NCBI RefSeq assembly: GCF_016772315.1
Contig: NZ_CP053482.1
Coordinates: 2,604,001-2,668,000, forward strand
DNA length: 64,000 nt
Direction of reading: 5' to 3'
Source of the DNA: Thiothrix subterranea
GTDB lineage: Bacteria; Pseudomonadota; Gammaproteobacteria; Thiotrichales; Thiotrichaceae
Under the pieces are notes generated by a model. The model was not told where the DNA came from and did no database searches. It saw only the letters and a list, made by a program, of their open reading frames with translations. The translations under genes were made by a program, and so were the position numbers. Below are positions 1 to 64,000 of this stretch, piece after piece; position 1 is the first letter of the stretch; each line of letters begins with the position of its first letter.

Positions 1-254
<254 letters not shown>

Positions 255-257
255 GCG

Positions 258-1478
258 ATGACGGATAAATTACGCCGCCTGCTCGACAAGGTTGAGCCGA
301 AATTCACTAAAGGCGGTAAATATCACAAGTATTACGGCCTGTTTGAAATGGTCGATACCCTGCTGTACAGCCCGCCGAACCGCACCATCGGCGCACCGCA
401 TGTGCGCGACGCGCTCGATCTGAAACGGGTAATGGGCTATGTGTGGCTGGCAACCTTCCCCGTGATGTTCATGGCGTGTTTCAACACCGGCTATCAGGCG
501 AATCTGGCGATGCAGTCCATGGGGCTGGAACACGCGGAAGGCTGGCGCGGCACGCTCATGGACATGATTGGCTACGACCCGAAAAGCTTTTTCGATAACT
601 TTTTCCACGGCCTACTGTATTTCCTGCCCGTTTACATGACCACGTTTATCGTGGGCGGGATTGCGGAAGTGGTGTTCGCGCTGGTGCGTGGGCATGAAGT
701 CAACGAAGGTTTCTTTGTCACTTCTATCCTGTATTCACTGGTAATGCCACCGGATATTCCGTTGTGGATGGTGGGCTTGGGCATTTTGTTCGGAGTCATT
801 ATTGGCAAGGAAGTGTTCGGCGGTACGGGTAAAAACTTTATCAACCCGGCACTGGCGGGGCGGGCGTTCCTGTTCTTTGCGTACCCCGCGTTTATGTCCG
901 GCGATGCGGTGTGGGTAGCGGTTGACGGTTATTCCGGTGCAACCACGCTGTCTGCGGCAGCGGCTGGCGGAATGCAGGCAGTAACAGTGAGCTGGTGGGA
1001 TGCCTTTATCGGGCTGGAACCCGGTTCCTTGGGCGAAACCTCAACGCTGGCAATCCTGATTGGCGGGGCGTTTTTGTTGTTCACCAAGATTGCGAGTTGG
1101 CGCATTGTGTCGGGCGTGATGTTCGGCATGGTCATGATGACGATTTTGCTGAATACCATTGGTAGCGATACCAACCCAATGTTTGCCATGCCTTGGTGGT
1201 GGCATTTGGTCACGGGTGGCTTTGCGTTCGGGATGATCTTTATGGCGACTGATCCGGTGACAGCGGCGCATACCGACACCGGACGTTGGTGGTATGGCGT
1301 GCTGATTGGGGTAATGGTCATCCTGATTCGCGTGGTGAATCCGGCGTTCCCCGAAGGCATGATGCTGGCGATTTTGTTTGCGAATATGTTCGCGCCACTG
1401 ATGGATTACGGGGTGATGAAAGCCAATATCAAACGCCGCCTGAAGCGTCAAGCAGCCAATGCGGGAGCGAAATCATGA
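258..1478 (+). CDS. nqrB: Na+-NQR subunit B
   Basis: A 406-residue multi-spanning membrane subunit of the Na+-translocating NADH:quinone reductase, close to the usual family length. The SGATTL motif near residues 225-230 is the site where NqrB/RnfD proteins carry FMN covalently on a threonine. Hydrophobic helices fill the protein after about residue 55, and the C-terminus is basic (KRRLKRQ). The gene begins 3 bp after nqrA and its stop overlaps the nqrC start in an ATGA, so translation is probably coupled. Function in the pump is established for the family; no anomaly is visible here. Confidence 0.97.
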
Positions 1479-2275
1479 AACTCGTGCGTCAATTTTTAGA
1501 CTTACCCAATGACAGCAAAGTGAAAACCTACGGGGTAGCGTTGCTGTTGTGTCTGGTGTGTTCGGTCGCCGTTTCTGCTGCTGCCGTGGCCTTAAAGCCG
1601 GTGCAGGACGAAAACAAATTGCTGGACAAGAAAAAGAACATTCTGCAAATCGCTGGTTTAGCCAAACCGGGGCAGTCGGTGGAGGAAGCCTTCAAACAGG
1701 TGGAAGCCAAAGTGGTCGACCTGCAAACCGGCGCATACGTGGAGGGGATTGATGCCAACACCTTTGATGCGCGTGCGGCCTCCGTCGACCCCAAACAAAA
1801 CCTAGTGCTGACGAAGGAGCAAGACATTGCATCCATCAAACGCCGAGCCAAATATGCCACCGTTTATTTGGTGAAAGATACGCAGGGTCAGGTGCAGAAA
1901 ATTATCCTGCCGATCTACGGCTACGGTTTGTGGTCAACCCTGTACGGTTTCGTTGCGTTGCAAGGCGATGCCAATACCGTAGTCGGTTTGGGTTTCTATG
2001 AACACGCCGAAACGCCGGGCTTGGGTGGCGAAGTCGATAACCCGCAGTGGAAGGACAAGTGGCCGGGCAAGCAGGTATTTGATGCCAACGGTAACGTGGC
2101 TATCCGCGTCACCAAGATGGCAGCGACGGAAGGCGAAAAAGCCACGCACGAAATTGATGCCCTCTCTGGTGCAACGTTGACCAGCAACGGTGTCAATAAC
2201 CTCGTTAAATTCTGGATGGGTGCTGACGGTTTTGGCCCCTACCTGCAAAAATTCCGTAAGGGAGGTGGCGCATGA
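1475..2275 (+). CDS. nqrC: Na+-NQR subunit C
   Basis: A 266-residue subunit with one N-terminal membrane anchor (about residues 16-36) and a periplasmic FMN-binding domain. The motif [10 protein letters not shown] at about residues 231-240 is the flavinylation signature SGATxT. The start at 1475 was chosen because it overlaps the nqrB stop (ATGA) and gives the expected N-terminus; an open frame runs further upstream to 1286 but lies inside nqrB. The stop overlaps the nqrD start at 2272. Role: carries FMN between the NqrF and NqrB redox centres. Confidence 0.96.
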
Positions 2276-2934
2276 AATCTGAAACCAGCAAGGTTATTAC
2301 GACCCCTTTGGTCGCCAATAACCCGATTACCCTACAAATCCTCGGCATCTGTTCCGCCTTGGCTGTCACTAGCTCACTGAAAACGGCGTTGTTAATGGCG
2401 GTCGCGTTGACCACGGTAACGGCGTTTTCCAATGCTTCTATCAGTGCTATCCGCAACCACATTCCCAGCAGTATCCGCATTATTGTGCAGATGACCATCA
2501 TTGCGTCACTGGTTATCGTGGTGGATCAGTTGATGAAGGCGTATGCGTTTAGCACTGCCAAGCAATTGTCGGTATTCGTCGGTTTGATCATTACCAACTG
2601 CATCGTCATGGGGCGGGCAGAAGCCTATGCCATGCAAAACCCGCCGGGGATGAGTTTCCTTGACGGGATTGGCAATGGTTTGGGTTACAGCCTGATACTG
2701 ATTATTGTGGCAGTCATCCGCGAATTGTCTGGTTCAGGGTCACTGCTGGGGTATGAAATTTTCACGCTGGTCAAAAATGGTGGGTGGTACGAACCCAACG
2801 GCTTGATGCTGTTGCCGCCGAGTGCGTTCTTTATCATCGGTATGTTGATTTGGGTTATCCGCACCCGATACCCAGAACAGTGTGAAGTTCACGACTTCAA
2901 GATTCATGAGAAACACGGACTGGGGAATCGCTGA
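2272..2934 (+). CDS. nqrD: Na+-NQR subunit D
   Basis: A 220-residue, almost wholly hydrophobic subunit with about six membrane helices, homologous to RnfE. The region around [13 protein letters not shown] matches the conserved half-membrane helix segment that carries one of the paired cysteines of NqrD. In the known structure NqrD and NqrE together hold an intramembrane iron-sulfur centre. It overlaps nqrC by 4 bp and ends 1 bp before nqrE. A second paralogue of this family in the window is rnfE at 50.7 kb. Confidence 0.96.
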
Positions 2935-2935
2935 T

Positions 2936-3532
2936 ATGGAAGCCATGTTAAGTCTGTTTATCAAAGCCGTGTTCATTGAGAACATGGCACTCACCTTCTT
3001 TTTGGGGATGTGTACCTTCATCGCCATTTCCAAAAAGATTGAAACGGCGGTGGGGTTGGGGATTGCGGTGGTGATTGTGCAAGCGATTACCGTACCTGCC
3101 AACAATCTGATCCTCAATGTCTTTTTGAAAGAAAGCGCCTTGTTGCAGGGGGTCGACCTGCGCTTTTTGGGCTTGATTAGCTACATTGCGGTGATTGCGG
3201 CGATTGTGCAGGTGCTGGAAATGGTACTGGATAAATTCGTGCCAGCGCTGTACCAAGCCTTAGGGGTATTCCTGCCACTGATTACGGTCAACTGCGCGAT
3301 TCTGGGCGGTGCGTTATTCATGGTAGAACGCGATTACACGTTCGCGGAAAGCGTGGTCTACGGTTTCGGCAGCGGTTTTAGCTGGATGCTGGCCATTGTG
3401 GTGCTGGCGGGTGTACGCGAACGCCTGAAATACAGCGATGTCCCCGCCGGTTTACAAGGGCTGGGGATAATTTTTATTACGGTCGGGCTGATGTCGTTGG
3501 GCTTCATGTCCTTCTCTGGCATCCAGTTATAA
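2936..3532 (+). CDS. nqrE: Na+-NQR subunit E
   Basis: A 198-residue membrane protein homologous to RnfA. The start at 2936 gives [19 protein letters not shown], the usual NqrE N-terminus. A longer frame from 2882 would overlap nqrD by 53 bp and adds an unrelated leader, so it was rejected. The motif [14 protein letters not shown] contains the conserved cysteine region that with NqrD binds the intramembrane iron-sulfur centre. It lies between nqrD (1-bp gap) and nqrF (13-bp gap). Confidence 0.96.
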
Positions 3533-3545
3533 GGGGTAACACGCA

Positions 3546-4766
3546 ATGACAACCGTTATATTGGGCGTAGCCCTGTTTACCCTGATGATTATTGGCTTGG
3601 TATACGGCATTTTGTTTGCGCGTTCCAAACTGGTGGCAACGGGCGATATTCGCATTCTGGTGAATGGCGAAAAAGAACTGATCGTGAAACCCGGCACGAA
3701 ATTGCTGGGCGCATTGGCGGAAAAAGGCTTGTTCGTGTCGTCTGCCTGTGGCGGTGGCGGTACGTGTGCGCAATGCCGCGTAAAAGTGCTGGAAGGCGGC
3801 GGTACGTTACTGGCGACTGAGGAAGGTCACATTAACCGCCGTCAAGCAGCCGAAGGTGAACGTTTAGCCTGCCAAGTTGCCGTCAAGCAAGACATGAAAA
3901 TCGAAGTGCCCGATGAAGTTTTCGGTGTGAAAAAGTGGGAATGCACAGTGCGTTCCAACGAGAATAAAGCTACGTTTATCAAAGAATTGGTGGTGGAGTT
4001 GCCGAAGGGTGAAAAAATCGACTTCCGTGCCGGGGGTTATATTCAGATCGAATGCCCGCCGCACGATTTGAAGTATTCCAGCTTTGATATTCCACCCAAG
4101 TTCCGCGATGATTGGGACAAATACAAGCTGTGGGATATTGAATCGCACGTTGAAGAGCCGGTATTGCGTGCTTATTCCATGGCAAGTTACCCCGAAGAAG
4201 ACGATATTGTGATGCTCAATGTGCGCATTGCGACCCCGCCACCGGGTAAGAATGATCTGCCACCGGGCAAAATGTCGTCGTTCATTTTCAACCTCAAACC
4301 GGGTGATAAAGTCACGGTTTCAGGGCCTTACGGTGAATTCTTTGCGCGTAAGACGGATAATGAAATGGTGTTTATCGGCGGTGGCGCGGGCATGGCTCCG
4401 ATGCGTTCGCACATTTACGACCAGTTACGCCGCTTGAAAAGTAAGCGCAAAATGTCATTCTGGTACGGGGCGCGGAGTTTGCGGGAAGCGTTTTACGTGG
4501 ATGAATTTGACACGTTAGCAGCAGAAAACCCGAACTTTACCTGGCACATGGGTTTATCAGAACCGCAGCCTGAAGATAATTGGACGGGATACGTCGGATT
4601 TATTCACGATGTACTTTATAAAAATTATTTGAAAGATCATGCTGCACCAGAAGAGTGCGAATATTATTTGTGTGGGCCACCGATGATGAATGCGGCTGTC
4701 GTTAGAATGCTATTGGATATTGGCGTGGAGCGCGAAAACATTTTGTTGGATGATTTTGGCGGTTAA
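3546..4766 (+). CDS. nqrF: Na+-NQR subunit F (NADH dehydrogenase, 2Fe-2S/FAD)
   Basis: A 406-residue electron-entry subunit. Order: N-terminal membrane helix (about residues 4-24), a plant-type 2Fe-2S domain with [10 protein letters not shown] and the later CQVAV cysteine, an FAD-binding barrel with RAYSMAS, and a C-terminal NADH-binding lobe with [12 protein letters not shown] and YLCGPPMMN. The C-terminus LLDDFGG is typical of NqrF. It oxidises cytoplasmic NADH and passes electrons to FAD, then the 2Fe-2S centre and NqrC/B. It is the last structural gene of the operon; nqrM follows after 204 bp. Confidence 0.97.
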
Positions 4767-4822
4767 TGTTATTTGCTGAATAGCATTGATGTGGGTTAAG
4801 TTGTTGATTGGTATGTAAAGAG

Positions 4823-4878
4823 CGGGGTGGACATCCACCCCGAACCGCTAGGAGGAAATGGGTTAGTTGCCTAACCCA
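4823..4878. terminator. Two consecutive hairpins between nqrF and nqrM
   Basis: Two perfect 8-bp stems with 4-nt loops: CGGGGTGG/CCACCCCG at 4823-4842 (loop ACAT) and TGGGTTAG/CTAACCCA at 4859-4878 (loop TTGC). Neither is followed by a clear T-run, so intrinsic termination is doubtful. RNA processing or partial attenuation between nqrF and nqrM is equally possible. The rest of 4767-4970 shows no gene. Confidence 0.45.
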
Positions 4879-4970
4879 AGGCAATAGTAGCGTAAAATTC
4901 CTAAACGTGAAATGTTTTTGCAGTGCAGCATGATAATATTCTGAATTACTAAGATTAACGGTAAATCCTG

Positions 4971-5204
4971 ATGAAAATTTTTCTATTAACGTTTCTTATT
5001 TTTGGGTTAGCAATTATTGGTTTAGCTTTGGGCTGGATTTTGAATCAACGTAGCTTAAAAGGCAGTTGTGGCGGCTTGGCGGCGATTCCGGGTATAGAAA
5101 AAAGTGACTGTTCTTGTTCTAATCCTTGCGAGAAACGCAAACAAAAAATGGCACAAGAACAACGCGAAGCCGTACTGAAACGGCATGATATTTTAAAATC
5201 TTGA
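4971..5204 (+). CDS. nqrM: NQR maturation protein NqrM (DUF539)
   Basis: A 77-residue protein with one N-terminal membrane helix (about residues 3-25) followed by a short cysteine-rich tail: GSCGGL, then SDCSCSNPCEKRK. This cysteine pattern and the position just after nqrF identify NqrM, which in studied gammaproteobacteria is needed for assembly of Na+-NQR, probably by delivering iron to the NqrD/NqrE centre. Its TGA overlaps a TTG that could start the next frame, but that gene more likely begins at 5225. Confidence 0.93.
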   Translation: MKIFLLTFLIFGLAIIGLALGWILNQRSLKGSCGGLAAIPGIEKSDCSCSNPCEKRKQKMAQEQREAVLKRHDILKS

Positions 5205-5224
5205 ATAAGCTGGAGGAGTGGATT

Positions 5225-5641
5225 ATGGCGGATGTTTCATTGTCGGTGCGTCATTACATGTCAAACCGTCTCGCGACCCTGTACGAGCGTCAGGATATTC
5301 GCGAAGCGGTGAAAGTGTTTACGGAGCGCAATCTGTTTGGCGGCGCGGTGTTGGACAATGTGGGTAATCTGGTCGGTATTTTGTCGGTCACTGACTGCAT
5401 TGATGCGGCGTTGCGCTCTGGCTACCATTCCGGCTGGCGCGGCACGGTGGGGGATAAGATGTCGAGGGATGTGCGCACTGTGGATGCCGAAGACAGCATT
5501 CTCGATGTGGCAAAAATGTTCATGGATGACCATTACCGCCGTTACCCCGTGTTGGATGACAACCGCGTCGTCGGGGTGGTTACGCGCTTGGATGTGCTGA
5601 AAGCCTTGCGCACCATTGGTGATTCCGGCTTTCCGGTGTAA
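5225..5641 (+). CDS. CBS-domain protein
   Basis: A 138-residue protein made of two CBS motifs: VRHYMSNRLATLYERQDI with GILSVTDCIDAAL in the first, and VGDKMSRDVRTVDAEDSI with VVGVVTRLDVLKAL in the second. Such paired CBS domains bind adenine nucleotides and regulate partner proteins; no partner domain is fused here. The start at 5225 is preceded by GGAGGAG with good spacing, so it is preferred to TTG at 5201. It follows nqrM by 20 bp and may share its transcript. Ligand unknown. Confidence 0.85.
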   Translation: MADVSLSVRHYMSNRLATLYERQDIREAVKVFTERNLFGGAVLDNVGNLVGILSVTDCIDAALRSGYHSGWRGTVGDKMSRDVRTVDAEDSILDVAKMFMDDHYRRYPVLDDNRVVGVVTRLDVLKALRTIGDSGFPV

Positions 5642-5651
5642 GCATAAGCAA

Positions 5652-6215
5652 TCAGGCGGCTGGGGTTTTGCGCACCAAAAGCCAAGCGACCAAGCCGCCC
5701 GCGACCCCACCGAGCAGATGCCCATCCCACGATACACCCGCTTGCCAAGGCGAAATCCCCGTGAGCAAGGTTGTACCGTAAGTGAAGGCCACAAACGCAC
5801 TGACGAGTAGTGGCACAATGCGCCGCTCCAATGCGCCGGATACAATCAGGAACACCGCCAGCCCAAACACCAGCCCGCTTGCGCCAATGTGCAGCGAATG
5901 CCCACGCCCAAACAGCCACAACAATACCCCGCCCACGACTGCCACCAGTATCACTGCCGCGCGTGAGTCGGTGCGCGAACCCGCCAGTAACGTCAGCAAT
6001 ACCGCCAGCGGCACAGTGTTATTCAGCAAATGCGTAAAGTTGGAATGCAGAAATGGCATGGTCACAATGCCAATCAAGCCACCGAAGTCTCGCGGAATCA
6101 GTCCCAAGCGTTCTAGCGGCAGGATGCGATCCAACAGAAATACGCCCCAAATGGTGGCGAGAAACAGGAGAACCAACGGTAATTCTTCGCGGATACGGTG
6201 GATGTGGCTTTTCAT
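5652..6215 (-). CDS. Rhomboid-family intramembrane serine protease
   Basis: A 187-residue membrane protein with about six helices. Rhomboid signatures are visible: HSNFTHLLNN in the L1/helix 2 region, the catalytic serine in GASG (about residues 111-114) and the catalytic histidine in DGHLLGG (about residues 164-170). The length is that of a minimal bacterial rhomboid without extra cytoplasmic domains. Substrate is not predictable. It is convergent with the CBS gene, and its start overlaps the stop of the upstream DUF1415 gene by 4 bp, indicating co-transcription. Confidence 0.88.
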   Translation of the reverse strand: MKSHIHRIREELPLVLLFLATIWGVFLLDRILPLERLGLIPRDFGGLIGIVTMPFLHSNFTHLLNNTVPLAVLLTLLAGSRTDSRAAVILVAVVGGVLLWLFGRGHSLHIGASGLVFGLAVFLIVSGALERRIVPLLVSAFVAFTYGTTLLTGISPWQAGVSWDGHLLGGVAGGLVAWLLVRKTPAA

Positions 6216-6784
6216 TCAGGCTCTTTTTTCGTTTGCAAACAGGTTTCTAGTACTTGACGGTGGTGTGCGGTGCCGAGCGCGTTCATGGTTTCAATATTGC
6301 GCTCAGGAATCGCATCGACATCAGGATAACTGTCAACGGCTTGCGCCAAGCTGTCTTCGCGGATGAGATGCAGCATTGGCCAGGGCGAACGGTTGGTGAA
6401 GTTTTCCGCGTCATTCGGGCGTGTACCCTCGAATTGATAGTCGGGGTGGAAACTCGCCACTTGGAATTCGCCTTCAAAGCCGCCGTCTTCCAAGAGCGCA
6501 TCGACCGTATCGAGAAAGTCGTTGTATTCCATGAAATCTTCCAGCGTGCCGGGGTGAATCAGCAGGGTGGTTTCGACTTCGCTCGCGGGGGTGGCGCGGA
6601 GTTGTTCGAGTTCGTGCTGCAAATCTTCCAGCAAAAATTCGGGGCGGGCGGAATCGGTGACGACAAAGCGGATTTGCCCGCCGTTGAATGGCTTGTGCGC
6701 AAACGGGCACAGGTTGTGTTTGAGGACAACGTTTTCCAACCAGCAACGGGTTTGGGCGATGTAGGTAGCGTTGGAATGTTTCAT
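6212..6784 (-). CDS. DUF1415 family protein
   Basis: A 190-residue soluble protein with the family N-terminus: WLENVVLKHNLCPFAHKP, then FHPDYQFEGTRPNDAENF and NRSPWPMLHLIRE. DUF1415 proteins are widespread in proteobacteria but have no assigned biochemical role. It lies between fkpB (3-bp gap) and the rhomboid gene (4-bp overlap), forming an apparent three-gene minus-strand operon. Conserved Cys and His residues are present but I infer no reaction from them. Confidence 0.85.
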   Translation of the reverse strand: MKHSNATYIAQTRCWLENVVLKHNLCPFAHKPFNGGQIRFVVTDSARPEFLLEDLQHELEQLRATPASEVETTLLIHPGTLEDFMEYNDFLDTVDALLEDGGFEGEFQVASFHPDYQFEGTRPNDAENFTNRSPWPMLHLIREDSLAQAVDSYPDVDAIPERNIETMNALGTAHHRQVLETCLQTKKEPE

Positions 6785-6787
6785 GGC

Positions 6788-7225
6788 TTAGGCTTCCAAA
6801 ATGTCGAGGATTTCCAGTTCAAAGGTGATGTTATGCCCAGCCAGTGGATGATTGAAATCGACGACCACGCTGTCAGCACGGATGTCGCGCACTTTGCCGG
6901 GGATTTCTTGCCCTGACGGTAGCGCAAAGCTGATGATTTGCCCGACGTTTAGCTGCCAATCGGCGGGAAATTCATCGCGTGCCAAGGTTTGAATGGCGTC
7001 CGGGTCAGGATAGCCGAAGGCTTGATCCGCCATAATAATCAGGCGGATGGGTTCGCCTTGGGGCAAGCCAATCAGAGCGCTTTCCAGATTGGGGTGAATG
7101 TCACCTTTCCCCAGTTGCAAAATGTCGCCAGCCGGGTCTTCGCTGGCTTCCACCTTATGCCCCTCGGCGAGGAATAACTGGTAACGCCAGCGAATGCGGC
7201 TATTGGCTTGAACGGTATGACTCAT
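6788..7225 (-). CDS. fkpB: FKBP-type peptidyl-prolyl isomerase, SlpA/FkpB type
   Basis: A 145-residue cytoplasmic FKBP. The C-terminal signature VDFNHPLAGHNITFELEI is diagnostic for the SlyD/SlpA branch. The protein lacks the His-rich metal-binding tail of SlyD, so SlpA/FkpB is the better name. The insert-in-flap chaperone region is present (AFGYPDPDAI to QEIPGKV). Predicted activity: cis-trans isomerisation of prolyl bonds and chaperoning of nascent proteins. First gene of the fkpB-DUF1415-rhomboid operon. Confidence 0.9.
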   Translation of the reverse strand: MSHTVQANSRIRWRYQLFLAEGHKVEASEDPAGDILQLGKGDIHPNLESALIGLPQGEPIRLIIMADQAFGYPDPDAIQTLARDEFPADWQLNVGQIISFALPSGQEIPGKVRDIRADSVVVDFNHPLAGHNITFELEILDILEA

Positions 7226-7270
7226 GGTGATCGCTTGTGGCTGGAGAAAACCGTGAGGATACCAGAGTGT

Positions 7271-7609
7271 TCAAGCCAGTGGCATCAGGTGGCGTACATT
7301 CAGGTAACAAGCGGGGCGCGGCTCGATACGGGGGTAAACGTGCAACCAGTAATTTTCACCTTGTTGCACCATGCTGTCTTGTGGCGATACCAATTCAACT
7401 TGTTGGTGATCACGCAGGTGGAGGACAGCGGGCGAGGTTGCATCGGGTAAGCGATAACAGGGGACGGCATCCGTGTCGGTGTGTACGGCGTACAGGGTAG
7501 CGATCACGCGGCTGGCGGGTAACGTGACCGCTGAAGGGTGTGTTTTTTGCCCGCATCCCATTAATGCGGCGGCGATGAGCAAGCATCCATAATAACAATA
7601 CTGATTCAT
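7271..7609 (-). CDS. Small predicted lipoprotein
   Basis: A 112-residue protein with a signal peptide ending in a lipobox (AALMGCGQ, cysteine at about residue 19), so it is probably exported and lipid-anchored. The mature part contains two further cysteines (PCYRLP, PACYLN) and no domain I recognise. It stands alone between fkpB and the divergent purD. Function unknown. Confidence 0.6.
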   Translation of the reverse strand: MNQYCYYGCLLIAAALMGCGQKTHPSAVTLPASRVIATLYAVHTDTDAVPCYRLPDATSPAVLHLRDHQQVELVSPQDSMVQQGENYWLHVYPRIEPRPACYLNVRHLMPLA

Positions 7610-7739
7610 ATCCCGGCTATTCCTTTATGCGCGGTGTTTCCGGCCTCAACTTACTGACAATTAAACGCAGGAACGCTTGAAACGGCTACCTAATCCCGCT
7701 TTAATGGTGCGTTTTTCAGGATGCAATGGGAGTAACACG

Positions 7740-9029
7740 ATGAAAGTGCTGGTAGTAGGCGGCGGTGGGCGTGAACACGCGCTGGCATGGAAGATTGCAC
7801 AATCCGGGCGAGTAAGCGAGGTGCTGGTTGCTCCCGGTAACGCGGGTACGGCGTTAGAACCCAATATGCGCAATGTGCCGATTGCGGCAGAAGACGTGGA
7901 TGCGTTGCTGGCATACGCGCAGCAACACGCGATTGAGTTGACCGTGGTTGGCCCCGAAGCGCCGCTTTCCAAAGGCATTGTGGATAAATTCCGTGCGGCA
8001 GGTTTGCGTTGTTTTGGCCCCACCCAACAAGCGGCACAATTGGAATCGTCGAAAGCTTTCGCCAAGGATTTTCTGGCGCGGCATCACATTGCCACCGCCG
8101 AATACGCGAATTTTACCGAGGTTGAACCGGCGATTGCCTACATCCGCAAAATGGGTGCACCGATTGTGGTGAAAGCCGACGGGTTGGCGGCGGGCAAGGG
8201 CGTGATTTTGGCGCAAACCGAGGACGAGGCGATTGCAGCAGTGCAGGATATGCTGGCAGGCAATGCCTTTGGTGCGGCGGGTAGTCGCGTGGTGATTGAA
8301 GAGTTTTTGCTGGGTGAAGAAGCCAGTTTCATCGTGATGGTGGATGGCGAACACGTGCTGGCAATGGCAAGTTCGCAAGACCACAAAGCCCGCGATAACG
8401 GCGATAAAGGCCCGAATACTGGCGGTATGGGGGCGTATTCTCCTGCACCCGTGGTTACCCCGGCGATGCACGAACGCATTATGCAGGAAGTGATTTACCC
8501 CACCGTGCGCGGCATGGCGGCGGATGGCATTCCGTATACCGGCTTTTTGTACGCAGGTGTGATGATCAATGCGCAAGGTGTGCCGAAAGTGCTGGAGTTC
8601 AATTGCCGCTTTGGTGATCCCGAAACCCAGCCGATTATGGTGCGCTTGCAGTCTGATTTCGTCGGCTTGCTGGAAGCAGCCTTGGATGCGCGTTTGGATA
8701 AAGTGACCGCCGAGTGGGATAGTCGTGCGTCATTGGGCGTGGTGTTGGCTGCGGGTGGCTACCCGGATGCGTATCGCAAAGGTGATGTGATTGCGGGCTT
8801 GGAAGTGGCGGCAATCCTCGATGGCAAGGTGTTTCATGCGGGTACGGCGTTTCAAGATGGCAAGGTTGTGACCAGCGGTGGGCGGGTGTTGTGTGCGGTG
8901 GGTTTGGGCAATAATGTCACCGAAGCGCAAGCGGCAGCTTACCGGTTGGTGCAAGCGATTGATTGGGATAAGGTGTATTACCGCACGGATATTGGACATC
9001 GGGCGATTGCTCGCGAAAAAATGAGCTGA
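7740..9029 (+). CDS. purD: Phosphoribosylamine-glycine ligase (GAR synthetase)
   Basis: A 429-residue ATP-grasp enzyme of purine synthesis that joins phosphoribosylamine and glycine. N-terminus MKVLVVGGGGREHALAW, central KADGLAAGKGVI and SQDHKARDNGDKGPNTGGMG, and metal-binding FNCRFGDPETQP are textbook PurD motifs. The start at 7740 gives the canonical N-terminus; the frame is open to 7677 but that leader is not family-like. Length is normal. A repeat-rich accessory island begins immediately after its stop. Confidence 0.97.
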   Translation: MKVLVVGGGGREHALAWKIAQSGRVSEVLVAPGNAGTALEPNMRNVPIAAEDVDALLAYAQQHAIELTVVGPEAPLSKGIVDKFRAAGLRCFGPTQQAAQLESSKAFAKDFLARHHIATAEYANFTEVEPAIAYIRKMGAPIVVKADGLAAGKGVILAQTEDEAIAAVQDMLAGNAFGAAGSRVVIEEFLLGEEASFIVMVDGEHVLAMASSQDHKARDNGDKGPNTGGMGAYSPAPVVTPAMHERIMQEVIYPTVRGMAADGIPYTGFLYAGVMINAQGVPKVLEFNCRFGDPETQPIMVRLQSDFVGLLEAALDARLDKVTAEWDSRASLGVVLAAGGYPDAYRKGDVIAGLEVAAILDGKVFHAGTAFQDGKVVTSGGRVLCAVGLGNNVTEAQAAAYRLVQAIDWDKVYYRTDIGHRAIAREKMS

Positions 9030-9073
9030 TGCGGGCGGCGGTGCGTTGATTTTACCCAAGCTGGAGACAGACC

Positions 9074-9336
9074 GCAGTGGATAACCGCACGCCCTAGCGT
9101 TTGGGGCAAGATTTGTTTGGAAATGGCAGTCTTGCGCCCGTACACCCAATACAAGCCGGTGTATGGCGACATCGAAACCACCGTCAGCTTTGATGACGAA
9201 CATGCCAACTACGCCTTGTTGCAATCAGGCTGGGATGGGGATGACTACCTGCATGGCGCGATTGTCCATATCCGTTTGATCGACGGCAAAATCTGGATTC
9301 AGTATGACGGCACGGAAGAAGGCGTTGCTACCGACC
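9074..9336 (+). pseudogene. Degenerate xisI-like copy 1 (internal deletion, 3' truncated)
   Basis: Closely matches the intact xisI-like gene at 12800: homology begins at CAGTGGATAACCGCACGCC, jumps from GCGCCCGTAC to the segment encoding YKPVYGDIETTV, so an internal stretch is lost, and stops after the codons for DGTEEGVAT at about 9336. There it abuts the 3' end of the opposing methylase gene, whose last residues are read from antisense xisI sequence. It encodes no full-length protein. The rest of 9030-9298 shows no other gene. Confidence 0.8.
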
Positions 9337-11470
9337 AGGCAATCACCTGTTGTTGTATGGGTACGATTGCAATTTGTTGAGCTGCCCGATGCAAGGCACT
9401 GCATACTGCATCAAATCCCAATGCCTGTGATGATAAAACGACCAGCATTTGGGAGGCAATAATCACGAAGCGGTCTCCGCTAGAGATCGACATTCCCGCG
9501 TTTTCCAGCCGCTTTGCCAATGTCTTGGCGTTGACAATGGCAGCCTTCTCATCCAGATAAACAGTAGCTACAGATCGCTTCTTGCAGACCAGGATGGCAT
9601 CCAAACTAATGGGGTCTTTCGTCGCTGTTTTGGGGCTTGCGGCACGTAATTCTGCATGGACGGGATGCGCGGCAACCACTACCAAGCCAGCCGACGTAAT
9701 CGCTTCGTAAATAGCTGCCCAACCTTCGACCCGCGAATGGTGGAAACTGAACGCCAGTACCCCATCATCCTTCAACACCCGCTGGCACTCCGTAAACACC
9801 GCTGCAAGCTGTCGAGCAAATACCCGCGAATCTTTATGCTGAACTTCGCCAGGAGCAGAAGAATCCGCCCGTTCAAACCATGCGTAACGCCCTTTCAGCA
9901 CGGGCGACAACCACGCAAAGAAAAAGTCACTCAATTCACTGTAATGGACGAAATCGAAATAAGGCGGATCAGTCACCACCGCATCAACCGATTTAGCGGG
10001 AATTGGCAAAGTAGCACTGTCACCATTCAACACCATCATGGCATTCGGTATTGCTTTGAATTGCGCCCATGAATCCACCCGTTGCACATCAATCGCTGAA
10101 CTGGCTACTGTTTTAATTGCCCCTAAACGTTCACCGAATAATGTCCGCTGAAAATCCACTTCAAACGGTTCATCCAGATAGCGTTTTGCCCGCAGCAAGC
10201 GGGATTCAAACAGCGTGCTAAATGTGCCGCTACTTTTATCCGTCCCCCACACCGAGTTTTCGAGCGGCGCACGTTCCGGTTTCAGGATGTGGTGTGAAAA
10301 CATGTGGCGGACTGCGCCCGTGCCTTCGCCCTTGAAGCTGCAAAACATATTGTTGAATTCCAGCGTACCGGAAAACAAACACAGCATTTGCTCCTGAACC
10401 GCTACATCTTCAATTTCAAGGATGCTGCGCAATAGCAACCCCAAGCACAACAATTGGCGGGCATTAAAGAAATCGCGCCAATGGCGGTAGTTATATCCCA
10501 GCGCCTGATCGGTATTATGGCCTGAGCGGACAGCCAAAGTCGGGAGCGGTAAATCTTCCTGCACTAATCGGGTTTCAGCATCGGTATATAAAGCCCGGTC
10601 TTCATCGCGAACGGGGAGATAGATTTTCTCACCATTGGGTCGGAGAGCCATCATCGCATACATGCGCTGCGCCAGTGGTTTATCAGCAGGCAACAGGTCT
10701 TTAATCCGGTAGCGTTTGCCGTTTTGGGCAGTGACGTATTGCCCCGCTGCTTTCCCCTGCTGGGGATTGAAAGACTGGGCGCAATGCGGACAAACGACAT
10801 CCACAGCATCGTAACGGTTTTCCATCACCTCCCAACAAGCAGGGCAAACCAGTTGGGCTTTCGGCTTTTTCTTCGGATAAGCATTTTGGGAAAACACATA
10901 GCGGGAAAACAGCGGAATGGTTTCGTTTTCCGGGGTTGTGACTGTCTTGACCCAAAAGCAATACAGCACCGGGATAAGTTCACCGGACACGGGGTCGCGG
11001 GTCTGGTAATAACGGCGTATTTCAGGGGCAACTTGTGCTTCAAGGCGGGCAAACGCGGCACGTAATTCCGGTTCTGGAACACGGGTAAATGCCTGCCGTA
11101 CCTGAAACGTGCTGACCGGGTTGATGTCGCAGCCAATGGCTTTTGCCCCCAGTTTGGTGGCTTCGCCCAAGGTCGTGCCACTGCCCATGAAAGGGTCAAG
11201 CACCACTTTGCCGCTGAGTTGGTGGTGTTTGTAAAAGCTTTGCCAAACATCCGTTCCCGGCTCGCTCAAGGCTGCCAAGGTAATGCCCCGGAACACTGAA
11301 CCCAAACGTGTCGCCCACCATTTATGGATGTGGTAAATCGGGCGGTTGATTTCCTTGCGCCAGCTTTCCTGTTCGGCAATCTGGCTGATTTCAACAATCG
11401 GGAAATCGCCTTCAATCGCGGTGGTTTCGCTGGTAGGCAGGAACGGGATGGTGTGGGCGGTGGTGTTCAT
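9299..11470 (-). CDS. DNA methylase with embedded zinc ribbon
   Basis: A 723-residue amino-DNA methyltransferase. The AdoMet-binding motif DPFMGSG is at residues 92-98 and the catalytic motif DPPY at 501-504. Between them lies a putative zinc ribbon (CPAC at 209-212, CPHC at 227-230). This layout resembles the adenine-specific DNA methylases with a Zn ribbon (COG1743 type). The gene overlaps the upstream endonuclease-like gene by 4 bp (ATGA), so the pair is probably a restriction-modification unit. The C-terminus (WSVATPSSVPSY) is encoded on the antisense of a xisI fragment, so the original end was probably replaced. Target sequence unknown. Confidence 0.82.
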   Translation of the reverse strand: MNTTAHTIPFLPTSETTAIEGDFPIVEISQIAEQESWRKEINRPIYHIHKWWATRLGSVFRGITLAALSEPGTDVWQSFYKHHQLSGKVVLDPFMGSGTTLGEATKLGAKAIGCDINPVSTFQVRQAFTRVPEPELRAAFARLEAQVAPEIRRYYQTRDPVSGELIPVLYCFWVKTVTTPENETIPLFSRYVFSQNAYPKKKPKAQLVCPACWEVMENRYDAVDVVCPHCAQSFNPQQGKAAGQYVTAQNGKRYRIKDLLPADKPLAQRMYAMMALRPNGEKIYLPVRDEDRALYTDAETRLVQEDLPLPTLAVRSGHNTDQALGYNYRHWRDFFNARQLLCLGLLLRSILEIEDVAVQEQMLCLFSGTLEFNNMFCSFKGEGTGAVRHMFSHHILKPERAPLENSVWGTDKSSGTFSTLFESRLLRAKRYLDEPFEVDFQRTLFGERLGAIKTVASSAIDVQRVDSWAQFKAIPNAMMVLNGDSATLPIPAKSVDAVVTDPPYFDFVHYSELSDFFFAWLSPVLKGRYAWFERADSSAPGEVQHKDSRVFARQLAAVFTECQRVLKDDGVLAFSFHHSRVEGWAAIYEAITSAGLVVVAAHPVHAELRAASPKTATKDPISLDAILVCKKRSVATVYLDEKAAIVNAKTLAKRLENAGMSISSGDRFVIIASQMLVVLSSQALGFDAVCSALHRAAQQIAIVPIQQQVIAWSVATPSSVPSY

Positions 11471-12246
11471 GCGTCCGTACCCGCCATTACGACAGATTTT
11501 GATGCCTGAGTTACCAAGCGGTAGGCGATGAATTTGCGTTCTGTTCCCGCGCTCGGATTGGGAATACGTTCAGCAGTGAGGGTGTTAGTGCGCAAATCGA
11601 AGCTGTAACCGACGACCAATGTATCAGCCTCAACACGGATCAGGCGACCGACTTCCTGAAAGCGTGCATCCGCCTTAAAGCCTTCGGGAACAATCAGGGT
11701 CATCAACCCGGTCGTTCCTTCGGTGAGGGCAAACGGTGTGGGTGCGACGTACATTTTGCGATCACGGATCATGATGTCGCCGAAAGTGCCGAAACCTTTG
11801 ACGTTTTTGTTCTTGTGTTCGTAGTGGTGATCGGCGTTGAGGAAATCGCCGTGGCAAACCACCAGATCGACCACCGGGTATTGCCGCCGCCCACTCAGCT
11901 CTGAATAGCCTGACAGGTCTGCTGGGTAACGCCCGAACACGTAGAAAATCTGCCGTCCGTTGTGGTAGCCAGTCGGTACTTGGCTGTTGGAATCGTAATC
12001 ACGCTCGCGCCCCGGCCATGCTAGCCCCTTGACCTCATAACCCTCGGCGTACTCAACCAAAGAAAAGTCGGGGTAAGTGTTGCGCCCCGCGCCCTCGTAA
12101 TGCAGCGTAAGTATCTGGAGACGTTTCTCAAACCAGTTTTGGAAGTGGAATTCCTTGTCCTTGGCGCTGACGGATTCAATGAGTTCACCTGCCTGCACTG
12201 CGAGTACGCACTGTTCAAACACATCAAAGCAGGTTGTTGAGGTCAT
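11467..12246 (-). CDS. Putative restriction endonuclease (PD-(D/E)XK fold)
   Basis: A 259-residue protein starting at 12246, where AAAGGA gives a good ribosome site; an ATG 30 bp upstream is less well placed. A candidate nuclease core is PD at residues 59-60 followed by EVK at 71-73, the PD-x(n)-ExK pattern of many restriction enzymes. Coupling with the methylase (4-bp overlap) supports a restriction role. I see no other family signature, so the assignment is inference from motif and neighbour. Confidence 0.65.
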   Translation of the reverse strand: MTSTTCFDVFEQCVLAVQAGELIESVSAKDKEFHFQNWFEKRLQILTLHYEGAGRNTYPDFSLVEYAEGYEVKGLAWPGRERDYDSNSQVPTGYHNGRQIFYVFGRYPADLSGYSELSGRRQYPVVDLVVCHGDFLNADHHYEHKNKNVKGFGTFGDIMIRDRKMYVAPTPFALTEGTTGLMTLIVPEGFKADARFQEVGRLIRVEADTLVVGYSFDLRTNTLTAERIPNPSAGTERKFIAYRLVTQASKSVVMAGTDA

Positions 12247-12296
12247 GGGGAGTTCCTTTGCTGGAGGATGAAACAAGGTGCTTCATTATAGCGGTT

Positions 12297-12482
12297 TCAG
12301 CAACAACCTGCTGGGTAGTAGACAGGGAAGATCACCTGTTGCTGCTGGCGCAGACGGCTGATGTCGCTGTTGAGTTCCTGAAGGTGGCGTTCCAACACGG
12401 CAGCGGGTGCGTCCGTGTCGGAAGCCAGCAGGGTGCTGCGTGACAGACCGAAACGTTTCGCCAGTTGACCGATGGTATACAT
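12297..12482 (-). pseudogene. Remnant of a MerR-type regulator (internally deleted)
   Basis: The 61-residue frame starts MYTIGQLAKRFGLSRSTLL, a classic MerR winged-helix N-terminus, then jumps to LERHLQELNSDISRLRQQQQ, typical of the C-terminal dimerisation helix. The middle of the DNA-binding domain and most of the effector region are missing, so this looks like an in-frame internal deletion of a roughly 120-residue gene. It may still give a small coiled-coil peptide, but regulator function is unlikely. Confidence 0.65.
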
Positions 12483-12560
12483 CCGCTACCTTCCTTATCA
12501 GCGTGAATGTTGGCGGATTTGCGCGACCTCCGCCACCGGGATTTGCAGCCATTCCAGATA

Positions 12561-12629
12561 AAGAGGGAGTATGCCATACGCCCCTACGAAGAACGTCCCC
12601 TGTAGGGGCGATCGGCGGTCGCCCTCTTC
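12561..12629. repeat. Palindromic repeat family A, divergent pair
   Basis: A full but slightly variant copy (GTAGGGGCGATCGGCGG...) occupies 12602-12629. A degenerate inverted copy ending in CGCCCCTAC lies at about 12561-12587. It sits between the MerR remnant and a xisI fragment. Confidence 0.75.
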
Positions 12630-12641
12630 AAAGGTTATTTC

Positions 12642-12720
12642 ATGGCGCGGTTATCCCTATCCGTTTGATTGACGGCAAAATCTGGATTCAGTATGACGGC
12701 ACGGAAGAAGGCGTTGCTAC
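12642..12720 (+). pseudogene. Degenerate xisI-like copy 2 (core fragment)
   Basis: Encodes only GAVIPIRLIDGKIWIQYDGTE and a few further residues, matching the central part of the intact gene that begins 80 bp downstream. Both ends are abrupt. It lies in the 550-bp stretch 12247-12799, which otherwise holds only the MerR remnant and a palindrome pair. Confidence 0.75.
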
Positions 12721-12799
12721 CACTCTCCACAAACCAGATTCTCACGGTAGCATTTTACTGCTACGCTTTTGTTATCTCGTGAATGACGGTGTAACGACC

Positions 12800-13303
12800 A
12801 TGACGATTCCTGTACAACCTCCGCCAGAAGATCAGCACATGCTGGAAACGGCAGTGGATAACCGCACGCCCTACCGTTTAGGGCAAGATTTGTTTGGAAA
12901 TGGCAGCCTTGCGCCCGTACTGACTGATTCGCTGAAACGCCAGATTCGGGAGAAATTGCGTGCCAAGCACCGCTCACCCACAGACTACCCCGCGCTGATC
13001 AAGCGCATTCTGCTGGAGTACACGAAATACAAGCCGGTGTATGGCGACATCGAAACCACCGTCAGCTTTGATGACGAACATGCCAACTACGCCTTGTTGC
13101 AATCAGGCTGGGATGGGGATGATTACCTGCATGGCGCGATTGTCCATATCCGTTTGATCGACGGCAAAATCTGGATTCAGTATGACGGCACGGAAGAAGG
13201 CATTGCTACCGAATTGCTGGAAGCGGGTGTGCCGAAAGAGCATATCGTGTTGAGATTTCGGCATCCCAGCGAACGGAAATATAGTGGGCTGGCTGTGGCG
13301 TGA
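12800..13303 (+). CDS. XisI-like protein (element excision controlling factor family)
   Basis: A 167-residue protein from ATG 12800. The C-terminal 110 residues match the XisI family, first described as a control factor for excision of the cyanobacterial fdxN element: YKPVYGDIETTVSFDDEH, DGKIWIQYDGTEEGIA, ELLEAGVPKEHIVLRF. An N-terminal extension of about 55 residues (LGQDLFGNGSLAPVL) is unusual for XisI. No XisH partner is adjacent. XisI-like genes are common outside nif excision elements, so a role in DNA rearrangement here is unproven. Three partial copies of this gene lie nearby. Confidence 0.7.
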   Translation: MTIPVQPPPEDQHMLETAVDNRTPYRLGQDLFGNGSLAPVLTDSLKRQIREKLRAKHRSPTDYPALIKRILLEYTKYKPVYGDIETTVSFDDEHANYALLQSGWDGDDYLHGAIVHIRLIDGKIWIQYDGTEEGIATELLEAGVPKEHIVLRFRHPSERKYSGLAVA

Positions 13304-13326
13304 GTGATCAGGCAGCCACCTGCAAA

Positions 13327-13355
13327 TTGTCTCTTTCACCCGTATATCGTATGAT
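13327..13355 (+). promoter_or_regulatory. Sigma-70-like promoter of brnTA
   Basis: TTGTCT at 13327-13332, a 17-bp spacer, then TATGAT at 13350-13355, 30 bp before the brnT ATG at 13385. BrnA-type antitoxins usually autorepress at such a site; no operator is marked. Confidence 0.5.
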
Positions 13356-13384
13356 GTAACTACAAATTAGCAATGGTTTCCTGC

Positions 13385-13576
13385 ATGTACAGAAAGTTTG
13401 AATGGGATGAGAACAAAAACCGCACCAACCAACAAAAACATGGAGTTGATTTCGATACCGCTAGTTATGTGTTTGATGATCCTAACTTTTTGAGTGAACA
13501 GGACAGGATAGTAGACGGGGAAGAACGCTGGCAGACGATTGGATTAGTCGGCGGATTTGAAGAGAAAATATTATGA
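13385..13576 (+). pseudogene. brnT: BrnT-type toxin, C-terminally truncated
   Basis: The N-terminal 50 residues are BrnT-like: YRKFEWDENKNRTNQQKHGV, FDTASYVFDDPNFLSEQD, GEERWQTIGLVGG. The frame ends at 63 residues with FEEKIL, whereas BrnT is normally about 90 residues with a basic C-terminal strand/helix (HT.R....IRIISAR). The last part of the RNase fold is therefore missing, and the stop overlaps the brnA ATG by 4 bp. The toxin is probably inactive. Confidence 0.75.
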
Positions 13577-13851
13577 ACAGGCAGCTTTCCGATAAACAGA
13601 TTGCGATGCTCAAGGCATTGGCAGACAAGCCGGATGAAGACATTGACCTGAGCGACATCCCGGAAGCTGGTGATGATGCTTGGAAGAATGCTGTACCCGG
13701 TGAGTTTTTTCGTCCTATCAAGAAACAGATTACCGTGCGGATTGATGCGGATGTACTGGCTTGGCTGAAGTCGAGTGGCAATGGCTACCAAACCCGGTTG
13801 AATCAGGTATTGCGGGAAGCGATGGAAAAAACGGGCAAACGGGCGGCGTAA
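13573..13851 (+). CDS. brnA: BrnA-type antitoxin
   Basis: A 92-residue protein with a ribbon-helix-helix C-terminus: KKQITVRIDADVLAWLKSSG and GYQTRLNQVLREAME. The N-terminal half (IDLSDIPEAGDDAWKNA) is the BrnT-binding region typical of BrnA. It overlaps brnT by 4 bp. The gene looks intact although its toxin is shortened, so it may persist as an orphan repressor. Confidence 0.85.
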   Translation: MNRQLSDKQIAMLKALADKPDEDIDLSDIPEAGDDAWKNAVPGEFFRPIKKQITVRIDADVLAWLKSSGNGYQTRLNQVLREAMEKTGKRAA

Positions 13852-13861
13852 GTTCCTTGCC

Positions 13862-14008
13862 CATATCCGTTTGATCGACGGCAAAATCTGGATTCAGTAT
13901 GACGGCGTTGCTACCGAATTGCTGGAAGCGGGTGTGCCGAAAGCGCATATCGTGCTGGGATTCCGGCATCCCAACGAACGGAAATATAGTGGGCTGGCGG
14001 TGGCGTGA
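13862..14008 (+). pseudogene. Degenerate xisI-like copy 3 (3' fragment)
   Basis: Repeats the last third of the intact gene (HIRLIDGKIWIQYDG, then ELLEAGVPKAHIVLGF, ending in GLAVA), with a 9-bp deletion in the DGTEEG region. The flank after its stop, GTGATCAGGCAGCCACCTGC, is identical to the flank after the intact copy at 13303. The brnTA locus is thus bracketed by direct repeats of xisI 3' end plus flank. Confidence 0.8.
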
Positions 14009-14012
14009 GTGA

Positions 14013-14267
14013 TCAGGCAGCCACCTGCTGCTGTTCAGCCTTCATCTCTTCACGGATGACACGGCGCAAGATGGTTTCCAGTGATTCGCCCTGCTGCTTG
14101 ATGTGTGCCTTCAATGCTTCGTTGATCAGGCTTTGGTAATTGCCACCGCCTTCCACCTGCTTCCGAAACCACTCAACTACATTAAGGGCGATGTAACGCT
14201 GTTTACCATGCAATGCTAAATCTTTGATGTGGGCATAAGTTATCCTTGGTTTATCTGGAAAAATCAA
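14013..14267 (-). CDS. Ribbon-helix-helix antitoxin-like protein (BrnA/CopG type), orphan
   Basis: An 84-residue protein; the segment KQRYIALNVVEWFRKQVEGG with NYQSLINEALKAHI resembles the DNA-binding part of BrnA-like antitoxins. The tail EEMKAEQQQVAA is hydrophilic. No toxin gene is adjacent. The last codons (about 20 bp) are also duplicated after the intact xisI at 13306, showing that this gene was once directly downstream of xisI in convergent orientation. Start choice is uncertain. Confidence 0.55.
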   Translation of the reverse strand: MIFPDKPRITYAHIKDLALHGKQRYIALNVVEWFRKQVEGGGNYQSLINEALKAHIKQQGESLETILRRVIREEMKAEQQQVAA

Positions 14268-14309
14268 GCGTAAATATTGACATTCAAGTGTTTTATAACT
14301 AGAGTTCGG

Positions 14310-14455
14310 ATGTGGGAGTGGTATCTTTTTGATAAGCTCCTTTATAAAGAAGTGAATCTAATAAGCTAATCATGTGAAAACATGATTTAAGGAATGAAAT
14401 CCTTAGACTTCATTCGTGAAGTATCAAATAATCTCGAAACAACCTACTCCCACAT
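14310..14455 (+). ncRNA. Candidate structured RNA upstream of the SLATT-RT module
   Basis: A perfect 10-bp closing stem pairs ATGTGGGAGT (14310-14319) with ACTCCCACAT (14446-14455). Inside are four consecutive hairpins: TATC/GATA around five T (14322-14334), AATCATG/CATGATT with loop TGAAAA (14368-14387), TAAGGA/TCCTTA (14388-14405), and ACTTCA/TGAAGT capped by TTCG (14407-14422). This multibranched fold lies 18 bp upstream of the SLATT gene. Several defence-associated RTs use an upstream non-coding RNA as partner or template, so this is a candidate for that role; expression is inference. Confidence 0.5.
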
Positions 14456-14473
14456 TATTTATAGCATCGCATC

Positions 14474-15058
14474 ATGTCAAACCTTTCAGATAATATTTGG
14501 TTTACTCGAAAAGCAAGAATTCAAACATCAGAACGACTGCTAAGCAATGACAATCACTCACAAATAATGCTGATAGTTTACTCTTTGATTAGCCTGATTT
14601 TATCAATAGTTTTACTCAAAAATACACAAGCCATAGGGGCTTATTCAGATATGATTGGAGTGGTCATGTCTTTGATTATAACAATAATATCTCTTGTGAT
14701 TGGAGGGAAAAACTTTAAAGGACGTGGTTTATCACTTAAAAATCACTATATTTCATTGCAGAGATTATATTTAAGAGCAATTGATGCAGAAGCTAATAAT
14801 GATCTTGATAAGCTTGCGATAATTAGAGAAGAGTACAATAATATTTTAGAACTAGAAGAAAACCATCATTCAATTGATGATATTGTTTTTCGAGTACTAA
14901 ACCGACAAAATTTAACCACTAGAAAACCGAACAAGATGGAGATATTAATTGCGTACTCATATAAAGTAATACGTTATGCGACTATAGTATTTATTTACAT
15001 ATTTCCATTTGCTATGGCGATATACTTGTTAATAAAAAACAATATCCAAATATCATGA
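14474..15058 (+). CDS. SLATT-domain membrane protein (predicted pore-forming effector)
   Basis: A 194-residue protein with two close membrane helices (about residues 31-50 and 60-78), a charged helical region (about 95-150) and a third helix near the C-terminus (about 167-187). This layout, with the N-terminal pattern IWFTRKARIQTSERLLSND, matches the SLATT superfamily (SMODS- and SLOG-associated two-TM effectors), particularly the branch found beside reverse transcriptases. Such proteins are predicted to kill infected cells by membrane disruption. The stop overlaps the RT start by 4 bp (ATGA). Strongly AT-rich, unlike the rest of the window, suggesting transfer. Confidence 0.75.
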   Translation: MSNLSDNIWFTRKARIQTSERLLSNDNHSQIMLIVYSLISLILSIVLLKNTQAIGAYSDMIGVVMSLIITIISLVIGGKNFKGRGLSLKNHYISLQRLYLRAIDAEANNDLDKLAIIREEYNNILELEENHHSIDDIVFRVLNRQNLTTRKPNKMEILIAYSYKVIRYATIVFIYIFPFAMAIYLLIKNNIQIS

Positions 15059-15249
15059 GTGCATATGTATACTTCAAAAAATGGTTTTCAAAGCCTCAGT
15101 TAATAAAAACGTATGAGGAACATATTAAAGATAGCTCTGCAATTGGAATTGATAAAATCAATAAAGATGTATTTTTACGTGATCATTTAAAAAATATTGA
15201 TATAATAGACATTATTCCAAAATCTCAACTTATTGATGGTTAAATGAAT

Positions 15250-15666
15250 TCAGTAGTTTTTGATTCGCATGGCAGTGCGCAAATTGTGCAAACCACAAGC
15301 GATTTCCATCACTAAATCATCAAAATCTTCCACGTAGTTGCGGAAAATATCTTTGACGCACCGACACCGTTTGATACCGCTGTTCACATGTTCAATGACC
15401 ACCCGAATGCTAGAAATGGCACGATTATGCGCTTTATCCTTATCACTCAAGGGTTTACCTCGTGGCTTTTTCTTGGGTTGGTGGACAACTGCCCCGTCAC
15501 CCGAATTATGCCCCAGATAGCCCAAATCCCGGTAAATCTCATACCCTTCTGGCACTTTCACGCCTTCCTCATCCGCGATACGTTTGTCATGGTCTTTGCC
15601 GCGTCGTGTTTCTCCCAAGTATTTGATTTCACGATCTTCTAAGCCTGCTATTATGTTGTTCTTCAC
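15250..15666 (-). CDS. IS5-family transposase, second frame
   Basis: A 138-residue frame with the remaining catalytic residues: aspartate in YRDLGYLGH and glutamate in RVVIEHVNSGIKR. It is expected to be made as a fusion with the upstream frame by -1 slippage on the A8 run. Both frames look intact, so the element may be active. Confidence 0.82.
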   Translation of the reverse strand: MKNNIIAGLEDREIKYLGETRRGKDHDKRIADEEGVKVPEGYEIYRDLGYLGHNSGDGAVVHQPKKKPRGKPLSDKDKAHNRAISSIRVVIEHVNSGIKRCRCVKDIFRNYVEDFDDLVMEIACGLHNLRTAMRIKNY

Positions 15667-16157
15667 CGAATGGAATTTTTTTTGCCGCTGTAGTATTCCT
15701 CCTGAACCCCAATGTCAGTCGGACGTTGAATACGGCGTTCTGTCGCATCCAAGCCAAGCGCTTGTGGCATTTCATGCGAAAGGCGTTCCAATACCTCTTC
15801 GGGGAGTCTGGCCGGGGAATGTCCCATGCTTTTTAAGCTCGACTGCAAAACGGGACACAGGCGATGTATCCACCGATTGGCTAACCCTTGGGACATATTG
15901 AAGGAGTAGCCCAACACTTCTTGCAGTGGGTAAGTCTTCAAATAATACAGAATAAAGAACAACTTATCTTCGATCGTTGTCAGGTTGCCGGGGCGACCTC
16001 GCTTCGTTTCACTCTCATGACCATCCACAATCAACTGCGCCGTGTATGCCCGTTGAAAATGGGGCAACAGTTTGGTGAATTCACCCAGATCTATGCCTGT
16101 CATGGCGCGGAAGGTTTTGCTCTTGCCTTTGAGCGCATGGTAGCTGTACTCTGTCAT
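15663..16157 (-). CDS. IS5-family transposase, first frame
   Basis: From ATG 16157 (MTEYSYHALKGKSKTFRAM) this frame carries the helix-turn-helix region and the first catalytic aspartate in LGLDATERRIQRP. It ends SGKKNSIR just after an A8 run on the minus strand (15676-15683). A -1 slip there would join it to the next frame as SGKKKFHSVKNNII, the usual continuation in this group, so a programmed frameshift is likely. An upstream ATG at 16223 is less likely. Confidence 0.82.
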   Translation of the reverse strand: MTEYSYHALKGKSKTFRAMTGIDLGEFTKLLPHFQRAYTAQLIVDGHESETKRGRPGNLTTIEDKLFFILYYLKTYPLQEVLGYSFNMSQGLANRWIHRLCPVLQSSLKSMGHSPARLPEEVLERLSHEMPQALGLDATERRIQRPTDIGVQEEYYSGKKNSIR

Positions 16158-17388
16158 GAGTGTTCCGTTCCCTTGGTGAAAATGATGATCATAGGTTGTA
16201 GCGCATTCCCGTTGATTTTTCACATGATTTGTTGACTAGGGACAAGTGCGAGATTTTGGAATAATGTCTAATAAATAAAAAAGTTAGTAATGATGGCTAT
16301 AATTTTACCCCATATAAAAAGAAACTAATTTCAAAAGGTGAAAATAAATTTCCTCGAATCATATCGATACCTACTATCAGAGACAGATTGACACTTAGAT
16401 CTCTATGTAACTTATTATCGGATACTTATCGGAATGATCTCTCAATAGAGATTGCTCAAGCAAAAATTGATTATGTAAACAAAGCAATAAAAGAAAAAAG
16501 GTATACGGCATATATCAAGATTGACGTTAAAAATTTCTATCCATCTATTAATCATGAAGTTTTGATAAAAAAACTACAAAGAAAGATAAGAAAAAAAGAA
16601 ATCATTAATTTAATAAAAAAAGCAATCACAAATAATAACGTAACGAAATCAAAGAAGGAAACTCAACATCCCAATCATACTGGAGTACCTCAAGGACTAT
16701 CTATATCAAATATATTAGCTGAAATATATATCTCGGACATCGACAAGAAATATCAAAAAAGAGATGATTTATTTTATACTAGATACGTAGATGATATTTT
16801 AGTTTTTTGCAATGAGAATGATGTCAAATCTATATTTGAAGATCTAAAAAAAAGCATTAACAAGGAATGTCTTGAAATTCACGAATTAAACGAGGACGGG
16901 TCAAAATGTCAATTAGGAGATATAAATGATGAAATTCATTTTTTGGGATACAAATATAAGGATAGAACATCATCCATAATAGAAAGGAATCGCGAAAAAT
17001 TTGAAGATTCAATAGCATCCATATTTACAGCCTATAAATATAGATTTGATAATGCAAAAAATGAGAGTGAACGAATTAACACAACCAATGTATTAGAATG
17101 GAGGCTGAACTTAAAAATTACAGGATGTATATTTAAAAATCAAAAAAGAGGATGGATGTTTTATTTTTCTCAGATCGAGGACATATATTCATTATACAAG
17201 ATAGATCTTGCTATAAAAAAAATGGCATCAATATTTTGCAAAAGAGAACTAAAAATAAAAAGTCTAGTGAAAACCTATCATGAAACAAAAAGATTAAAAG
17301 CATCATCACACAAATATATAGTTAACTTCGATAAACTTTCTATAAGTGAAAAAAGAGATATTCTTGAACGTTATCTTGGATATAAAAG

Positions 17389-17413
17389 CCTTTCATCTGC
17401 CTCAGATGAAAGG
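17389..17413. repeat. Perfect hairpin inside the RT coding sequence
   Basis: CCTTTCATCTG and its exact complement CAGATGAAAGG are separated by 3 nt, within codons for SLSSASDER near the RT C-terminus. An 11-bp perfect stem in AT-rich coding DNA is unusual. Confidence 0.5.
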
Positions 17414-17584
17414 ATAGAACATTTTTTCAACATGCGAATAAGTCATATAATCAAAGAATTGGAGCAAGATATAGGTGATGTGTCTTAAGGATTCATCTGT
17501 TTTTAATTCAATGAAAAAGATAATCTGTAAAATGTAGTCATTATTATTTATTGATAGATGGACATAAGTAGAGTTTGAAGGTTC

Positions 17585-17648
17585 TGTCATCTTCCCTACA
17601 TCACATTCCCGACATTCCCCCGCAAACCCCTTTGTCGCACACCCAACA
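17585..17648 (+). promoter_or_regulatory. Two NifA upstream activator sites for nifB
   Basis: Two TGT-N10-ACA motifs, at 17585-17600 and 17633-17648, about 53-116 bp upstream of the -24/-12 element. This is the established NifA binding consensus. Apart from these and the promoter, 17489-17766 holds no gene. Confidence 0.7.
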
Positions 17649-17700
17649 ACGAAACCCCAACTAACTGTAAATAAAAGAAAAATTATCTGATAGCGCTACT

Positions 17701-17716
17701 TGGCACGCAAATTGAA
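17701..17716 (+). promoter_or_regulatory. Sigma-54 promoter of the nifB operon
   Basis: TGGCACGCAAATTGAA: the -24 element is perfect, but the -12 element reads TTGA where TTGC is expected. Placement below two NifA sites and 51 bp before the nifB ATG supports it; the -12 deviation may weaken it. Confidence 0.65.
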
Positions 17717-17766
17717 CTACCCATGCAAACACCCTCACGAAACCCATTTCGTCACGGAGAATACGC

Positions 17767-19302
17767 ATGGAACTGACTGTTTTAGGGCAAAGCCAAACCA
17801 CCGCCCCCGCTGCCGGGGGCTGCGCCTCCAGCGGTTGCGGGAGCAACGACGACCAACTGAACCACCTGCCGGAACACATCCGCGCCAAGGTGCATAACCA
17901 CCCGTGCTACTCCGAAGAGGCACACCACCATTACGCCCGGATGCACGTTGCGGTAGCCCCGGCCTGCAACATCCAGTGCCACTATTGCAACCGCAAATAC
18001 GACTGTTCCAACGAATCGCGCCCCGGCGTAGTTTCCGAACTGCTCACCCCCGATCAGGCGGTGAAAAAAGTCATGACCGTCGCGGCGAACATTCCGCAAA
18101 TGACCGTGCTGGGCATCGCAGGCCCCGGCGACCCGCTCGCCAACCCGGAACGCACCTTCGACACCTTCCGCCAACTGACCGAGAAAGCGCCGGACATCAA
18201 GCTGTGCGTGTCCACCAACGGTCTGGCACTGCCGGAACTGGTCGACGAACTGTGCAAACACAATATCGACCACGTAACCATGACCATCAACTGCGTTGAC
18301 CCCGACATCGGCGCACAAATTTACCCGTGGATTTTCTGGAAAAACCGCCGCGTCTACGGGCGTAAAGGTGCGGAAATCCTCATCAAGCAGCAGCAAAAAG
18401 GGCTGCAAATGCTGGTCGATCGCGGCATTTTGGTCAAGGTCAACTCGGTCATGATCCCCGGTGTCAACGACAAGCATCTGGAAGAAGTCAGCAAAGCGGT
18501 CAAAGCCAAAGGCGCATTCCTGCACAACGTCATGCCGCTGATTGCCGAAGCCGAACACGGCACGTTCTACGGCGTGATGGGGCAACGCGGCCCGACCCAC
18601 GACGAATTGCAGGAACTGCAAGATGCCTGTTCCGGCGACATGAACATGATGCGCCACTGCCGCCAATGCCGCGCCGATGCGGTCGGGATGCTGGGCGAAG
18701 ACCGTGGTGATGAATTCACGATGGACAAAATCGAAGCCGTGGATGTCGACTACGCCGCTGCGATGGTCAAACGCGCCGAAGTCCACGCCGCCATCGAAGC
18801 CACCCTCGCCGCCAAAGCAAAGGCCAAGGTAGAGACGCAAAATCTTGCGTCTCTACAGACTGCGTTCGTTTCGCTGTCTTCCCTGACGCTGCCGAAAAAG
18901 GAATCCCGCCCAGTCCTGATGGCGATTGCCACCTCTGGCGGCGGCATCATCAACCAGCACTTCGGTCATGCGCGTGAATTCCTGATTTACGAAGCCAATG
19001 CCCACGACGTGCGCTTCATCAGCCACCGCAAAACCGACCTGTATTGCAGCGGCGATGAAACCTGCGGCGACGGCGAAAGTGTCCTGCAAAAAACCATCAA
19101 CGCGCTGAAAGGCTGCGAAGTGGTGCTGTGTTCCAAGATCGGCTACGAGCCGTGGGGAATGCTGGAAGAAGCCGGAATCATCCCCAATGGCGAACACGCC
19201 ATGGAAGCCATCGAAGACGCGGTTGCCGCCGTCTACAAGGAAATGGGCGAAAAAGGCTTGCTCGACAAGAAACCGGAAACCAAGCAACGCGCCACCGCGT
19301 AA
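17767..19302 (+). CDS. nifB: Nitrogenase FeMo-cofactor biosynthesis protein NifB
   Basis: A 511-residue radical-SAM enzyme that builds the NifB-co (Fe8S9C) core of FeMo-co. The SAM cluster motif CNIQCHYC is at residues 67-74, followed by [12 protein letters not shown] and MTINCVD. A C-terminal NifX/NafY-like domain (about residues 376-490, with [15 protein letters not shown]) is fused, as in many proteobacteria. Between the two, residues 355-364 ([10 protein letters not shown]) are encoded by a 28-bp palindrome inserted in frame. A glycine- and cysteine-rich N-terminus ([10 protein letters not shown]) precedes the core. A ferredoxin gene follows after 11 bp. Confidence 0.97.
18829..18856. repeat. 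Palindromic repeat family B inside nifB
   Basis: 28 bp with arms GTAGAGACGC and GCGTCTCTAC around AAAATCTT. It is read in frame as VETQNLAS plus flanking residues, in the linker between radical-SAM and NifX domains. Confidence 0.85.
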
Positions 19303-19313
19303 GGAGCTGCATC

Positions 19314-19592
19314 ATGGCATTACAAATCGTTGACGGCTGCGTGAACTGCTGGGCGTGCGAACCGCTCTGCCCCAGCCAAGCCATTTACGCCGCGATCCCG
19401 CATTTCCTGATCGACGCCAAGAAATGCACCGAATGCGACGGCGACTACGCCGACAAGCAATGCGCCAGCATCTGCCCGATTGAGGAAGCCATCGTGGACA
19501 GTCAGGGTGAAGCCCTGAACCCACCGGGTTCACTGACCGGGATTCCGCCGGAACGGTGGGAACAGGTGCGGGCGGAGATACAGGCGCGGTAA
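19314..19592 (+). CDS. fdxN: 4Fe-4S ferredoxin associated with NifB (FdxN type)
   Basis: A 92-residue ferredoxin starting at ATG 19314 behind AAGGAG. It has two cluster motifs, CVNCWACEPLCP and CTECDGDYADKQCASICP; the second has the expanded spacing seen in nif-linked 2[4Fe-4S] ferredoxins. Position directly after nifB supports a role in electron supply for NifB or nitrogenase. The gene is followed by three palindromes. Confidence 0.88.
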   Translation: MALQIVDGCVNCWACEPLCPSQAIYAAIPHFLIDAKKCTECDGDYADKQCASICPIEEAIVDSQGEALNPPGSLTGIPPERWEQVRAEIQAR

Positions 19593-19611
19593 CAGGATTG
19601 GGGCGTGGTGC

Positions 19612-19738
19612 GAAGAGGGCGACCAGCCGGTCGCCCCTACGTAACGTCCCCTGTAGGGGCGACCGGCTGGTCGCCCTCTTCTGCCAAAACCCAACACGTA
19701 ACGTCCCCTGTAGGGGCGACCGGCTGGTCGCCCTCTTC
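19612..19738. repeat. Palindromic repeat family A, three copies
   Basis: Copies at 19612-19640 (inverted), 19653-19681 and 19710-19738. The last two, with their AACGTCCCCT leaders, repeat with a 57-bp period. They separate fdxN from the next small gene and could act as a weak terminator or mRNA stabiliser. Confidence 0.85.
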
Positions 19739-19766
19739 TGTCGAAACCCAACACGAGGACACAGCC

Positions 19767-19922
19767 ATGCCATCACGTTTACTAAAATTCTTGCAGACCT
19801 TCCGCCGTCACGGACAGATCGACCCGGCACTCAAACGCGCCTACCCGAACCTGCCTAACTGCCTGCTCAAACGCCATTCCGCGCTGTTGAGCATGAGTCT
19901 TGCAGGCAACCGTCATGGCTGA
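19767..19922 (+). CDS. Small basic protein of 51 residues in the nif operon
   Basis: ATG 19767 begins MPSRLLKFLQTFRRHGQIDP and the frame ends at 19922, overlapping the flavodiiron start by 8 bp, which suggests translational coupling. The protein is arginine- and leucine-rich without a recognised domain. Overlap, conserved direction and a plausible start favour a real gene; function unknown. Confidence 0.5.
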   Translation: MPSRLLKFLQTFRRHGQIDPALKRAYPNLPNCLLKRHSALLSMSLAGNRHG

Positions 19923-21207
19923 CACCCTCCCGCTCAACGTTTCGACATGGAAGGAAGCGGTCGAATTCGCCCCCGGTGTCCACTGGATCGGCGCACTCGA
20001 CCCAACCTTGCGCACCTTCGACATCATCCTCAAAACCGCCAACGGTACGACGTACAACTCCTATCTGGTGCGCGGCAGCGAAGGTGTCGCCATTATCGAC
20101 ACGGTAAAGGAAGGCTTTGAAGACGAATTTTTCCACCGCCTCGAATCAGTAGCGCGTTACGACGAAATCAAAGTGATCGTGCTCAACCACCTCGAACCCG
20201 ACCACAGCGGTGCGTTGCCGGAACTGATGCGCCGCGCCCCGCAAGCCCGCTTGTACATTTCCACCCGCGCAACGACCATGCTCAAGGCGTTATTGCGCCC
20301 CAACCGCGAAGAGCCGTTTGAATACACCACTGTCACCACCAACGACCGGGTAAGCCTCGGCGACCGGCATTTGCGCTTCCTGCACACACCATTCCTGCAC
20401 TGGCCGGATACGCAATGCACTTATCTGGAAGAGGAGCAGGTGCTGTTTTCCGGCGACATTTTCGGCTGCCATTACTGCGATGTACGCCTGTTTAACGACC
20501 GGGTGGGCGATTTCCGCTTTTCGTTCGATTACTACTACGCGCACATCATGCGCCCGTTCAAGCAGTGGGTCATGGAAGCACTGGCGCTGATCGAACCGCT
20601 GAAAATGAAAATAGTCGCGCCGACACATGGCCCCATTTTGCGCGAACGCCCACGCCGTTACGTGGCGCATTACCGCGAGCTTTCCACCTCCACCCTTAGC
20701 CGCGAAATCGGCGACACCAACAAGTCACTGATCATTTTTTACATGAGTTCCTACGGTAATACGGCACGCATGGCAGAAGCGATTTACAGCGGTGCGGATA
20801 CGGTCGAAGGCGTGCGCGTATCGCTGTACGACCTCGAAGGCGGTGAAGTCGCGCCTTTCGTTGACTTGATTGAAGATGCCGATGCACTGCTGTTCGGCTC
20901 CCCCACCATCAACGGCGATGCCGTCAAGCCAGTGTGGGATCTGCTTTCTTCACTGGCGGTGGTGAATCTCAAAGGCAAAATCGGCGCAGCGTTCGGCTCT
21001 TACGGCTGGAGCGGCGAAGCCGTGCGCATGGTCGAAGACCGGATGCGTGGCTTGAAAATGCGCGTCCCGCGTGAAGGGTTGCGCGTCAAATTGATTCCAA
21101 CACAAGAAGAATTGGATGAATGCACAGGGTTGGGTAGAGAAATAGCCAACATTCTGGTGGGCAAGGAAGTGCAGCGCGGGGTCATTGAATTCAGTGACCT
21201 CACCTGA
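19915..21207 (+). CDS. Flavodiiron protein (A-type flavoprotein)
   Basis: A 430-residue protein from ATG 19915. The metallo-beta-lactamase part has the diiron ligand pattern NHLEPDHSG (H92, E94, D96, H97), FLHWPD and SGDIFGCHY. A flavodoxin domain follows from about residue 260 with the FMN loop SSYGNTARMAEAI and GSYGWSGEAV. Flavodiiron proteins reduce O2 to water or NO to N2O using FMNH2. Within a nif operon beside ferredoxins, an oxygen-scavenging role protecting nitrogenase is the likely function (inference). No rubredoxin domain is fused, so a separate donor is needed. Confidence 0.9.
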   Translation: MADTLPLNVSTWKEAVEFAPGVHWIGALDPTLRTFDIILKTANGTTYNSYLVRGSEGVAIIDTVKEGFEDEFFHRLESVARYDEIKVIVLNHLEPDHSGALPELMRRAPQARLYISTRATTMLKALLRPNREEPFEYTTVTTNDRVSLGDRHLRFLHTPFLHWPDTQCTYLEEEQVLFSGDIFGCHYCDVRLFNDRVGDFRFSFDYYYAHIMRPFKQWVMEALALIEPLKMKIVAPTHGPILRERPRRYVAHYRELSTSTLSREIGDTNKSLIIFYMSSYGNTARMAEAIYSGADTVEGVRVSLYDLEGGEVAPFVDLIEDADALLFGSPTINGDAVKPVWDLLSSLAVVNLKGKIGAAFGSYGWSGEAVRMVEDRMRGLKMRVPREGLRVKLIPTQEELDECTGLGREIANILVGKEVQRGVIEFSDLT

Positions 21208-21238
21208 CAACTGCGCCGCCAGACAATTTTTTAACTAA

Positions 21239-21541
<303 letters not shown>

Positions 21542-21556
21542 TTCAAGGAGAACAAC

Positions 21557-21904
21557 ATGGCATTAATTACTTTTTCTAGCCCCGAATACAAGGACAAAAC
21601 CGTGTACGCGGTGGCAGGCAGTTTCACCGAAACCGTGCTGAAAATTGCCAAAACCAACAAGATACCCATCCAGTTTTCCTGTGGTGATGGCGAATGCGGC
21701 ACTTGCGTGGTTAAGGTCACGCAACTGGGCGACAAAGCGCCGATGGGCTATCACCTGGAAGAGAAGGAAAAGACTGTCTTGCTGGAACTGGGCAAAATCA
21801 CCAAGAGCGAGATGGAAGACATGATCGTTAATGATTTGCCGAGCAAATGGCGGCTGGCTTGCCAGTTCATTCCGCGTGATGAGGATGTTTTGGTCGAGTA
21901 TTGA
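21557..21904 (+). CDS. 2Fe-2S ferredoxin resembling Shethna protein FeSII
   Basis: A 115-residue 2Fe-2S protein with CGDGECGTC and RLACQFI. Beyond the usual ferredoxin fold it has an insertion, GYHLEEKEKTVLLELGKI with KSEMEDMIVNDLP, which matches the lysine-rich loop region of the Azotobacter Shethna FeSII protein. FeSII binds oxidised nitrogenase and locks it in an O2-stable complex. The gene sits 15 bp after another ferredoxin. Assignment to FeSII is from recalled sequence pattern; a generic ferredoxin is the alternative. Confidence 0.75.
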   Translation: MALITFSSPEYKDKTVYAVAGSFTETVLKIAKTNKIPIQFSCGDGECGTCVVKVTQLGDKAPMGYHLEEKEKTVLLELGKITKSEMEDMIVNDLPSKWRLACQFIPRDEDVLVEY

Positions 21905-21922
21905 TTACCGACGTTGGGATGG

Positions 21923-22002
21923 GGGAGGGCGACCAGCCGGTCGCCCCTACATTGGTCTGTACGATTATCCCCCGTAGGGGCGACCGGCTGGTCGCCCTCC
22001 TC
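21923..22002. repeat. Palindromic repeat family A, head-to-head pair
   Basis: An inverted copy at 21923-21950 and a forward copy at 21974-22002. The pair lies between the FeSII-like gene and the convergent transposase gene and could form a large stem serving both as terminator. Confidence 0.85.
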
Positions 22003-22041
22003 TTCGTTGCCCTATCCCTTCCAATCCTCTCTCAATTTCCG

Positions 22042-22614
22042 CTATCGCACCACAAACAACGAATCCTCTTCCCACCGAACCGGGTTATTCTCAATATACG
22101 CGCTGAGTTCCTGCATGGAACGTTCGTCACGAATAATGTGTTCCCAATAATTACGTTGCCACACGGGTACTCTAGGAGTAGCGCGAAGCACATTGATCTG
22201 CTTGGTGACACTGGACTTAAAACCAGACATTAATGCGCCAATTGATGCGGACTTGGGACCTTTTACAGGGATATTAGTGTTGGGGATGGGCGACCAGCCG
22301 GTTGCCCCTACGTTGATGAAGACGATAGCGTGGAAGTGATTGGGCATTACCACAAATTCGCCCAATTCTATTTCTGTACGAATGTGAGCAGACGCTTGCC
22401 ATTCCGTCTGAACAATTTCTCCAAACTCGTTTAAGTGCATGACTCCATCACTAATTTCACCCAATAAGCATTCCCTGTGCTGGATGCAGAGCGTGAGAAA
22501 ATAAGCTCCCTGTTGTGAATAATCATAACCTTTCAGACGGATCGAACGTCGATGATGGATAGTCGGGTCGTAACGTAACATTGGCTTGTTTTTATAAATG
22601 GTAGATTCGCCCAT
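22042..22614 (-). CDS. REP-associated tyrosine transposase (RAYT, Y1/HUH type)
   Basis: A 190-residue protein with the HUH motif in MPNHFHAIV and the downstream conserved region VWQRNYWEHIIRDE with YIENNPVRW, characteristic of RAYT proteins that mobilise REP palindromes. Residues of the segment [12 protein letters not shown] are encoded by a family-A palindrome (22287-22311) lying in frame inside the gene. The gene is surrounded by at least eight family-A copies, so it is the obvious candidate for their mobilisation. Whether it is still active with the insertion is unknown. Confidence 0.87.
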   Translation of the reverse strand: MGESTIYKNKPMLRYDPTIHHRRSIRLKGYDYSQQGAYFLTLCIQHRECLLGEISDGVMHLNEFGEIVQTEWQASAHIRTEIELGEFVVMPNHFHAIVFINVGATGWSPIPNTNIPVKGPKSASIGALMSGFKSSVTKQINVLRATPRVPVWQRNYWEHIIRDERSMQELSAYIENNPVRWEEDSLFVVR

Positions 22615-22629
22615 TCTACCGAACCTCCC

Positions 22630-22864
22630 GAAAAAACCAACGTAGGGGCGACCGGCTGGTCGCCCTCTTTGGGTTTAAATCACCATGATTCTTCGCCCTC
22701 CAAAAAACCAACGTAGGGGCGACCGGCTGGTCGCCCTCTTTGGGTTTAAATCACCATGATTCTTCGCCCTCCAAAAAACCAACGTAGGGGCGACCGGCTG
22801 GTCGCCCTCTTTGGGTTTGAATCACCATATTGCAGAGAAGAGGGCGACCAACCGGTCGCCCCTA
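22630..22864. repeat. 71-bp tandem array of palindrome family A plus one inverted copy
   Basis: Three units start at 22641, 22712 and 22783, each a palindrome followed by TTTGGGTTTAAATCACC and a CGCCCTCC tail; the third is incomplete. An inverted copy closes the array at 22837-22864. The 382-bp stretch 22615-22996 contains only this array and the nifQ promoter. Confidence 0.9.
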
Positions 22865-22867
22865 CGT

Positions 22868-22883
22868 TGTGGGATTCACGACA
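22868..22883 (+). promoter_or_regulatory. NifA site upstream of nifQ
   Basis: TGT-GGGATTCACG-ACA fits TGT-N10-ACA. It begins inside the arm of the last palindrome copy and lies 63 bp before the -24/-12 element. Confidence 0.6.
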
Positions 22884-22945
22884 TTGTTCACTGGGTGGTT
22901 AAGGAAATAGACAATAATTACAAATGTTTACAAAAAAATGATGGC

Positions 22946-22961
22946 TGGCTTATTTATTGCA
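22946..22961 (+). promoter_or_regulatory. Sigma-54 promoter of nifQ
   Basis: TGGCTTATTTATTGCA has the GG and GC dinucleotides at correct -24/-12 spacing, 36 bp before the nifQ ATG. Confidence 0.65.
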
Positions 22962-22996
22962 TATTTAGAGTGAAACCGTATTGATAGGATGCAACC

Positions 22997-23572
22997 ATGA
23001 CCACCATGCCCAAACCGCCCAACCTCTTGCAAACCCACTACGCCTATCTCATGCAGCACCGCCGTGGTGAAACCAACGACCACCTGTTGGCAACCATGTA
23101 CGCTTCAGCCCTGTGCGGACAAGGGGCAATGCCGTTGCACCTCGGTCTGCCACTAGACATCTTCCGCAGCATGATGGCGTACCATTTCCCAACCCTTCCA
23201 CAATTACCGCTACCTGCTCACGTCGCATCGCTGGATTTTGCACGTCTGCCAGAACTTGATGACCTGCGCACCCTTCTCCAACAAAACCTCAGCCAACCGT
23301 CACCGATGGCAGGCTGGATGACCGAAATTGTTTGCGCTGGATGCACCGGCAATGATCACCTCTGGCAAGACCTCGGATTGTGGTCGCGCAAAGACTTATC
23401 CGCACTGATGCACGATAATTTCCGTCCATTAGCAGAACGGAACACCCAAGACATGAAGTGGAAAAAATTCCTCTACAAGCAATTGTGCAGCAGCGCAGGC
23501 ATCTACGTGTGCCGCGCCCCTTCCTGTGAAGTCTGTGTGGATTACGCCGCATGTTTCGCACCGGAAGCCTAG
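22997..23572 (+). CDS. nifQ: Nitrogen fixation protein NifQ
   Basis: A 191-residue protein ending in the NifQ cysteine signature C-x4-C-x2-C-x5-C (CRAPSCEVCVDYAAC), preceded by the conserved block KWKKFLYKQLC. NifQ carries an Mo-Fe-S cluster and supplies molybdenum for FeMo-co synthesis on NifEN. The length is usual. The stop overlaps the draG start region by 22 bp, suggesting a nifQ-draG operon driven by the sigma-54 promoter upstream. Confidence 0.93.
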   Translation: MTTMPKPPNLLQTHYAYLMQHRRGETNDHLLATMYASALCGQGAMPLHLGLPLDIFRSMMAYHFPTLPQLPLPAHVASLDFARLPELDDLRTLLQQNLSQPSPMAGWMTEIVCAGCTGNDHLWQDLGLWSRKDLSALMHDNFRPLAERNTQDMKWKKFLYKQLCSSAGIYVCRAPSCEVCVDYAACFAPEA

Positions 23573-24225
23573 TCACCGACCTCGAAACCGAGTTGCACAG
23601 CCTGCAACGGTCGGTTGCTGCCTACCTTGGTCTTGCGATCGGCGATGCCTTGGGCGCAACCGTGGAATTCATGACCCCCGCAGAAATCCGCCACGAATAC
23701 GGTACGCACAAGCAAATGATCGGCGGTGGCTGGCTGAAACTCAAACCCGGCGAGATCACCGACGACACCGAAATGAGCCTTGCCTTGGGCAACGCCATCC
23801 TTGCTGCGGGCAAAGTCGAACCCGCTAGTGTCGCCGAAGCCTTCAGCAACTGGATGCGCAGCAAACCCAAAGACATCGGCAACACCGTGCGCCGTGGCAT
23901 TGTGCAATACCGCCGCACCGGACAAACCACCATGCCGGAAAGCGAACACGACGCAGGCAATGGCGCGTGTATGCGCTGCCTGCCCATCGCCCTCGTCACC
24001 CTGCATTCTTCATGGACAGACGTGCAAACCGCCTCCCGCCTGCAAGCCCACACTACCCACCACAACCCGGTATCGGATGCAGGCACAGAATGCATTATCC
24101 ACATGCTACAAGCCGCCATCCTCGGCGAACCGCTAACAGAACTCGAATTGCTAGCACACTATGATACTCCCCATATTCTAGACCACTGACTAAGATAAGA
24201 GGATAGCAGCGAAAGGAGGCAAGAT

Positions 24226-24516
24226 ATGGCAAATGTGCGCAAACATCATACAGCGGAGTTCAAGGCGAAAGTGGCATTGGAGGCGATCAGGCAACAGAAA
24301 ACCACCAACGAACTGATCACCGCCTACGCCATCCAAGCGGCTCAGATCAGCACGTGGAAAAAACAGGCTCTAGCTGCCATCCCCTTGGCTTTTTCCAGTA
24401 AAAAAGACCGCGATCAACACAACCAGCAAGCGGAGATTGACGAGTTATACCGCCAACTAGGGCAAGTGGTTGCCGAACGTGATTGGCTGAAAAAAAAGTC
24501 GGCGGGTATCCATTAA
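24226..24516 (+). CDS. IS3-family transposase OrfA
   Basis: A 96-residue helix-turn-helix protein: RKHHTAEFKAKVALEAIR, QISTWKKQAL, then a leucine-zipper-like IDELYRQLGQVVAERDWLKK. It ends shortly after an A8 run (24490-24497), where a -1 frameshift would give the OrfAB transposase. Confidence 0.88.
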   Translation: MANVRKHHTAEFKAKVALEAIRQQKTTNELITAYAIQAAQISTWKKQALAAIPLAFSSKKDRDQHNQQAEIDELYRQLGQVVAERDWLKKKSAGIH

Positions 24517-25394
24517 CCCTAAGGAAAGCCTTGCTTGAGCCAGACAATGCGGCGTTTAGCTTGCGTCAGCAGTGTGGATTGTTGGGGATCAACCGCTCCA
24601 GCCTGTACTACCAGCCGCAGGGTGAAAGTGAGGAAAACCTGTTGTTGATGCGCTTATTGGATGAACAATACACCCAAACGCCCTACTACGGGGTGCTTAA
24701 GATGAAAGCACATTTGCGTACCTTGGGGCATGTAGTGAACGAAAAGCGGGTGAGGCGGCTATTGCGCACCATGGGTCTGGAGGCGGTTTACCAAAAACCT
24801 GACACCAGTAAACCGAACCCTGAACATGAGATTTTCCCTTACCTGCTGCGGGGTTTGGTGATTGACCGCTGCGATCAAGTGTGGAGTACCGACATCACGT
24901 ATATCCGATTGGCGCATGGCTTTGTGTACCTGATGGCAGTGATCGACTGGTACAGCCGTTATGTGTTGGGTTGGGCGATCAGTACCACGTTGGAAGCTGA
25001 TTTTTGCATTGAAGTGGTCGGCGAGTTATTGGATAGCGGGTCGTGTGAAATCTTCAACACCGATCAAGGCGCACAGTTCACGACACCACGATTCACGACA
25101 CCGCTGCTAAACAAAGGCATCCGTGTCAGCATGGATGGGCGGGGACGCGCACTGGACAATATTTTTATTGAACGGCTGTGGCGGACAGTCAAATATGAAC
25201 ATATTTATTTGCAGGATATACAGACGGTGCAAGAGGCAAGGACAGGCTTGCGGGACTACTTCCAGTTCTACAACCACCGACGCTTGCATCAGTCCCTCGA
25301 TTACAGCACACCGGCTGCTGTGTATTTTGCAGGGCGGCAGGATGGGCAAGGGAAGACAGATTTTTATCAACCAGCTTTTATTTTAATTTCTTGA
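24483..25394 (+). CDS. IS3-family transposase OrfB (DDE integrase domain)
   Basis: A 303-residue frame overlapping OrfA in -1. Catalytic residues: aspartate in WSTDITYI, aspartate in FNTDQGAQF, glutamate in NIFIERLWRTVKYE. The typical IS3 N-terminus region LGINRSSLYYQP and C-terminal YNHRRLHQSLDYSTPAAVYF are complete, so the element looks intact. Probably made as an OrfAB fusion via the A8 slippery run. Confidence 0.9.
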   Translation: MAEKKVGGYPLTLRKALLEPDNAAFSLRQQCGLLGINRSSLYYQPQGESEENLLLMRLLDEQYTQTPYYGVLKMKAHLRTLGHVVNEKRVRRLLRTMGLEAVYQKPDTSKPNPEHEIFPYLLRGLVIDRCDQVWSTDITYIRLAHGFVYLMAVIDWYSRYVLGWAISTTLEADFCIEVVGELLDSGSCEIFNTDQGAQFTTPRFTTPLLNKGIRVSMDGRGRALDNIFIERLWRTVKYEHIYLQDIQTVQEARTGLRDYFQFYNHRRLHQSLDYSTPAAVYFAGRQDGQGKTDFYQPAFILIS

Positions 25395-25748
25395 GATTTT
25401 GGTCTGGACAATGGGGAGTACCTTACACGAACTGGTGCAACGTTACCCCGTATTTGAATACCGCCAACGCCGCCGCGACAACCCCAGCGGCTACATCGTC
25501 GATACCCTGCAAGCCGTGTTTCAGTCACTGTTTTCCACCGACAACTTTGAAGCCGCGCTGGTCGATGTGGTCAACCGGGGTGGCGATGCCGACACCACGG
25601 GCGCAATCCTCGGTATGGTGGCAGGCGCACTGTACGGCGTAGACAATATCCCCACCCGCTGGCTGGAACGGCTCGACCCCAACATCCGCGCCCAATGCAC
25701 CCAACAAGCCCGCGCCCTTTACCAACTGGCACAACAAGGACACACCCC

Positions 25749-26279
25749 ATGAGACTTTCCCGCAAAGACGAACACTCCATTACCGCGATGCTGTCACTGG
25801 CTGCCACTGACCGCTACGCCGCTCCCATCAGCCTCACCGAACTGTCGGAGTCGCTGGGCATTTCTACTTCGTATCTGGAACACATTTTCAGCGGTCTGCG
25901 CAAACACGGGCTGGTAGAAGGCTTGCGCGGCGTAGGCGGCGGCTATCGACTGGCACGCCCTGCCACGCAAATCAGCATTGCCGACATCCTCCACGCCACC
26001 CACGCCCTGACAGATGAGGAGACGCTGGAAAGCACCCTCGCAACCGTGGATACACGCGGGCTGGAAGCGGCGCATGGTTGGGTCGAACTCAGCCGCCGTA
26101 TCCGCGACTTTCTCGGCGAACTCACCCTTGCCGATTTCGCCAGCACCAAACCCAGCAGCGTGTGGAAACAGCGTGAAGATTCCGTCAGCAATTACATCGC
26201 CACCATGTTTCCGCCACATTCTGGTCAGCTCATCGGTGAAAGAGAAAGAGGGCGACCAGCCGGTCGCCCCTACCTGTGA
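25749..26279 (+). CDS. Rrf2-family transcription regulator without cysteines
   Basis: A 176-residue winged-helix regulator starting at 25749, overlapping the draG end by 4 bp. DNA-binding part: ISLTELSESLGISTSYLEHI and GLVEGLRGVGGGYRLAR, typical of IscR/NsrR/RirA. Unlike those iron-sulfur sensors, the whole protein has no cysteine, so it cannot use the usual Cys cluster. The last residues ([12 protein letters not shown]) are read from a family-A palindrome that has replaced the original C-terminus. Lying before iscA-nifUS it may control Fe-S biogenesis for nitrogenase (inference). Confidence 0.85.
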   Translation: MRLSRKDEHSITAMLSLAATDRYAAPISLTELSESLGISTSYLEHIFSGLRKHGLVEGLRGVGGGYRLARPATQISIADILHATHALTDEETLESTLATVDTRGLEAAHGWVELSRRIRDFLGELTLADFASTKPSSVWKQREDSVSNYIATMFPPHSGQLIGERERGRPAGRPYL

Positions 26280-26313
26280 CCGTCGTAGGGGCGACCGGCT
26301 GGTCGCCCTCTTC
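26246..26313. repeat. Palindromic repeat family A, head-to-head pair
   Basis: An inverted copy at 26246-26273 overlaps the 3' end of the Rrf2 gene and a forward copy is at 26285-26313. The two can pair into one long stem. Confidence 0.85.
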
Positions 26314-26364
26314 ACCGATCACAACGATAATGTTCACTTAACGACAATGCCCATCTCCCTCCTC

Positions 26365-26380
26365 TGTACAGAATCCTACA
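26365..26380 (+). promoter_or_regulatory. NifA site upstream of nif iscA
   Basis: TGT-ACAGAATCCT-ACA fits TGT-N10-ACA, 52 bp upstream of the -24/-12 element. Confidence 0.7.
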
Positions 26381-26431
26381 TTACAACCAATCATTAGGAA
26401 TAAATCATTAAAAATCAACAATAAAACCACT

Positions 26432-26447
26432 TGGCACAAGCTTTGCA
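26432..26447 (+). promoter_or_regulatory. Sigma-54 promoter of iscA-nifUS
   Basis: TGGCACAAGCTTTGCA is a near-perfect -24/-12 element, 38 bp before the iscA ATG. Confidence 0.85.
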
Positions 26448-26484
26448 GTATCCCCGTAAAGCACTTTACAACGGGAGATAACGC

Positions 26485-26808
26485 ATGATCATACTGACCG
26501 ACAACGCCCAGAAAGCCCTCGGACGTTTCATTGAAGGCGCAGACAAATCCATCGCTGGCTTGCGCATTGGCGTTTCCGGCGGTGGCTGTTCCGGCTTGCA
26601 ATATTCCATGAGTCTGGTGGAAGCCAAAACCGACGGCGATCTGGAAGTGTCATTCCCCGCCCTGACCGTCTTCGTTGACCCCGAAAATGCCCCGAAACTG
26701 GCAGGCTTAACCGTGGATTTCATCGACGGTATCGACGGCAGCGGCTTCAAGTTTGAAAACCCCAATGCCACCAATAGCTGCGGTTGCGGCAAATCATTCG
26801 CTGCCTGA
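26485..26808 (+). CDS. iscA: Nif-type IscA/HesB iron-sulfur carrier
   Basis: A 107-residue A-type carrier with the three conserved cysteines: GGGCSGLQY and the C-terminal SCGCGKSF. First gene of a sigma-54-driven operon followed by nifU (33-bp gap) and nifS, the same order as the nif Fe-S assembly clusters of Azotobacter-type diazotrophs. It probably accepts or transfers clusters for nitrogenase maturation. The name iscA(nif) is by position and motif. Confidence 0.92.
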   Translation: MIILTDNAQKALGRFIEGADKSIAGLRIGVSGGGCSGLQYSMSLVEAKTDGDLEVSFPALTVFVDPENAPKLAGLTVDFIDGIDGSGFKFENPNATNSCGCGKSFAA

Positions 26809-26841
26809 TTCACGATGCCACGCCAACAGGAGACCCAAGCC

Positions 26842-27744
26842 ATGTGGGATTATTCAGAAAAGGTACAAGACCATTTTTTCAACCCGCGTAACGCTGGTGC
26901 CGTCGCACAAGCCAATGCCACTGGCGATGTGGGTTCACTCAGTTGCGGCGACGCGCTACGCCTGACCCTCAAGGTCAACCCTGAAACCGACATTATCGAA
27001 GAGGCGGGTTTTCAGACGTTTGGCTGTGGTTCGGCGGTCGCTTCCAGTTCCGCCCTGACCGAAATGGTCAAGGGCATGACGGTGGATGATGCGCTGAAAA
27101 TTTCCAACCAAGACATCGCCGATTACCTCGATGGCTTGCCACCAGAAAAGATGCACTGCTCGGTGATGGGGCGCGAAGCCTTGCAAGCCGCCGTTGCTAA
27201 TTACCGTGGCGTAGAGTGGAAAGACGACCACGAAGAAGGCGCGTTAATCTGCAAATGCTTCGCGGTGGATGCGGTGTTGATCGAAGAAACCATTCGTGCA
27301 AACAACCTCAGCACGGTGGAAGAAGTCACGTTCTACACCAAAGCCGGTGGCGGTTGTTCCGCGTGTTTTGAAGGCATCGAAGAAATCCTCAACAAGGTTT
27401 TAGCCGAACCCGAATTTGCCGCCGCCGTAGAGACGCAAAATCTTGCGTCTCTACCCCCAACACCCCCCACTGAATCGGCTAAAAAACCTCTCACCAACCT
27501 GCAACGGATGCGCCGCATCGAGCACACGCTGGAAGCGATCCGCCCGCAACTGCAAGCCGACCGGGGCGACATCGAACTGGTGGAAGTCGATTTCGACAAG
27601 AAAATCGCCTTCGTTAACCTCAGCGGGGCGTGTTCTGGTTGCCAGATGGCAGCGGCTACCTTGGGTGGCGTGCAACAGCGCGTCATGGAAGATTTGGGTG
27701 AATTCATCCGTGTGCTGCCTGCCACTGAAATGGGCAAGTTTTAA
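26842..27744 (+). CDS. nifU: Fe-S cluster scaffold NifU
   Basis: A 300-residue three-domain scaffold from ATG 26842. The N-terminal IscU-like domain has cysteines in LSCGDAL, FGCGSA and MHCSVMG. The central 2Fe-2S domain has ICKCFAVD and [10 protein letters not shown]. The C-terminal Nfu domain has [10 protein letters not shown]. The linker between the central and Nfu domains contains VETQNLASL (about residues 196-204), encoded by a 28-bp palindrome inserted in frame, identical in sequence to that in nifB. It works with NifS to build clusters for nitrogenase. Confidence 0.96.
27427..27454. repeat. Palindromic repeat family B inside nifU
   Basis: 28 bp, identical to the nifB copy and read in the same frame, lying in the linker between the central and C-terminal NifU domains. 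Confidence 0.85.
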
Positions 27745-27781
27745 GGAGTGGTGTTATGAGTGAAGGTATTTATCTCGATAA

Positions 27782-28889
27782 CTGATGTTACGCAGACGCA
27801 GCTTCCATCCACTATATTTCAGGTATGAACCAAACACGTCTTGATCTCTACACCGACTACCTAACCGTGACTTTTGGCTACGCCACAGCAACGGGTTTAT
27901 CCCAACTATTGGACGGCGAAATTAGCCACGATGCGATCAGTCGTTTTCTTTCGGGGGATGAATACACCTCGAAAGACCTGTGGAAACAGGTAAAAAAGAC
28001 CGTCAGGGAGGTCGAATCAGCCGATGGCATCCTGATCATCGACGATACGGTGCAAGAAAAGCCCTACATGGACGAAAACGACCTGATTTGTTGGCATTAC
28101 GACCACTGTAAAGGACGCAATATCAAGGGAATCAACTTGTTAAACTGCCTGTATCACAGCAACGGCGCATCCATTCCGGTTGCATTTGAACTGATACGGA
28201 AGCCATTCCGTTTCTGCGACATCAAGACCCGCCAAGAAAAACGGTGCAGCGATGTCACCAAAAATGAGCAAATGCGCTCCATGATTGACACCTGCATTCA
28301 AAACCAACTGAAATTTTCATGGGTGTTGAACGACATTTGGTTCGCCTCCGCCGAGAATATGGAACACATCAAGGAGAAACGGCAAAAGGACTTCATTATG
28401 GCATTGAAAAGTAACCGATTAGTCGCATTAAGCGAAAAAGATCGGAAGGAAAACCGTTACACACGGCTCGACCAATTGGCATGGACAGAACAAAAAGCCA
28501 TCACGGGCTACTTGAAGGGGCTAACCTTCCCCGTCAAGCTCGCTCGGCAAATCTTTACGAACAAAGACGGCAGCACTGGCATTTTGTATCTGGTTTGTAG
28601 CCAGTTGGCGGTAGAGTGGGACGAAATCACGACAACCTACCAAAAACGGTGGAAAGTCGAGGTCTTCCATAAATCGCTCAAATCCAATGCGGCATTTGCG
28701 AAATCCCCTGCACACACCGCTAAAACACAAGCGAATCACTTATTCGCCTCCATCGTCGCTGTCTTCAAAATGGAGTGTTTGACCATCAGCAAGCATCTTA
28801 ACCACTTTGCTTTACGGGCAAAACTCTACGCCAAGGCAATTCGGGGCGCTTTTGATGAGCTACAGGTGCTTAGGGCTGCGTAACATCAG
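27782..28889 (+). mobile_element. IS701-like insertion sequence
   Basis: 1108 bp with perfect 14-bp inverted ends (CTGATGTTACGCAG) and a 7-bp target duplication TCGATAA at 27775-27781 and 28890-28896. One complete transposase gene. The clean ends and duplication indicate a recent single insertion. Confidence 0.93.
27825..28883 (+). CDS. IS701-like DDE transposase
   Basis: A 352-residue transposase: ISHDAISRFLSGDEYTSKDL, the first acidic motif IIDDTVQEKPY followed by ICWHYDH, a second aspartate in WVLNDIWFAS, and a glutamate in YQKRWKVEVFHKSLK. The pattern is that of IS701-type (IS4-related) transposases. The frame is intact, so the element may be active. Confidence 0.85.
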   Translation: MNQTRLDLYTDYLTVTFGYATATGLSQLLDGEISHDAISRFLSGDEYTSKDLWKQVKKTVREVESADGILIIDDTVQEKPYMDENDLICWHYDHCKGRNIKGINLLNCLYHSNGASIPVAFELIRKPFRFCDIKTRQEKRCSDVTKNEQMRSMIDTCIQNQLKFSWVLNDIWFASAENMEHIKEKRQKDFIMALKSNRLVALSEKDRKENRYTRLDQLAWTEQKAITGYLKGLTFPVKLARQIFTNKDGSTGILYLVCSQLAVEWDEITTTYQKRWKVEVFHKSLKSNAAFAKSPAHTAKTQANHLFASIVAVFKMECLTISKHLNHFALRAKLYAKAIRGAFDELQVLRAA

Positions 28890-30106
28890 TCGATAACAAT
28901 GCGACTACGATGGTGTCGCCGGAAGTCGTGCAAGCCATGCTGCCGTATTTCACCGAGCAGTTCGGCAACCCGTCTTCCATCCACCAGTTCGGCAACAAGG
29001 TCGGGCTGGCGATTAAAGCTGCCCGTAAGCAAGTGCAAAAGCTGCTGGGTGCGGAACACGATTCTGAGATCATTTTCACCTCGTGCGGCACCGAATCCGA
29101 TTCCACCGCTATCCTCTCTGCCCTCAAAGCGCAGCCGGAACGCAAGGAAATCATCACCACCGTGGTCGAGCATCCTGCCATCCTGACCCTGTGCGAAAAT
29201 TTGGAAAAAGACGGCTACACCGTGCATTACCTCAAGGTTGACGGCAAAGGTCGGCTGGATCTGGCTGCCTACGCCAAGCTGCTCACCGACAATGTGGCGA
29301 TTGTGTCGGCGATGTGGGCGAACAACGAAAGCGGCACGTATTTCCCGGTGGTGGAAATGGCGGCAATGGCGAACGCGGCGGGCATCATGTTCCACACCGA
29401 TGCGGTGCAGGCGGTCGGCAAAATTCCGATGAGTTTGAAAGACACCAAGATCGACATGCTGTCGGTTTCGGGGCATAAATTGCACGCGCCGAAAGGGATT
29501 GGTGTGCTGTATTTGCGCCGGGGTACACGCTTCCGTCCGTTGCTGCGCGGTGGGCATCAGGAACGTGGGCGACGTGCGGGTACGGAAAATGCCGCTTCCA
29601 TCGTCGCTCTCGGCAAAGCAGCGGAAATGGCGCTGGAACACATGGAGCATGAAAACATTTGTGTGCGTGCCATGCGTGACCGCCTCAAGGAAGGCTTGCT
29701 GGCTGCTATTCCCAACTGTTTCGTGACCGGCGACCCGGATAATTGCTTGCCGAATACGCTCAATATCGCGTTTGAATACATCGAAGGTGAAGCGATTTTG
29801 CTGATGCTCAACAAGCAAGGCATCGCGGCTTCCAGCGGTTCGGCGTGTACGTCTGGCTCACTCGAACCGTCGCACGTGATGCGGGCAATGGGCATTCCTT
29901 ATACGGCTGCGCATGGCACGATCCGCTTCTCACTGTCGCGCTACAACAATATGCCCGAAATCGAGAAAGTCATCGCTGCTGTTCCGCCGATTATTGCGCA
30001 ACTGCGCAAGCTTTCGCCGTATTGGGATGCTGCCAATAATGTGCCAGTGGAAGAACCGGAAAAGGCGTTTGCTCCGGCGTATGCCTGAACGTTATTGATT
30101 GGCAAC

Positions 30107-30205
30107 CGAAGAGGGCGACCAGCCGGTCGCCCCTACGATGGTTAAAACAACTAACTATATAGAAATGTTACGGATTGTAGGGGCGACCGGCTGGTCGCCC
30201 TCTTT
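30107..30205. repeat. Palindromic repeat family A, head-to-head pair
   Basis: An inverted copy at 30107-30135 and a forward copy at 30177-30205, filling most of the 144-bp gap between nifS and the NifZ-like gene. Confidence 0.85.
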
Positions 30206-30232
30206 CTCTCCCCCGCAGATTCGGAGGTTTTC

Positions 30233-30484
30233 ATGGATATTGCTCAAATTCAATCCGGTGACATGGTGTTTGCTGCTGCCGACTTGTTCAGTGACGGCGA
30301 AATTCCGGGCTATGCCGAAGGTGCGCTGGTCGTCAAAGCGGGTACTCGCGGCGTGCTGATCAATACTGGGCATTATGAGGAATACCCGGATGTGGCGCTT
30401 TATCTGGTGCAGTTTGAAGATGAGAGCGGGACGTTGGGGTTGTCGCTGGGGTGTTGGGCGGAGGAGCTGACCATCAATGTATAG
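30233..30484 (+). CDS. Small NifZ-like domain protein
   Basis: An 83-residue protein with the NifZ-type barrel pattern: GDMVFAAADLFSDGEIPGYA, GALVVKAGTRGVLINTGHYE, YLVQFEDESGTLGLS. True NifZ is at 54.3 kb; this shorter relative lacks its C-terminal half. Following nifS in the same direction (after two palindromes) it is probably a nitrogenase maturation accessory, but the specific role is not known. Confidence 0.65.
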   Translation: MDIAQIQSGDMVFAAADLFSDGEIPGYAEGALVVKAGTRGVLINTGHYEEYPDVALYLVQFEDESGTLGLSLGCWAEELTINV

Positions 30485-30487
30485 CGC

Positions 30488-32272
30488 CTAACAAACCTCC
30501 CACACCAACCGTTCAAACCCCAATGCCACCACCGCCAGACACCGCAACCGCTGCGGCTCACGGTACTTCGCCTCCAAGACCTCGCGGTAATGCTGCAATT
30601 GCTGCCGCGCTTCCTGCATGGCAGTTTGCACCGCAGGCAATGCCGCCGATTCCTCGCGCTGCTGGGCGCGAACCTGTTCCCCGCTCAAACCCAACGCTGC
30701 CAGCGGCAAGTATTTGAATTCCAGCACCATATCCAACAGTGCGTATTGGCGCATATTCGGACGCACAATCAGGGTCAAGTCGGAATAACGCCGCTGCAAT
30801 GCCGCTTCCGAATCCATAATGTAATAGGTGTCATTGAACAGCAGGGTCAGGAACGCGGTTTTGACGGTCAGCTCATTGCTCCAGCGGTAATCACGGTTAT
30901 TGAATACCGCGAAATATTTGCTTTCCATGAATTCTACCAAGGGTTGCAAATCGGCAGTTTGGTAAAACTTATCGGTCAAGCGGTGCAAACTGTGCCGATC
31001 ACCCGCATCCGGCAAGGCATTGCGCTTGATTTCATCGACATACAAACCCCGGATCACCAGATTGGGGATACCCAACACCAATTCCCCAATCATGCCGCGC
31101 CCCGTCAAGGTCAATACCCCAAAGAAATACAGCAAAGACACCATGTAATCCGGGTCAGTTTGAATATCGTGCAGCTTTTCAATGCCAAACTGGTTTTCCA
31201 GACGTGCCAGCGTGACCGCCTGTTGCTCATCCAGAATATTGGCAATCACCGCCTTGCCAGCGGGCAGGTTGGCGATGTAACGGATTTTGTTGGCATCCAT
31301 TGACAAGTTGCCATCCAATATCTGCGGCGGGGCACTGCAATATTCTTGATAGTGGCGCAGGAAATAAAACGTCAACGTCGGATTGTAAACACAGGCTTGC
31401 TGCATATCGCCGCAAAAACGGTAGCCATTGTAAAAAACCCGCATGGTTTCCAACGTGGTTTGCACACTATCACTGGGGTGCTGGCATTCCGCACTGATAG
31501 TTGTTACCAACTGCGTCAGTTCGGGGGTTGTCACACCACACAACGCATTGAATTTAGGCTCAAGGTATATATGGGTAGCGACGTTGTAGCCACTGGTCAT
31601 GTCGCTCATCACCAAGGGCGATACGCCCGTGATGAATACCCGCCCTATCTTACCTTCTGAAGCATTGGCTTTAATGGCTTTGAATAAGGTTTTTAAAATC
31701 CCTTCGCTTTGCACCAAATCTTCATAACGTTGCTGATTGGGGCGGGTTTGCATCAGCACTTCATTGGCGAAATTGTCGTATTCGTCGATCAATAGGTACA
31801 GTTGCTGCCCGCTGCTGCCTACCGCATTTACTAGGGATTCAAACGAGGCAATGGCGTTGTCAGTAATAATGTCAATACTAACCTGCAAATAAGGCTGGTA
31901 CTGATTCACAAAATACTTGATGGCTTGGTTGATATGGTCGAACAAATGACGGGTAATCGCGGCGGTATCACCTTGCGCCGACACTTTGGAAAAATCCCAA
32001 CGCAATACGGTGTATTGGTTCTGTTCCCCCGTCGGATTTTGCCCAACCGCCAAATCGCCGAACAAGGCTTCAAATTCACCCGCCCGGTTGATGTCGTAAT
32101 AGTTCGCCAGCGTAGACAGCAACAAGGATTTACCGAAACGGCGCGGGCGCAGGAACACAAGCTGCTCGCCCGCCTGTTCCAGCAGGGGGATATGCTGGGT
32201 ACGATCAAGGTACAGTTTGCCTTCTGTGCGTATTGCGTAGAAATTGCTGTTTCCATAGGGAAAATGAATCAT
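30488..32272 (-). CDS. AAA-ATPase-like protein with C-terminal PD-(D/E)XK nuclease domain
   Basis: A 594-residue protein starting at 32272 (MIHFPYGNSNFYAIR). The Walker A-like LRPRRFGKSLLLS is near residue 40 and Walker B LLIDEYDNF near residue 155. The C-terminal third ends in a nuclease-like core with MVLEFKY. This two-domain family (AAA-ATPase_like plus PDDEXK_9) is abundant in some bacteria, often in many copies, with no settled function; roles in mobile-element conflict have been suggested. A full paralogue lies at 40431 and a remnant at 42541. The gene is convergent with the NifZ-like gene. Confidence 0.8.
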   Translation of the reverse strand: MIHFPYGNSNFYAIRTEGKLYLDRTQHIPLLEQAGEQLVFLRPRRFGKSLLLSTLANYYDINRAGEFEALFGDLAVGQNPTGEQNQYTVLRWDFSKVSAQGDTAAITRHLFDHINQAIKYFVNQYQPYLQVSIDIITDNAIASFESLVNAVGSSGQQLYLLIDEYDNFANEVLMQTRPNQQRYEDLVQSEGILKTLFKAIKANASEGKIGRVFITGVSPLVMSDMTSGYNVATHIYLEPKFNALCGVTTPELTQLVTTISAECQHPSDSVQTTLETMRVFYNGYRFCGDMQQACVYNPTLTFYFLRHYQEYCSAPPQILDGNLSMDANKIRYIANLPAGKAVIANILDEQQAVTLARLENQFGIEKLHDIQTDPDYMVSLLYFFGVLTLTGRGMIGELVLGIPNLVIRGLYVDEIKRNALPDAGDRHSLHRLTDKFYQTADLQPLVEFMESKYFAVFNNRDYRWSNELTVKTAFLTLLFNDTYYIMDSEAALQRRYSDLTLIVRPNMRQYALLDMVLEFKYLPLAALGLSGEQVRAQQREESAALPAVQTAMQEARQQLQHYREVLEAKYREPQRLRCLAVVALGFERLVWEVC

Positions 32273-32309
32273 GATGCCACTGCCATTCAACCAACGTGAT
32301 TGCCTGATT

Positions 32310-34883
32310 CTAGCATGAATCCTTCAGCAGCCGCTTAACCTTGCGCGTCGCCACTGCCTGCAACGGATCATCCGGCCACGGATGCTTGGGATACCGCCCC
32401 TTCATATCCTTTTTCACCTCATGGTAGGAAGTACGCCAAAACCCCGCCAAGTCCTGCGTAATCTGCAACGGCCTACCCGCCGGAGACAGCAGATGCACCA
32501 GCAACGCCACCCTGCCATTGGCAATGGTCGGGGTTTGTTGGCAACCAAACATTTCCTGCAATTTCACCGCGAGTACCGGCGGCGATTGGCTGTAGTCGAT
32601 GGCGATGTCATGACCGGAAGGCACATCCAAACGTTTGGGGGCAAGTTGTTCGAGGCGTTGTTGCATGTCCCACGGCAATAGACTGCTGAGGATGGTAGTC
32701 AAATCTAGCTTTTTGAAATCACCCAGCACATTAACTGCATTCAGATACGGGGCAAGCCAATCTTCCAGTGTTGCAAGCAAGTTAGCGCGGCTGACATCAG
32801 GCCATGCTCGTTCCGGTTCGACACCACGCAAAAGATTGATTCTTGCGCACCATTGTTCCTGTTCCGCCTGCCACGGCAATACATCCAGCCCTTGCTTGCG
32901 GATGAAACCGATCAGTGCGGTGCTTTTGGCTTCACCCGGCACGGCTTGCAGGGCTTTGCGCTGTAACACCAATGCGCCGATTTTTTGCTGTTGTTCGGCG
33001 ATGAAACGCCCCGCTTTATTGTCCCATTCCACCACGGTTTGCGGGCGTACTTGATCCGCCAATGCACTCGTAAACAGCTTGTCATCCAGCGCGGCAGCGG
33101 AGCGGATGGTGTCGCTGCTTTTGCCCACCATGCTGCTGACTTCTGCAATCGCCAGCCATGCCTGATTGCCGAGCGCGTGTTTGTCGGGCAGGTCGGCACT
33201 GCGTCCGTTGGCAAGCTGGTAGCCGCCGGAATGCCGCCTTCGGGCAATCCGATCCGGGTAGGCACAAGCCAGTAAATAACCGTGAATCTGTGTCGCGGGC
33301 AGCAAAAAACTCACGCCACTTTCCAGCAATTTCTGGCTGCGGATTTGCTCCACAAACTGGTTTGCCAGTTGGCGGGTACGCTGTAACCAGCCCTGTTGCG
33401 GGGACGGGCAACGGCTTGTGCCTGCCAGTATTTCCAGCGGCTGGCTAATGTCGGGATTGTCCTGGCTGAACGGGTTACGCTCAGACAGCAGGCTGGCAAG
33501 GTTGGCGGCGGCGTTCAGGTGTCCGGCTTGTGCGCCGCAAATCAGCAGGTGGGCGAGACGCGGATGCACGGGCAGCAGACACATCACTTGCCCGTGTGCA
33601 GTCAGCACCGTGGCTTTGCCCTTGCGTTGAATCGCGCCGAGCGTTTCCAACAAGTCCAACGCTTGTTGCCATAAGCCGTAGGGCGGCACATCCAGCCAAC
33701 GCAATTCCGTCGGATCATCCACACCCCATTGCAGTAATTGCAGGGCGAGTGGGGCGAGATCAGCACGCAGGATTTCGGGGGTATTGTGGGCGGCAAGTTG
33801 TTCTTGCTGGCTTTCTGTCCACAGGCGGTAGCACTGACCGGGGGCAAGTCGGCCTGCACGTCCGGCGCGTTGGGTGCTGGAAGCACGGGAAATGCGCGTG
33901 GTATGCAAGCCAGTCATGCCCGTGCCGGGGTCAAAACGGGCTTCACGCACCAGACCGGAATCGACCACTACATCCACGCCTTCAATGGTCAGGCTGGTTT
34001 CGGCAATATTGGTTGCCAATACGACTTTGCGTTCGCCTGCGTGGGCAGCGGTTAACGGGGCAATGGCTTGTTGCTGTTCGTCCAGCGTTAGGTTGCCGTA
34101 CATGGGGCGCAAATGCACGCCACGGATGCGGCGTTCCACCAGCCATTCGCCGAGTGCTTCAGTGGTACGGTGAATTTCGCCTTGACCGGGTAGGAAAGCG
34201 AGGATGCTGCTGTCGGGGTTGTCGCTCAAGGCTTGGCGCAAGGTGGCAACCATACGCTCGACGATGCGTTCGCCAGGTTTGGCGGCTTGCCCATAGCGTA
34301 TGTTTACTGGGTAAGTGCGGCCTTCACTGCGTACCACGGGCGCATCATCCAGCAGGCTGGCAATCGCAACGCTATCCAAGGTGGCGGACATGACAAGCAG
34401 TTTCAGCGGATTGCTGTCGTCGCGGAACAGTTCGCGCCCTTTCAAACACAAGCTGAGGGCGAGGTCGGAATCGAGATTGCGTTCGTGGAATTCGTCGAAA
34501 ATGACCAAGCCAACGCCATCCAGCGACGGGTCTTGCTGCAACATGCGGGTGAGGATGCCTTCGGTAATGACTTCGATGCGGGTCTGGCGGCTGATTTTAT
34601 GGTCAAGGCGCATCCGGTAGCCGACGGTTTGCCCTGCGCTTTCGTTCAGCAAACTTGCCATGCGGTGCGCGGCATTTTTGGCGGCAATGCGGCGCGGTTC
34701 GAGCATGAGGATTTTTTTGCCCAAAAGCCACGGCTCATCCAGCAAGGCCAAGGGAACGCGGGTGGTTTTGCCCGCGCCCGGCGGGGCTTCCAGCACGACT
34801 TCATGGTGTTCACGCAGGGCTTGTTTGAGGTCGTTGAGGACGGCATCAATGGGGAGGGGCGGTTCGTTACATAGCGTTTTCAT
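32310..34883 (-). CDS. hrpB: ATP-dependent helicase HrpB
   Basis: An 857-residue DExH helicase starting at 34883, overlapping the upstream SIR2-like gene by 17 bp. Motif I is LEAPPGAGKTTRVPLALL, motif II IFDEFHERNL, motif III SATLDS, and motif VI STQRAGRAGR. The C-terminal HrpB-specific domain ends in KDMKGRYPKHPWPDDPL. HrpB is a conserved proteobacterial RNA helicase-like protein of unclear substrate. Frames reaching further upstream run into the neighbour and were discarded. Confidence 0.93.
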   Translation of the reverse strand: MKTLCNEPPLPIDAVLNDLKQALREHHEVVLEAPPGAGKTTRVPLALLDEPWLLGKKILMLEPRRIAAKNAAHRMASLLNESAGQTVGYRMRLDHKISRQTRIEVITEGILTRMLQQDPSLDGVGLVIFDEFHERNLDSDLALSLCLKGRELFRDDSNPLKLLVMSATLDSVAIASLLDDAPVVRSEGRTYPVNIRYGQAAKPGERIVERMVATLRQALSDNPDSSILAFLPGQGEIHRTTEALGEWLVERRIRGVHLRPMYGNLTLDEQQQAIAPLTAAHAGERKVVLATNIAETSLTIEGVDVVVDSGLVREARFDPGTGMTGLHTTRISRASSTQRAGRAGRLAPGQCYRLWTESQQEQLAAHNTPEILRADLAPLALQLLQWGVDDPTELRWLDVPPYGLWQQALDLLETLGAIQRKGKATVLTAHGQVMCLLPVHPRLAHLLICGAQAGHLNAAANLASLLSERNPFSQDNPDISQPLEILAGTSRCPSPQQGWLQRTRQLANQFVEQIRSQKLLESGVSFLLPATQIHGYLLACAYPDRIARRRHSGGYQLANGRSADLPDKHALGNQAWLAIAEVSSMVGKSSDTIRSAAALDDKLFTSALADQVRPQTVVEWDNKAGRFIAEQQQKIGALVLQRKALQAVPGEAKSTALIGFIRKQGLDVLPWQAEQEQWCARINLLRGVEPERAWPDVSRANLLATLEDWLAPYLNAVNVLGDFKKLDLTTILSSLLPWDMQQRLEQLAPKRLDVPSGHDIAIDYSQSPPVLAVKLQEMFGCQQTPTIANGRVALLVHLLSPAGRPLQITQDLAGFWRTSYHEVKKDMKGRYPKHPWPDDPLQAVATRKVKRLLKDSC

Positions 34884-35742
34884 GCTGGGCATGATAGCCA
34901 GTGACACCCGCCGCTGCCAGCAAGTCCGCCACATCCGCCGCAATAATCTCAATCCCCATCCGCGCACAGAAACGCACTTCCTTGTCAGTCGGTTGCGGAA
35001 TCAATGCCCAACCTTTGGGTTCAGTCGAGGCGTAGGTAATGTCCGACATCACCATACGGTCGGTATCGCGTTGTAAGCGCATCCCGATGAACAAATATTG
35101 CTTGCCCTTGCGGTATTCCTTGAGGAAATCGGGAATCGCAAACCCGCCCATCAACTCGGTGATGTAGTCCACATAGTCTGCGTCGGAGGCAATGTAATTC
35201 GCATCCGGTCGCGGGCTACCCATTGGTTTGAAGAGGATTGGCAGTGCGAGATTCACCTCTTCCTGCGTAATCTCGCGGTAGCCGCCGCTGCCCACGTATT
35301 CGTTCAGCACGAAACGGTAATTCGTGCCAGAAATCCGCGCCGTTCCCCGAATCAGGGTGTGCGGCTGGTCGGCGTAAGTATCCTGCAACTGAGTATCGCG
35401 GTTGCTGTCGATCACGTAATGCGGTTCGATGCTGGCAAGCCAATCGTGCAACGGGGCGCGTGTCCACTTGCGCTTGCCGTAGGTGTCTTCGAGGAAATTA
35501 TGGACGGCTTTGCGCCCGCGTTTCAGCTCCACATCCATCGCCGCACGCGGGAATTCCCACATCAAACGGGCTGACATTGGCTTGCCGCCGTTCATCGCCA
35601 AAATCAGGCTATCGCTGTCGGCAGGGATGGCAACGCCGCTCAGTTTATCGACCGAACCCGCGAGCGCACCTGCGCCGAGGTAGGGGACGATGGTGTTGTT
35701 GGCGACCCCGGCGAGCAGGGTTTGAAGCGTCATTTCTGACAT
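34867..35742 (-). CDS. SIR2-like domain protein downstream of nifA
   Basis: A 291-residue protein with SIR2-family features: a degenerate Rossmann start VPYLGAGALAGSVD, PLHDWLASIEPHYVIDSN, a FKPMGSPRPDANYIASDADY block (compare the KLHG/TEDDY region), and YLFIGMRLQRDTDRM. It starts behind GAGGA, 43 bp after nifA, so it probably belongs to the nifLA transcript. SIR2-like proteins bind or cleave NAD; here it could link NAD status to nitrogen fixation or act in defence. Function is unproven. Confidence 0.72.
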   Translation of the reverse strand: MSEMTLQTLLAGVANNTIVPYLGAGALAGSVDKLSGVAIPADSDSLILAMNGGKPMSARLMWEFPRAAMDVELKRGRKAVHNFLEDTYGKRKWTRAPLHDWLASIEPHYVIDSNRDTQLQDTYADQPHTLIRGTARISGTNYRFVLNEYVGSGGYREITQEEVNLALPILFKPMGSPRPDANYIASDADYVDYITELMGGFAIPDFLKEYRKGKQYLFIGMRLQRDTDRMVMSDITYASTEPKGWALIPQPTDKEVRFCARMGIEIIAADVADLLAAAGVTGYHAQHENAM

Positions 35743-35785
35743 GGTGATTCCTCGTGATAGTTATCAATGGATTAAGGTTTACGTA

Positions 35786-37384
35786 TCAGATTTGCCGCAC
35801 CTGAATATTCAGTATCTGAATCCGGTAGGCGATTTGGCGTGGGGTCATATTCAGCAACCGCGCTGCCTTGGCTTGCACCCAACCCGCTTCTTCCAGAGCC
35901 GCAATCACGCGCTCACGTTCGTCCAGATCCGGGTCATTCAAGTCCGCCTTCGGTTTGCCGTTACCTGCGCTTCCCGTAGAGACGCAAAATTTTGCGTCTC
36001 TACCACCACCGCTATCATCTGCTGGAAACTGGTTTTCCAGCCCCGTCAGGCGGATCACTTGCTGGTCAATATGCCCGTCGGTGCTGAGAATCGCGGCACG
36101 TTCCATGCAGTTTTCCAACTCGCGCACATTGCCCGGCCAGCCGTGGTGCATGAGCGCACGGATGGCACTGTCGCCAATATCCAGCGGTCGCGCTTGCTTG
36201 TTGCTGATTTTATTGACCAGAAAGCGGGCAAGGTCGGGGATGTCTTCCAGCCGTTCGCGTAACGGCGGCATAATGATCGGCATCACGTTGAGGCGGTAAT
36301 ACAGGTCTTCGCGGAACTCGCCCGCCCGCACTTCCTGTTCCAGATTGCGGTTGGTGGCGGCGATGACGCGCACATCCACGTTCAGGGTTTTGCTGCCGCC
36401 GACGCGCTCGAATTCGCCTTCCTGCAATACCCGCAGCAATTTGGCCTGGAATGCAGGGGTGATTTCGCCGATTTCATCCAGAAACAACGTGCCGCCATCC
36501 GCTTGCTCGAAACGCCCTTTGCGCTGACTGACTGCGCCGGTAAATGCCCCTTTTTCGTGCCCGAACAGTTCCGATTCCAGCAAATTGTCCGGCAAGGCGG
36601 CGCAGTTGAGTTTGATGAAAGCGTTGTTGGCGCGGGGTGAATGGTAATGGATGGCGTTGGCGATCAGCTCTTTACCCGTACCGGATTCGCCGCGAATGAG
36701 TACGGTCGTGTTCCACTTGGCGACTTGCCGTGCTTGGTCGAATACGACTTGCATCACGCGGGTACGTCCGATCAGGTTGGCGAAACCGGATTCGCCCTTA
36801 ACCTTGCGGCGTAGCGAATCGCGTTCTTTTTGCAGTTCCTGCTTGTCGCTGGCGACTTCGTTGGCAAGGACGACGTTTTGCCCGATCAGGTTGCCAATCA
36901 TTTCGAGGAAACGGCGACGTTCGCCCAGCAAGTGCAGTTCGGCTGGCGGTTGTGCGGCTAATACGCCGACGATTTCATCACCACGGGCGCGGATCGGCAC
37001 AGCAATCAGCGGCAATACCGGGTTGTATACACCGAGTTTGTCGAGAAAACGCGGTTCGTCGGCTAACTTACGGATAATGAGTGGCTTATCCATTTCAATC
37101 GCCAGCCCCATGATGCCTTCGCCCGCACGGTAGCGCACGTTTTCCACGGTAAGTTTGTCGGCACGGTGCAATTCCAGCAGCAATAAATCGCCGCTATCGC
37201 CGTCGAGTAGGCTGACCATGCCGTGTTCGAGCTGGCCTTCTTCGTGCAGTACGCGCAACACTTCGCGCAAGGTTTCTTTGAGGTTGAGGGAGCGGCTTAA
37301 CACTTTGCTGACGGCGTAAATACAGGCAAGTTCGTCTTCCAGCAAGTTGAGGGTTTGTTGCAATTGCGCGTTGTCGTGGCTCAT
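35786..37384 (-). CDS. nifA: Nif-specific sigma-54 activator NifA
   Basis: A 532-residue bacterial enhancer-binding protein from ATG 37384, overlapping the nifL stop by 4 bp. Order: N-terminal GAF domain (about residues 20-165), AAA+ domain with [15 protein letters not shown] and the GAFTGA loop, then a Fis-type helix-turn-helix ([16 protein letters not shown]). The linker before the HTH contains [10 protein letters not shown] (about residues 461-470), encoded by a family-B palindrome inserted in frame; it even adds a cysteine. NifA binds TGT-N10-ACA sites, of which seven are seen in this window. Confidence 0.96.
35976..36003. repeat. Palindromic repeat family B inside nifA
   Basis: 28 bp with arms GTAGAGACGC and GCGTCTCTAC around AAAATTTT. 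It is read on the minus strand, shifted by one base relative to nifB and nifU (as RDAKFCVST), in the linker between AAA+ and HTH domains. Confidence 0.85.
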
Positions 37385-38949
37385 TCCATCCCCCCGTTGC
37401 TGGCTTTTAGGGGCAAGTTGACACGGATACGGCAACCGTTGGGGTAATCGGGGTCGATGCTGATGCTGCCGTCGTGGTTGTTGACGATTTCTTGCGCCAT
37501 GCACAAGCCCATGCCGACATTGCCATTGCCGCGTTTCCAGCCGCTGTGGAAGGGTTCAAACACTTTCAGGCGTAGCGCGGGGGGAATGCCAATGCCGTTG
37601 TCGGTGATTTCTACGCTAATGCTGTCGTCGTGCAAACGGGTGTGAATGCGCAATTCGCGGTGTACCCGCCCGGCTTCGTGCAGTGCGAGCAGGGCATTGT
37701 CGAGCAGGTAATTGAACATACGCCGCACTGAGGCTTCATTGCCCATGAGCGCAGGCAGGACAGGTTCAGGTCGCCAATCGACAACCACGCCTTCGGAAAG
37801 CATCCGGTCAGTCGCAATAATCAGTAAGTCTTTGAGTACCTGATTGATGTTTACCAAGGAATACGTGCCGTGTTCGGCTCTGGGGATTGCCATGCGCATG
37901 GCATTGATGGCGCGGTAGGACGATTCCAGTACTTGTTGCAGCACCGGGTACAAGGCTTCGGTGGAAGAGGGCGGCATGACCAGGGCGGCTTGGATCACAT
38001 TGAGCGGAGTTTCCAGTTGGAAAATCGCGCCTGCAAGGGTTTCGCGGATGCTGCTGGTGAGTTCTTGTTCTGCCATTTGCACTTTGAGGTGTTGGATGCG
38101 GGCGCGTTCCAGCTCGGCTTTGCGGGTAGTGATGTCGGTGGCAACCAACAGCAGGTAATGCCCGCCGCTGTTGGTTAGGGCGAAATAGTTTTTGGCAGCA
38201 TCGTCGAGTTCTTCGACGTGGATGCCGGAGAGGGTGAACCAGCATTCGTTGCCATTGGGTGCGTCGAAACGGACTTGCACATCGTGGAAATTGTCGAAGG
38301 TTTCACCGTCGAGGGAGGGCAGGCGATCTTTAAGCGCGTCGAGGAATAGGTGGATGGGTTCGATTGCCCCGAATTCGACTTTGAGGCGTTTGTAGGCTTT
38401 GTTATCCATCAAAATATTGCGGTTGCTGTCGAGCAATACCACGATGGCGGGGGCAAGGTCGAAAATGGTGTCGGAAAGGATTTTTTGGTGTTTGAGTTGT
38501 TGTTCGAGGTTGTGGATCACCGATATGTCGCGGTGCATTCCGAGGAAATTGGTGATATTGCGCTGCGCATCCAGCACGGGCGCAATGGTGACTTCGGCGA
38601 GGTAGCGTTCGCCCGCTTTGTTGCGGTTAATCAGCGTACCGCGCCATTCTTTGCCGCTTTGGATGGTGCGCCACAGGGTGCGGTAAAGTTCCAGCGGGGT
38701 GGTTTTACAGGACAGTACCGATTCGTTTTGCCCGCAAATCTCGTCGCGGGAATAGCCGGTTAATTCCTCAAACGCGCTGTTCACGTAGAGGATATTGGCG
38801 CGGGTGTCGGTAATGGAAATCGCAACCGGGGCTTGCTCCACGGTTTCGAGGATGGCTTGCAGCGATAAGCCGGGGGTCACATGCTCGAATCCGGCAATGC
38901 GGGAGAGGTCGGCGTAGTGTTCGGCGAACGAGGTGCTTGGCTTGTGCAT
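37381..38949 (-). CDS. nifL: Nitrogen fixation redox sensor NifL
   Basis: A 522-residue anti-activator from ATG 38949. PAS1 (about residues 35-135) contains NILYVNSAFEELTGYS and GTLINRNKAGERYLAEV, the FAD-binding PAS of NifL. PAS2 follows, then a central coiled region and a C-terminal HATPase fold with LDNALLALHEAGR and DNGIGIP. NifL binds and inhibits NifA under oxidising or nitrogen-replete conditions. The frame is open upstream into a palindrome, but MHKPSTSF fits and is 33 bp from the sigma-54 element. Confidence 0.95.
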   Translation of the reverse strand: MHKPSTSFAEHYADLSRIAGFEHVTPGLSLQAILETVEQAPVAISITDTRANILYVNSAFEELTGYSRDEICGQNESVLSCKTTPLELYRTLWRTIQSGKEWRGTLINRNKAGERYLAEVTIAPVLDAQRNITNFLGMHRDISVIHNLEQQLKHQKILSDTIFDLAPAIVVLLDSNRNILMDNKAYKRLKVEFGAIEPIHLFLDALKDRLPSLDGETFDNFHDVQVRFDAPNGNECWFTLSGIHVEELDDAAKNYFALTNSGGHYLLLVATDITTRKAELERARIQHLKVQMAEQELTSSIRETLAGAIFQLETPLNVIQAALVMPPSSTEALYPVLQQVLESSYRAINAMRMAIPRAEHGTYSLVNINQVLKDLLIIATDRMLSEGVVVDWRPEPVLPALMGNEASVRRMFNYLLDNALLALHEAGRVHRELRIHTRLHDDSISVEITDNGIGIPPALRLKVFEPFHSGWKRGNGNVGMGLCMAQEIVNNHDGSISIDPDYPNGCRIRVNLPLKASNGGME

Positions 38950-38981
38950 AACGGTTTCCACGGTTGCTGTGTTTATTGCGG

Positions 38982-38997
38982 TGCAATAGGCGTGCCA
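38982..38997 (-). promoter_or_regulatory. Sigma-54 promoter of nifLA
   Basis: On the minus strand TGGCACGCCTATTGCA, a perfect -24/-12 element, 33 bp before the nifL ATG. It suggests nifLA is itself under an enhancer-dependent activator (NtrC or NifA). The 302-bp nifL-rnfA gap holds this, two palindromes, one NifA site and the rnfA promoter. Confidence 0.85.
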
Positions 38998-39021
38998 GTG
39001 GATGGGAATAGGGGATGGAGA

Positions 39022-39092
39022 GAAGATGGGCGACCAGCCGGTCGCCCCTACAAGCATTTCCACGTAGGGGCGACCGGCTGGTCGCCCTCTTC
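39022..39092. repeat. Palindromic repeat family A, pair in the nifL-rnfA intergenic region
   Basis: A slightly divergent inverted copy at 39022-39051 (AAGATGGGCGACC) and a forward copy at 39064-39092. The pair lies between the nifL promoter and the NifA site. Confidence 0.82.
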
Positions 39093-39109
39093 AATCCCCT
39101 CAATCGATA

Positions 39110-39125
39110 TGTAGCAAATCCAACA
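39110..39125 (+). promoter_or_regulatory. NifA site between nifL and rnfA
   Basis: TGT-AGCAAATCCA-ACA, 75 bp upstream of the rnfA -24/-12 element and about 113 bp from that of nifLA; it could serve either promoter. Confidence 0.65.
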
Positions 39126-39199
39126 ATCCCTCACCTTTGTTACAAACCCCACCCCGCAAAATCCGCCGCAAACCCACGCCACGCAAGGCTTGCAGCGGC

Positions 39200-39215
39200 T
39201 GGCACGCTCCCTGCA
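39200..39215 (+). promoter_or_regulatory. Sigma-54 promoter of rnfAB
   Basis: TGGCACGCTCCCTGCA, -24/-12 type, 37 bp before the rnfA ATG. Confidence 0.8.
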
Positions 39216-39251
39216 TTGCCTTTGCCACAGATGATTCTCAGGGAATGCGCA

Positions 39252-39830
39252 ATGGAATATTTCATGATCTTGCTCGGTACGGTACTGGTGAACAACGTGG
39301 TGTTGGTCAAGTTCCTTGGCCTGTGCCCATTCATGGGCGTTTCCAAGCAGATTGATTCGGCGATTGGCATGGGCATGGCGACCACCTTCGTACTGACGCT
39401 GGCTTCGGTGGCGGGCTGGATGCTGGAACATTGGGTGTTACAGCCGTTTGACCTAGGTTTTCTGCGGATTTTGTCGTTTATTTTGGTGATTGCGGCGACG
39501 GTGCAGTTTACCGAAATGGTGATTAAGAAAGTGTCGCCTGCGCTGTATCAGGTGTTGGGGATTTTCTTGCCGCTGATTACCACCAATTGCGCGGTACTGG
39601 GCGTGGCTCTGCTGAATGTCCAGGAGCAGCACAGTTTTCTGCAAACCTTGCTGTATGGCTTTGGGTCGGCGGTGGGGTTTACTTTGGTGCTGGTGATTTT
39701 TGCGGGTTTGCGGGAACGGCTGGCGTTGGCGCAAGTGCCAGCGGCGTTTGGCGGGTTGCCGATTGCGTTCATTGTTGCCGGGTTGCTGTCGCTGGCGTTT
39801 ATGGGTTTTGCGGGGCTGGCGAGCCAATAG
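39252..39830 (+). CDS. rnfA: RNF complex subunit A
   Basis: A 192-residue membrane protein with about six helices, homologous to Nqr[21 protein letters not shown] and [14 protein letters not shown] carry the two conserved cysteine regions for the intramembrane iron-sulfur centre. The start at 39252 follows the sigma-54 element. RNF couples ion movement to electron transfer between NADH and ferredoxin; in diazotrophs it generates reduced ferredoxin for nitrogenase. rnfCDGEH lie 7 kb away, so this is a split rnf locus. Confidence 0.95.
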
Positions 39831-39846
39831 GAAAGGGAGAAAGAGC

Positions 39847-40380
39847 ATGACTGCGATTCTGATTCTGATGACCTTGGGGTTGTTGCTGGGCGGGCTATTA
39901 GGGCTGGCAGGCCAGTATTTCAAGGTGGAAGGCAACCCGTTACAGGAAGAAATTGAATCACTGTTGCCCGGTTCGCAATGTGGGCAGTGCGGCTTTCCCG
40001 GTTGCAGCCCTGCGGCGGAGGCGATTGCGAATGGTGCAGCGCCCGTGACTGCTTGCCCACCCGGTGGCAAGGCGTTGGCTGAAATGCTGGCGGGGAAACT
40101 GGGGGTGAGTGTTGACCTTTCCGGCGTGGCGGACAAGGGGCCGATGATTGCGTATGTGCATGAAAACTTGTGCATTGGCTGTACCAAGTGCTTTAAGCGT
40201 TGTCCGACGGATGCGATTTTGGGCAGTTCCAAGCAGATTCATGCGGTGTTTGCGGATGCTTGCACGGGTTGTGAGAAGTGCTTTGAGGTTTGCCCGACGG
40301 AATGTATTGAAATGCGCCCGCTGACGCATACGGTGCAAACGTGGTATTGGCCGAGTCCGGCGGTGGGTGGCATCGCCTGA
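39847..40380 (+). CDS. rnfB: RNF complex subunit B (ferredoxin-like)
   Basis: A 177-residue subunit from ATG 39847: N-terminal membrane helix, the four-cysteine domain with CGQCGFPGCSPAAEAI, and two 4Fe-4S motifs CIGCTKCFKRCP and CTGCEKCFEVCP. It receives or donates electrons to soluble ferredoxin. It follows rnfA by 16 bp. An AAA-ATPase-like gene starts 50 bp after it, so the operon appears to be interrupted here by accessory DNA. Confidence 0.94.
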   Translation: MTAILILMTLGLLLGGLLGLAGQYFKVEGNPLQEEIESLLPGSQCGQCGFPGCSPAAEAIANGAAPVTACPPGGKALAEMLAGKLGVSVDLSGVADKGPMIAYVHENLCIGCTKCFKRCPTDAILGSSKQIHAVFADACTGCEKCFEVCPTECIEMRPLTHTVQTWYWPSPAVGGIA

Positions 40381-40430
40381 GCCGTGCTACAATCTGGCGA
40401 AGTGTATCCGCCAGATTGAGGCTTGAGTGA

Positions 40431-42224
40431 ATGATCACATTTCCCTACGGTATCAGCGATTTCAACCATATCCGCAGCAAAGGCATGTTGTATGTGGATC
40501 GTACTGCCTGCATTTCTAGGCTGGAGGCGGCGGGGCAGCAACTGGTGTTCCTACGTCCGCGCCGTTTCGGAAAATCCTTGCTGCTATCCACGCTCGCCAA
40601 TTACTACGACATCAGTACGGCGGGTGAATTTGAAGCCCTGTTCGGTGGGCTAGCCGTTGGCAACAACCCCACGCCCGAACACAACCAATACCTGATCCTG
40701 CGCTGGGATTTTTCCAAGGTGTCGGGGCAAGGTGATGTGGAGCAGATTAAGCAGAATTTGTTCAATCACCTCAATGATCGCATGACGGATTTTGTGCAAA
40801 ACTACCAAGCCTTGTTGAAATTTCCTGTGCGTATCCGCGATGACGACGCGCTTGCAACGTTGGAGTCCTTGAGCAGTGTGGTCAAAAACAGCGGTCATAC
40901 CGTCTACCTGTTGATCGACGAATACGACAACTTTGCCAACGAAGTGTTGGTGCATGACGCAGGTAATACCAAACGCTACTACGACTTGCTGGAAAGCGAG
41001 GGTATCGTCAAAACGCTGTTCAAAGTGATCAAAGGCAGTGTATCCGAAGGCAAAATTTCCCGCGTCTTCATCACAGGCGTATCCCCCTTGGTGTTGAGCG
41101 ACGTGACCAGTGGCTATAATGTCTCTACCAATATTTCGCTAGACGAAGACTTCAACGGGCTGTGTGGGGTTTCTGAGGAAGAATTAAGCGGATTGGTCAG
41201 CGAAGTCTTGCAGGATTGTGGCTTACCGGACACGCAAGCTGCCACAGTGCTAGACACGATGCGTCAGTTTTACAACGGCTACCGCTTTTGCGCGGATGCT
41301 AGTTTCCCCACCGTTTACAACCCTACCTTGTGCTTTTACTTTTTGCGAGCCTATCAAAAACGTTGCAAGCCCCCCGCCGAAATGCTGGATGGCAATTTGG
41401 CAATGGATGCCAGCCGTGTGCGTTATATCGCCAGCTTACCGGAGGGTGGCAATGTGATTGCCAATATCCTCGACGAACAAAACCCCGTGGTGTTGCCGTA
41501 TTTAGAAACCCAGTTTGGGGTGGAGCAATTACACAAGCTGCAAACCGACCCGCGCTACATGGCATCGTTGCTGTATTTTTTTGGGGTATTGACCATCGGT
41601 GGCACTGCGGGGCCGTTGGAAGAGATGAAACTGGAAGTCCCCAACCGCGTCATTTTCGCGCTGTATGTGGAGACCTTGCGCGAACAGGTGTTGCCCGATT
41701 TGGCAGACCGTCGCCGCGTTGAAGCCCTTGCCAAGCAATTCTACCAAACGGCGGATTTGCACCCGTTGGCGGACTACCTCGAAACCAGCTATTTCAAAGC
41801 CTTCAACAACCGTGACTACCGCTGGGGCAATGAACTGACCATCAAAACCGCTTTCATGAGCCTGTTGTACGATGATATGTATTACATCATGGACTCAGAG
41901 GCTGCTGTGCAACGGCGTTATGCCGATTTGCTGATGATTATCCGCCCTGATCAGCGCCGCCTTGCTGCATTGCAGGATTTTGTAATGGAATTCAAATACA
42001 TAAAACTGAAGGCGCTGGGGCTGACGGCGGAAGAGGTACGGGCGCAAAGTCGTGAAGCCTTGCAACAACTGCCTGTTGTACAAGCAGCCTTGCAGGCAGC
42101 GTTGTTGCAATTGAAGGATTACCGCCGGGTGTTGGTGGAAAAATACCGTGAACCGCACCGCCTGCACTGTCTCGCTGTGGTGGCATTGGGCTTTGAGCGG
42201 TTGGTGTGGGAGGTGCTGGCATGA
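40431..42224 (+). CDS. AAA-ATPase-like protein with PD-(D/E)XK nuclease domain, second copy
   Basis: A 597-residue paralogue of the gene at 30488. It starts MITFPYGISDFNHIRS, with LRPRRFGKSLLLS, LLIDEYDNF and the C-terminal nuclease-like FVMEFKY followed by KLKALGLTAEEVRAQ. It lies between rnfB and the CHAT gene. Together with the remnant at 42541 it could provide homology for rearrangements separating rnfAB from rnfCDGEH (inference). Confidence 0.8.
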   Translation: MITFPYGISDFNHIRSKGMLYVDRTACISRLEAAGQQLVFLRPRRFGKSLLLSTLANYYDISTAGEFEALFGGLAVGNNPTPEHNQYLILRWDFSKVSGQGDVEQIKQNLFNHLNDRMTDFVQNYQALLKFPVRIRDDDALATLESLSSVVKNSGHTVYLLIDEYDNFANEVLVHDAGNTKRYYDLLESEGIVKTLFKVIKGSVSEGKISRVFITGVSPLVLSDVTSGYNVSTNISLDEDFNGLCGVSEEELSGLVSEVLQDCGLPDTQAATVLDTMRQFYNGYRFCADASFPTVYNPTLCFYFLRAYQKRCKPPAEMLDGNLAMDASRVRYIASLPEGGNVIANILDEQNPVVLPYLETQFGVEQLHKLQTDPRYMASLLYFFGVLTIGGTAGPLEEMKLEVPNRVIFALYVETLREQVLPDLADRRRVEALAKQFYQTADLHPLADYLETSYFKAFNNRDYRWGNELTIKTAFMSLLYDDMYYIMDSEAAVQRRYADLLMIIRPDQRRLAALQDFVMEFKYIKLKALGLTAEEVRAQSREALQQLPVVQAALQAALLQLKDYRRVLVEKYREPHRLHCLAVVALGFERLVWEVLA

Positions 42225-42439
42225 ACAATTTCTCCAAACAATATCCAACAATTACACGCTGGATTACAGAGCAGGGCTGGGTCGAACTGGGTGCAGATGA
42301 AGACAGCTCATCTCTTGTTCGGGCATTGGATGAGGGCGGGTTGGTTTGGGAAAGCGATTCCCAAACCGATTCGGTGGATGTTGCTTTGGCGGAACTGGAA
42401 ATCGAACTGCTGGCATGGTTTCAAGAAAATGGTTGCTGA
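42221..42439 (+). CDS. Small acidic protein of unknown function
   Basis: A 72-residue protein from ATG 42221 that overlaps the AAA-ATPase-like stop by 4 bp (ATGA). It is very acidic with many Asp/Glu ([20 protein letters not shown]) and has an aromatic tail [10 protein letters not shown]. No family is recognised. Coupling suggests a partner of the upstream protein. Confidence 0.6.
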
Positions 42440-42540
42440 GCATATAACTTTTCGTTGAATTCAATATGGTGAAAAACGCAACGGCGGAGGAAAGCATCGG
42501 GTAAACGCCTTTCGTTATTGGAAGTGATGAACACCAACTC

Positions 42541-42996
42541 ATGGAAAGCAAATACTTCGCGGTGTTCAACAACCGCGATTACCGCTGGAGCAATGAACTC
42601 ACCATCAAGACGGCGTTTCTGACGCTGCTGTTCAACGATACCTATTACATCATGGATTCGGAAACGGCTTTACAGCGGCGTTATTCCAACTTGACCCTGA
42701 TCGTGCGCCCCAATATGCGCCAGTATCCGGCGTTGCTGGATATGGTGCTGGAGTTTAAATACCTTGGGTTGAAGGAATTAGGTGTATTGGGTGTGAGTGC
42801 GGAACAGGTTCGGGGGATATCGCGGGCAGAACTGCAACAGCTTCCGCTGGTGGTGACGGCGTTGCAGGATGCTACGCAGCAATTGCAGCAATACCAGGCG
42901 GTGCTGGTGGCAAAGTACCGTGAGCCGCAGCGGTTGCGGTGTTTGGCGGTGGTGGCGTTGGGGTTTGAGCGGTTGGTGTGGGAAGGAGTGGGTTAA
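42541..42996 (+). pseudogene. C-terminal remnant of an AAA-ATPase-like/nuclease gene
   Basis: Encodes 151 residues matching the C-terminal quarter of the 30488 and 40431 proteins: [48 protein letters not shown] and RCLAVVALGFERLVWE. The ATPase part is missing. It is closer to the 30488 copy than to its neighbour. The frame retains an ATG, so a nuclease-domain fragment might be made, but a decayed copy is more likely. Confidence 0.75.
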
Positions 42997-45900
42997 ATTC
43001 CTGCTTCCTGTAATTCCTCCAGCAACAAAATCAACTCCGCAGCTAAGTCGTAGCGTAAATCCTCATCTTCCGCTAAAGCTAAACTCCGTTCTCCTGCAAG
43101 AATGGCTTGCAGTTTCTCTAAGAAATTTTGATATTCTTGCCAATCATTTTGCATAGATAAGTTATTAATGAATTCTACTGCTTTTGAGGTGTCTTCTTGA
43201 TTTAATTCATTAAAAATAAATCTGCATAATGCATCAATTTTTGACGGGTGTTCACCTCCTATTCTACGATAAGATAAAAACATACTTAGTGCTTTTTGGT
43301 AATTATCTTTGGCGGCAAGCATGTTGCCTTTGACTTTCTCGAGATAAGATAGAAGATTCCATGTTATCCAAGGTTCGACTGAACTATTATATGGTTCTTT
43401 GCACACCAATGATCTTTTTAACTCCTCATAAGCTTGATTATAATGACCAACTTGAATAAGTGCATGGGCAAGATTGCTACGTGCTATACCTTCTTCACGT
43501 AAGTCGTTGAGTCTGAGGAAAATATTTGCCGCCATTTGATAAAACTTTGCGGCATATTCTTGACGATTCCATGCATTATAAAGATTGCCTAATTCTATAA
43601 ATGTTTCAGCTTCATGTTTTGGATTCTTCGCAGAATCGTATGTAGCTAATGCCTGCATGTAATAATCTTCAGATTTTCTCATATAATAAATCGCTTCTCC
43701 TTTAGTTTTTAGAGCCATCTCCCTATAAGCATGACCTAATCCTGCTAAGCTCTGGTGAGTTTTGTTAATGTCTTTTGCTGCTTTGAAAAAGACAACTGCA
43801 CTATTAAGGTCATTAATTGCAATATCGAATTTCTTTCTCCTTATATTGTTGATTGCTCTTAAGTATTTTGATATTGACAAGAGACTTTTAGGGATGCTTT
43901 CATATTTCTCATTCTCAAAGATTTTTTTATAGACTTCTTCTGCTTTGCTAAAATTACCTTCATTTTTCCAGCAGTCAGCTTGTTCTCCTAATAACGAAAA
44001 AGCCATGAAAAGCCCTTTCTTGCCCATTGCAGCAAATTTTTCTTGTGCTTTCTCTAAATAAGGTAAAGCATCTCTTGTTTTTCCATATACATCATAGACT
44101 CTGCCCATTGTCGCATATGCTAAAGCAATATCGTATTCTGCATCAGAATATGCATACTTTCCTGCGGCTTCACATTTTTTTATAAGAGCATTTGCTTTCG
44201 TTAAAGATTCTTCTATTTGACCACTAGAAAGTAATGAATCAACTTTTATTTTCTCAAGGTTAAAGGTAACGGTTCCCCATATTTTACAACCTTCTAAAGC
44301 CTGATTGCATAATTTAACAATTTCACCATGTTTATGTTGGTAGCCACCAATATCTCGCATTAATAGTTCGATATTTATTAAATATCTTGTAAAAAAATCA
44401 ACGTGGCACTGATTATTTTTAAGTCTTTCGGAAAGGGTGTTTAGCAGCATTAAAAGATTGGGCATCTCCATTTTAATTAGATTTTCGTATTTTAAAAAAT
44501 TATTTCGAGAAAGGTCATCAAGGTATTTTATTTTTTCATCCATTAAATTGATTAGACGATTCTGATATAACTCTTTTTGTTTACTAGTGATAGAGAAGTC
44601 CATATAGATAGATAACATCGGGTCAAATCGTAAATAATCGTACTCAATAATTTGTTCGACTAAACCAGCCCTAACCATTTCATCAATTATCTTTCTGATT
44701 TTTTTATCATCTACCCCTAATATTTTTTGCAGTATTTTTATACTGACATGTGAATGAAAAACCGCTAAACTCTTGATAAATTTAACATCAGCATAACTAA
44801 CTTTTTTGATAGATTTTCTTATATTTGAAAAGAATGATTTGTTTTTTCTGATTGAACATACTCTTTCTTGTTTTAATATTGTTCTGCGAATATTTTGACC
44901 GGCATTTATCACTTCTGTTGTTTTAATTTCGTTTGCTAGAGATACCAATGTCCGCGCATGACAATTTACCGTATCTACCAGTACCCTAACTGCATTACTT
45001 TGAACATTAAAAGATAATGATTGGCTTTTAATATTCATAACCTTTGTTACCAATTGTTTAGCATCATCAGAGCTTAATGCACCCAAGTTAATTGTACATT
45101 GCTGTTGTTCAAACGGTATTGGTAACGCTTCATAGGATGTAAACAATAAGCGAGTTTGAGGGGCAGATTTTATTAACCTATCAGCCAGAGCCAACACAGG
45201 CTCAGTATTCCCCACATCTGCCAGCAATGATTCCATATTGTCGATGACTAGCAGGGTACGCTGGGTTTGCAAGATTTGTATGATCGGCTGCAAAGCTGCA
45301 TCCAGATCATCGCCGTATTCCGCTACGCTGTATTTTTCATTCACCAACTGTTTGCCGAGAATGTCCACAATGGCACGTTCATGGGTGTAGGTTTCTACAC
45401 TCACAAATGCGCAACGCTCAAAACGGCGGCATTGTACTAACCAGCGAGCCAACTCTACTGCCACGGCTGTTTTACCGATACCTCCCATCCCCCGGATGAC
45501 AGCATAAGGTTGCCTGTCCAATAGGCGTTCGAGTTTTAGCAGGTCACGGCTACGCCCGATGAAGGTGTGTTTGGGCGTTTCCGGTAAATCACCCAACAAC
45601 CATTTCGGTTCTGTTTCATCGGGCAGTTGTAGCGCATGGCTGAATAAGCGTGGGTCATCTTCCCGTTGATACAGCACTGGAACAAACCAGTCCTGCATTT
45701 GTAACGTTCCCGCCCCGGCAATATTGATACGGTCGGTGGATTGCATCAGGGCTTGTCTGCCCGCTAATACGGCTGATCCAATCCGCTGCCCCTCCGCCAG
45801 TTGTTGGTAAAACGCGCTGACAAATCGCCGCGCCGTTTCCACCAATACGCTATGGCTCATGGCAATGACGGAAGCCACACCCGCTTGCAACAAGGCTGCC

Positions 45901-46895
45901 GCTACCGATGCATTTGGGTCGGTATGCTCTTGTTTCTCTGCTTCACTTTGCCCGGTTTGGCAGGCTTCCAGAAATACCAATGGCAGGGGGAATTCGTTTA
46001 GTAGTGCTGCCAAATCATCGGCGTAAATCCGCTTCACAAACTCAGGCAGTAATTTCTTATTGTCCAGTGGATGTTCAAAACACAATGCGCCCCTGCCTGT
46101 CTTGGTATCAAATACCCCATGCCCATCAAAATGCAGTACATGAAAGGGATTACCCGCCGCTTGTGCCTGACGAAGTTCTGTTTTCAGTTGGTCAAATGTC
46201 GGTGGGTTTACACGCACCAGTTCCACCCGTTTACCCAAACTTTCCACTGCCTCTACCAGTGGCTTGATACTGGCGCGGTGATCAATATAACCCGCTTGAG
46301 AAGGGCGCGGACTCACTGCCAAGACACGAAGAACAGTCTGGTTTTGGTCGTATGGAGTAACAGAAGGGGTATCTAACCTTGGTAGATTACGCCGAATTCG
46401 CACGGGGGGATTATGGGTAAGCAAGTATTGGTCATCGTAGCGTAACAGTTCCCACGGAAATCCCAACAAACGGCTGGCGGCTGTTTTTGATTCTGGTGTA
46501 TCGCTCAGTTGCACATGCAAGCTGAAGACAGGTTCATGGTTTGATGATGCGTTAAGCCATTGTTGGAAAACAGGTTGAGCTGAAGGTGAAGCCGTTATCG
46601 CTGTCAGCAGTTTGTCGCCCCATTGCGGAAAGTACCGTTCAATCCGTTCTGCCCGTTCTTTGAATAAGCCGACAGGCCAGATGTAGTAGCTTTCCAGATA
46701 CCACTTGATGTTATCCGCTTCCAACAAGCCGATGGGCGCAACAAACGGAAATGGCTCACTTTGAGCGACGGACATACCATTTTGGGTAAACACCATTTGG
46801 GTATCAGCGGCTACCCGTTCGGTGTTGTCATCCCGCACCATCAAGCGCGGATTGGAGAAGGTTAAACGCAGCTCCGCGCTTGAGGTGGTGTTCAT
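42993..46895 (-). CDS. CHAT protease - NTPase - TPR protein
   Basis: A 1300-residue multidomain protein. The CHAT caspase-like domain (about residues 185-410) has the His-Cys dyad in LHFDGHG (H259) and FLEACQTGQ (C312). A STAND/NB-ARC-type NTPase follows with P-loop RGMGGIGKTAVAV (about 468-480) and TLLVIDNMESLL. The C-terminal half is helical TPR-like repeats. Such proteins are signalling NTPases that trigger proteolysis on sensing invaders, suggested in phage defence. From about 45060 downward the base composition becomes strongly AT-rich, so the sensor half looks acquired from another source. Confidence 0.82.
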   Translation of the reverse strand: MNTTSSAELRLTFSNPRLMVRDDNTERVAADTQMVFTQNGMSVAQSEPFPFVAPIGLLEADNIKWYLESYYIWPVGLFKERAERIERYFPQWGDKLLTAITASPSAQPVFQQWLNASSNHEPVFSLHVQLSDTPESKTAASRLLGFPWELLRYDDQYLLTHNPPVRIRRNLPRLDTPSVTPYDQNQTVLRVLAVSPRPSQAGYIDHRASIKPLVEAVESLGKRVELVRVNPPTFDQLKTELRQAQAAGNPFHVLHFDGHGVFDTKTGRGALCFEHPLDNKKLLPEFVKRIYADDLAALLNEFPLPLVFLEACQTGQSEAEKQEHTDPNASVAAALLQAGVASVIAMSHSVLVETARRFVSAFYQQLAEGQRIGSAVLAGRQALMQSTDRINIAGAGTLQMQDWFVPVLYQREDDPRLFSHALQLPDETEPKWLLGDLPETPKHTFIGRSRDLLKLERLLDRQPYAVIRGMGGIGKTAVAVELARWLVQCRRFERCAFVSVETYTHERAIVDILGKQLVNEKYSVAEYGDDLDAALQPIIQILQTQRTLLVIDNMESLLADVGNTEPVLALADRLIKSAPQTRLLFTSYEALPIPFEQQQCTINLGALSSDDAKQLVTKVMNIKSQSLSFNVQSNAVRVLVDTVNCHARTLVSLANEIKTTEVINAGQNIRRTILKQERVCSIRKNKSFFSNIRKSIKKVSYADVKFIKSLAVFHSHVSIKILQKILGVDDKKIRKIIDEMVRAGLVEQIIEYDYLRFDPMLSIYMDFSITSKQKELYQNRLINLMDEKIKYLDDLSRNNFLKYENLIKMEMPNLLMLLNTLSERLKNNQCHVDFFTRYLINIELLMRDIGGYQHKHGEIVKLCNQALEGCKIWGTVTFNLEKIKVDSLLSSGQIEESLTKANALIKKCEAAGKYAYSDAEYDIALAYATMGRVYDVYGKTRDALPYLEKAQEKFAAMGKKGLFMAFSLLGEQADCWKNEGNFSKAEEVYKKIFENEKYESIPKSLLSISKYLRAINNIRRKKFDIAINDLNSAVVFFKAAKDINKTHQSLAGLGHAYREMALKTKGEAIYYMRKSEDYYMQALATYDSAKNPKHEAETFIELGNLYNAWNRQEYAAKFYQMAANIFLRLNDLREEGIARSNLAHALIQVGHYNQAYEELKRSLVCKEPYNSSVEPWITWNLLSYLEKVKGNMLAAKDNYQKALSMFLSYRRIGGEHPSKIDALCRFIFNELNQEDTSKAVEFINNLSMQNDWQEYQNFLEKLQAILAGERSLALAEDEDLRYDLAAELILLLEELQEAGI

Positions 46896-46901
46896 GGGAG
46901 A

Positions 46902-47303
46902 TTATTCCTGTACTTGCATGGCTTTGATGATGTCATCCAGATTTTCGGCTTTGACCGGATAAGGGATGCCGCTGACCTCCAGCCAGATGTATTCGTGGTC
47001 ACGAGTCAGAATAGGTGTTGCCCAAGCAACCAGCTCTTCCAGTTTCTTTCTGGTTTCGAGCAAGCCATGAGCAGTATCTATTGCCAGTTTGATACCACCA
47101 TAGAACCCCAACAAAATTTGAATATATTCAGGATCAAACCCAATACCTTTGCTATTCGCATCGGTGGCATTCAAGGTTGATGTATCGGCAGGTGTAGCCT
47201 CTACCTGCACTTGCCACGCAGTTTCAAGGTATTGCTGGAGTTCATAAGCGGTATCGGCTGCGGTGTCTGGCGAGCCTTGAACAATAAAACGGACGTTGGA
47301 CAT
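46902..47303 (-). CDS. Small partner protein of the CHAT gene
   Basis: A 133-residue protein 6 bp upstream of the CHAT gene on the same strand. It has an N-terminal alpha/beta part (SNVRFIVQGSPDTAADTAYE) and a hydrophobic middle (IQILLGFYGGIKLAIDTAHG). Spacing suggests co-translation. Small constant components next to STAND/CHAT effectors are known in bacterial conflict systems; membership in such a family is inference. Confidence 0.6.
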   Translation of the reverse strand: MSNVRFIVQGSPDTAADTAYELQQYLETAWQVQVEATPADTSTLNATDANSKGIGFDPEYIQILLGFYGGIKLAIDTAHGLLETRKKLEELVAWATPILTRDHEYIWLEVSGIPYPVKAENLDDIIKAMQVQE

Positions 47304-47410
47304 GCTGTACCTCGAAGATAGCCCAGTTGAGATGTGATTTTAATAAAGTATAGCAAGATACTAATGGCAAATGAGTAAATCCTTATCACCAAACGGTTGG
47401 GCAATGCCAA

Positions 47411-47426
47411 TGTCGCAAACCCTACA
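47411..47426 (+). promoter_or_regulatory. NifA site upstream of rnfC
   Basis: TGT-CGCAAACCCT-ACA fits TGT-N10-ACA, 84 bp before the -24/-12 element. Confidence 0.7.
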
Positions 47427-47509
47427 TCCCCACCCCCTTGTCACAAACACCCCAATAAAATCCCTGTAAAAATCAAGCTAATTCAGCAAGATAGCCTCCA
47501 GCAAAACTC

Positions 47510-47525
47510 TGGCACGTCTCCTGCA
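47510..47525 (+). promoter_or_regulatory. Sigma-54 promoter of rnfCDGEH
   Basis: TGGCACGTCTCCTGCA, -24/-12 type, 35 bp before the rnfC ATG. Confidence 0.8.
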
Positions 47526-47559
47526 TTACCCCTCCCATAGCCATTTCCGGGAAAATGTC

Positions 47560-49078
47560 ATGGGATTCCTAGCCACCCAAAAAATCAGCAAACTCTTCCG
47601 CATCCGTGGCGGAGTACACCCGCACGATTGCAAGACTCTGAGCGCGGACAAAGCCATCGAAGATCTGCCGATGCCCAGCTTGTTGCACATTCCCTTGCAG
47701 CAGCACATCGGCGCGGCGGCGAAACCGGCGGTCAAGCGCGGCGATCACGTCCTCAAGGGGCAATTGCTTGCCAATAGCCAAGGCATGATTTCCGCCCCCA
47801 TCCATGCCCCCACCTCCGGGCGCGTCGTCGGGGTCGGGCATTACCCCGCGCACCACGCCTCCGGCCTGTCGGTACACACCATCACCCTGCAACCGGATGG
47901 CAAGGATGAGTGGGTGGAACTCAACCCACCCGTTGACCCGTTCGCGCTCGAACTTGCCGAAATCGCCACTCGTGTCGCCGCTGCCGGAATCGTCGGCATG
48001 GGCGGCGCAACCTTCCCCTCAGCCGTCAAACTCAACCTGCGCAACCGCTACCAATTGCATACACTGGTGATTAATGGCGCGGAATGCGAACCCTACTTGA
48101 CCTGCGATGACCGCCTAATGCGCGAATATTCCGCGCATACCATTGACGGTATCCGCATCATGGCTTACGCGCTGGGGGTGGAAAACATCATCATCGGCAT
48201 CGAAAATAACAAGCCGCAAGCGCAAGCCGCGATGCGTGAAGCTGCCACCGCTTTCCCCAATATTCAAGTGGTCGGCTTGCCGATGCGCTACCCGATGGGA
48301 TCGGAAAAACATCTGGTACAAACCCTCACCGGGCTGGAAACGCCAGCACGTGGCTTGACCGCTGACATCGGCATTGTGGTGCATAACCCCGCAACCGCAC
48401 TGGCAGTACGCGATGCCTTGCGTGAAGGCAAACCACTCGTTTCCCGCGTCGTCACCGTTTCCGGCGGGGCAGTACGCCAGCCACGCAACCTGCGCGTATT
48501 GCTGGGCACGAAAGTGCAGGACGTGATCGACCATTGCGAAGGTTTCATCGTCGAACCTGCCCGTCTGATCAGCGGCGGGCCAATGATGGGCAACCTGCTA
48601 CCTGCTACCTGATACCCGCGTACCGCTGGTGAAAGGTTGCAACGGCATCCTCGCCCTCACCGCCAAAGAAGTGTCCGAAAATCAGGAATCACCCTGCATC
48701 CGTTGCGCCAGTTGCGTGCAAGCCTGCCCGTGCGGGCTGTTGCCGCTGGACATGGCAGCCAATGCCCGCGCTGGCAACCTTGATGCCGTCACCAAACTGG
48801 GGCTGATGGATTGCATCGCCTGCGGCTCATGTTCCTACGTTTGCCCTGCGCACATCCCGCTGGTGCAATATTTCAACTACGCCAAGGGCGAACTTGCCAG
48901 CCGCCAACGCGCCAAGCACAAACAGGACGAAACCAAACGCTTGATTGAACAGCGCAATGAACGCATGGCAGCGCAAGAACGGGCGAAGAAAGAAATGATG
49001 GAACGCCGCAAGCGCGAAGCTGCCGCCAAAAAAGCTGCTGCCGCAGCCGCCAAACCCAAACAGGAGGCCAGCGCATGA
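47560..49078 (+). pseudogene. rnfC: RNF complex subunit C, frameshifted by a 7-bp duplication
   Basis: The N-terminal part (47560-48612) has IRGGVHPHDCK, GMGGATFPSAVK and VINGAECEPYL. The C-terminal part (48629-49078) has the two 4Fe-4S motifs CIRCASCVQACP and CIACGSCSYVCP and a charged Lys/Ala-rich tail. The frame breaks at GNLLPA because ACCTGCT is present twice (48593-48606); with one copy the sequence reads GNLLPDTRVPLVKGCNG and the whole gene is 503 codons. RnfC is the NADH-binding subunit, so the mutation should inactivate RNF unless frames are switched. A sequencing error is possible. Confidence 0.88.
48593..48613 (+). repeat. 7-bp tandem repeat causing the rnfC frameshift
   Basis: Two perfect ACCTGCT units (48593-48599, 48600-48606) and a third near-match ACCTGAT (48607-48613). 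Removing one perfect unit restores the frame. Confidence 0.85.
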
Positions 49079-50076
49079 GCCTGTTGATTTCCAGCCCGCA
49101 CACCCATTCCGGTAAGAGCGTCCAGAACACCATGTTGCTGGTGATGCTGGCACTTGCCCCCGCGACCGTTTTCGGTTTGTACCTGTTCGGTTTGCCTGCC
49201 ATCAGCCTGTTTTTGATTACCATCCTCGGCTGCGTGTTGGCGGAGGCGATGGCGCTGAAAATCATGGGCAAGCCCGTCGGCAAATACCTCAGCGACGGTT
49301 CGGCGATTCTCACCGGCTGGTTGCTGGCATTGAGTTTGCCGCCGACTGCGCCTTGGTGGATTGGGCTGCTTGGCGCATTCCTCGCCATCATTATTGGCAA
49401 GCAAGTGTTCGGCGGCATCGGACAAAACCTGTTTAATCCGGCAATGGTGGCGCGGGTGGCGTTGCTGATTTCGTTCCCGCTGGAAATGACCACGTGGGTA
49501 ACGGTCGATGGTGTGAGTGGCGCAACGCCGTTAGGGCATATCCGTACTGAAACGGGGCAAGGGCATACCTTGTCGAGCTTTGCCGACAGTTTGCCGAGTG
49601 TCAGCGACATGGGATTGGGGATGATGGGCGGCAGCATGGGGGAAACGTCGGCGATCTTGTTGTTACTCGGCGGCTTGTTCCTGCTGTGGAAACGCATTAT
49701 TACCTGGCACATTCCAGTCTCCATGATCGGCACACTGTTGGTGTTGGCGGGCATTATGCACGCTGTCAATCCCGACGTTTACCCCGGTGCGGAAGTGCAT
49801 TTGCTTGCGGGGGCTACTTTGCTGGGGGCATTCTTCATCGCTACCGATTTGGTTACGTCACCTGTGTCAGCTACCGGGCAACTGATTTTCGGCGCGGGCT
49901 GTGGGCTGCTGGTGTACGTGATTCGTACATGGGCGGGCTACCCCGAAGGCATGGCGTTCGCCGTTATGTTGATGAATGCGCTGACCCCACTGATTGACCA
50001 CTATTTCCGCCCACGCATTTACGGACGTGACCGCAAGGGCGAACCGCTCAACTATGCCAGCGGGGAGAACAAATAA
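49075..50076 (+). CDS. rnfD: RNF complex subunit D
   Basis: A 333-residue membrane subunit homologous to NqrB, overlapping rnfC by 4 bp. The flavinylation motif VSGATPLG (about residues 145-152) marks the covalent FMN site. Helices include LFNPAMVARVALLISF and AGATLLGAFFIATDLVTSP. Its stop overlaps the rnfG start by one base. Confidence 0.95.
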   Translation: MSLLISSPHTHSGKSVQNTMLLVMLALAPATVFGLYLFGLPAISLFLITILGCVLAEAMALKIMGKPVGKYLSDGSAILTGWLLALSLPPTAPWWIGLLGAFLAIIIGKQVFGGIGQNLFNPAMVARVALLISFPLEMTTWVTVDGVSGATPLGHIRTETGQGHTLSSFADSLPSVSDMGLGMMGGSMGETSAILLLLGGLFLLWKRIITWHIPVSMIGTLLVLAGIMHAVNPDVYPGAEVHLLAGATLLGAFFIATDLVTSPVSATGQLIFGAGCGLLVYVIRTWAGYPEGMAFAVMLMNALTPLIDHYFRPRIYGRDRKGEPLNYASGENK

Positions 50077-50702
50077 TGACGACTGAAGCCAAAACCCCGT
50101 TACTGGAACGCATTCCTTACCAAGCGATCTTGCTGGGTGCGTGTGCCGCGATTGCCGCCGCCTTGCTGCTGGGCGTAGATAACGCCACCCGCGAACCGAT
50201 TGCGCAGCGCAAGATGGAAGACCTGCAACAATCGCTGGCGCAAGTCGTGCCGGATGATTTGCACGATAACAATATGGTGGCAAAGCCGCTGCTACTGACG
50301 GGGGAGGATGGCAAAGAGATCAAGGTTTATCAAGGCACAAAAGCGGGCAACGTCACCGCGCTGGTGTGGGAAACCGTCGGCTTCGGCTACGCGGGCGAAA
50401 TCCGCACCATTATCGCACTTGACCCACAAGGCAACATCCTCGGCACGCGGGTGTTGTCGCACAAGGAAACACCGGGGCTGGGCGACAAGATCGAAGCTGC
50501 CAAGGCTGACTGGATAACCAAGTTCACCGGGCTGTCCTTAGGCAATCCGCCCGAAGACCAGTGGAAGGTGAAAAAGGACGGTGGGCAATTTGACCAGTTC
50601 AGCGGTGCAACCATTACCCCGCGTGCGGTGGTGAAAAGCCTGCACGCAGCCTTGCAATTCTTTGAGGCACACAAGACCGAACTGCTGGAGGTGAAACCAT
50701 GA
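50076..50702 (+). CDS. rnfG: RNF complex subunit G
   Basis: A 208-residue homologue of NqrC with one N-terminal membrane helix (about residues 14-34) and a periplasmic FMN domain. The covalent FMN motif SGATITPRAV is near residues 175-184; the preceding LSHKETPGLGDKIE is also conserved. The stop overlaps rnfE by 4 bp. Confidence 0.94.
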   Translation: MTTEAKTPLLERIPYQAILLGACAAIAAALLLGVDNATREPIAQRKMEDLQQSLAQVVPDDLHDNNMVAKPLLLTGEDGKEIKVYQGTKAGNVTALVWETVGFGYAGEIRTIIALDPQGNILGTRVLSHKETPGLGDKIEAAKADWITKFTGLSLGNPPEDQWKVKKDGGQFDQFSGATITPRAVVKSLHAALQFFEAHKTELLEVKP

Positions 50703-51400
50703 GCGATTACAAACGCATTGCCAAAGATGGGCTGTGGGACAACAACGTGGTGTTTGCGCAAGGGCTGGCACTGTGTCCGGTACTCGCCGTGACCAGTTCT
50801 GCCACCAACGGTTTGGGCATGGGGCTGGCAAGTACGGCGGTATTGGTGATGTCGAATTTGCTGGTGTCCTTGATCCGCCAGTGGGTCAGCCCTGCGGTAA
50901 GGATTCCGGTTTATATTGTGTTGATTGCCACACTGGTGACGCTGGTGGATATGGCGTTGAATGCGTGGGTGCATGAGCTGTACAAGGTGCTGGGGCTGTT
51001 CATCGCGTTGATCGTGGTCAACTGTGCGATTTTGGGGCGGGCGGAATCGTTTGCGTCGAAGAATTCGCCGATTCCGGCGGTGTTTGACGGGCTGATGATG
51101 GGGTTGGGGTTTACGTTGGCTTTGGTGATTCTCGGTGGGGTGCGTGAAGTGCTGGGTAGCGGTACGTTGTTTGCCAGTGCGTCCTTATTGCTGGGCAAGG
51201 CATTTTCCTTTATGGAGCTGACCATTATTCCTGATTACAAGGGGTTTTTGTTGATGATTTTGCCGCCGGGTGGGTTTATGGCGCTGGGTTTCCTGTTGGC
51301 GGGGAAACGGGTTTGGGATGCGCGGATGATGCGCTTGTCGGTACAGCGGGGTAGGGGCGACCGGTCGGTCGCCTCTACAGAAGTGGGGGGTGCGGTATGA
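50699..51400 (+). CDS. rnfE: RNF complex subunit E
   Basis: A 233-residue homologue of NqrD: FAQGLALCPVLAVTSSATNG and VVNCAILGRAESFAS hold the cysteine regions of the intramembrane iron-sulfur centre. The last residues (about QRGRGDRSVASTEVGGAV) are encoded over a family-A-like palindrome at 51351-51378, so the cytoplasmic tail has been altered by an in-frame insertion. The stop overlaps rnfH by 4 bp. Confidence 0.94.
   Translation: MSDYKRIAKDGLWDNNVVFAQGLALCPVLAVTSSATNGLGMGLASTAVLVMSNLLVSLIRQWVSPAVRIPVYIVLIATLVTLVDMALNAWVHELYKVLGLFIALIVVNCAILGRAESFASKNSPIPAVFDGLMMGLGFTLALVILGGVREVLGSGTLFASASLLLGKAFSFMELTIIPDYKGFLLMILPPGGFMALGFLLAGKRVWDARMMRLSVQRGRGDRSVASTEVGGAV
51351..51378. repeat. Palindrome inside the 3' end of rnfE
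   Basis: GTAGGGGCGACCGGTCGG followed by TCGCCTCTAC: a family-A core with one arm ending like family B. It is read through in frame as the RnfE tail. Confidence 0.75.
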
Positions 51401-51672
51401 ATGTGGGGATTGCTTACGCGGATAAGTTCAAGCAAACGTGGTTGAAGCTGGAAGTGCCGGATGGCAGCACCATCAAGGAAGCGCTTGAGTTTTCGGGTTT
51501 GCTCAAGCAGTTCCCGGACATTGATTTGGAAAATCAGGCAGTGGGAATTTTCGGCAAGATCAGTAAGCTGGATACTAAGGTGGTGGATGGCGACCGGGTG
51601 GAGATTTACCGCCCGATTACGGCTGACTCGGAGACGGTGGAGCGGCGTGATCGCAATAATGATGACGAATAG
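51397..51672 (+). CDS. rnfH: RnfH family protein
   Basis: A 91-residue ubiquitin-like-fold protein of the RnfH family: MNVGIAYADKFKQTWLKLEV, GSTIKEALEFSGLLKQFP and VVDGDRVEIYRPI. Found in rnf operons of diazotrophs, where it has been linked to Rnf function; mechanism not established. Confidence 0.9.
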   Translation: MNVGIAYADKFKQTWLKLEVPDGSTIKEALEFSGLLKQFPDIDLENQAVGIFGKISKLDTKVVDGDRVEIYRPITADSETVERRDRNNDDE

Positions 51673-51685
51673 TGAGCGATTTGCC

Positions 51686-52066
51686 ATGACCGATAATTTG
51701 TCAGACAAGATCAATGCCGCCGCGCCGCAAGCCGCGAATATTTGTGCGGAGTTGAACCGGCAAATCCTCAAGTTGGGTTTCCCGCCCGAACGCGCTGACG
51801 TGACGCTGGGTAGCCATGTGCAATACAGCCTGCAACGCGACACGTTTTCGGGGCTGGATTCGCTGCTGGGGGTGTGGATGCACCCCACCAGCGGCTACAA
51901 AACGGGGACGCTGCTGTTCCATGCAGATGGCACGTTCTTTGCCGAATACGACGTGTTGCAGCCGCACCCGACCAAGTGCCAGTGGTTTGTGGAGGCGGTG
52001 ACGGTGTGGGGCAAGAGTGACGACATCAAGGGCGACCCGCGTTTGTTGCCTGCGCTGGGGGAGTAG
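51686..52066 (+). CDS. Conserved nif-linked protein of unknown function
   Basis: A 126-residue soluble protein from ATG 51686 (MTDNLSDKINAAAPQAANIC); ATGs at 51659 and 51662 are alternatives overlapping rnfH. Contains FSGLDSLLGVWMHPTSGYKTG, HADGTFFAEYDV and CQWFVEAVTVWGK. No family recognised. It closes the rnf operon and overlaps the convergent clpX2 end by about 40 bp, so it probably belongs to the nif programme. Confidence 0.65.
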   Translation: MTDNLSDKINAAAPQAANICAELNRQILKLGFPPERADVTLGSHVQYSLQRDTFSGLDSLLGVWMHPTSGYKTGTLLFHADGTFFAEYDVLQPHPTKCQWFVEAVTVWGKSDDIKGDPRLLPALGE

Positions 52067-53417
52067 TATGGCTACGGGCGATTTCGCCCTGTAAACCATT
52101 GAGAAACGCCTTGCGTAATGCCGCGTTCAGGCTTGTAGAGACTTGCGTCTCTACGGTGGTGGGTGTTTCCGATTCGCGGTATTCCAGTACAATTTCTGCA
52201 CCATCTTTCACCACGTCCTCTGTCACCACACACCGCACCACGTTTTCTTCCGATGGCAAGGTAAACATCAGTTTGCGCAACAGCGTTTCCAACACCCCGC
52301 GTAAACCGCGTGCGCCCGTGCCATGCGCAATGGCCTTCTGCGCAATTGCCCGCAATGCTTCGTCGGTGAACTCCAGCTCGGCATTATCCAGCGCGAACAG
52401 TTGATGGTATTGCTTGGTCAGCGCGTTTTGCGGTTCGGTGAGGATGCGTACCAGCGCGTCTTCGTCGAGTTCGTGCAACGCGGTGATGACCGGGAAACGT
52501 CCGATGAATTCGGGGATTAATCCGAAATGGCGCAAGTCTTCCGGCTGCACTTCGCTGAACAGGCGCAGCTTGTCGGCTTTGGGGTCATCCGGCGTGTGCG
52601 TGGAGTGGAAACCGATGCCTTTTGCGCCCGGTTTCAGGCGTTTTTCCAGCAGCTTTTCCAAGCCGGAGAACGCGCCGCCAACGATGAACAGGATATTGCG
52701 GGTGTCGAGCATCACCGGGGCTTGGTCTTTGCGACCTTTGGCGGGGACTTTGACGGTCGTGCCTTCGACCAGTTTGAGCAGGGCTTGTTGCACGCCTTCG
52801 CCGCCGACATCGCGGGTTCCGTGCGAGTTTTCACCGCTGCGGGCGAGTTTGTCGATTTCGTCGATGTAAACGATGCCCCATTCCGCCAGTTCCTTGTTGC
52901 CGTCGGCACTGTCAAGCAGGCGGGCAATGATGCTTTCCACGTCTTCACCGACGTAGCCTGCTTGCGTCAGGGTGGTGGCATCGGCAATGACGAACGGTAC
53001 GCCCACGATCCGCGCCAAGGTGCTTGCCAGCAAGGTTTTGCCCGTGCCGGAAGGCCCCAGCAGTAGGATGTTGGATTTGTCGAGTTCGACGACCGATTTG
53101 TCGGCGCGGGTGCAAATGCGCGGCTTGTCGGTTTCCAGATTGAGGCGTTTGAAATGGTTGTAAACCGCGACGGCAAGGGTTTCTTTGGCGGTGTCTTGCC
53201 CGATCACGTAGCCATCGAGGATTGCTTTGATTTGCAGCGGTTTCGGCGGGGTTTTGAGCGGTTCGCTCATGCTGCGTTTGCGGCTCCAGGTGCTGATGAC
53301 TTGGTGGGCAAGGCGCACGCAGGCTTCGCAAATGTGTCCGTTCATCCCGGCAATCAGCGGGATGTGCGCGGTTTGCTCTTGTCCGCAGAAGGAACAGGCG
53401 GCTGTTTTATCGCTCAT
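52026..53417 (-). CDS. clpX2: Nif-linked ClpX paralogue (ClpX2)
   Basis: A 463-residue AAA+ unfoldase from ATG 53417. The N-terminal zinc domain has CSFCGQ and CEACVR; Walker A is GPSGTGKTLLAS, Walker B IVYIDEIDKLAR, with IVGGAFSGLEK, GLIPEFIGRFP and GARGLRGVLE typical of ClpX. In Azotobacter a ClpX2 in the nif cluster promotes turnover of NifB and NifEN; the location after nifM suggests the same role. The tail includes VETQVSTS (about residues 422-429), encoded by a 20-bp family-B palindrome. Overlaps nifM by 4 bp. Confidence 0.93.
   Translation of the reverse strand: MSDKTAACSFCGQEQTAHIPLIAGMNGHICEACVRLAHQVISTWSRKRSMSEPLKTPPKPLQIKAILDGYVIGQDTAKETLAVAVYNHFKRLNLETDKPRICTRADKSVVELDKSNILLLGPSGTGKTLLASTLARIVGVPFVIADATTLTQAGYVGEDVESIIARLLDSADGNKELAEWGIVYIDEIDKLARSGENSHGTRDVGGEGVQQALLKLVEGTTVKVPAKGRKDQAPVMLDTRNILFIVGGAFSGLEKLLEKRLKPGAKGIGFHSTHTPDDPKADKLRLFSEVQPEDLRHFGLIPEFIGRFPVITALHELDEDALVRILTEPQNALTKQYHQLFALDNAELEFTDEALRAIAQKAIAHGTGARGLRGVLETLLRKLMFTLPSEENVVRCVVTEDVVKDGAEIVLEYRESETPTTVETQVSTSLNAALRKAFLNGLQGEIARSHTTPPAQATNAGRP
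52135..52154. repeat. Short palindromic repeat family B inside clpX2
   Basis: 20-bp version, GTAGAGAC-TTGC-GTCTCTAC, lacking the A/T centre of the 28-bp copies; read on the minus strand as VETQVST in the ClpX2 tail. Confidence 0.8.
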
Positions 53418-54295
53418 GGGGATACCTCCGGGGTGGTGGCTTGCAATTGCTTTAACCATTCTTTCTGGCAGTTGCGTTGGGCGCGTTCTTGCAACTGGGT
53501 ACGGATTTGCGCTTTGGCTTTGGTCAGGGAGACTTGTTGCGCGGGGTAGATGTGTTCGCACAGCAACAGGTGGAAACCGAGTTCGGTTTCGATGGGGGCG
53601 CTGACTTGCCCCGCACTCAGGGCGAACAGCGCGGCATCAAGTTGTGGGTAGAGTTTGCCGTAGGGCAGGTTGCCAAGTTTGCCGCCTTCCATCGCGGTGG
53701 GGCATTCCGAATATTGGCGTGCCAGCTTGCCGAATTGTTTGGCATTGCCAGTGGCTTGCGCGGCAATGCTGCGGATACGTTGCAGCACGGTATCGTACTG
53801 GTTGTCGACGTAATCGTTGTTGACGGTGATGAGGATTTGCCGCACCAGTCGCGTTTCCGGCTGCATGAAACGTTCGCGGTTCATCTCGTAGTAAAGCTGT
53901 ACGTCGATGTCGCCGATGGTGATGCTGCGGGAGGCGACTTTTTGCAGGATGCCATCGAACAGTAACTCGCGTTGCAGGGCTTGGCGCAGGGTGTCGGGGG
54001 TTAAACCGTTCTGGCTGAGGTCGATGGTGAAGTCTTCGTCGTTGGGGTAGCGGTCGGCGATTTCTTGCAGTGCCATATCGACCCGTTCGGGCTGGATGAG
54101 GATTTGGCTGGCTTCGGGGCTTTGCAGGGCGAGTGATTCGAGGTGAAAACTGCGGTCGGCGCGTTGACAGACACGGTTGAATTCCTTTTCGTCCAGATGC
54201 GGCAGGTTTTTCTGGAAGGCTTCCAGTGCATTGCGTAGCAGGTGGTAACGGTAAGCGGGCGGCTTGCCCATGATGGCGAAGCTTAGGTTAGGCAT
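53414..54295 (-). CDS. nifM: Nitrogenase maturation peptidyl-prolyl isomerase NifM
   Basis: A 293-residue parvulin-type PPIase from ATG 54295. The N-terminal helical part (YRYHLLRNALEAFQKNL) is followed by the rotamase domain with RQILITVNND, FGKLARQYSECPTAMEGGKLG and AGQVSAPIETELGFHLLLCE. NifM is needed for NifH folding. It overlaps nifZ by 8 bp and clpX2 by 4 bp, an operon nifW-nifZ-nifM-clpX2. Confidence 0.93.
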   Translation of the reverse strand: MPNLSFAIMGKPPAYRYHLLRNALEAFQKNLPHLDEKEFNRVCQRADRSFHLESLALQSPEASQILIQPERVDMALQEIADRYPNDEDFTIDLSQNGLTPDTLRQALQRELLFDGILQKVASRSITIGDIDVQLYYEMNRERFMQPETRLVRQILITVNNDYVDNQYDTVLQRIRSIAAQATGNAKQFGKLARQYSECPTAMEGGKLGNLPYGKLYPQLDAALFALSAGQVSAPIETELGFHLLLCEHIYPAQQVSLTKAKAQIRTQLQERAQRNCQKEWLKQLQATTPEVSP

Positions 54296-54728
54296 CGGGG
54301 ACTTCCTCCAGCAGCTTTTCGGGGACTTGCAGCGTGCGACCGGGGAAGCGTACATGGTAGGCGAAGCCTGTGGGTAGGCCGCTGATCACTTTGAGGATTT
54401 CGCCGACATCACCGGGGTTGGCAATGACTTCGCCCTCGATGGCGAGGGTGACTTTGGTGGTCACTTTGTCGCGGAATTGGTAGAGGCTGGGTTCCCACGG
54501 GTCGTCGCCGCCGATCAGTTCTTCTTCGCGGCAACCGACGGTTTTTTGTTCGTCGAGGAAATGCACCGAGTAGATGATCTGGTCTTGCAGGAACGTGCCG
54601 ACATCGCGCACGTAGCCGACACTGCCACGCCGCACCAGCATATTGCCGATGGCAGCACCGTAAAACGTGCCGTCGTCACGCACGTTGCGGATCACGCGCA
54701 CTTTCGCGCCGTATTCGTATTGGGGCAT
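54288..54728 (-). CDS. nifZ: Nitrogen fixation protein NifZ
   Basis: A 146-residue protein with NifZ signatures YEYGAKVRVIRNVRDDGTF, RGSVGYVRDVGTFLQDQ and IIYSVHFLDE, then a second barrel-like half (IANPGDVGEILKVISGLP). NifZ assists maturation of the second P-cluster of NifDK. It lies 4 bp after nifW. Confidence 0.94.
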   Translation of the reverse strand: MPQYEYGAKVRVIRNVRDDGTFYGAAIGNMLVRRGSVGYVRDVGTFLQDQIIYSVHFLDEQKTVGCREEELIGGDDPWEPSLYQFRDKVTTKVTLAIEGEVIANPGDVGEILKVISGLPTGFAYHVRFPGRTLQVPEKLLEEVPDA

Positions 54729-54732
54729 GGCG

Positions 54733-55056
54733 TTACCCCTTCCCGAACAGGCTTTCCAGCGGGACGAAAGCGGTTTGCGGCTCGTTCATGCGGTAGATTT
54801 TCAGCACTTTTTCGGTCTTGGCATCAGAACCCACGAAGTCAGTATACGCCTTGGTGAGCAGGCGGGTGTATTGCTCGCGCAAGGCATCGTCGTCGCTGGC
54901 GACTGGCTCTTTTGTCAGGTAGTTGTGGAAGCGTTGCAGGATGTGCAGGCGGTTGACATGCACCACGGTCTGGTCAAACGCGATGTCGAAGTAGTTGAGG
55001 AAGTCTTCCGCGCTGACCAGTTCTTCGAGGTCGAGGGTGAGGTCGGTATCGGTCAT
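54733..55056 (-). CDS. nifW: Nitrogenase-stabilising protein NifW
   Basis: A 107-residue protein from ATG 55056: LEELVSAEDFLNYFDIAFD, VVHVNRLHILQRFHNYL and LREQYTRLLTKAYTDFVGS are characteristic of NifW, which protects the MoFe protein during maturation. The 33-bp longer frame lacks a good start context. First gene of the nifWZM-clpX2 operon. Confidence 0.94.
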   Translation of the reverse strand: MTDTDLTLDLEELVSAEDFLNYFDIAFDQTVVHVNRLHILQRFHNYLTKEPVASDDDALREQYTRLLTKAYTDFVGSDAKTEKVLKIYRMNEPQTAFVPLESLFGKG

Positions 55057-55088
55057 GTCGTGCTCCTTGTGCCAAATGAGGAAGATCA

Positions 55089-55104
55089 AGCAAAGGGCGT
55101 GCCA
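55089..55104 (-). promoter_or_regulatory. Sigma-54 promoter of nifWZM-clpX2
   Basis: On the minus strand TGGCACGCCCTTTGCT, -24/-12 type, 33 bp before the nifW ATG. Confidence 0.85.
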
Positions 55105-55156
55105 TGTTGTGGAATCACTGATTATTCAATTGTTTGGGGGTTATTGGTGTGGGGTT

Positions 55157-55172
55157 TGTAGGATTTGAAACA
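55157..55172 (-). promoter_or_regulatory. NifA site upstream of nifW
   Basis: TGT-AGGATTTGAA-ACA (palindromic, so orientation is arbitrary), 53 bp from the -24/-12 element. Confidence 0.65.
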
Positions 55173-55221
55173 GAGGGTGGCGGCGGTGGATTGTGGGGAA
55201 AGGGACATTCATAAATAACCC

Positions 55222-55306
55222 GTAGGGTGGGTGGAGGAACGATACCCACCATCTTCGGGGATTATCGCCGTTGCGGTGGGTATCGCTTGCGCTCCACCCA
55301 CCCTAC
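55222..55306. repeat. 85-bp nested inverted repeat (third palindrome family)
   Basis: Outer arms GTAGGGTGGGTGGAG and CTCCACCCACCCTAC, inner arms CGATACCCACC and GGTGGGTATCG. Only one copy is in the window. It fills much of the 337-bp gap 55057-55393 with the nifW control sites. Confidence 0.85.
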
Positions 55307-55393
55307 ATTAGTGGCATTGGGCGCTATGCTTACATTCCCCGCAAAAATCGGGCAAACTCTGGCTTGTTTTCGGGGCAATAAACGGGGTTATTC

Positions 55394-58300
55394 ATGGATG
55401 TGCAATTACAAATCCGTCACATCGGCTATCAGGATGATAAGCCTCGATTCGTCGTAGTGCGTGGCAGTGACATGAAGTGGGGATCAGAAACCGCACTCAC
55501 TCCGCCTGAGCAGACGATTGTTCCTGGTCGCCCCAACAATAACCTCCAGCAGGATTTGCGCTGGTATCTGGAACAGTTTCTGGAGTTGCCACTCGGCGCG
55601 TACCTCGATACCGCAGAGCGGGTACAAGCTACTTTGCAGGAATGGGGTAGCGCCTGTTTTGATAGTCTTTTCCAGAAACAGGCGCGGGATTGGTTTCAGG
55701 ATGCCCGTCGTCAAGGCTTGGAAAACCTGACCCTGAAAATTGCCAGTAACGACCCGCGTGTTTTGGCATGGCCTTGGGAAGTCCTGCACGATCCTGAAGG
55801 CGGCACATTGGCGCACCATTGCCGGATTGAACGCCAGTTGAGCGAGTTACATGATCCGCTACCCTTACCTGCCAATCTGCCCAAAAACCGCATCAATATT
55901 CTGTTGGTGATTGCCCGCCCTTACGGTGACAAGGATATCGGCTTTCATGCTTTGTCGCGTCCGTTGGTGGAACTGACCAAAGCGCAAAACTCCCCCGTGC
56001 ATATCGACGTATTGCGCCCGCCCACGTTTGACCAGTTGCGCCAGACCTTGCGTGACAAGCCGGGGTTTTACCATATCGTGCATTTCGATGGGCATGGCGG
56101 TTATGGCACGCCGGGGCATACTTCGCCCCATGCGTTCAAAGGTATGCAAGGGATGCTGGTTTTTGAAGATGACCATGCCGAACCTGCAAATGTAGACGCG
56201 GGTGTACTCAGCCAGTTGATGGCGGAACACCGCATCCCGATCATGGTGCTGAACGCTTGCCAATCCGCCAAAATTGATGAGCAAGCGGATGATGCGTTTG
56301 CCTCCGTAGCGGCGGCTTTGCTGAAAGCGGGTATCCGCAGCGTGGTGGCGATGGGCTACAACCTGTACGTCAGTGGTGCACAGCAGTTTGTGCCTGCGTT
56401 TTACCAGCGTTTGTTGAGTAGCGGCAATGTCGCGGAAGCTGCCCGTGCTGGGCGACAGGCGATGCTGGCGCATCCTGAACGAGTTTGTGTGTTGGGTGAA
56501 CACAACTTGCAGGATTGGTTAGTTCCCGTGTTGTACCAGCAGTTGCCACCGGGAGAGGCGGTGCTGCCTAATATTCAACGGTCTGCCCCAGCTTTCGTTT
56601 TTCCGGGGCAAAGTGAAATCGAGTCTCCACTGCCCGAAACGGCACAATATTTGGGTGACTACGGTTTCATCGGGCGCGAACGGGCAGTACAGGCATTGGA
56701 ACGCGCCCGTTTGCAGCAGCCACAAGCCGCTTTCCTGATTCATGGCATGGCAGGCATCGGCAAAACTACCTTGGCGAAAGGCTTCCTGCATTGGTTGTAT
56801 GACACCAACGGATTGGCGCATGAGTTGCCCAATGGGGGCGTATTTTGGTTCAGCTTCGAGGCTATCCGCAATGCCGAATATGTCATTAATGATCTGGTGG
56901 ATGCGTTGTTTGGCACGAATGCCCGTGCTGCTTCGCTGGAACAAAAGCTGACGGCATTGGTGCAAGCCTTGCGTGACCAGCCGTTTTTATTGGTATGGGA
57001 CAATTTCGAGTCCGCCTCCGGTATTGCGGGCACGGAAGTGACCGCGCTGCTGAGCGACGATGACCATAGTTTGCTGAAAAAACTACTCAAGCAACTGCGC
57101 GGCGGCAAAACCAAAGTGCTGATCACCAGCCGTTCACCGGAAAACTGGCTGACCCCACAGGAATGTTACCGCCTGCCGCTTTTCGGCTTGCAGGGCGAAG
57201 AATTGTGGGAATACTGCAATGCGGTGGTGCGCGATCTGGGCTTGAAAATCGACCGCAAAAATCAGGATTTTCTTGCCATCATCAACGAACTCGACGGGCA
57301 TCCGTTGGCTATCCGTGCCATTTTATTGAAATTACAGGACTATTCCGTATCCGCCTTGTTAAAGGAACTTCGCGAGGAATTTGCAGGGTCATCAGAGGAT
57401 GAAAGCGCCAAGCGCATTGCTGTGGCACTGGAAATCTTTGGGAAGGATTTTCCAGAGGAATTTTTCCCTGCGTTGCAAGTGATTGGTCTGCACGTACATT
57501 ACGTGAACCGCGATTTTATCCAAGACATACTACAAGAAGCAGGTGATAGAGCAGATTGGCTATTGCTCGAAGGCTGTTTTCAACCACTAGAAAATGCTGG
57601 TGTCCTTCAGTCTGTGGGGCGAAATATCTACCAGATGCATCCAGCCTTGCACAGCTACTTGAGTAGTAAACATCCGGCACACGAGGCACTACAACGCGCT
57701 TTCGTCGATGTCATGGGTCGTTTTGCCGACGAGCTTGCACCGAAACAACTGCATGAACAGCGTGTTCTTTTTACTCTGCACACTGGTAGCCTCCACCATG
57801 CTTTGGCATTGGCGCAAACCTTGAGTATGGATAGGGCTATTGCCGCCCTAATCCAGAGCCTCGCTGTTTACGCCCAGAATACCCGTGACTACACTGATGC
57901 CAGCCGCTTGTTTGAAAAATTCGCTGTTGAAGGTAAACGAACCAGCAACCTAAAATGGGAAGCTGCGGCCTACCACCAACTGGGAAGAATTTCTCAAGCG
58001 CAACGCGACTATGCGGCGGCGGAACGCTGGTACAAGCAGTCTTTGGTGATTAATAGAAAACATGGCAACGACCACAGCGCGGCGAGTACCTACTATCACC
58101 TAGGGGTGGTCGCCGGAGATCAACACGACTATGCAGCAGCAGAACGCTGGTGCAAGCTGTCACTCTCGATTTCGGAAGAACACGGTGACGACATCGGTGC
58201 GGCAATCGCCTACCACCAATTGGGCAGGATCTCTGAAGATCAACGTGACTATGCGGCGGCGGAACGTTGGTACAAGCAATCGCTTACGATCAAGGAAAAA

Positions 58301-58939
58301 CACGGTGACGACATCGGCGCGGCAATCACCTACCACCAATTGGGCAAGATCGCTGGGGATCAACGTGACTATGTGGCGGCAGATGATTGGTATCGGAAAT
58401 CGCTCGCGATTGAGGAAAAATACGGCAACGAACACGGCGCGGCGAGTACCTACCACCAACTGGGGATGATCGCCGAAGCTCAACGAGACTATGCAGCAGC
58501 GGAACGCTGGTACAAGCAATCACTGGCGATCGAGGAAAAATACGGCAACGAACACGGCGCGGCGAGTACCTACCACCAATTGGGGATAATCGCCCAAGAG
58601 CAACGTGACTATGCGGCGGCAGAACGCTGGTACAAACAAGCGTTACCTATTTGGGAAAAGCTCGGCATTGAATATCATGCGGCGAGTACTTACTACCAAC
58701 TGGGACAACTTGCCCGTTTGCAACAGTCCTCTTTAGAGGCGACTAGCTGGTATCTGCAAGCCCTGCCGATTTTTTTGCGCTATCAGGATAATCACAGCTT
58801 TATGGTCGTAGCTCGCAATTATGCACTGGCAGTACAAGCCACTGCCCCCGCCACCCAATCCATCCTGCGCCAACACTGGACGGAAGCCGGACTCGACCAA
58901 ATCGTTACCCTCGACCAACTGGAACAACAACTGCAATGA
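55394..58939 (+). CDS. CHAT protease - NTPase - tandem TPR protein
   Basis: A 1181-residue protein, paralogous in layout to the 42993 gene. CHAT domain with VHFDGHGGYG (H234) and VLNACQSAK (C289); NTPase with P-loop HGMAGIGKTTLAKG (about 450-463) and FLLVWDNFES; then a TPR array (about residues 855-1110) of roughly six 40-residue units such as DYAAAERWYKQSL. The units are nearly identical at DNA level (120-bp period). The stop overlaps a small damaged gene by 4 bp. Likely an invader-sensing effector; trigger unknown. Confidence 0.83.
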   Translation: MDVQLQIRHIGYQDDKPRFVVVRGSDMKWGSETALTPPEQTIVPGRPNNNLQQDLRWYLEQFLELPLGAYLDTAERVQATLQEWGSACFDSLFQKQARDWFQDARRQGLENLTLKIASNDPRVLAWPWEVLHDPEGGTLAHHCRIERQLSELHDPLPLPANLPKNRINILLVIARPYGDKDIGFHALSRPLVELTKAQNSPVHIDVLRPPTFDQLRQTLRDKPGFYHIVHFDGHGGYGTPGHTSPHAFKGMQGMLVFEDDHAEPANVDAGVLSQLMAEHRIPIMVLNACQSAKIDEQADDAFASVAAALLKAGIRSVVAMGYNLYVSGAQQFVPAFYQRLLSSGNVAEAARAGRQAMLAHPERVCVLGEHNLQDWLVPVLYQQLPPGEAVLPNIQRSAPAFVFPGQSEIESPLPETAQYLGDYGFIGRERAVQALERARLQQPQAAFLIHGMAGIGKTTLAKGFLHWLYDTNGLAHELPNGGVFWFSFEAIRNAEYVINDLVDALFGTNARAASLEQKLTALVQALRDQPFLLVWDNFESASGIAGTEVTALLSDDDHSLLKKLLKQLRGGKTKVLITSRSPENWLTPQECYRLPLFGLQGEELWEYCNAVVRDLGLKIDRKNQDFLAIINELDGHPLAIRAILLKLQDYSVSALLKELREEFAGSSEDESAKRIAVALEIFGKDFPEEFFPALQVIGLHVHYVNRDFIQDILQEAGDRADWLLLEGCFQPLENAGVLQSVGRNIYQMHPALHSYLSSKHPAHEALQRAFVDVMGRFADELAPKQLHEQRVLFTLHTGSLHHALALAQTLSMDRAIAALIQSLAVYAQNTRDYTDASRLFEKFAVEGKRTSNLKWEAAAYHQLGRISQAQRDYAAAERWYKQSLVINRKHGNDHSAASTYYHLGVVAGDQHDYAAAERWCKLSLSISEEHGDDIGAAIAYHQLGRISEDQRDYAAAERWYKQSLTIKEKHGDDIGAAITYHQLGKIAGDQRDYVAADDWYRKSLAIEEKYGNEHGAASTYHQLGMIAEAQRDYAAAERWYKQSLAIEEKYGNEHGAASTYHQLGIIAQEQRDYAAAERWYKQALPIWEKLGIEYHAASTYYQLGQLARLQQSSLEATSWYLQALPIFLRYQDNHSFMVVARNYALAVQATAPATQSILRQHWTEAGLDQIVTLDQLEQQLQ
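57960..58710 (+). repeat. 120-bp tandem repeats encoding TPR units
   Basis: About six units with a 120-bp period, each containing the codons for DYAAAERWYKQS and YHQLG. The similarity is strong enough for unequal recombination to change the unit number. Confidence 0.85.
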
Positions 58940-59040
58940 CAACACCTGAACTTCCCCCCGACCAATCCCAACAAATCCTCGCCAGCAGCAAATCCCGATT
59001 TCGCCGATGCCGCCAGCACGCCCTGCTTAACAAGGTGTGA
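58936..59040 (+). pseudogene. Broken copy of the CHAT partner gene
   Basis: The 34-codon frame begins MTTPELPPDQSQQIL, matching the start of the intact gene at 60620 (MTTPDLSLEQAQQIL), then loses homology through small deletions and stops. It overlaps the CHAT gene stop by 4 bp, where the functional partner would be expected. Confidence 0.75.
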
Positions 59041-59049
59041 GTAAATAAT

Positions 59050-60534
59050 ATGCTTAATGATAAGTGGGGAATTTTAAGGCATCACGAAGAAAACTATGGA
59101 ATTTTACGAAATACGTGTTTTACACATTCAGAGGAGTATGAATTTGAAAGGTTATTGAAAAGTTCAATTTCTCTCAATGCTAATTTCAAAATAAAAATAA
59201 TTGTGGGAATTCCAAAGTTATCAGTTAAGAAAATACATGGACTGATTGATACATTTAAATCAGAAATATCTGAATTTAATTCGTTGAGCTTGCAAGAAAA
59301 AAATAATATTGAAACTCTTATTAAAGAAAAAGAGTATGAATGGAAAAAAATAGAGATTTACTTAGAAGGATATCTATCAATGCATATGAATACAGATAAT
59401 AACCGTAATATGACACCCTCTTCGATAAAGGGCCTCATGGAAAAAATGGTCAAAGGACAAGGTGAAGCTGCCAGAAGTATAGCTACATTGCTTTATTATC
59501 ATAATGCAGTTTCCACTGCATATACACTAAATCATACCTTGCCATTCAAAACTCCTGCACCTATTATGATAATAGGGGGTACAGGAACTGGGAAATCATT
59601 TATGTTAGAGGTGGGTTGTGATATTGTTGGTTTACCTTATATGCATGTAGATTGTAGCTCACTCGTTTCCACTGGCATTGTTGGAAATACAGTCGATGAT
59701 ATACTGAAAAATCTTCTCAGAAAAGTGAACTATAATATTAAAAAGGCAGAAACGTCTATTGTTTTATTTGATGAAATAGATAAATTACTTTCCCATCATG
59801 ATGGGCAATCTATTTTACATCAGCTTTTGCGAATTATTGAGGGTTCAATTGTTCCTATCGACGATCACAAGTCCGAAGAAAGGCTTAAAGAAATAAAAAA
59901 CATCTCAACACATCAGATGCTGTTTATATTTGCCGGATCATTTCAAAAAGTTATCGATTAAAAATCTAACTTTTTGGATGATAACAACACAGTTATTAAT
60001 ATTAGTGATATTGAAGAAACAGGATTGCCGAAAGAGCTTTTGGGTAGAATTAACAAGATAGTTACTCTCAATTCTCTTACTAGAGAAAATTACAAGGAAA
60101 TTTTGTTAAATAGTCGAAACTCTCCGCTTGAGCAAATAAAATCAATGATAGAAATAAATCAACAAGATTTTTTAATTGATGATGTTATTATCGAGTCAAT
60201 TCTTGATCAAGCGGAAAATTCTCCATATGGTGCTAGATCACTCAAGCAGATTATATGGAATCATTTTGAATCAATTTTATATGAAGCGCCTAATTATCAA
60301 ACCCCAGTAGATCATAAGCCAGAGTGTTGGGTTAATGCAATTATCAAGTTTAATCATACGAACAAAACACTCAGTGTGAAAAATAGTGAAAAAGAAGCCG
60401 TAGCAACTACGCCAACAGCTACAAAATTGTTAAATACTCTACCTAACTCCATCAAGCAGAAAGTGATGAATGGTCAACTCATTAGAGTGACTGCTTATGT
60501 GGAAAATGGGGATCTGGTAAAAATTAAAGCATAA
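59050..60534 (+). pseudogene. ClpX-like AAA+ ATPase with one internal stop
   Basis: Two frames in the same phase (59050-59958 and 59962-60534) are separated only by TAA at 59959-59961, so the full gene would be 494 codons. Walker A is GGTGTGKSFMLEVG, Walker B IVLFDEIDKL, then FIFAGSF before the stop; after it come GLPKELLGRINKIVTLN and SPYGARSLKQII, all ClpX-like. No zinc domain; the N-terminal 130 residues are novel to me. Strongly AT-rich, flanked by duplicated CHAT-end/partner sequence, so probably an insertion. One substitution or readthrough would restore it. Confidence 0.72.
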
Positions 60535-60619
60535 TGACACTTAAATCACTCTGCACCGACGTGACAGAATGCTAGGCCAGACCAAACCATTACCCTCAAC
60601 CAACTGGAGCAACAACTGA

Positions 60620-61030
60620 ATGACAACGCCTGATCTTTCCCTCGAACAAGCACAGCAAATCCTACAAATAATTGCCACCAGTAACCCCGATTTCGCTGCT
60701 TTCCGCTCTGATTTCACCGATGCTGCCAGCAACGCCACGCTACCAGTGGACGTACTGACCGACACACTCGCCGTATTGGGCGAAGACCCGCAAACAGCCG
60801 CCGCCATTGAAGCCCTATGCAACAACCCGAACGCCAGCAAAAGTTTTGTCACCGGCGGCGAAGTTGCCCTCTACCTTGCCGTCGCTTTCGTGCTGCGTAC
60901 CCACATCAAACTAGAACGCACCGCCGCTGGCAAATGGAAATTCCTCATCGAAAACAAACCCGGCGATAGCAAATTGCTAGCGGGGTTGTTGAAGAAGTTG
61001 GAAGAGTGGATGGGCGGAAATAGTCCGTAA
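60620..61030 (+). CDS. Small protein linked to the CHAT gene (intact copy)
   Basis: A 136-residue protein. The N-terminal half is helical (LEQAQQILQIIATSNPDFAAF), the C-terminal half has a hydrophobic strand-helix (GGEVALYLAVAFVLRTHIKL) and KKLEEWMGG. The 40 bp upstream repeat the last codons of the CHAT protein (TITLNQLEQQL), showing this was once directly downstream of such a gene. Family unknown. Confidence 0.6.
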   Translation: MTTPDLSLEQAQQILQIIATSNPDFAAFRSDFTDAASNATLPVDVLTDTLAVLGEDPQTAAAIEALCNNPNASKSFVTGGEVALYLAVAFVLRTHIKLERTAAGKWKFLIENKPGDSKLLAGLLKKLEEWMGGNSP

Positions 61031-61089
61031 TGGCTGTTTTTCCCATTCAAGAACTACAATCAGGTAGCCCCCATTTAAAAGTGTGACGT

Positions 61090-61830
61090 ATGCAAAACTC
61101 TTCCTACCAATTCCAAACCTCCGCCCAGTTAACCAGCAAACTGGCAACCATTGATGCCGCGCAAGCCGACATCCAGCGTTTGCGTGCGCAACAGCCTGAC
61201 CGTTGGCAACCCATCCAGCAAAAACTCCGCGCCGAATGGACGTATGACAGCAACGCCATCGAAGGCAGCACCCTGACGCTAGGCGAAACCATTTTCTTTT
61301 TGCAGGAAGGGCTAACGGTAGAGGGCAAACCGTTCAAGGACTTTCTCGATGCCCGCAACCATGCCGAAGCCATCGACCTGCTGTTTGACGTGGTAGCGCA
61401 AAAACGCGCCATCAGCGAATGGCTGATCAAGGAACTCAATGCCCTATTGCTGGCTGGCGTGTTGCAACAGGACGGTTCAATCCACCATTACATCGAGCCG
61501 CTGCAAGTCCCACTGGAAATGCAGCAATTGTGTGACTGGGTGAACTCAAATCTGAACCAGCTTCATGCGGTCACGGTGGCGGGAATTGCCCATTACAACA
61601 TGGTGCGGATTCACCCGTTTGACGACGGCAATGGGCGTGGGGCGCGGATATTGATGAACCTGATCCTGCTGATACAAGGCTATACCCCCGTGATTGTGCG
61701 CACCACCAAACGGCGGATTTACCTGCAAGCCTTAGCAGCAGCGGATAGGGGGGATATTGAGCCGTTTCTGGATTTCATCGCCGATTCCATGTTGGATACG
61801 CAGCAGGTGATTCTGGCGGAATTGCGTTAG
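61090..61830 (+). CDS. Fic-domain protein
   Basis: A 246-residue protein with the catalytic Fic motif HPFDDGNGRGAR (H175). The N-terminal TYDSNAIEGSTL has the inhibitory S-x-x-x-E-G helix motif (S54, E58) of class II Fic enzymes, so activity is probably self-restrained. Fic proteins usually AMPylate target proteins. It is not paired with an antitoxin gene, as expected for an internal inhibitor. Confidence 0.9.
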   Translation: MQNSSYQFQTSAQLTSKLATIDAAQADIQRLRAQQPDRWQPIQQKLRAEWTYDSNAIEGSTLTLGETIFFLQEGLTVEGKPFKDFLDARNHAEAIDLLFDVVAQKRAISEWLIKELNALLLAGVLQQDGSIHHYIEPLQVPLEMQQLCDWVNSNLNQLHAVTVAGIAHYNMVRIHPFDDGNGRGARILMNLILLIQGYTPVIVRTTKRRIYLQALAAADRGDIEPFLDFIADSMLDTQQVILAELR

Positions 61831-61895
61831 TCCGATAAGTTTTTTACCTTTGTGCAATGCTTGCTGCAAAGCTACAAGGCGCATTTCCGGCTTGC

Positions 61896-62390
61896 TTATT
61901 CTTTGACTAAACGCCGCACATGCTCAACCAGCTCATCCGACAACCAATAGCCGTGCGTGCGCAAAGCTTCAAGTAAGGGTATGACTGCGGGAATCAAGCC
62001 TTGCTTTTTCGCACTCACCAGTAATCCGGCAGTACCCGTTACTGCCAAGTCCAGTTTTTGGGCAGCCTTGCGCCCCGCATTGTCATCCAGCAGGACAAAC
62101 AGCGGTTCATCCAACGAAGCTGCCAAGCGGACAACCTGCTTTTCGCCCTCATCCAAATACATGGTGGCTAGTTCAACAGCGACAGGTACAGTTTCTGGTT
62201 TGCTGCGCACTTGAATGAAGCCATCCAATGCCGCTTCCAGTGCAGCCGATTCAAAGCTGCTTTTCGCCCATAATTCGCGCTGAATAATGGGTGGGATGAA
62301 TACACCATCAGGCACAAGCTGGTTCAACAAATCTAGCCGGTCGAGCTTGGCAAGTGCAACTAACGGCCCGGTATTGCTGATCACGATCAT
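61896..62390 (-). CDS. DUF3368 PIN-like toxin
   Basis: A 164-residue protein: MIVISNTGPLVALAKLDRLD, a DEGEKQVVRLA motif and FVLLDDNAGRKAA, the DUF3368 branch of PIN-like nucleases with acidic residues for metal binding. It overlaps the upstream UPF0175 gene by 4 bp, the common toxin-antitoxin arrangement for these two families. Confidence 0.88.
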   Translation of the reverse strand: MIVISNTGPLVALAKLDRLDLLNQLVPDGVFIPPIIQRELWAKSSFESAALEAALDGFIQVRSKPETVPVAVELATMYLDEGEKQVVRLAASLDEPLFVLLDDNAGRKAAQKLDLAVTGTAGLLVSAKKQGLIPAVIPLLEALRTHGYWLSDELVEHVRRLVKE

Positions 62391-62677
62391 AGACCGAGCT
62401 TCTCCAGTGTCGCCACGTCAGCATCCAATTCTTGCGCCAGTTCGTCAGCGTCGTAGTTGAAAATGCTGACTTTGTATTGCCCGCATTTCATCAAAAAGTC
62501 GATGCGTGACATACCCGCCAGTTCCGCCGCTTTGCCAGAGGAAATCTTGCCTAGCTCGAACATTTTGAGTGCAGCCATGAGCAGGATTTGTTGTTCCAGT
62601 TCGGCATCCGTCAGACTAACCGCCAGCGCGAAATACGGCGGCGTTTTGATTTTAAATTCATGGGCGACGGCATTCAT
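62387..62677 (-). CDS. UPF0175 family antitoxin
   Basis: A 96-residue protein from ATG 62677 (behind GAGGA); a longer frame to 62707 is less likely. Contains LTDAELEQQILLMAALKMFE, GKISSGKAAELAGMSRIDF and KYVSIFNYDADEL-like tail, typical of UPF0175. It pairs with the DUF3368 gene. Confidence 0.87.
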   Translation of the reverse strand: MNAVAHEFKIKTPPYFALAVSLTDAELEQQILLMAALKMFELGKISSGKAAELAGMSRIDFLMKCGQYKVSIFNYDADELAQELDADVATLEKLGL

Positions 62678-62703
62678 AGAGGTATCCTCATGCTTAGGTG
62701 ACA

Positions 62704-62931
62704 TCAAACGCGGTCATAATCTTCCGGCGGCACATTGGGTACTTTATCCAGGATGGACAAAGCATGTTGCCGCGAGCCACGGCTTGCTCGCTCCTGCAAA
62801 TAGGCTTCTGTTCGCAAGGCAGAAATCTTTTCAGCCAACGCATTGATAATGAATTGGTTGATAGAAACATCGCCTTTCAGGTGCATGATCTCGTCTTTGT
62901 AATAGTCCGGTATTCTTAGTGCAAAATTCAT
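62704..62931 (-). CDS. Ribbon-helix-helix type antitoxin
   Basis: A 75-residue protein from ATG 62931 behind AGGAGA: MNFALRIPDYYKDEIMHL, then SINQFIINALAEKI, a HicB/Arc-like DNA-binding pattern. It follows the PIN toxin gene directly and is probably its antitoxin. Confidence 0.78.
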   Translation of the reverse strand: MNFALRIPDYYKDEIMHLKGDVSINQFIINALAEKISALRTEAYLQERASRGSRQHALSILDKVPNVPPEDYDRV

Positions 62932-62932
62932 A

Positions 62933-63364
62933 TCATTTCTCCTGCTGTAGCCGCCAAAAGTCGCCGGGGGTAATCGGCTGGATAGCAAATGACTCCGCTA
63001 CGCCCCTGAAATCGCGGATGTTGTGAGTAATGATGTAATCCGCCTGCCCATTAAAAGCCGTTTCCAGCACCATGTCATCTTTGGGGTCGGGTAGGTACGG
63101 TCGCCACAGATAATAAATTTTCTGATGCCACGAAACAGCACAAATGTCATCAATGAAAAAACCAATGTCTTGTTGGCTGAGAAGCGGGTAGCGTTGCATA
63201 TGTTCAGGTCGGGTCAATACATCTTCAAACTCAATGACCAATGGCGTGGACACGATGTTCAGCCGCTGAGGATGCTGAAACAACCAGCGTAACAACAGAT
63301 GCGAAGCTCCCTTATTAGAATAAAGAGCAGACAGGACTACATTAGTATCAATCACAAACTTCAT
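62933..63364 (-). CDS. PIN-domain toxin (COG1569 type)
   Basis: A 143-residue PIN ribonuclease from ATG 63364: MKFVIDTNVVLSALYSNKG has the first acidic site, EFEDVL the second, and PKDDMVLETAF with ADYIITHNIRDF the others. Toxin gene precedes its antitoxin, with 1 bp between TGA and ATG. Confidence 0.87.
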   Translation of the reverse strand: MKFVIDTNVVLSALYSNKGASHLLLRWLFQHPQRLNIVSTPLVIEFEDVLTRPEHMQRYPLLSQQDIGFFIDDICAVSWHQKIYYLWRPYLPDPKDDMVLETAFNGQADYIITHNIRDFRGVAESFAIQPITPGDFWRLQQEK

Positions 63365-63405
63365 AGTTGATATTGTATGCAATATTGAAAACTGCGTAAA
63401 CTTTT

Positions 63406-63939
63406 TTAACCCGCTGCCCTACGCAACACCGCCACCCCTTGCTGCTCATACAAATGCTCCTGCGCCAGCGTCAGCAATGCCTTCGCGCCCAGCCGGTCAT
63501 TGCTATCAATATCAACTAGCGTTTGCAGCCGCCCGACCGCATCCGCCAGTTCGCCCAGCCGCATTTCCAGATAGCCCGCGCCTTTGTGCGCCATCAGATA
63601 GAAGCGCGTTAGGGTCATGGACACCAGCACGCCTTGCCCCAGATGCAAGCGGGTCAAATGCCGCCAGTCTTCCGGCAGATGCAGGCGTTTGCCGCTGACG
63701 GCAATGGCTTTGTGCGCCACCACCAACGCATCCCGCAAACGGTGCTGGTAGTAGAAATAGCGGTACAGCGCGACCAGCACGTTCAAATCTTCGGGGGCGA
63801 GGAAATAGGCACGAAGCAGCAGGGTTTCGGCTTCAGGTTCTGGGTAAAGGCTGGCGGCTTCCTCCAGCAGTGCGGCAACCTCCGGGTCGATAGCGGCGTT
63901 GAAATAAAGGTCTTCGGCTTCAAAATCCTGCAAATCCAT
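63406..63939 (-). CDS. TPR-like helical protein of unknown function
   Basis: A 177-residue all-helical protein with TPR-like spacing: LLEEAASLYPEPEAETLLLR, YFYYQHRLRDALVVAHKAIA and GAKALLTLAQEHLYEQQ. No membrane segment or catalytic motif. Its upstream region leaves the window, so operon context is unclear; a nif accessory role is possible but not supported here. Confidence 0.6.
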   Translation of the reverse strand: MDLQDFEAEDLYFNAAIDPEVAALLEEAASLYPEPEAETLLLRAYFLAPEDLNVLVALYRYFYYQHRLRDALVVAHKAIAVSGKRLHLPEDWRHLTRLHLGQGVLVSMTLTRFYLMAHKGAGYLEMRLGELADAVGRLQTLVDIDSNDRLGAKALLTLAQEHLYEQQGVAVLRRAAG

Positions 63940-64000
63940 GATGTTAGTCCCCTGATTTTTTAAAGTGAATCGGATGTTCGGTGATTGGTGCGTTAGGTAG

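What the first reader, a model, noticed from the sequence alone, without database searches (positions are those of the whole stretch)
14310..14455. Multibranched structured RNA candidate just upstream of the SLATT gene
A perfect 10-bp closing stem (ATGTGGGAGT with ACTCCCACAT) encloses four successive hairpins, one capped by TTCG, in 146 bp ending 18 bp before the SLATT start. Such a fold is unlikely in random AT-rich DNA and resembles the position of non-coding RNA partners of defence RTs and the a1/a2 closing repeats of retrons.
Basis: partly seen in the sequence, partly recalled or inferred. Interest (0 to 1): 0.8.

Follow-up and report, generated by a model that had tools for sequence, protein, structure and literature searches.

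The report
DRT10 template RNA beside transposon-broken reverse transcriptase
The structured stretch is the template RNA of a recently described anti-phage system (DRT10) whose enzyme copies a few RNA letters over and over, telomerase-style; in this bacterium a transposon has cut the enzyme's gene in two, so it is a known kind of system, probably out of action here.

Summary
The fold is real: 146 nt, MFE -42.2 kcal/mol, z = -5.8, 0 of 200 shuffles as stable. It is the noncoding RNA of a DRT10 (UG17 RT + SLATT) phage-defence locus, a system published in October 2025 (PMC12632851). A covariance model built from 13 homologous loci, without this window or its nearest relative, finds window 14309-14456 (+) as its only hit in the window (E 5.5e-7) and in the whole 4.08-Mb genome. 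Covariation is strong: 22 of 27 pairs carry double-sided changes, and 92.9% of cells pair against 45-54% when partners are slid. The same model finds the E. coli RNA that carries the published Eco3DRT10 template, over 137 nt. A near-consensus promoter ends just upstream, and the RT ends in the serine that primes DNA synthesis in DRT10. The retron a1/a2 comparison does not hold. The template repeat in this RNA can only be guessed: 11 nt or 8 nt. This is a new, decayed member of a known kind.

The parts
14277..14305 (+). Sigma-70-like promoter, TTGACA-17-TAGAGT; expected start about 14311, the 5' end of the RNA
   Evidence: Pattern scan, 10 of 12 matches; such matches occur about 1.6 times per shuffle of the region, so support comes mainly from position
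14309..14456 (+). DRT10 noncoding RNA, about 148 nt
   Evidence: Only hit of covariance model R1 in window and genome; fold z = -5.8; covariation
14309..14321 (+). Closing (central) stem, 5' arm
   Evidence: 13-bp stem with 14444-14456; homologous stems of different sequence in nearly all related loci
14325..14365 (+). First internal hairpin (SL2 position), weak here; its 3' part holds most of the conserved motif GTGAATCTAATAAG
   Evidence: fold; motif conserved in A2, A3
14368..14387 (+). SL3 hairpin
   Evidence: homologous helix 100% paired with double-sided changes
14388..14405 (+). SL4 hairpin, variable in the family
14407..14422 (+). SL5 hairpin, ACTTCA-TTCG-TGAAGT; by homology the template boundary element
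   Evidence: helix 4 covaries; role from PMC12632851
14423..14443 (+). Template loop. Candidate A-B-A': AAA-TAATCTCG-AAA (14426-14439, 11-nt repeat) or ATC-AAATA-ATC (14423-14433, 8-nt repeat)
   Evidence: significant over the family, not for this sequence alone
14444..14456 (+). Closing stem, 3' arm
14474..15058 (+). SLATT_5 membrane protein, 194 aa, intact; putative effector
   Evidence: Pfam SLATT_5 6e-31; PADLOC RTasSLATT 8e-49; NCBIfam SLATT_5 138 bits, cut-off 60; 55% identical to intact relative
15055..15206 (+). UG17 RT, N-terminal piece (residues 1-50)
   Evidence: PADLOC RT_UG17 2.6e-8, profile 1-51; collinear with residues 1-50 of the intact 455-aa relative
15207..16269 (-). IS5-like insertion sequence splitting the RT gene (transposase on the minus strand); ends are 20-bp perfect inverted repeats, probable TA target duplication
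   Evidence: HTH_Tnp_4 and DDE_Tnp_4; 8 copies in the genome, one other 100% identical
16270..17488 (+). UG17 RT, C-terminal piece (405 codons) with YVDD and C-terminal serine; first in-frame start TTG 16388, past RT motif 1
   Evidence: PADLOC RT_UG17 4e-114; collinear with residues 51-455 of the intact relative

Best explanation
The element is the noncoding RNA of a DRT10 anti-phage locus: promoter, template RNA, SLATT gene, UG17 RT gene. Shown here: a conserved, covarying RNA immediately upstream of SLATT-UG17 operons, specific to them in the sequence searched. Inferred by homology to Eco3DRT10: the RT binds this RNA, primes DNA synthesis from its own C-terminal serine, copies a short template just 3' of the SL5 hairpin, and slips back via an A-A' match to make tandem-repeat single-stranded DNA, in the manner of telomerase; SLATT is the membrane effector and how the DNA acts on it is unknown. 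In this genome the RT gene is split after codon 50 by a multicopy IS5-like element, so the system is most likely inactive.
For: RT is UG17 by profile and SLATT matches RTasSLATT. Homologues keep SLATT directly upstream of the RT in almost all complete loci. Model R1, built without this window, finds exactly this interval. Covariation 0.536 against 0.209 shuffled and 0.08-0.16 slid. The model also finds the RNA of E. coli L119, where the loop reads CAATGATTC-CAAT, A's fourth base is nucleotide 110 and the RT is 456 aa ending in Ser, all as published for Eco3DRT10. The window RT ends ...GDVS; 50 of 62 homologous open frames end in Ser and 9 in Tyr. A-B-A' is enriched across the family, 68 against 40.5 +/- 4.2, 0 of 5000 shuffles. 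RT fragments are collinear with an intact relative.
Against: No expression, RT-binding or cDNA data for this locus. The window's template repeat is only 3 nt and not significant alone. SL2 is weak here. R1 covers neither SL4 nor the most distant homologues (L030-L032, L034, L035 did not reach E 0.1).
Confidence: 0.95

Rival explanations
1. A cis-acting 5' leader (riboswitch or attenuator) that only regulates SLATT-RT expression.
For: It sits 18 bp upstream of the SLATT start, in the same direction, below a promoter-like sequence.
Against: No Rfam family, no intrinsic terminator. The orthologous RNA binds the RT, templates cDNA and is required for defence in E. coli (PMC12632851).
Confidence: 0.03
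2. A retron msr-msd whose a1/a2 repeats form the long stem.
For: A long inverted repeat upstream of an RT; weak similarity of the RT to the St85 retron model (51 bits).
Against: Far below that model's cut-off of 235; UG17 RT with SLATT; conserved DRT10 architecture and C-terminal Ser.
Confidence: 0.01
3. Chance inverted repeat in AT-rich DNA.
For: None found.
Against: z = -5.8; independent model hit at E 5.5e-7; covariation.
Confidence: 0.005

Closest known systems
DRT10 (UG17), Eco3DRT10 type (Tang et al. 2025 preprint, PMC12632851)
   Same: Order RNA-SLATT-RT; central stem with four hairpins; template loop 3' of SL5; YVDD; C-terminal Ser; RNA length about 140 nt
   Different: RT gene here is split by an IS; loop sequence and repeat differ; RNA 148 against 137 nt; host is a Thiothrix-like bacterium, not E. 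coli
DRT9 (UG28)
   Same: Class 2 UG RT with an upstream RNA of comparable shape, protein-primed (as stated in PMC12632851)
   Different: DRT9 templates poly-dA from a conserved poly-U loop; the window loop has no such tract, and the RT matches UG17 far better than Drt9 (4e-114 against 3.5e-16)
Retrons
   Same: Structured RNA with long closing repeats near an RT
   Different: Different RT family; no retron model passed its cut-off
Telomerase RNA
   Same: Short template with an alignment segment and a boundary hairpin, by analogy drawn in PMC12632851
   Different: Analogy only; not tested here

Membership tests
DRT10 | UG17 reverse transcriptase | tested here: met
   RT_UG17 4.3e-114 (profile 91-429) and 2.6e-8 (profile 1-51); best by a wide margin
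DRT10 | SLATT gene adjacent, upstream of the RT | tested here: met
   SLATT_5 / RTasSLATT; start codon of the RT overlaps the end of SLATT
DRT10 | Structured RNA upstream of SLATT matching the family model | tested here: met
   R1 hit 14309-14456, E 5.5e-7; model excludes the window
DRT10 | Compensatory covariation of the RNA stems | tested here: met
   22 of 27 pairs with changes on both sides, score 0.536 against 0.209
DRT10 | C-terminal Ser (or Tyr) primer residue | tested here: met
   Ends GDVS; priming itself not tested
DRT10 | A-B-A' template pattern after SL5 | tested here: inconclusive
   Enriched over the family; window match only 3 nt, p about 0.8 alone
DRT10 | Intact, active RT | tested here: not met
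   Split by IS at 15207-16269; this bears on function in this strain, probably lost, not on the descent of the locus
DRT10 | Tandem-repeat cDNA and phage defence | not testable with these tools
   Needs sequencing and plaque assays
Retron | Retron-type RT | tested here: not met
   St85 model 51 bits, cut-off 235
DRT9 | Drt9 RT and poly-U template | tested here: not met
   Drt9 3.5e-16 against UG17 4e-114; no U-tract in 14423-14443

The most novel reading that the evidence does not exclude
The RNA and the intact SLATT gene may keep a function without a whole RT (for example the two RT pieces reassembling, or the RNA acting on SLATT directly), so that the locus is a natural RT-less state rather than a dead one.
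Probability: 0.04. Interest if true: 0.6.

Novelty: new member of a known kind. Interest (0 to 1): 0.3.

Why it matters
It shows that the DRT10 template RNA can be picked out of raw sequence, and it adds a sulphur-bacterium lineage (relatives of Thiothrix) with an intact close relative in a Thiothrix MAG. It is also a natural RT knockout with SLATT and RNA left intact, which suggests, if SLATT is expressed, that SLATT without its RT is not lethal; the published catalytic mutants point the same way. It does not open a new question of its own.

Tried and rejected
Rfam: no family in the whole window. Phage records by tblastn: none. RT hits around 1e-40 to 1e-51 in other genomes of the class (L008-L027) are probably other RT groups: they are far weaker than the true UG17 hits, and R1 finds no RNA at the sixteen of them that were searched (L008-L023). 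More genomes of the family, order and phylum gave few true UG17 loci; viral contigs gave most homologues. A simple stem search picked a wrong stem in L063, where R1 found the right RNA upstream, and gave no convincing stem in L049, L031 or L075/L076. The window's template repeat could not be settled from one sequence. Structure prediction was not run because profile and motif evidence already decided the RT family. The whole genome was not available as a file.

Full report
Observation. The ten-base arms 14310-14319 and 14446-14455 are perfect complements, 18 bp before the SLATT start codon. The 146-nt stretch folds at -42.2 kcal/mol against -22.8 +/- 3.3 for shuffles, z = -5.8, with a central stem and four inner hairpins, the last capped by TTCG. 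The finding is accurate.

Surroundings. ORF 14474-15058 is a SLATT_5 protein. It overlaps by a few bases an ORF at 15055 whose 62 codons match the first 51 positions of the UG17 RT profile. The rest of the RT, profile 91-429, E 4e-114, lies at 16388-17488. Between them is an IS5-like element with its transposase on the minus strand, 20-bp perfect terminal inverted repeats at 15207-15226 and 16250-16269, and eight copies in the genome, one other 100% identical. Comparison of three copies gives ends next to TA, consistent with a TA duplication. The two RT pieces align without gap or overlap to residues 1-50 and 51-455 of the intact 455-aa RT of a Thiothrix MAG, 63% identity for the large piece. 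The first in-frame start of the downstream piece is TTG 16388, past RT motif 1 (sequence). I infer that the RT is inactive and the insertion recent. No other convincing UG17 copy exists in the genome (the remaining matches are E 2e-22 or weaker, apart from the N-terminal piece of this one).

Relatives. UG17 loci were collected from plasmids, genomes and viral contigs. SLATT lies directly upstream of the RT in nearly all complete ones. Upstream of SLATT, almost every locus has a long inverted repeat at about -130/-180 to -15/-35, with different sequences in different lineages. A motif close to GTGAATCTAATAAG follows the first hairpin in the homologues.

Test of homology. Thirteen homologous RNAs, with neither the window nor the Thiothrix relative among them, were aligned and made into covariance model R1. 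R1 hits the window once, at 14309-14456 on the + strand, 35.2 bits, E 5.5e-7, and that is its only hit in the 4.08-Mb genome. It hits 28 of 44 loci searched. On the resulting alignment 92.9% of cells pair; 22 of 27 pairs have changes on both sides; the covariation score is 0.536, against 0.209 for shuffles and at most 0.156 for slid structures. The alignment was fitted to the structure, so absolute values lean towards it; the slid control and the diversity of pair types make the conclusion safe. R1 finds nothing at sixteen class-level loci of weaker RT hits (L008-L023), nor at the two weaker RT loci of the same genome (L002, L003).

Link to the published system. Tang et al. (PMC12632851) describe DRT10: UG17 RT, SLATT protein and a 137-nt RNA upstream of SLATT, with a central stem and four smaller stem-loops; serine 456 primes; the template A-B (CAATGATTC, deduced from cDNA GAATCATTG) lies after SL5 and is followed by A' (CAAT), with U110 the fourth base of A. 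In an E. coli locus fetched here (L119) R1 finds a 137-nt RNA; its loop reads CAATGATTCCAAT, the fourth base of A is number 110 counted from GGATGG, and the RT has 456 residues ending in Ser. This ties the model, and through it the window, to the tested RNA. 185 of 5426 E. coli genomes carry that locus.

Template here. A-B-A' is enriched in the loops of the family, 68 against 40.5 +/- 4.2, 0 of 5000 shuffles; 45 against 27.4 +/- 3.4 for twelve lineages. In the window only 3-nt matches exist: AAA-TAATCTCG-AAA (11 nt, better placed by homology) or ATC-AAATA-ATC (8 nt, nearer SL5). Neither is significant alone.

Working. By homology: the promoter at 14277-14305 makes the RNA; the RT binds it, primes from its C-terminal serine, and adds DNA repeats by copying and slipping back; SLATT is the effector. 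All these steps are inferred from the published system. Here the chain is broken at the RT.

Verdict. A genuine DRT10 RNA, known kind, in a locus that is probably dead.

Noticed in passing
15207-16269: IS5-like element in the RT gene; 8 copies in the genome at 93-100% identity
   Followed up: yes
9071-9334, 12641-12721, 12848-13303, 13847-14028: Several partial and near-identical copies of an XisI-family gene (Pfam PF08869; repeats) around the defence region, as if copied or recombined
   Followed up: partly
13385-13851: BrnT/BrnA toxin-antitoxin pair; a further BrnA-like fragment at 14013-14267 (-), weak
   Followed up: partly
9299-12276 (-): DNA methylase (N6_N4_Mtase, 723 aa) next to a 269-aa protein with no Pfam or NCBIfam match, possibly its restriction partner
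   Followed up: partly
L067, L068, L069, L070, L080, L030 (RT C-termini): A lineage whose RTs end in GY, so Tyr replaces the C-terminal Ser, as reported for Eco1DRT10
   Followed up: partly
E. coli 510016 NZ_CP025851.1 3288127-3290885: An E. coli DRT10 copy whose SLATT gene is annotated in two parts with an IS1 between: another natural disruption
   Followed up: no
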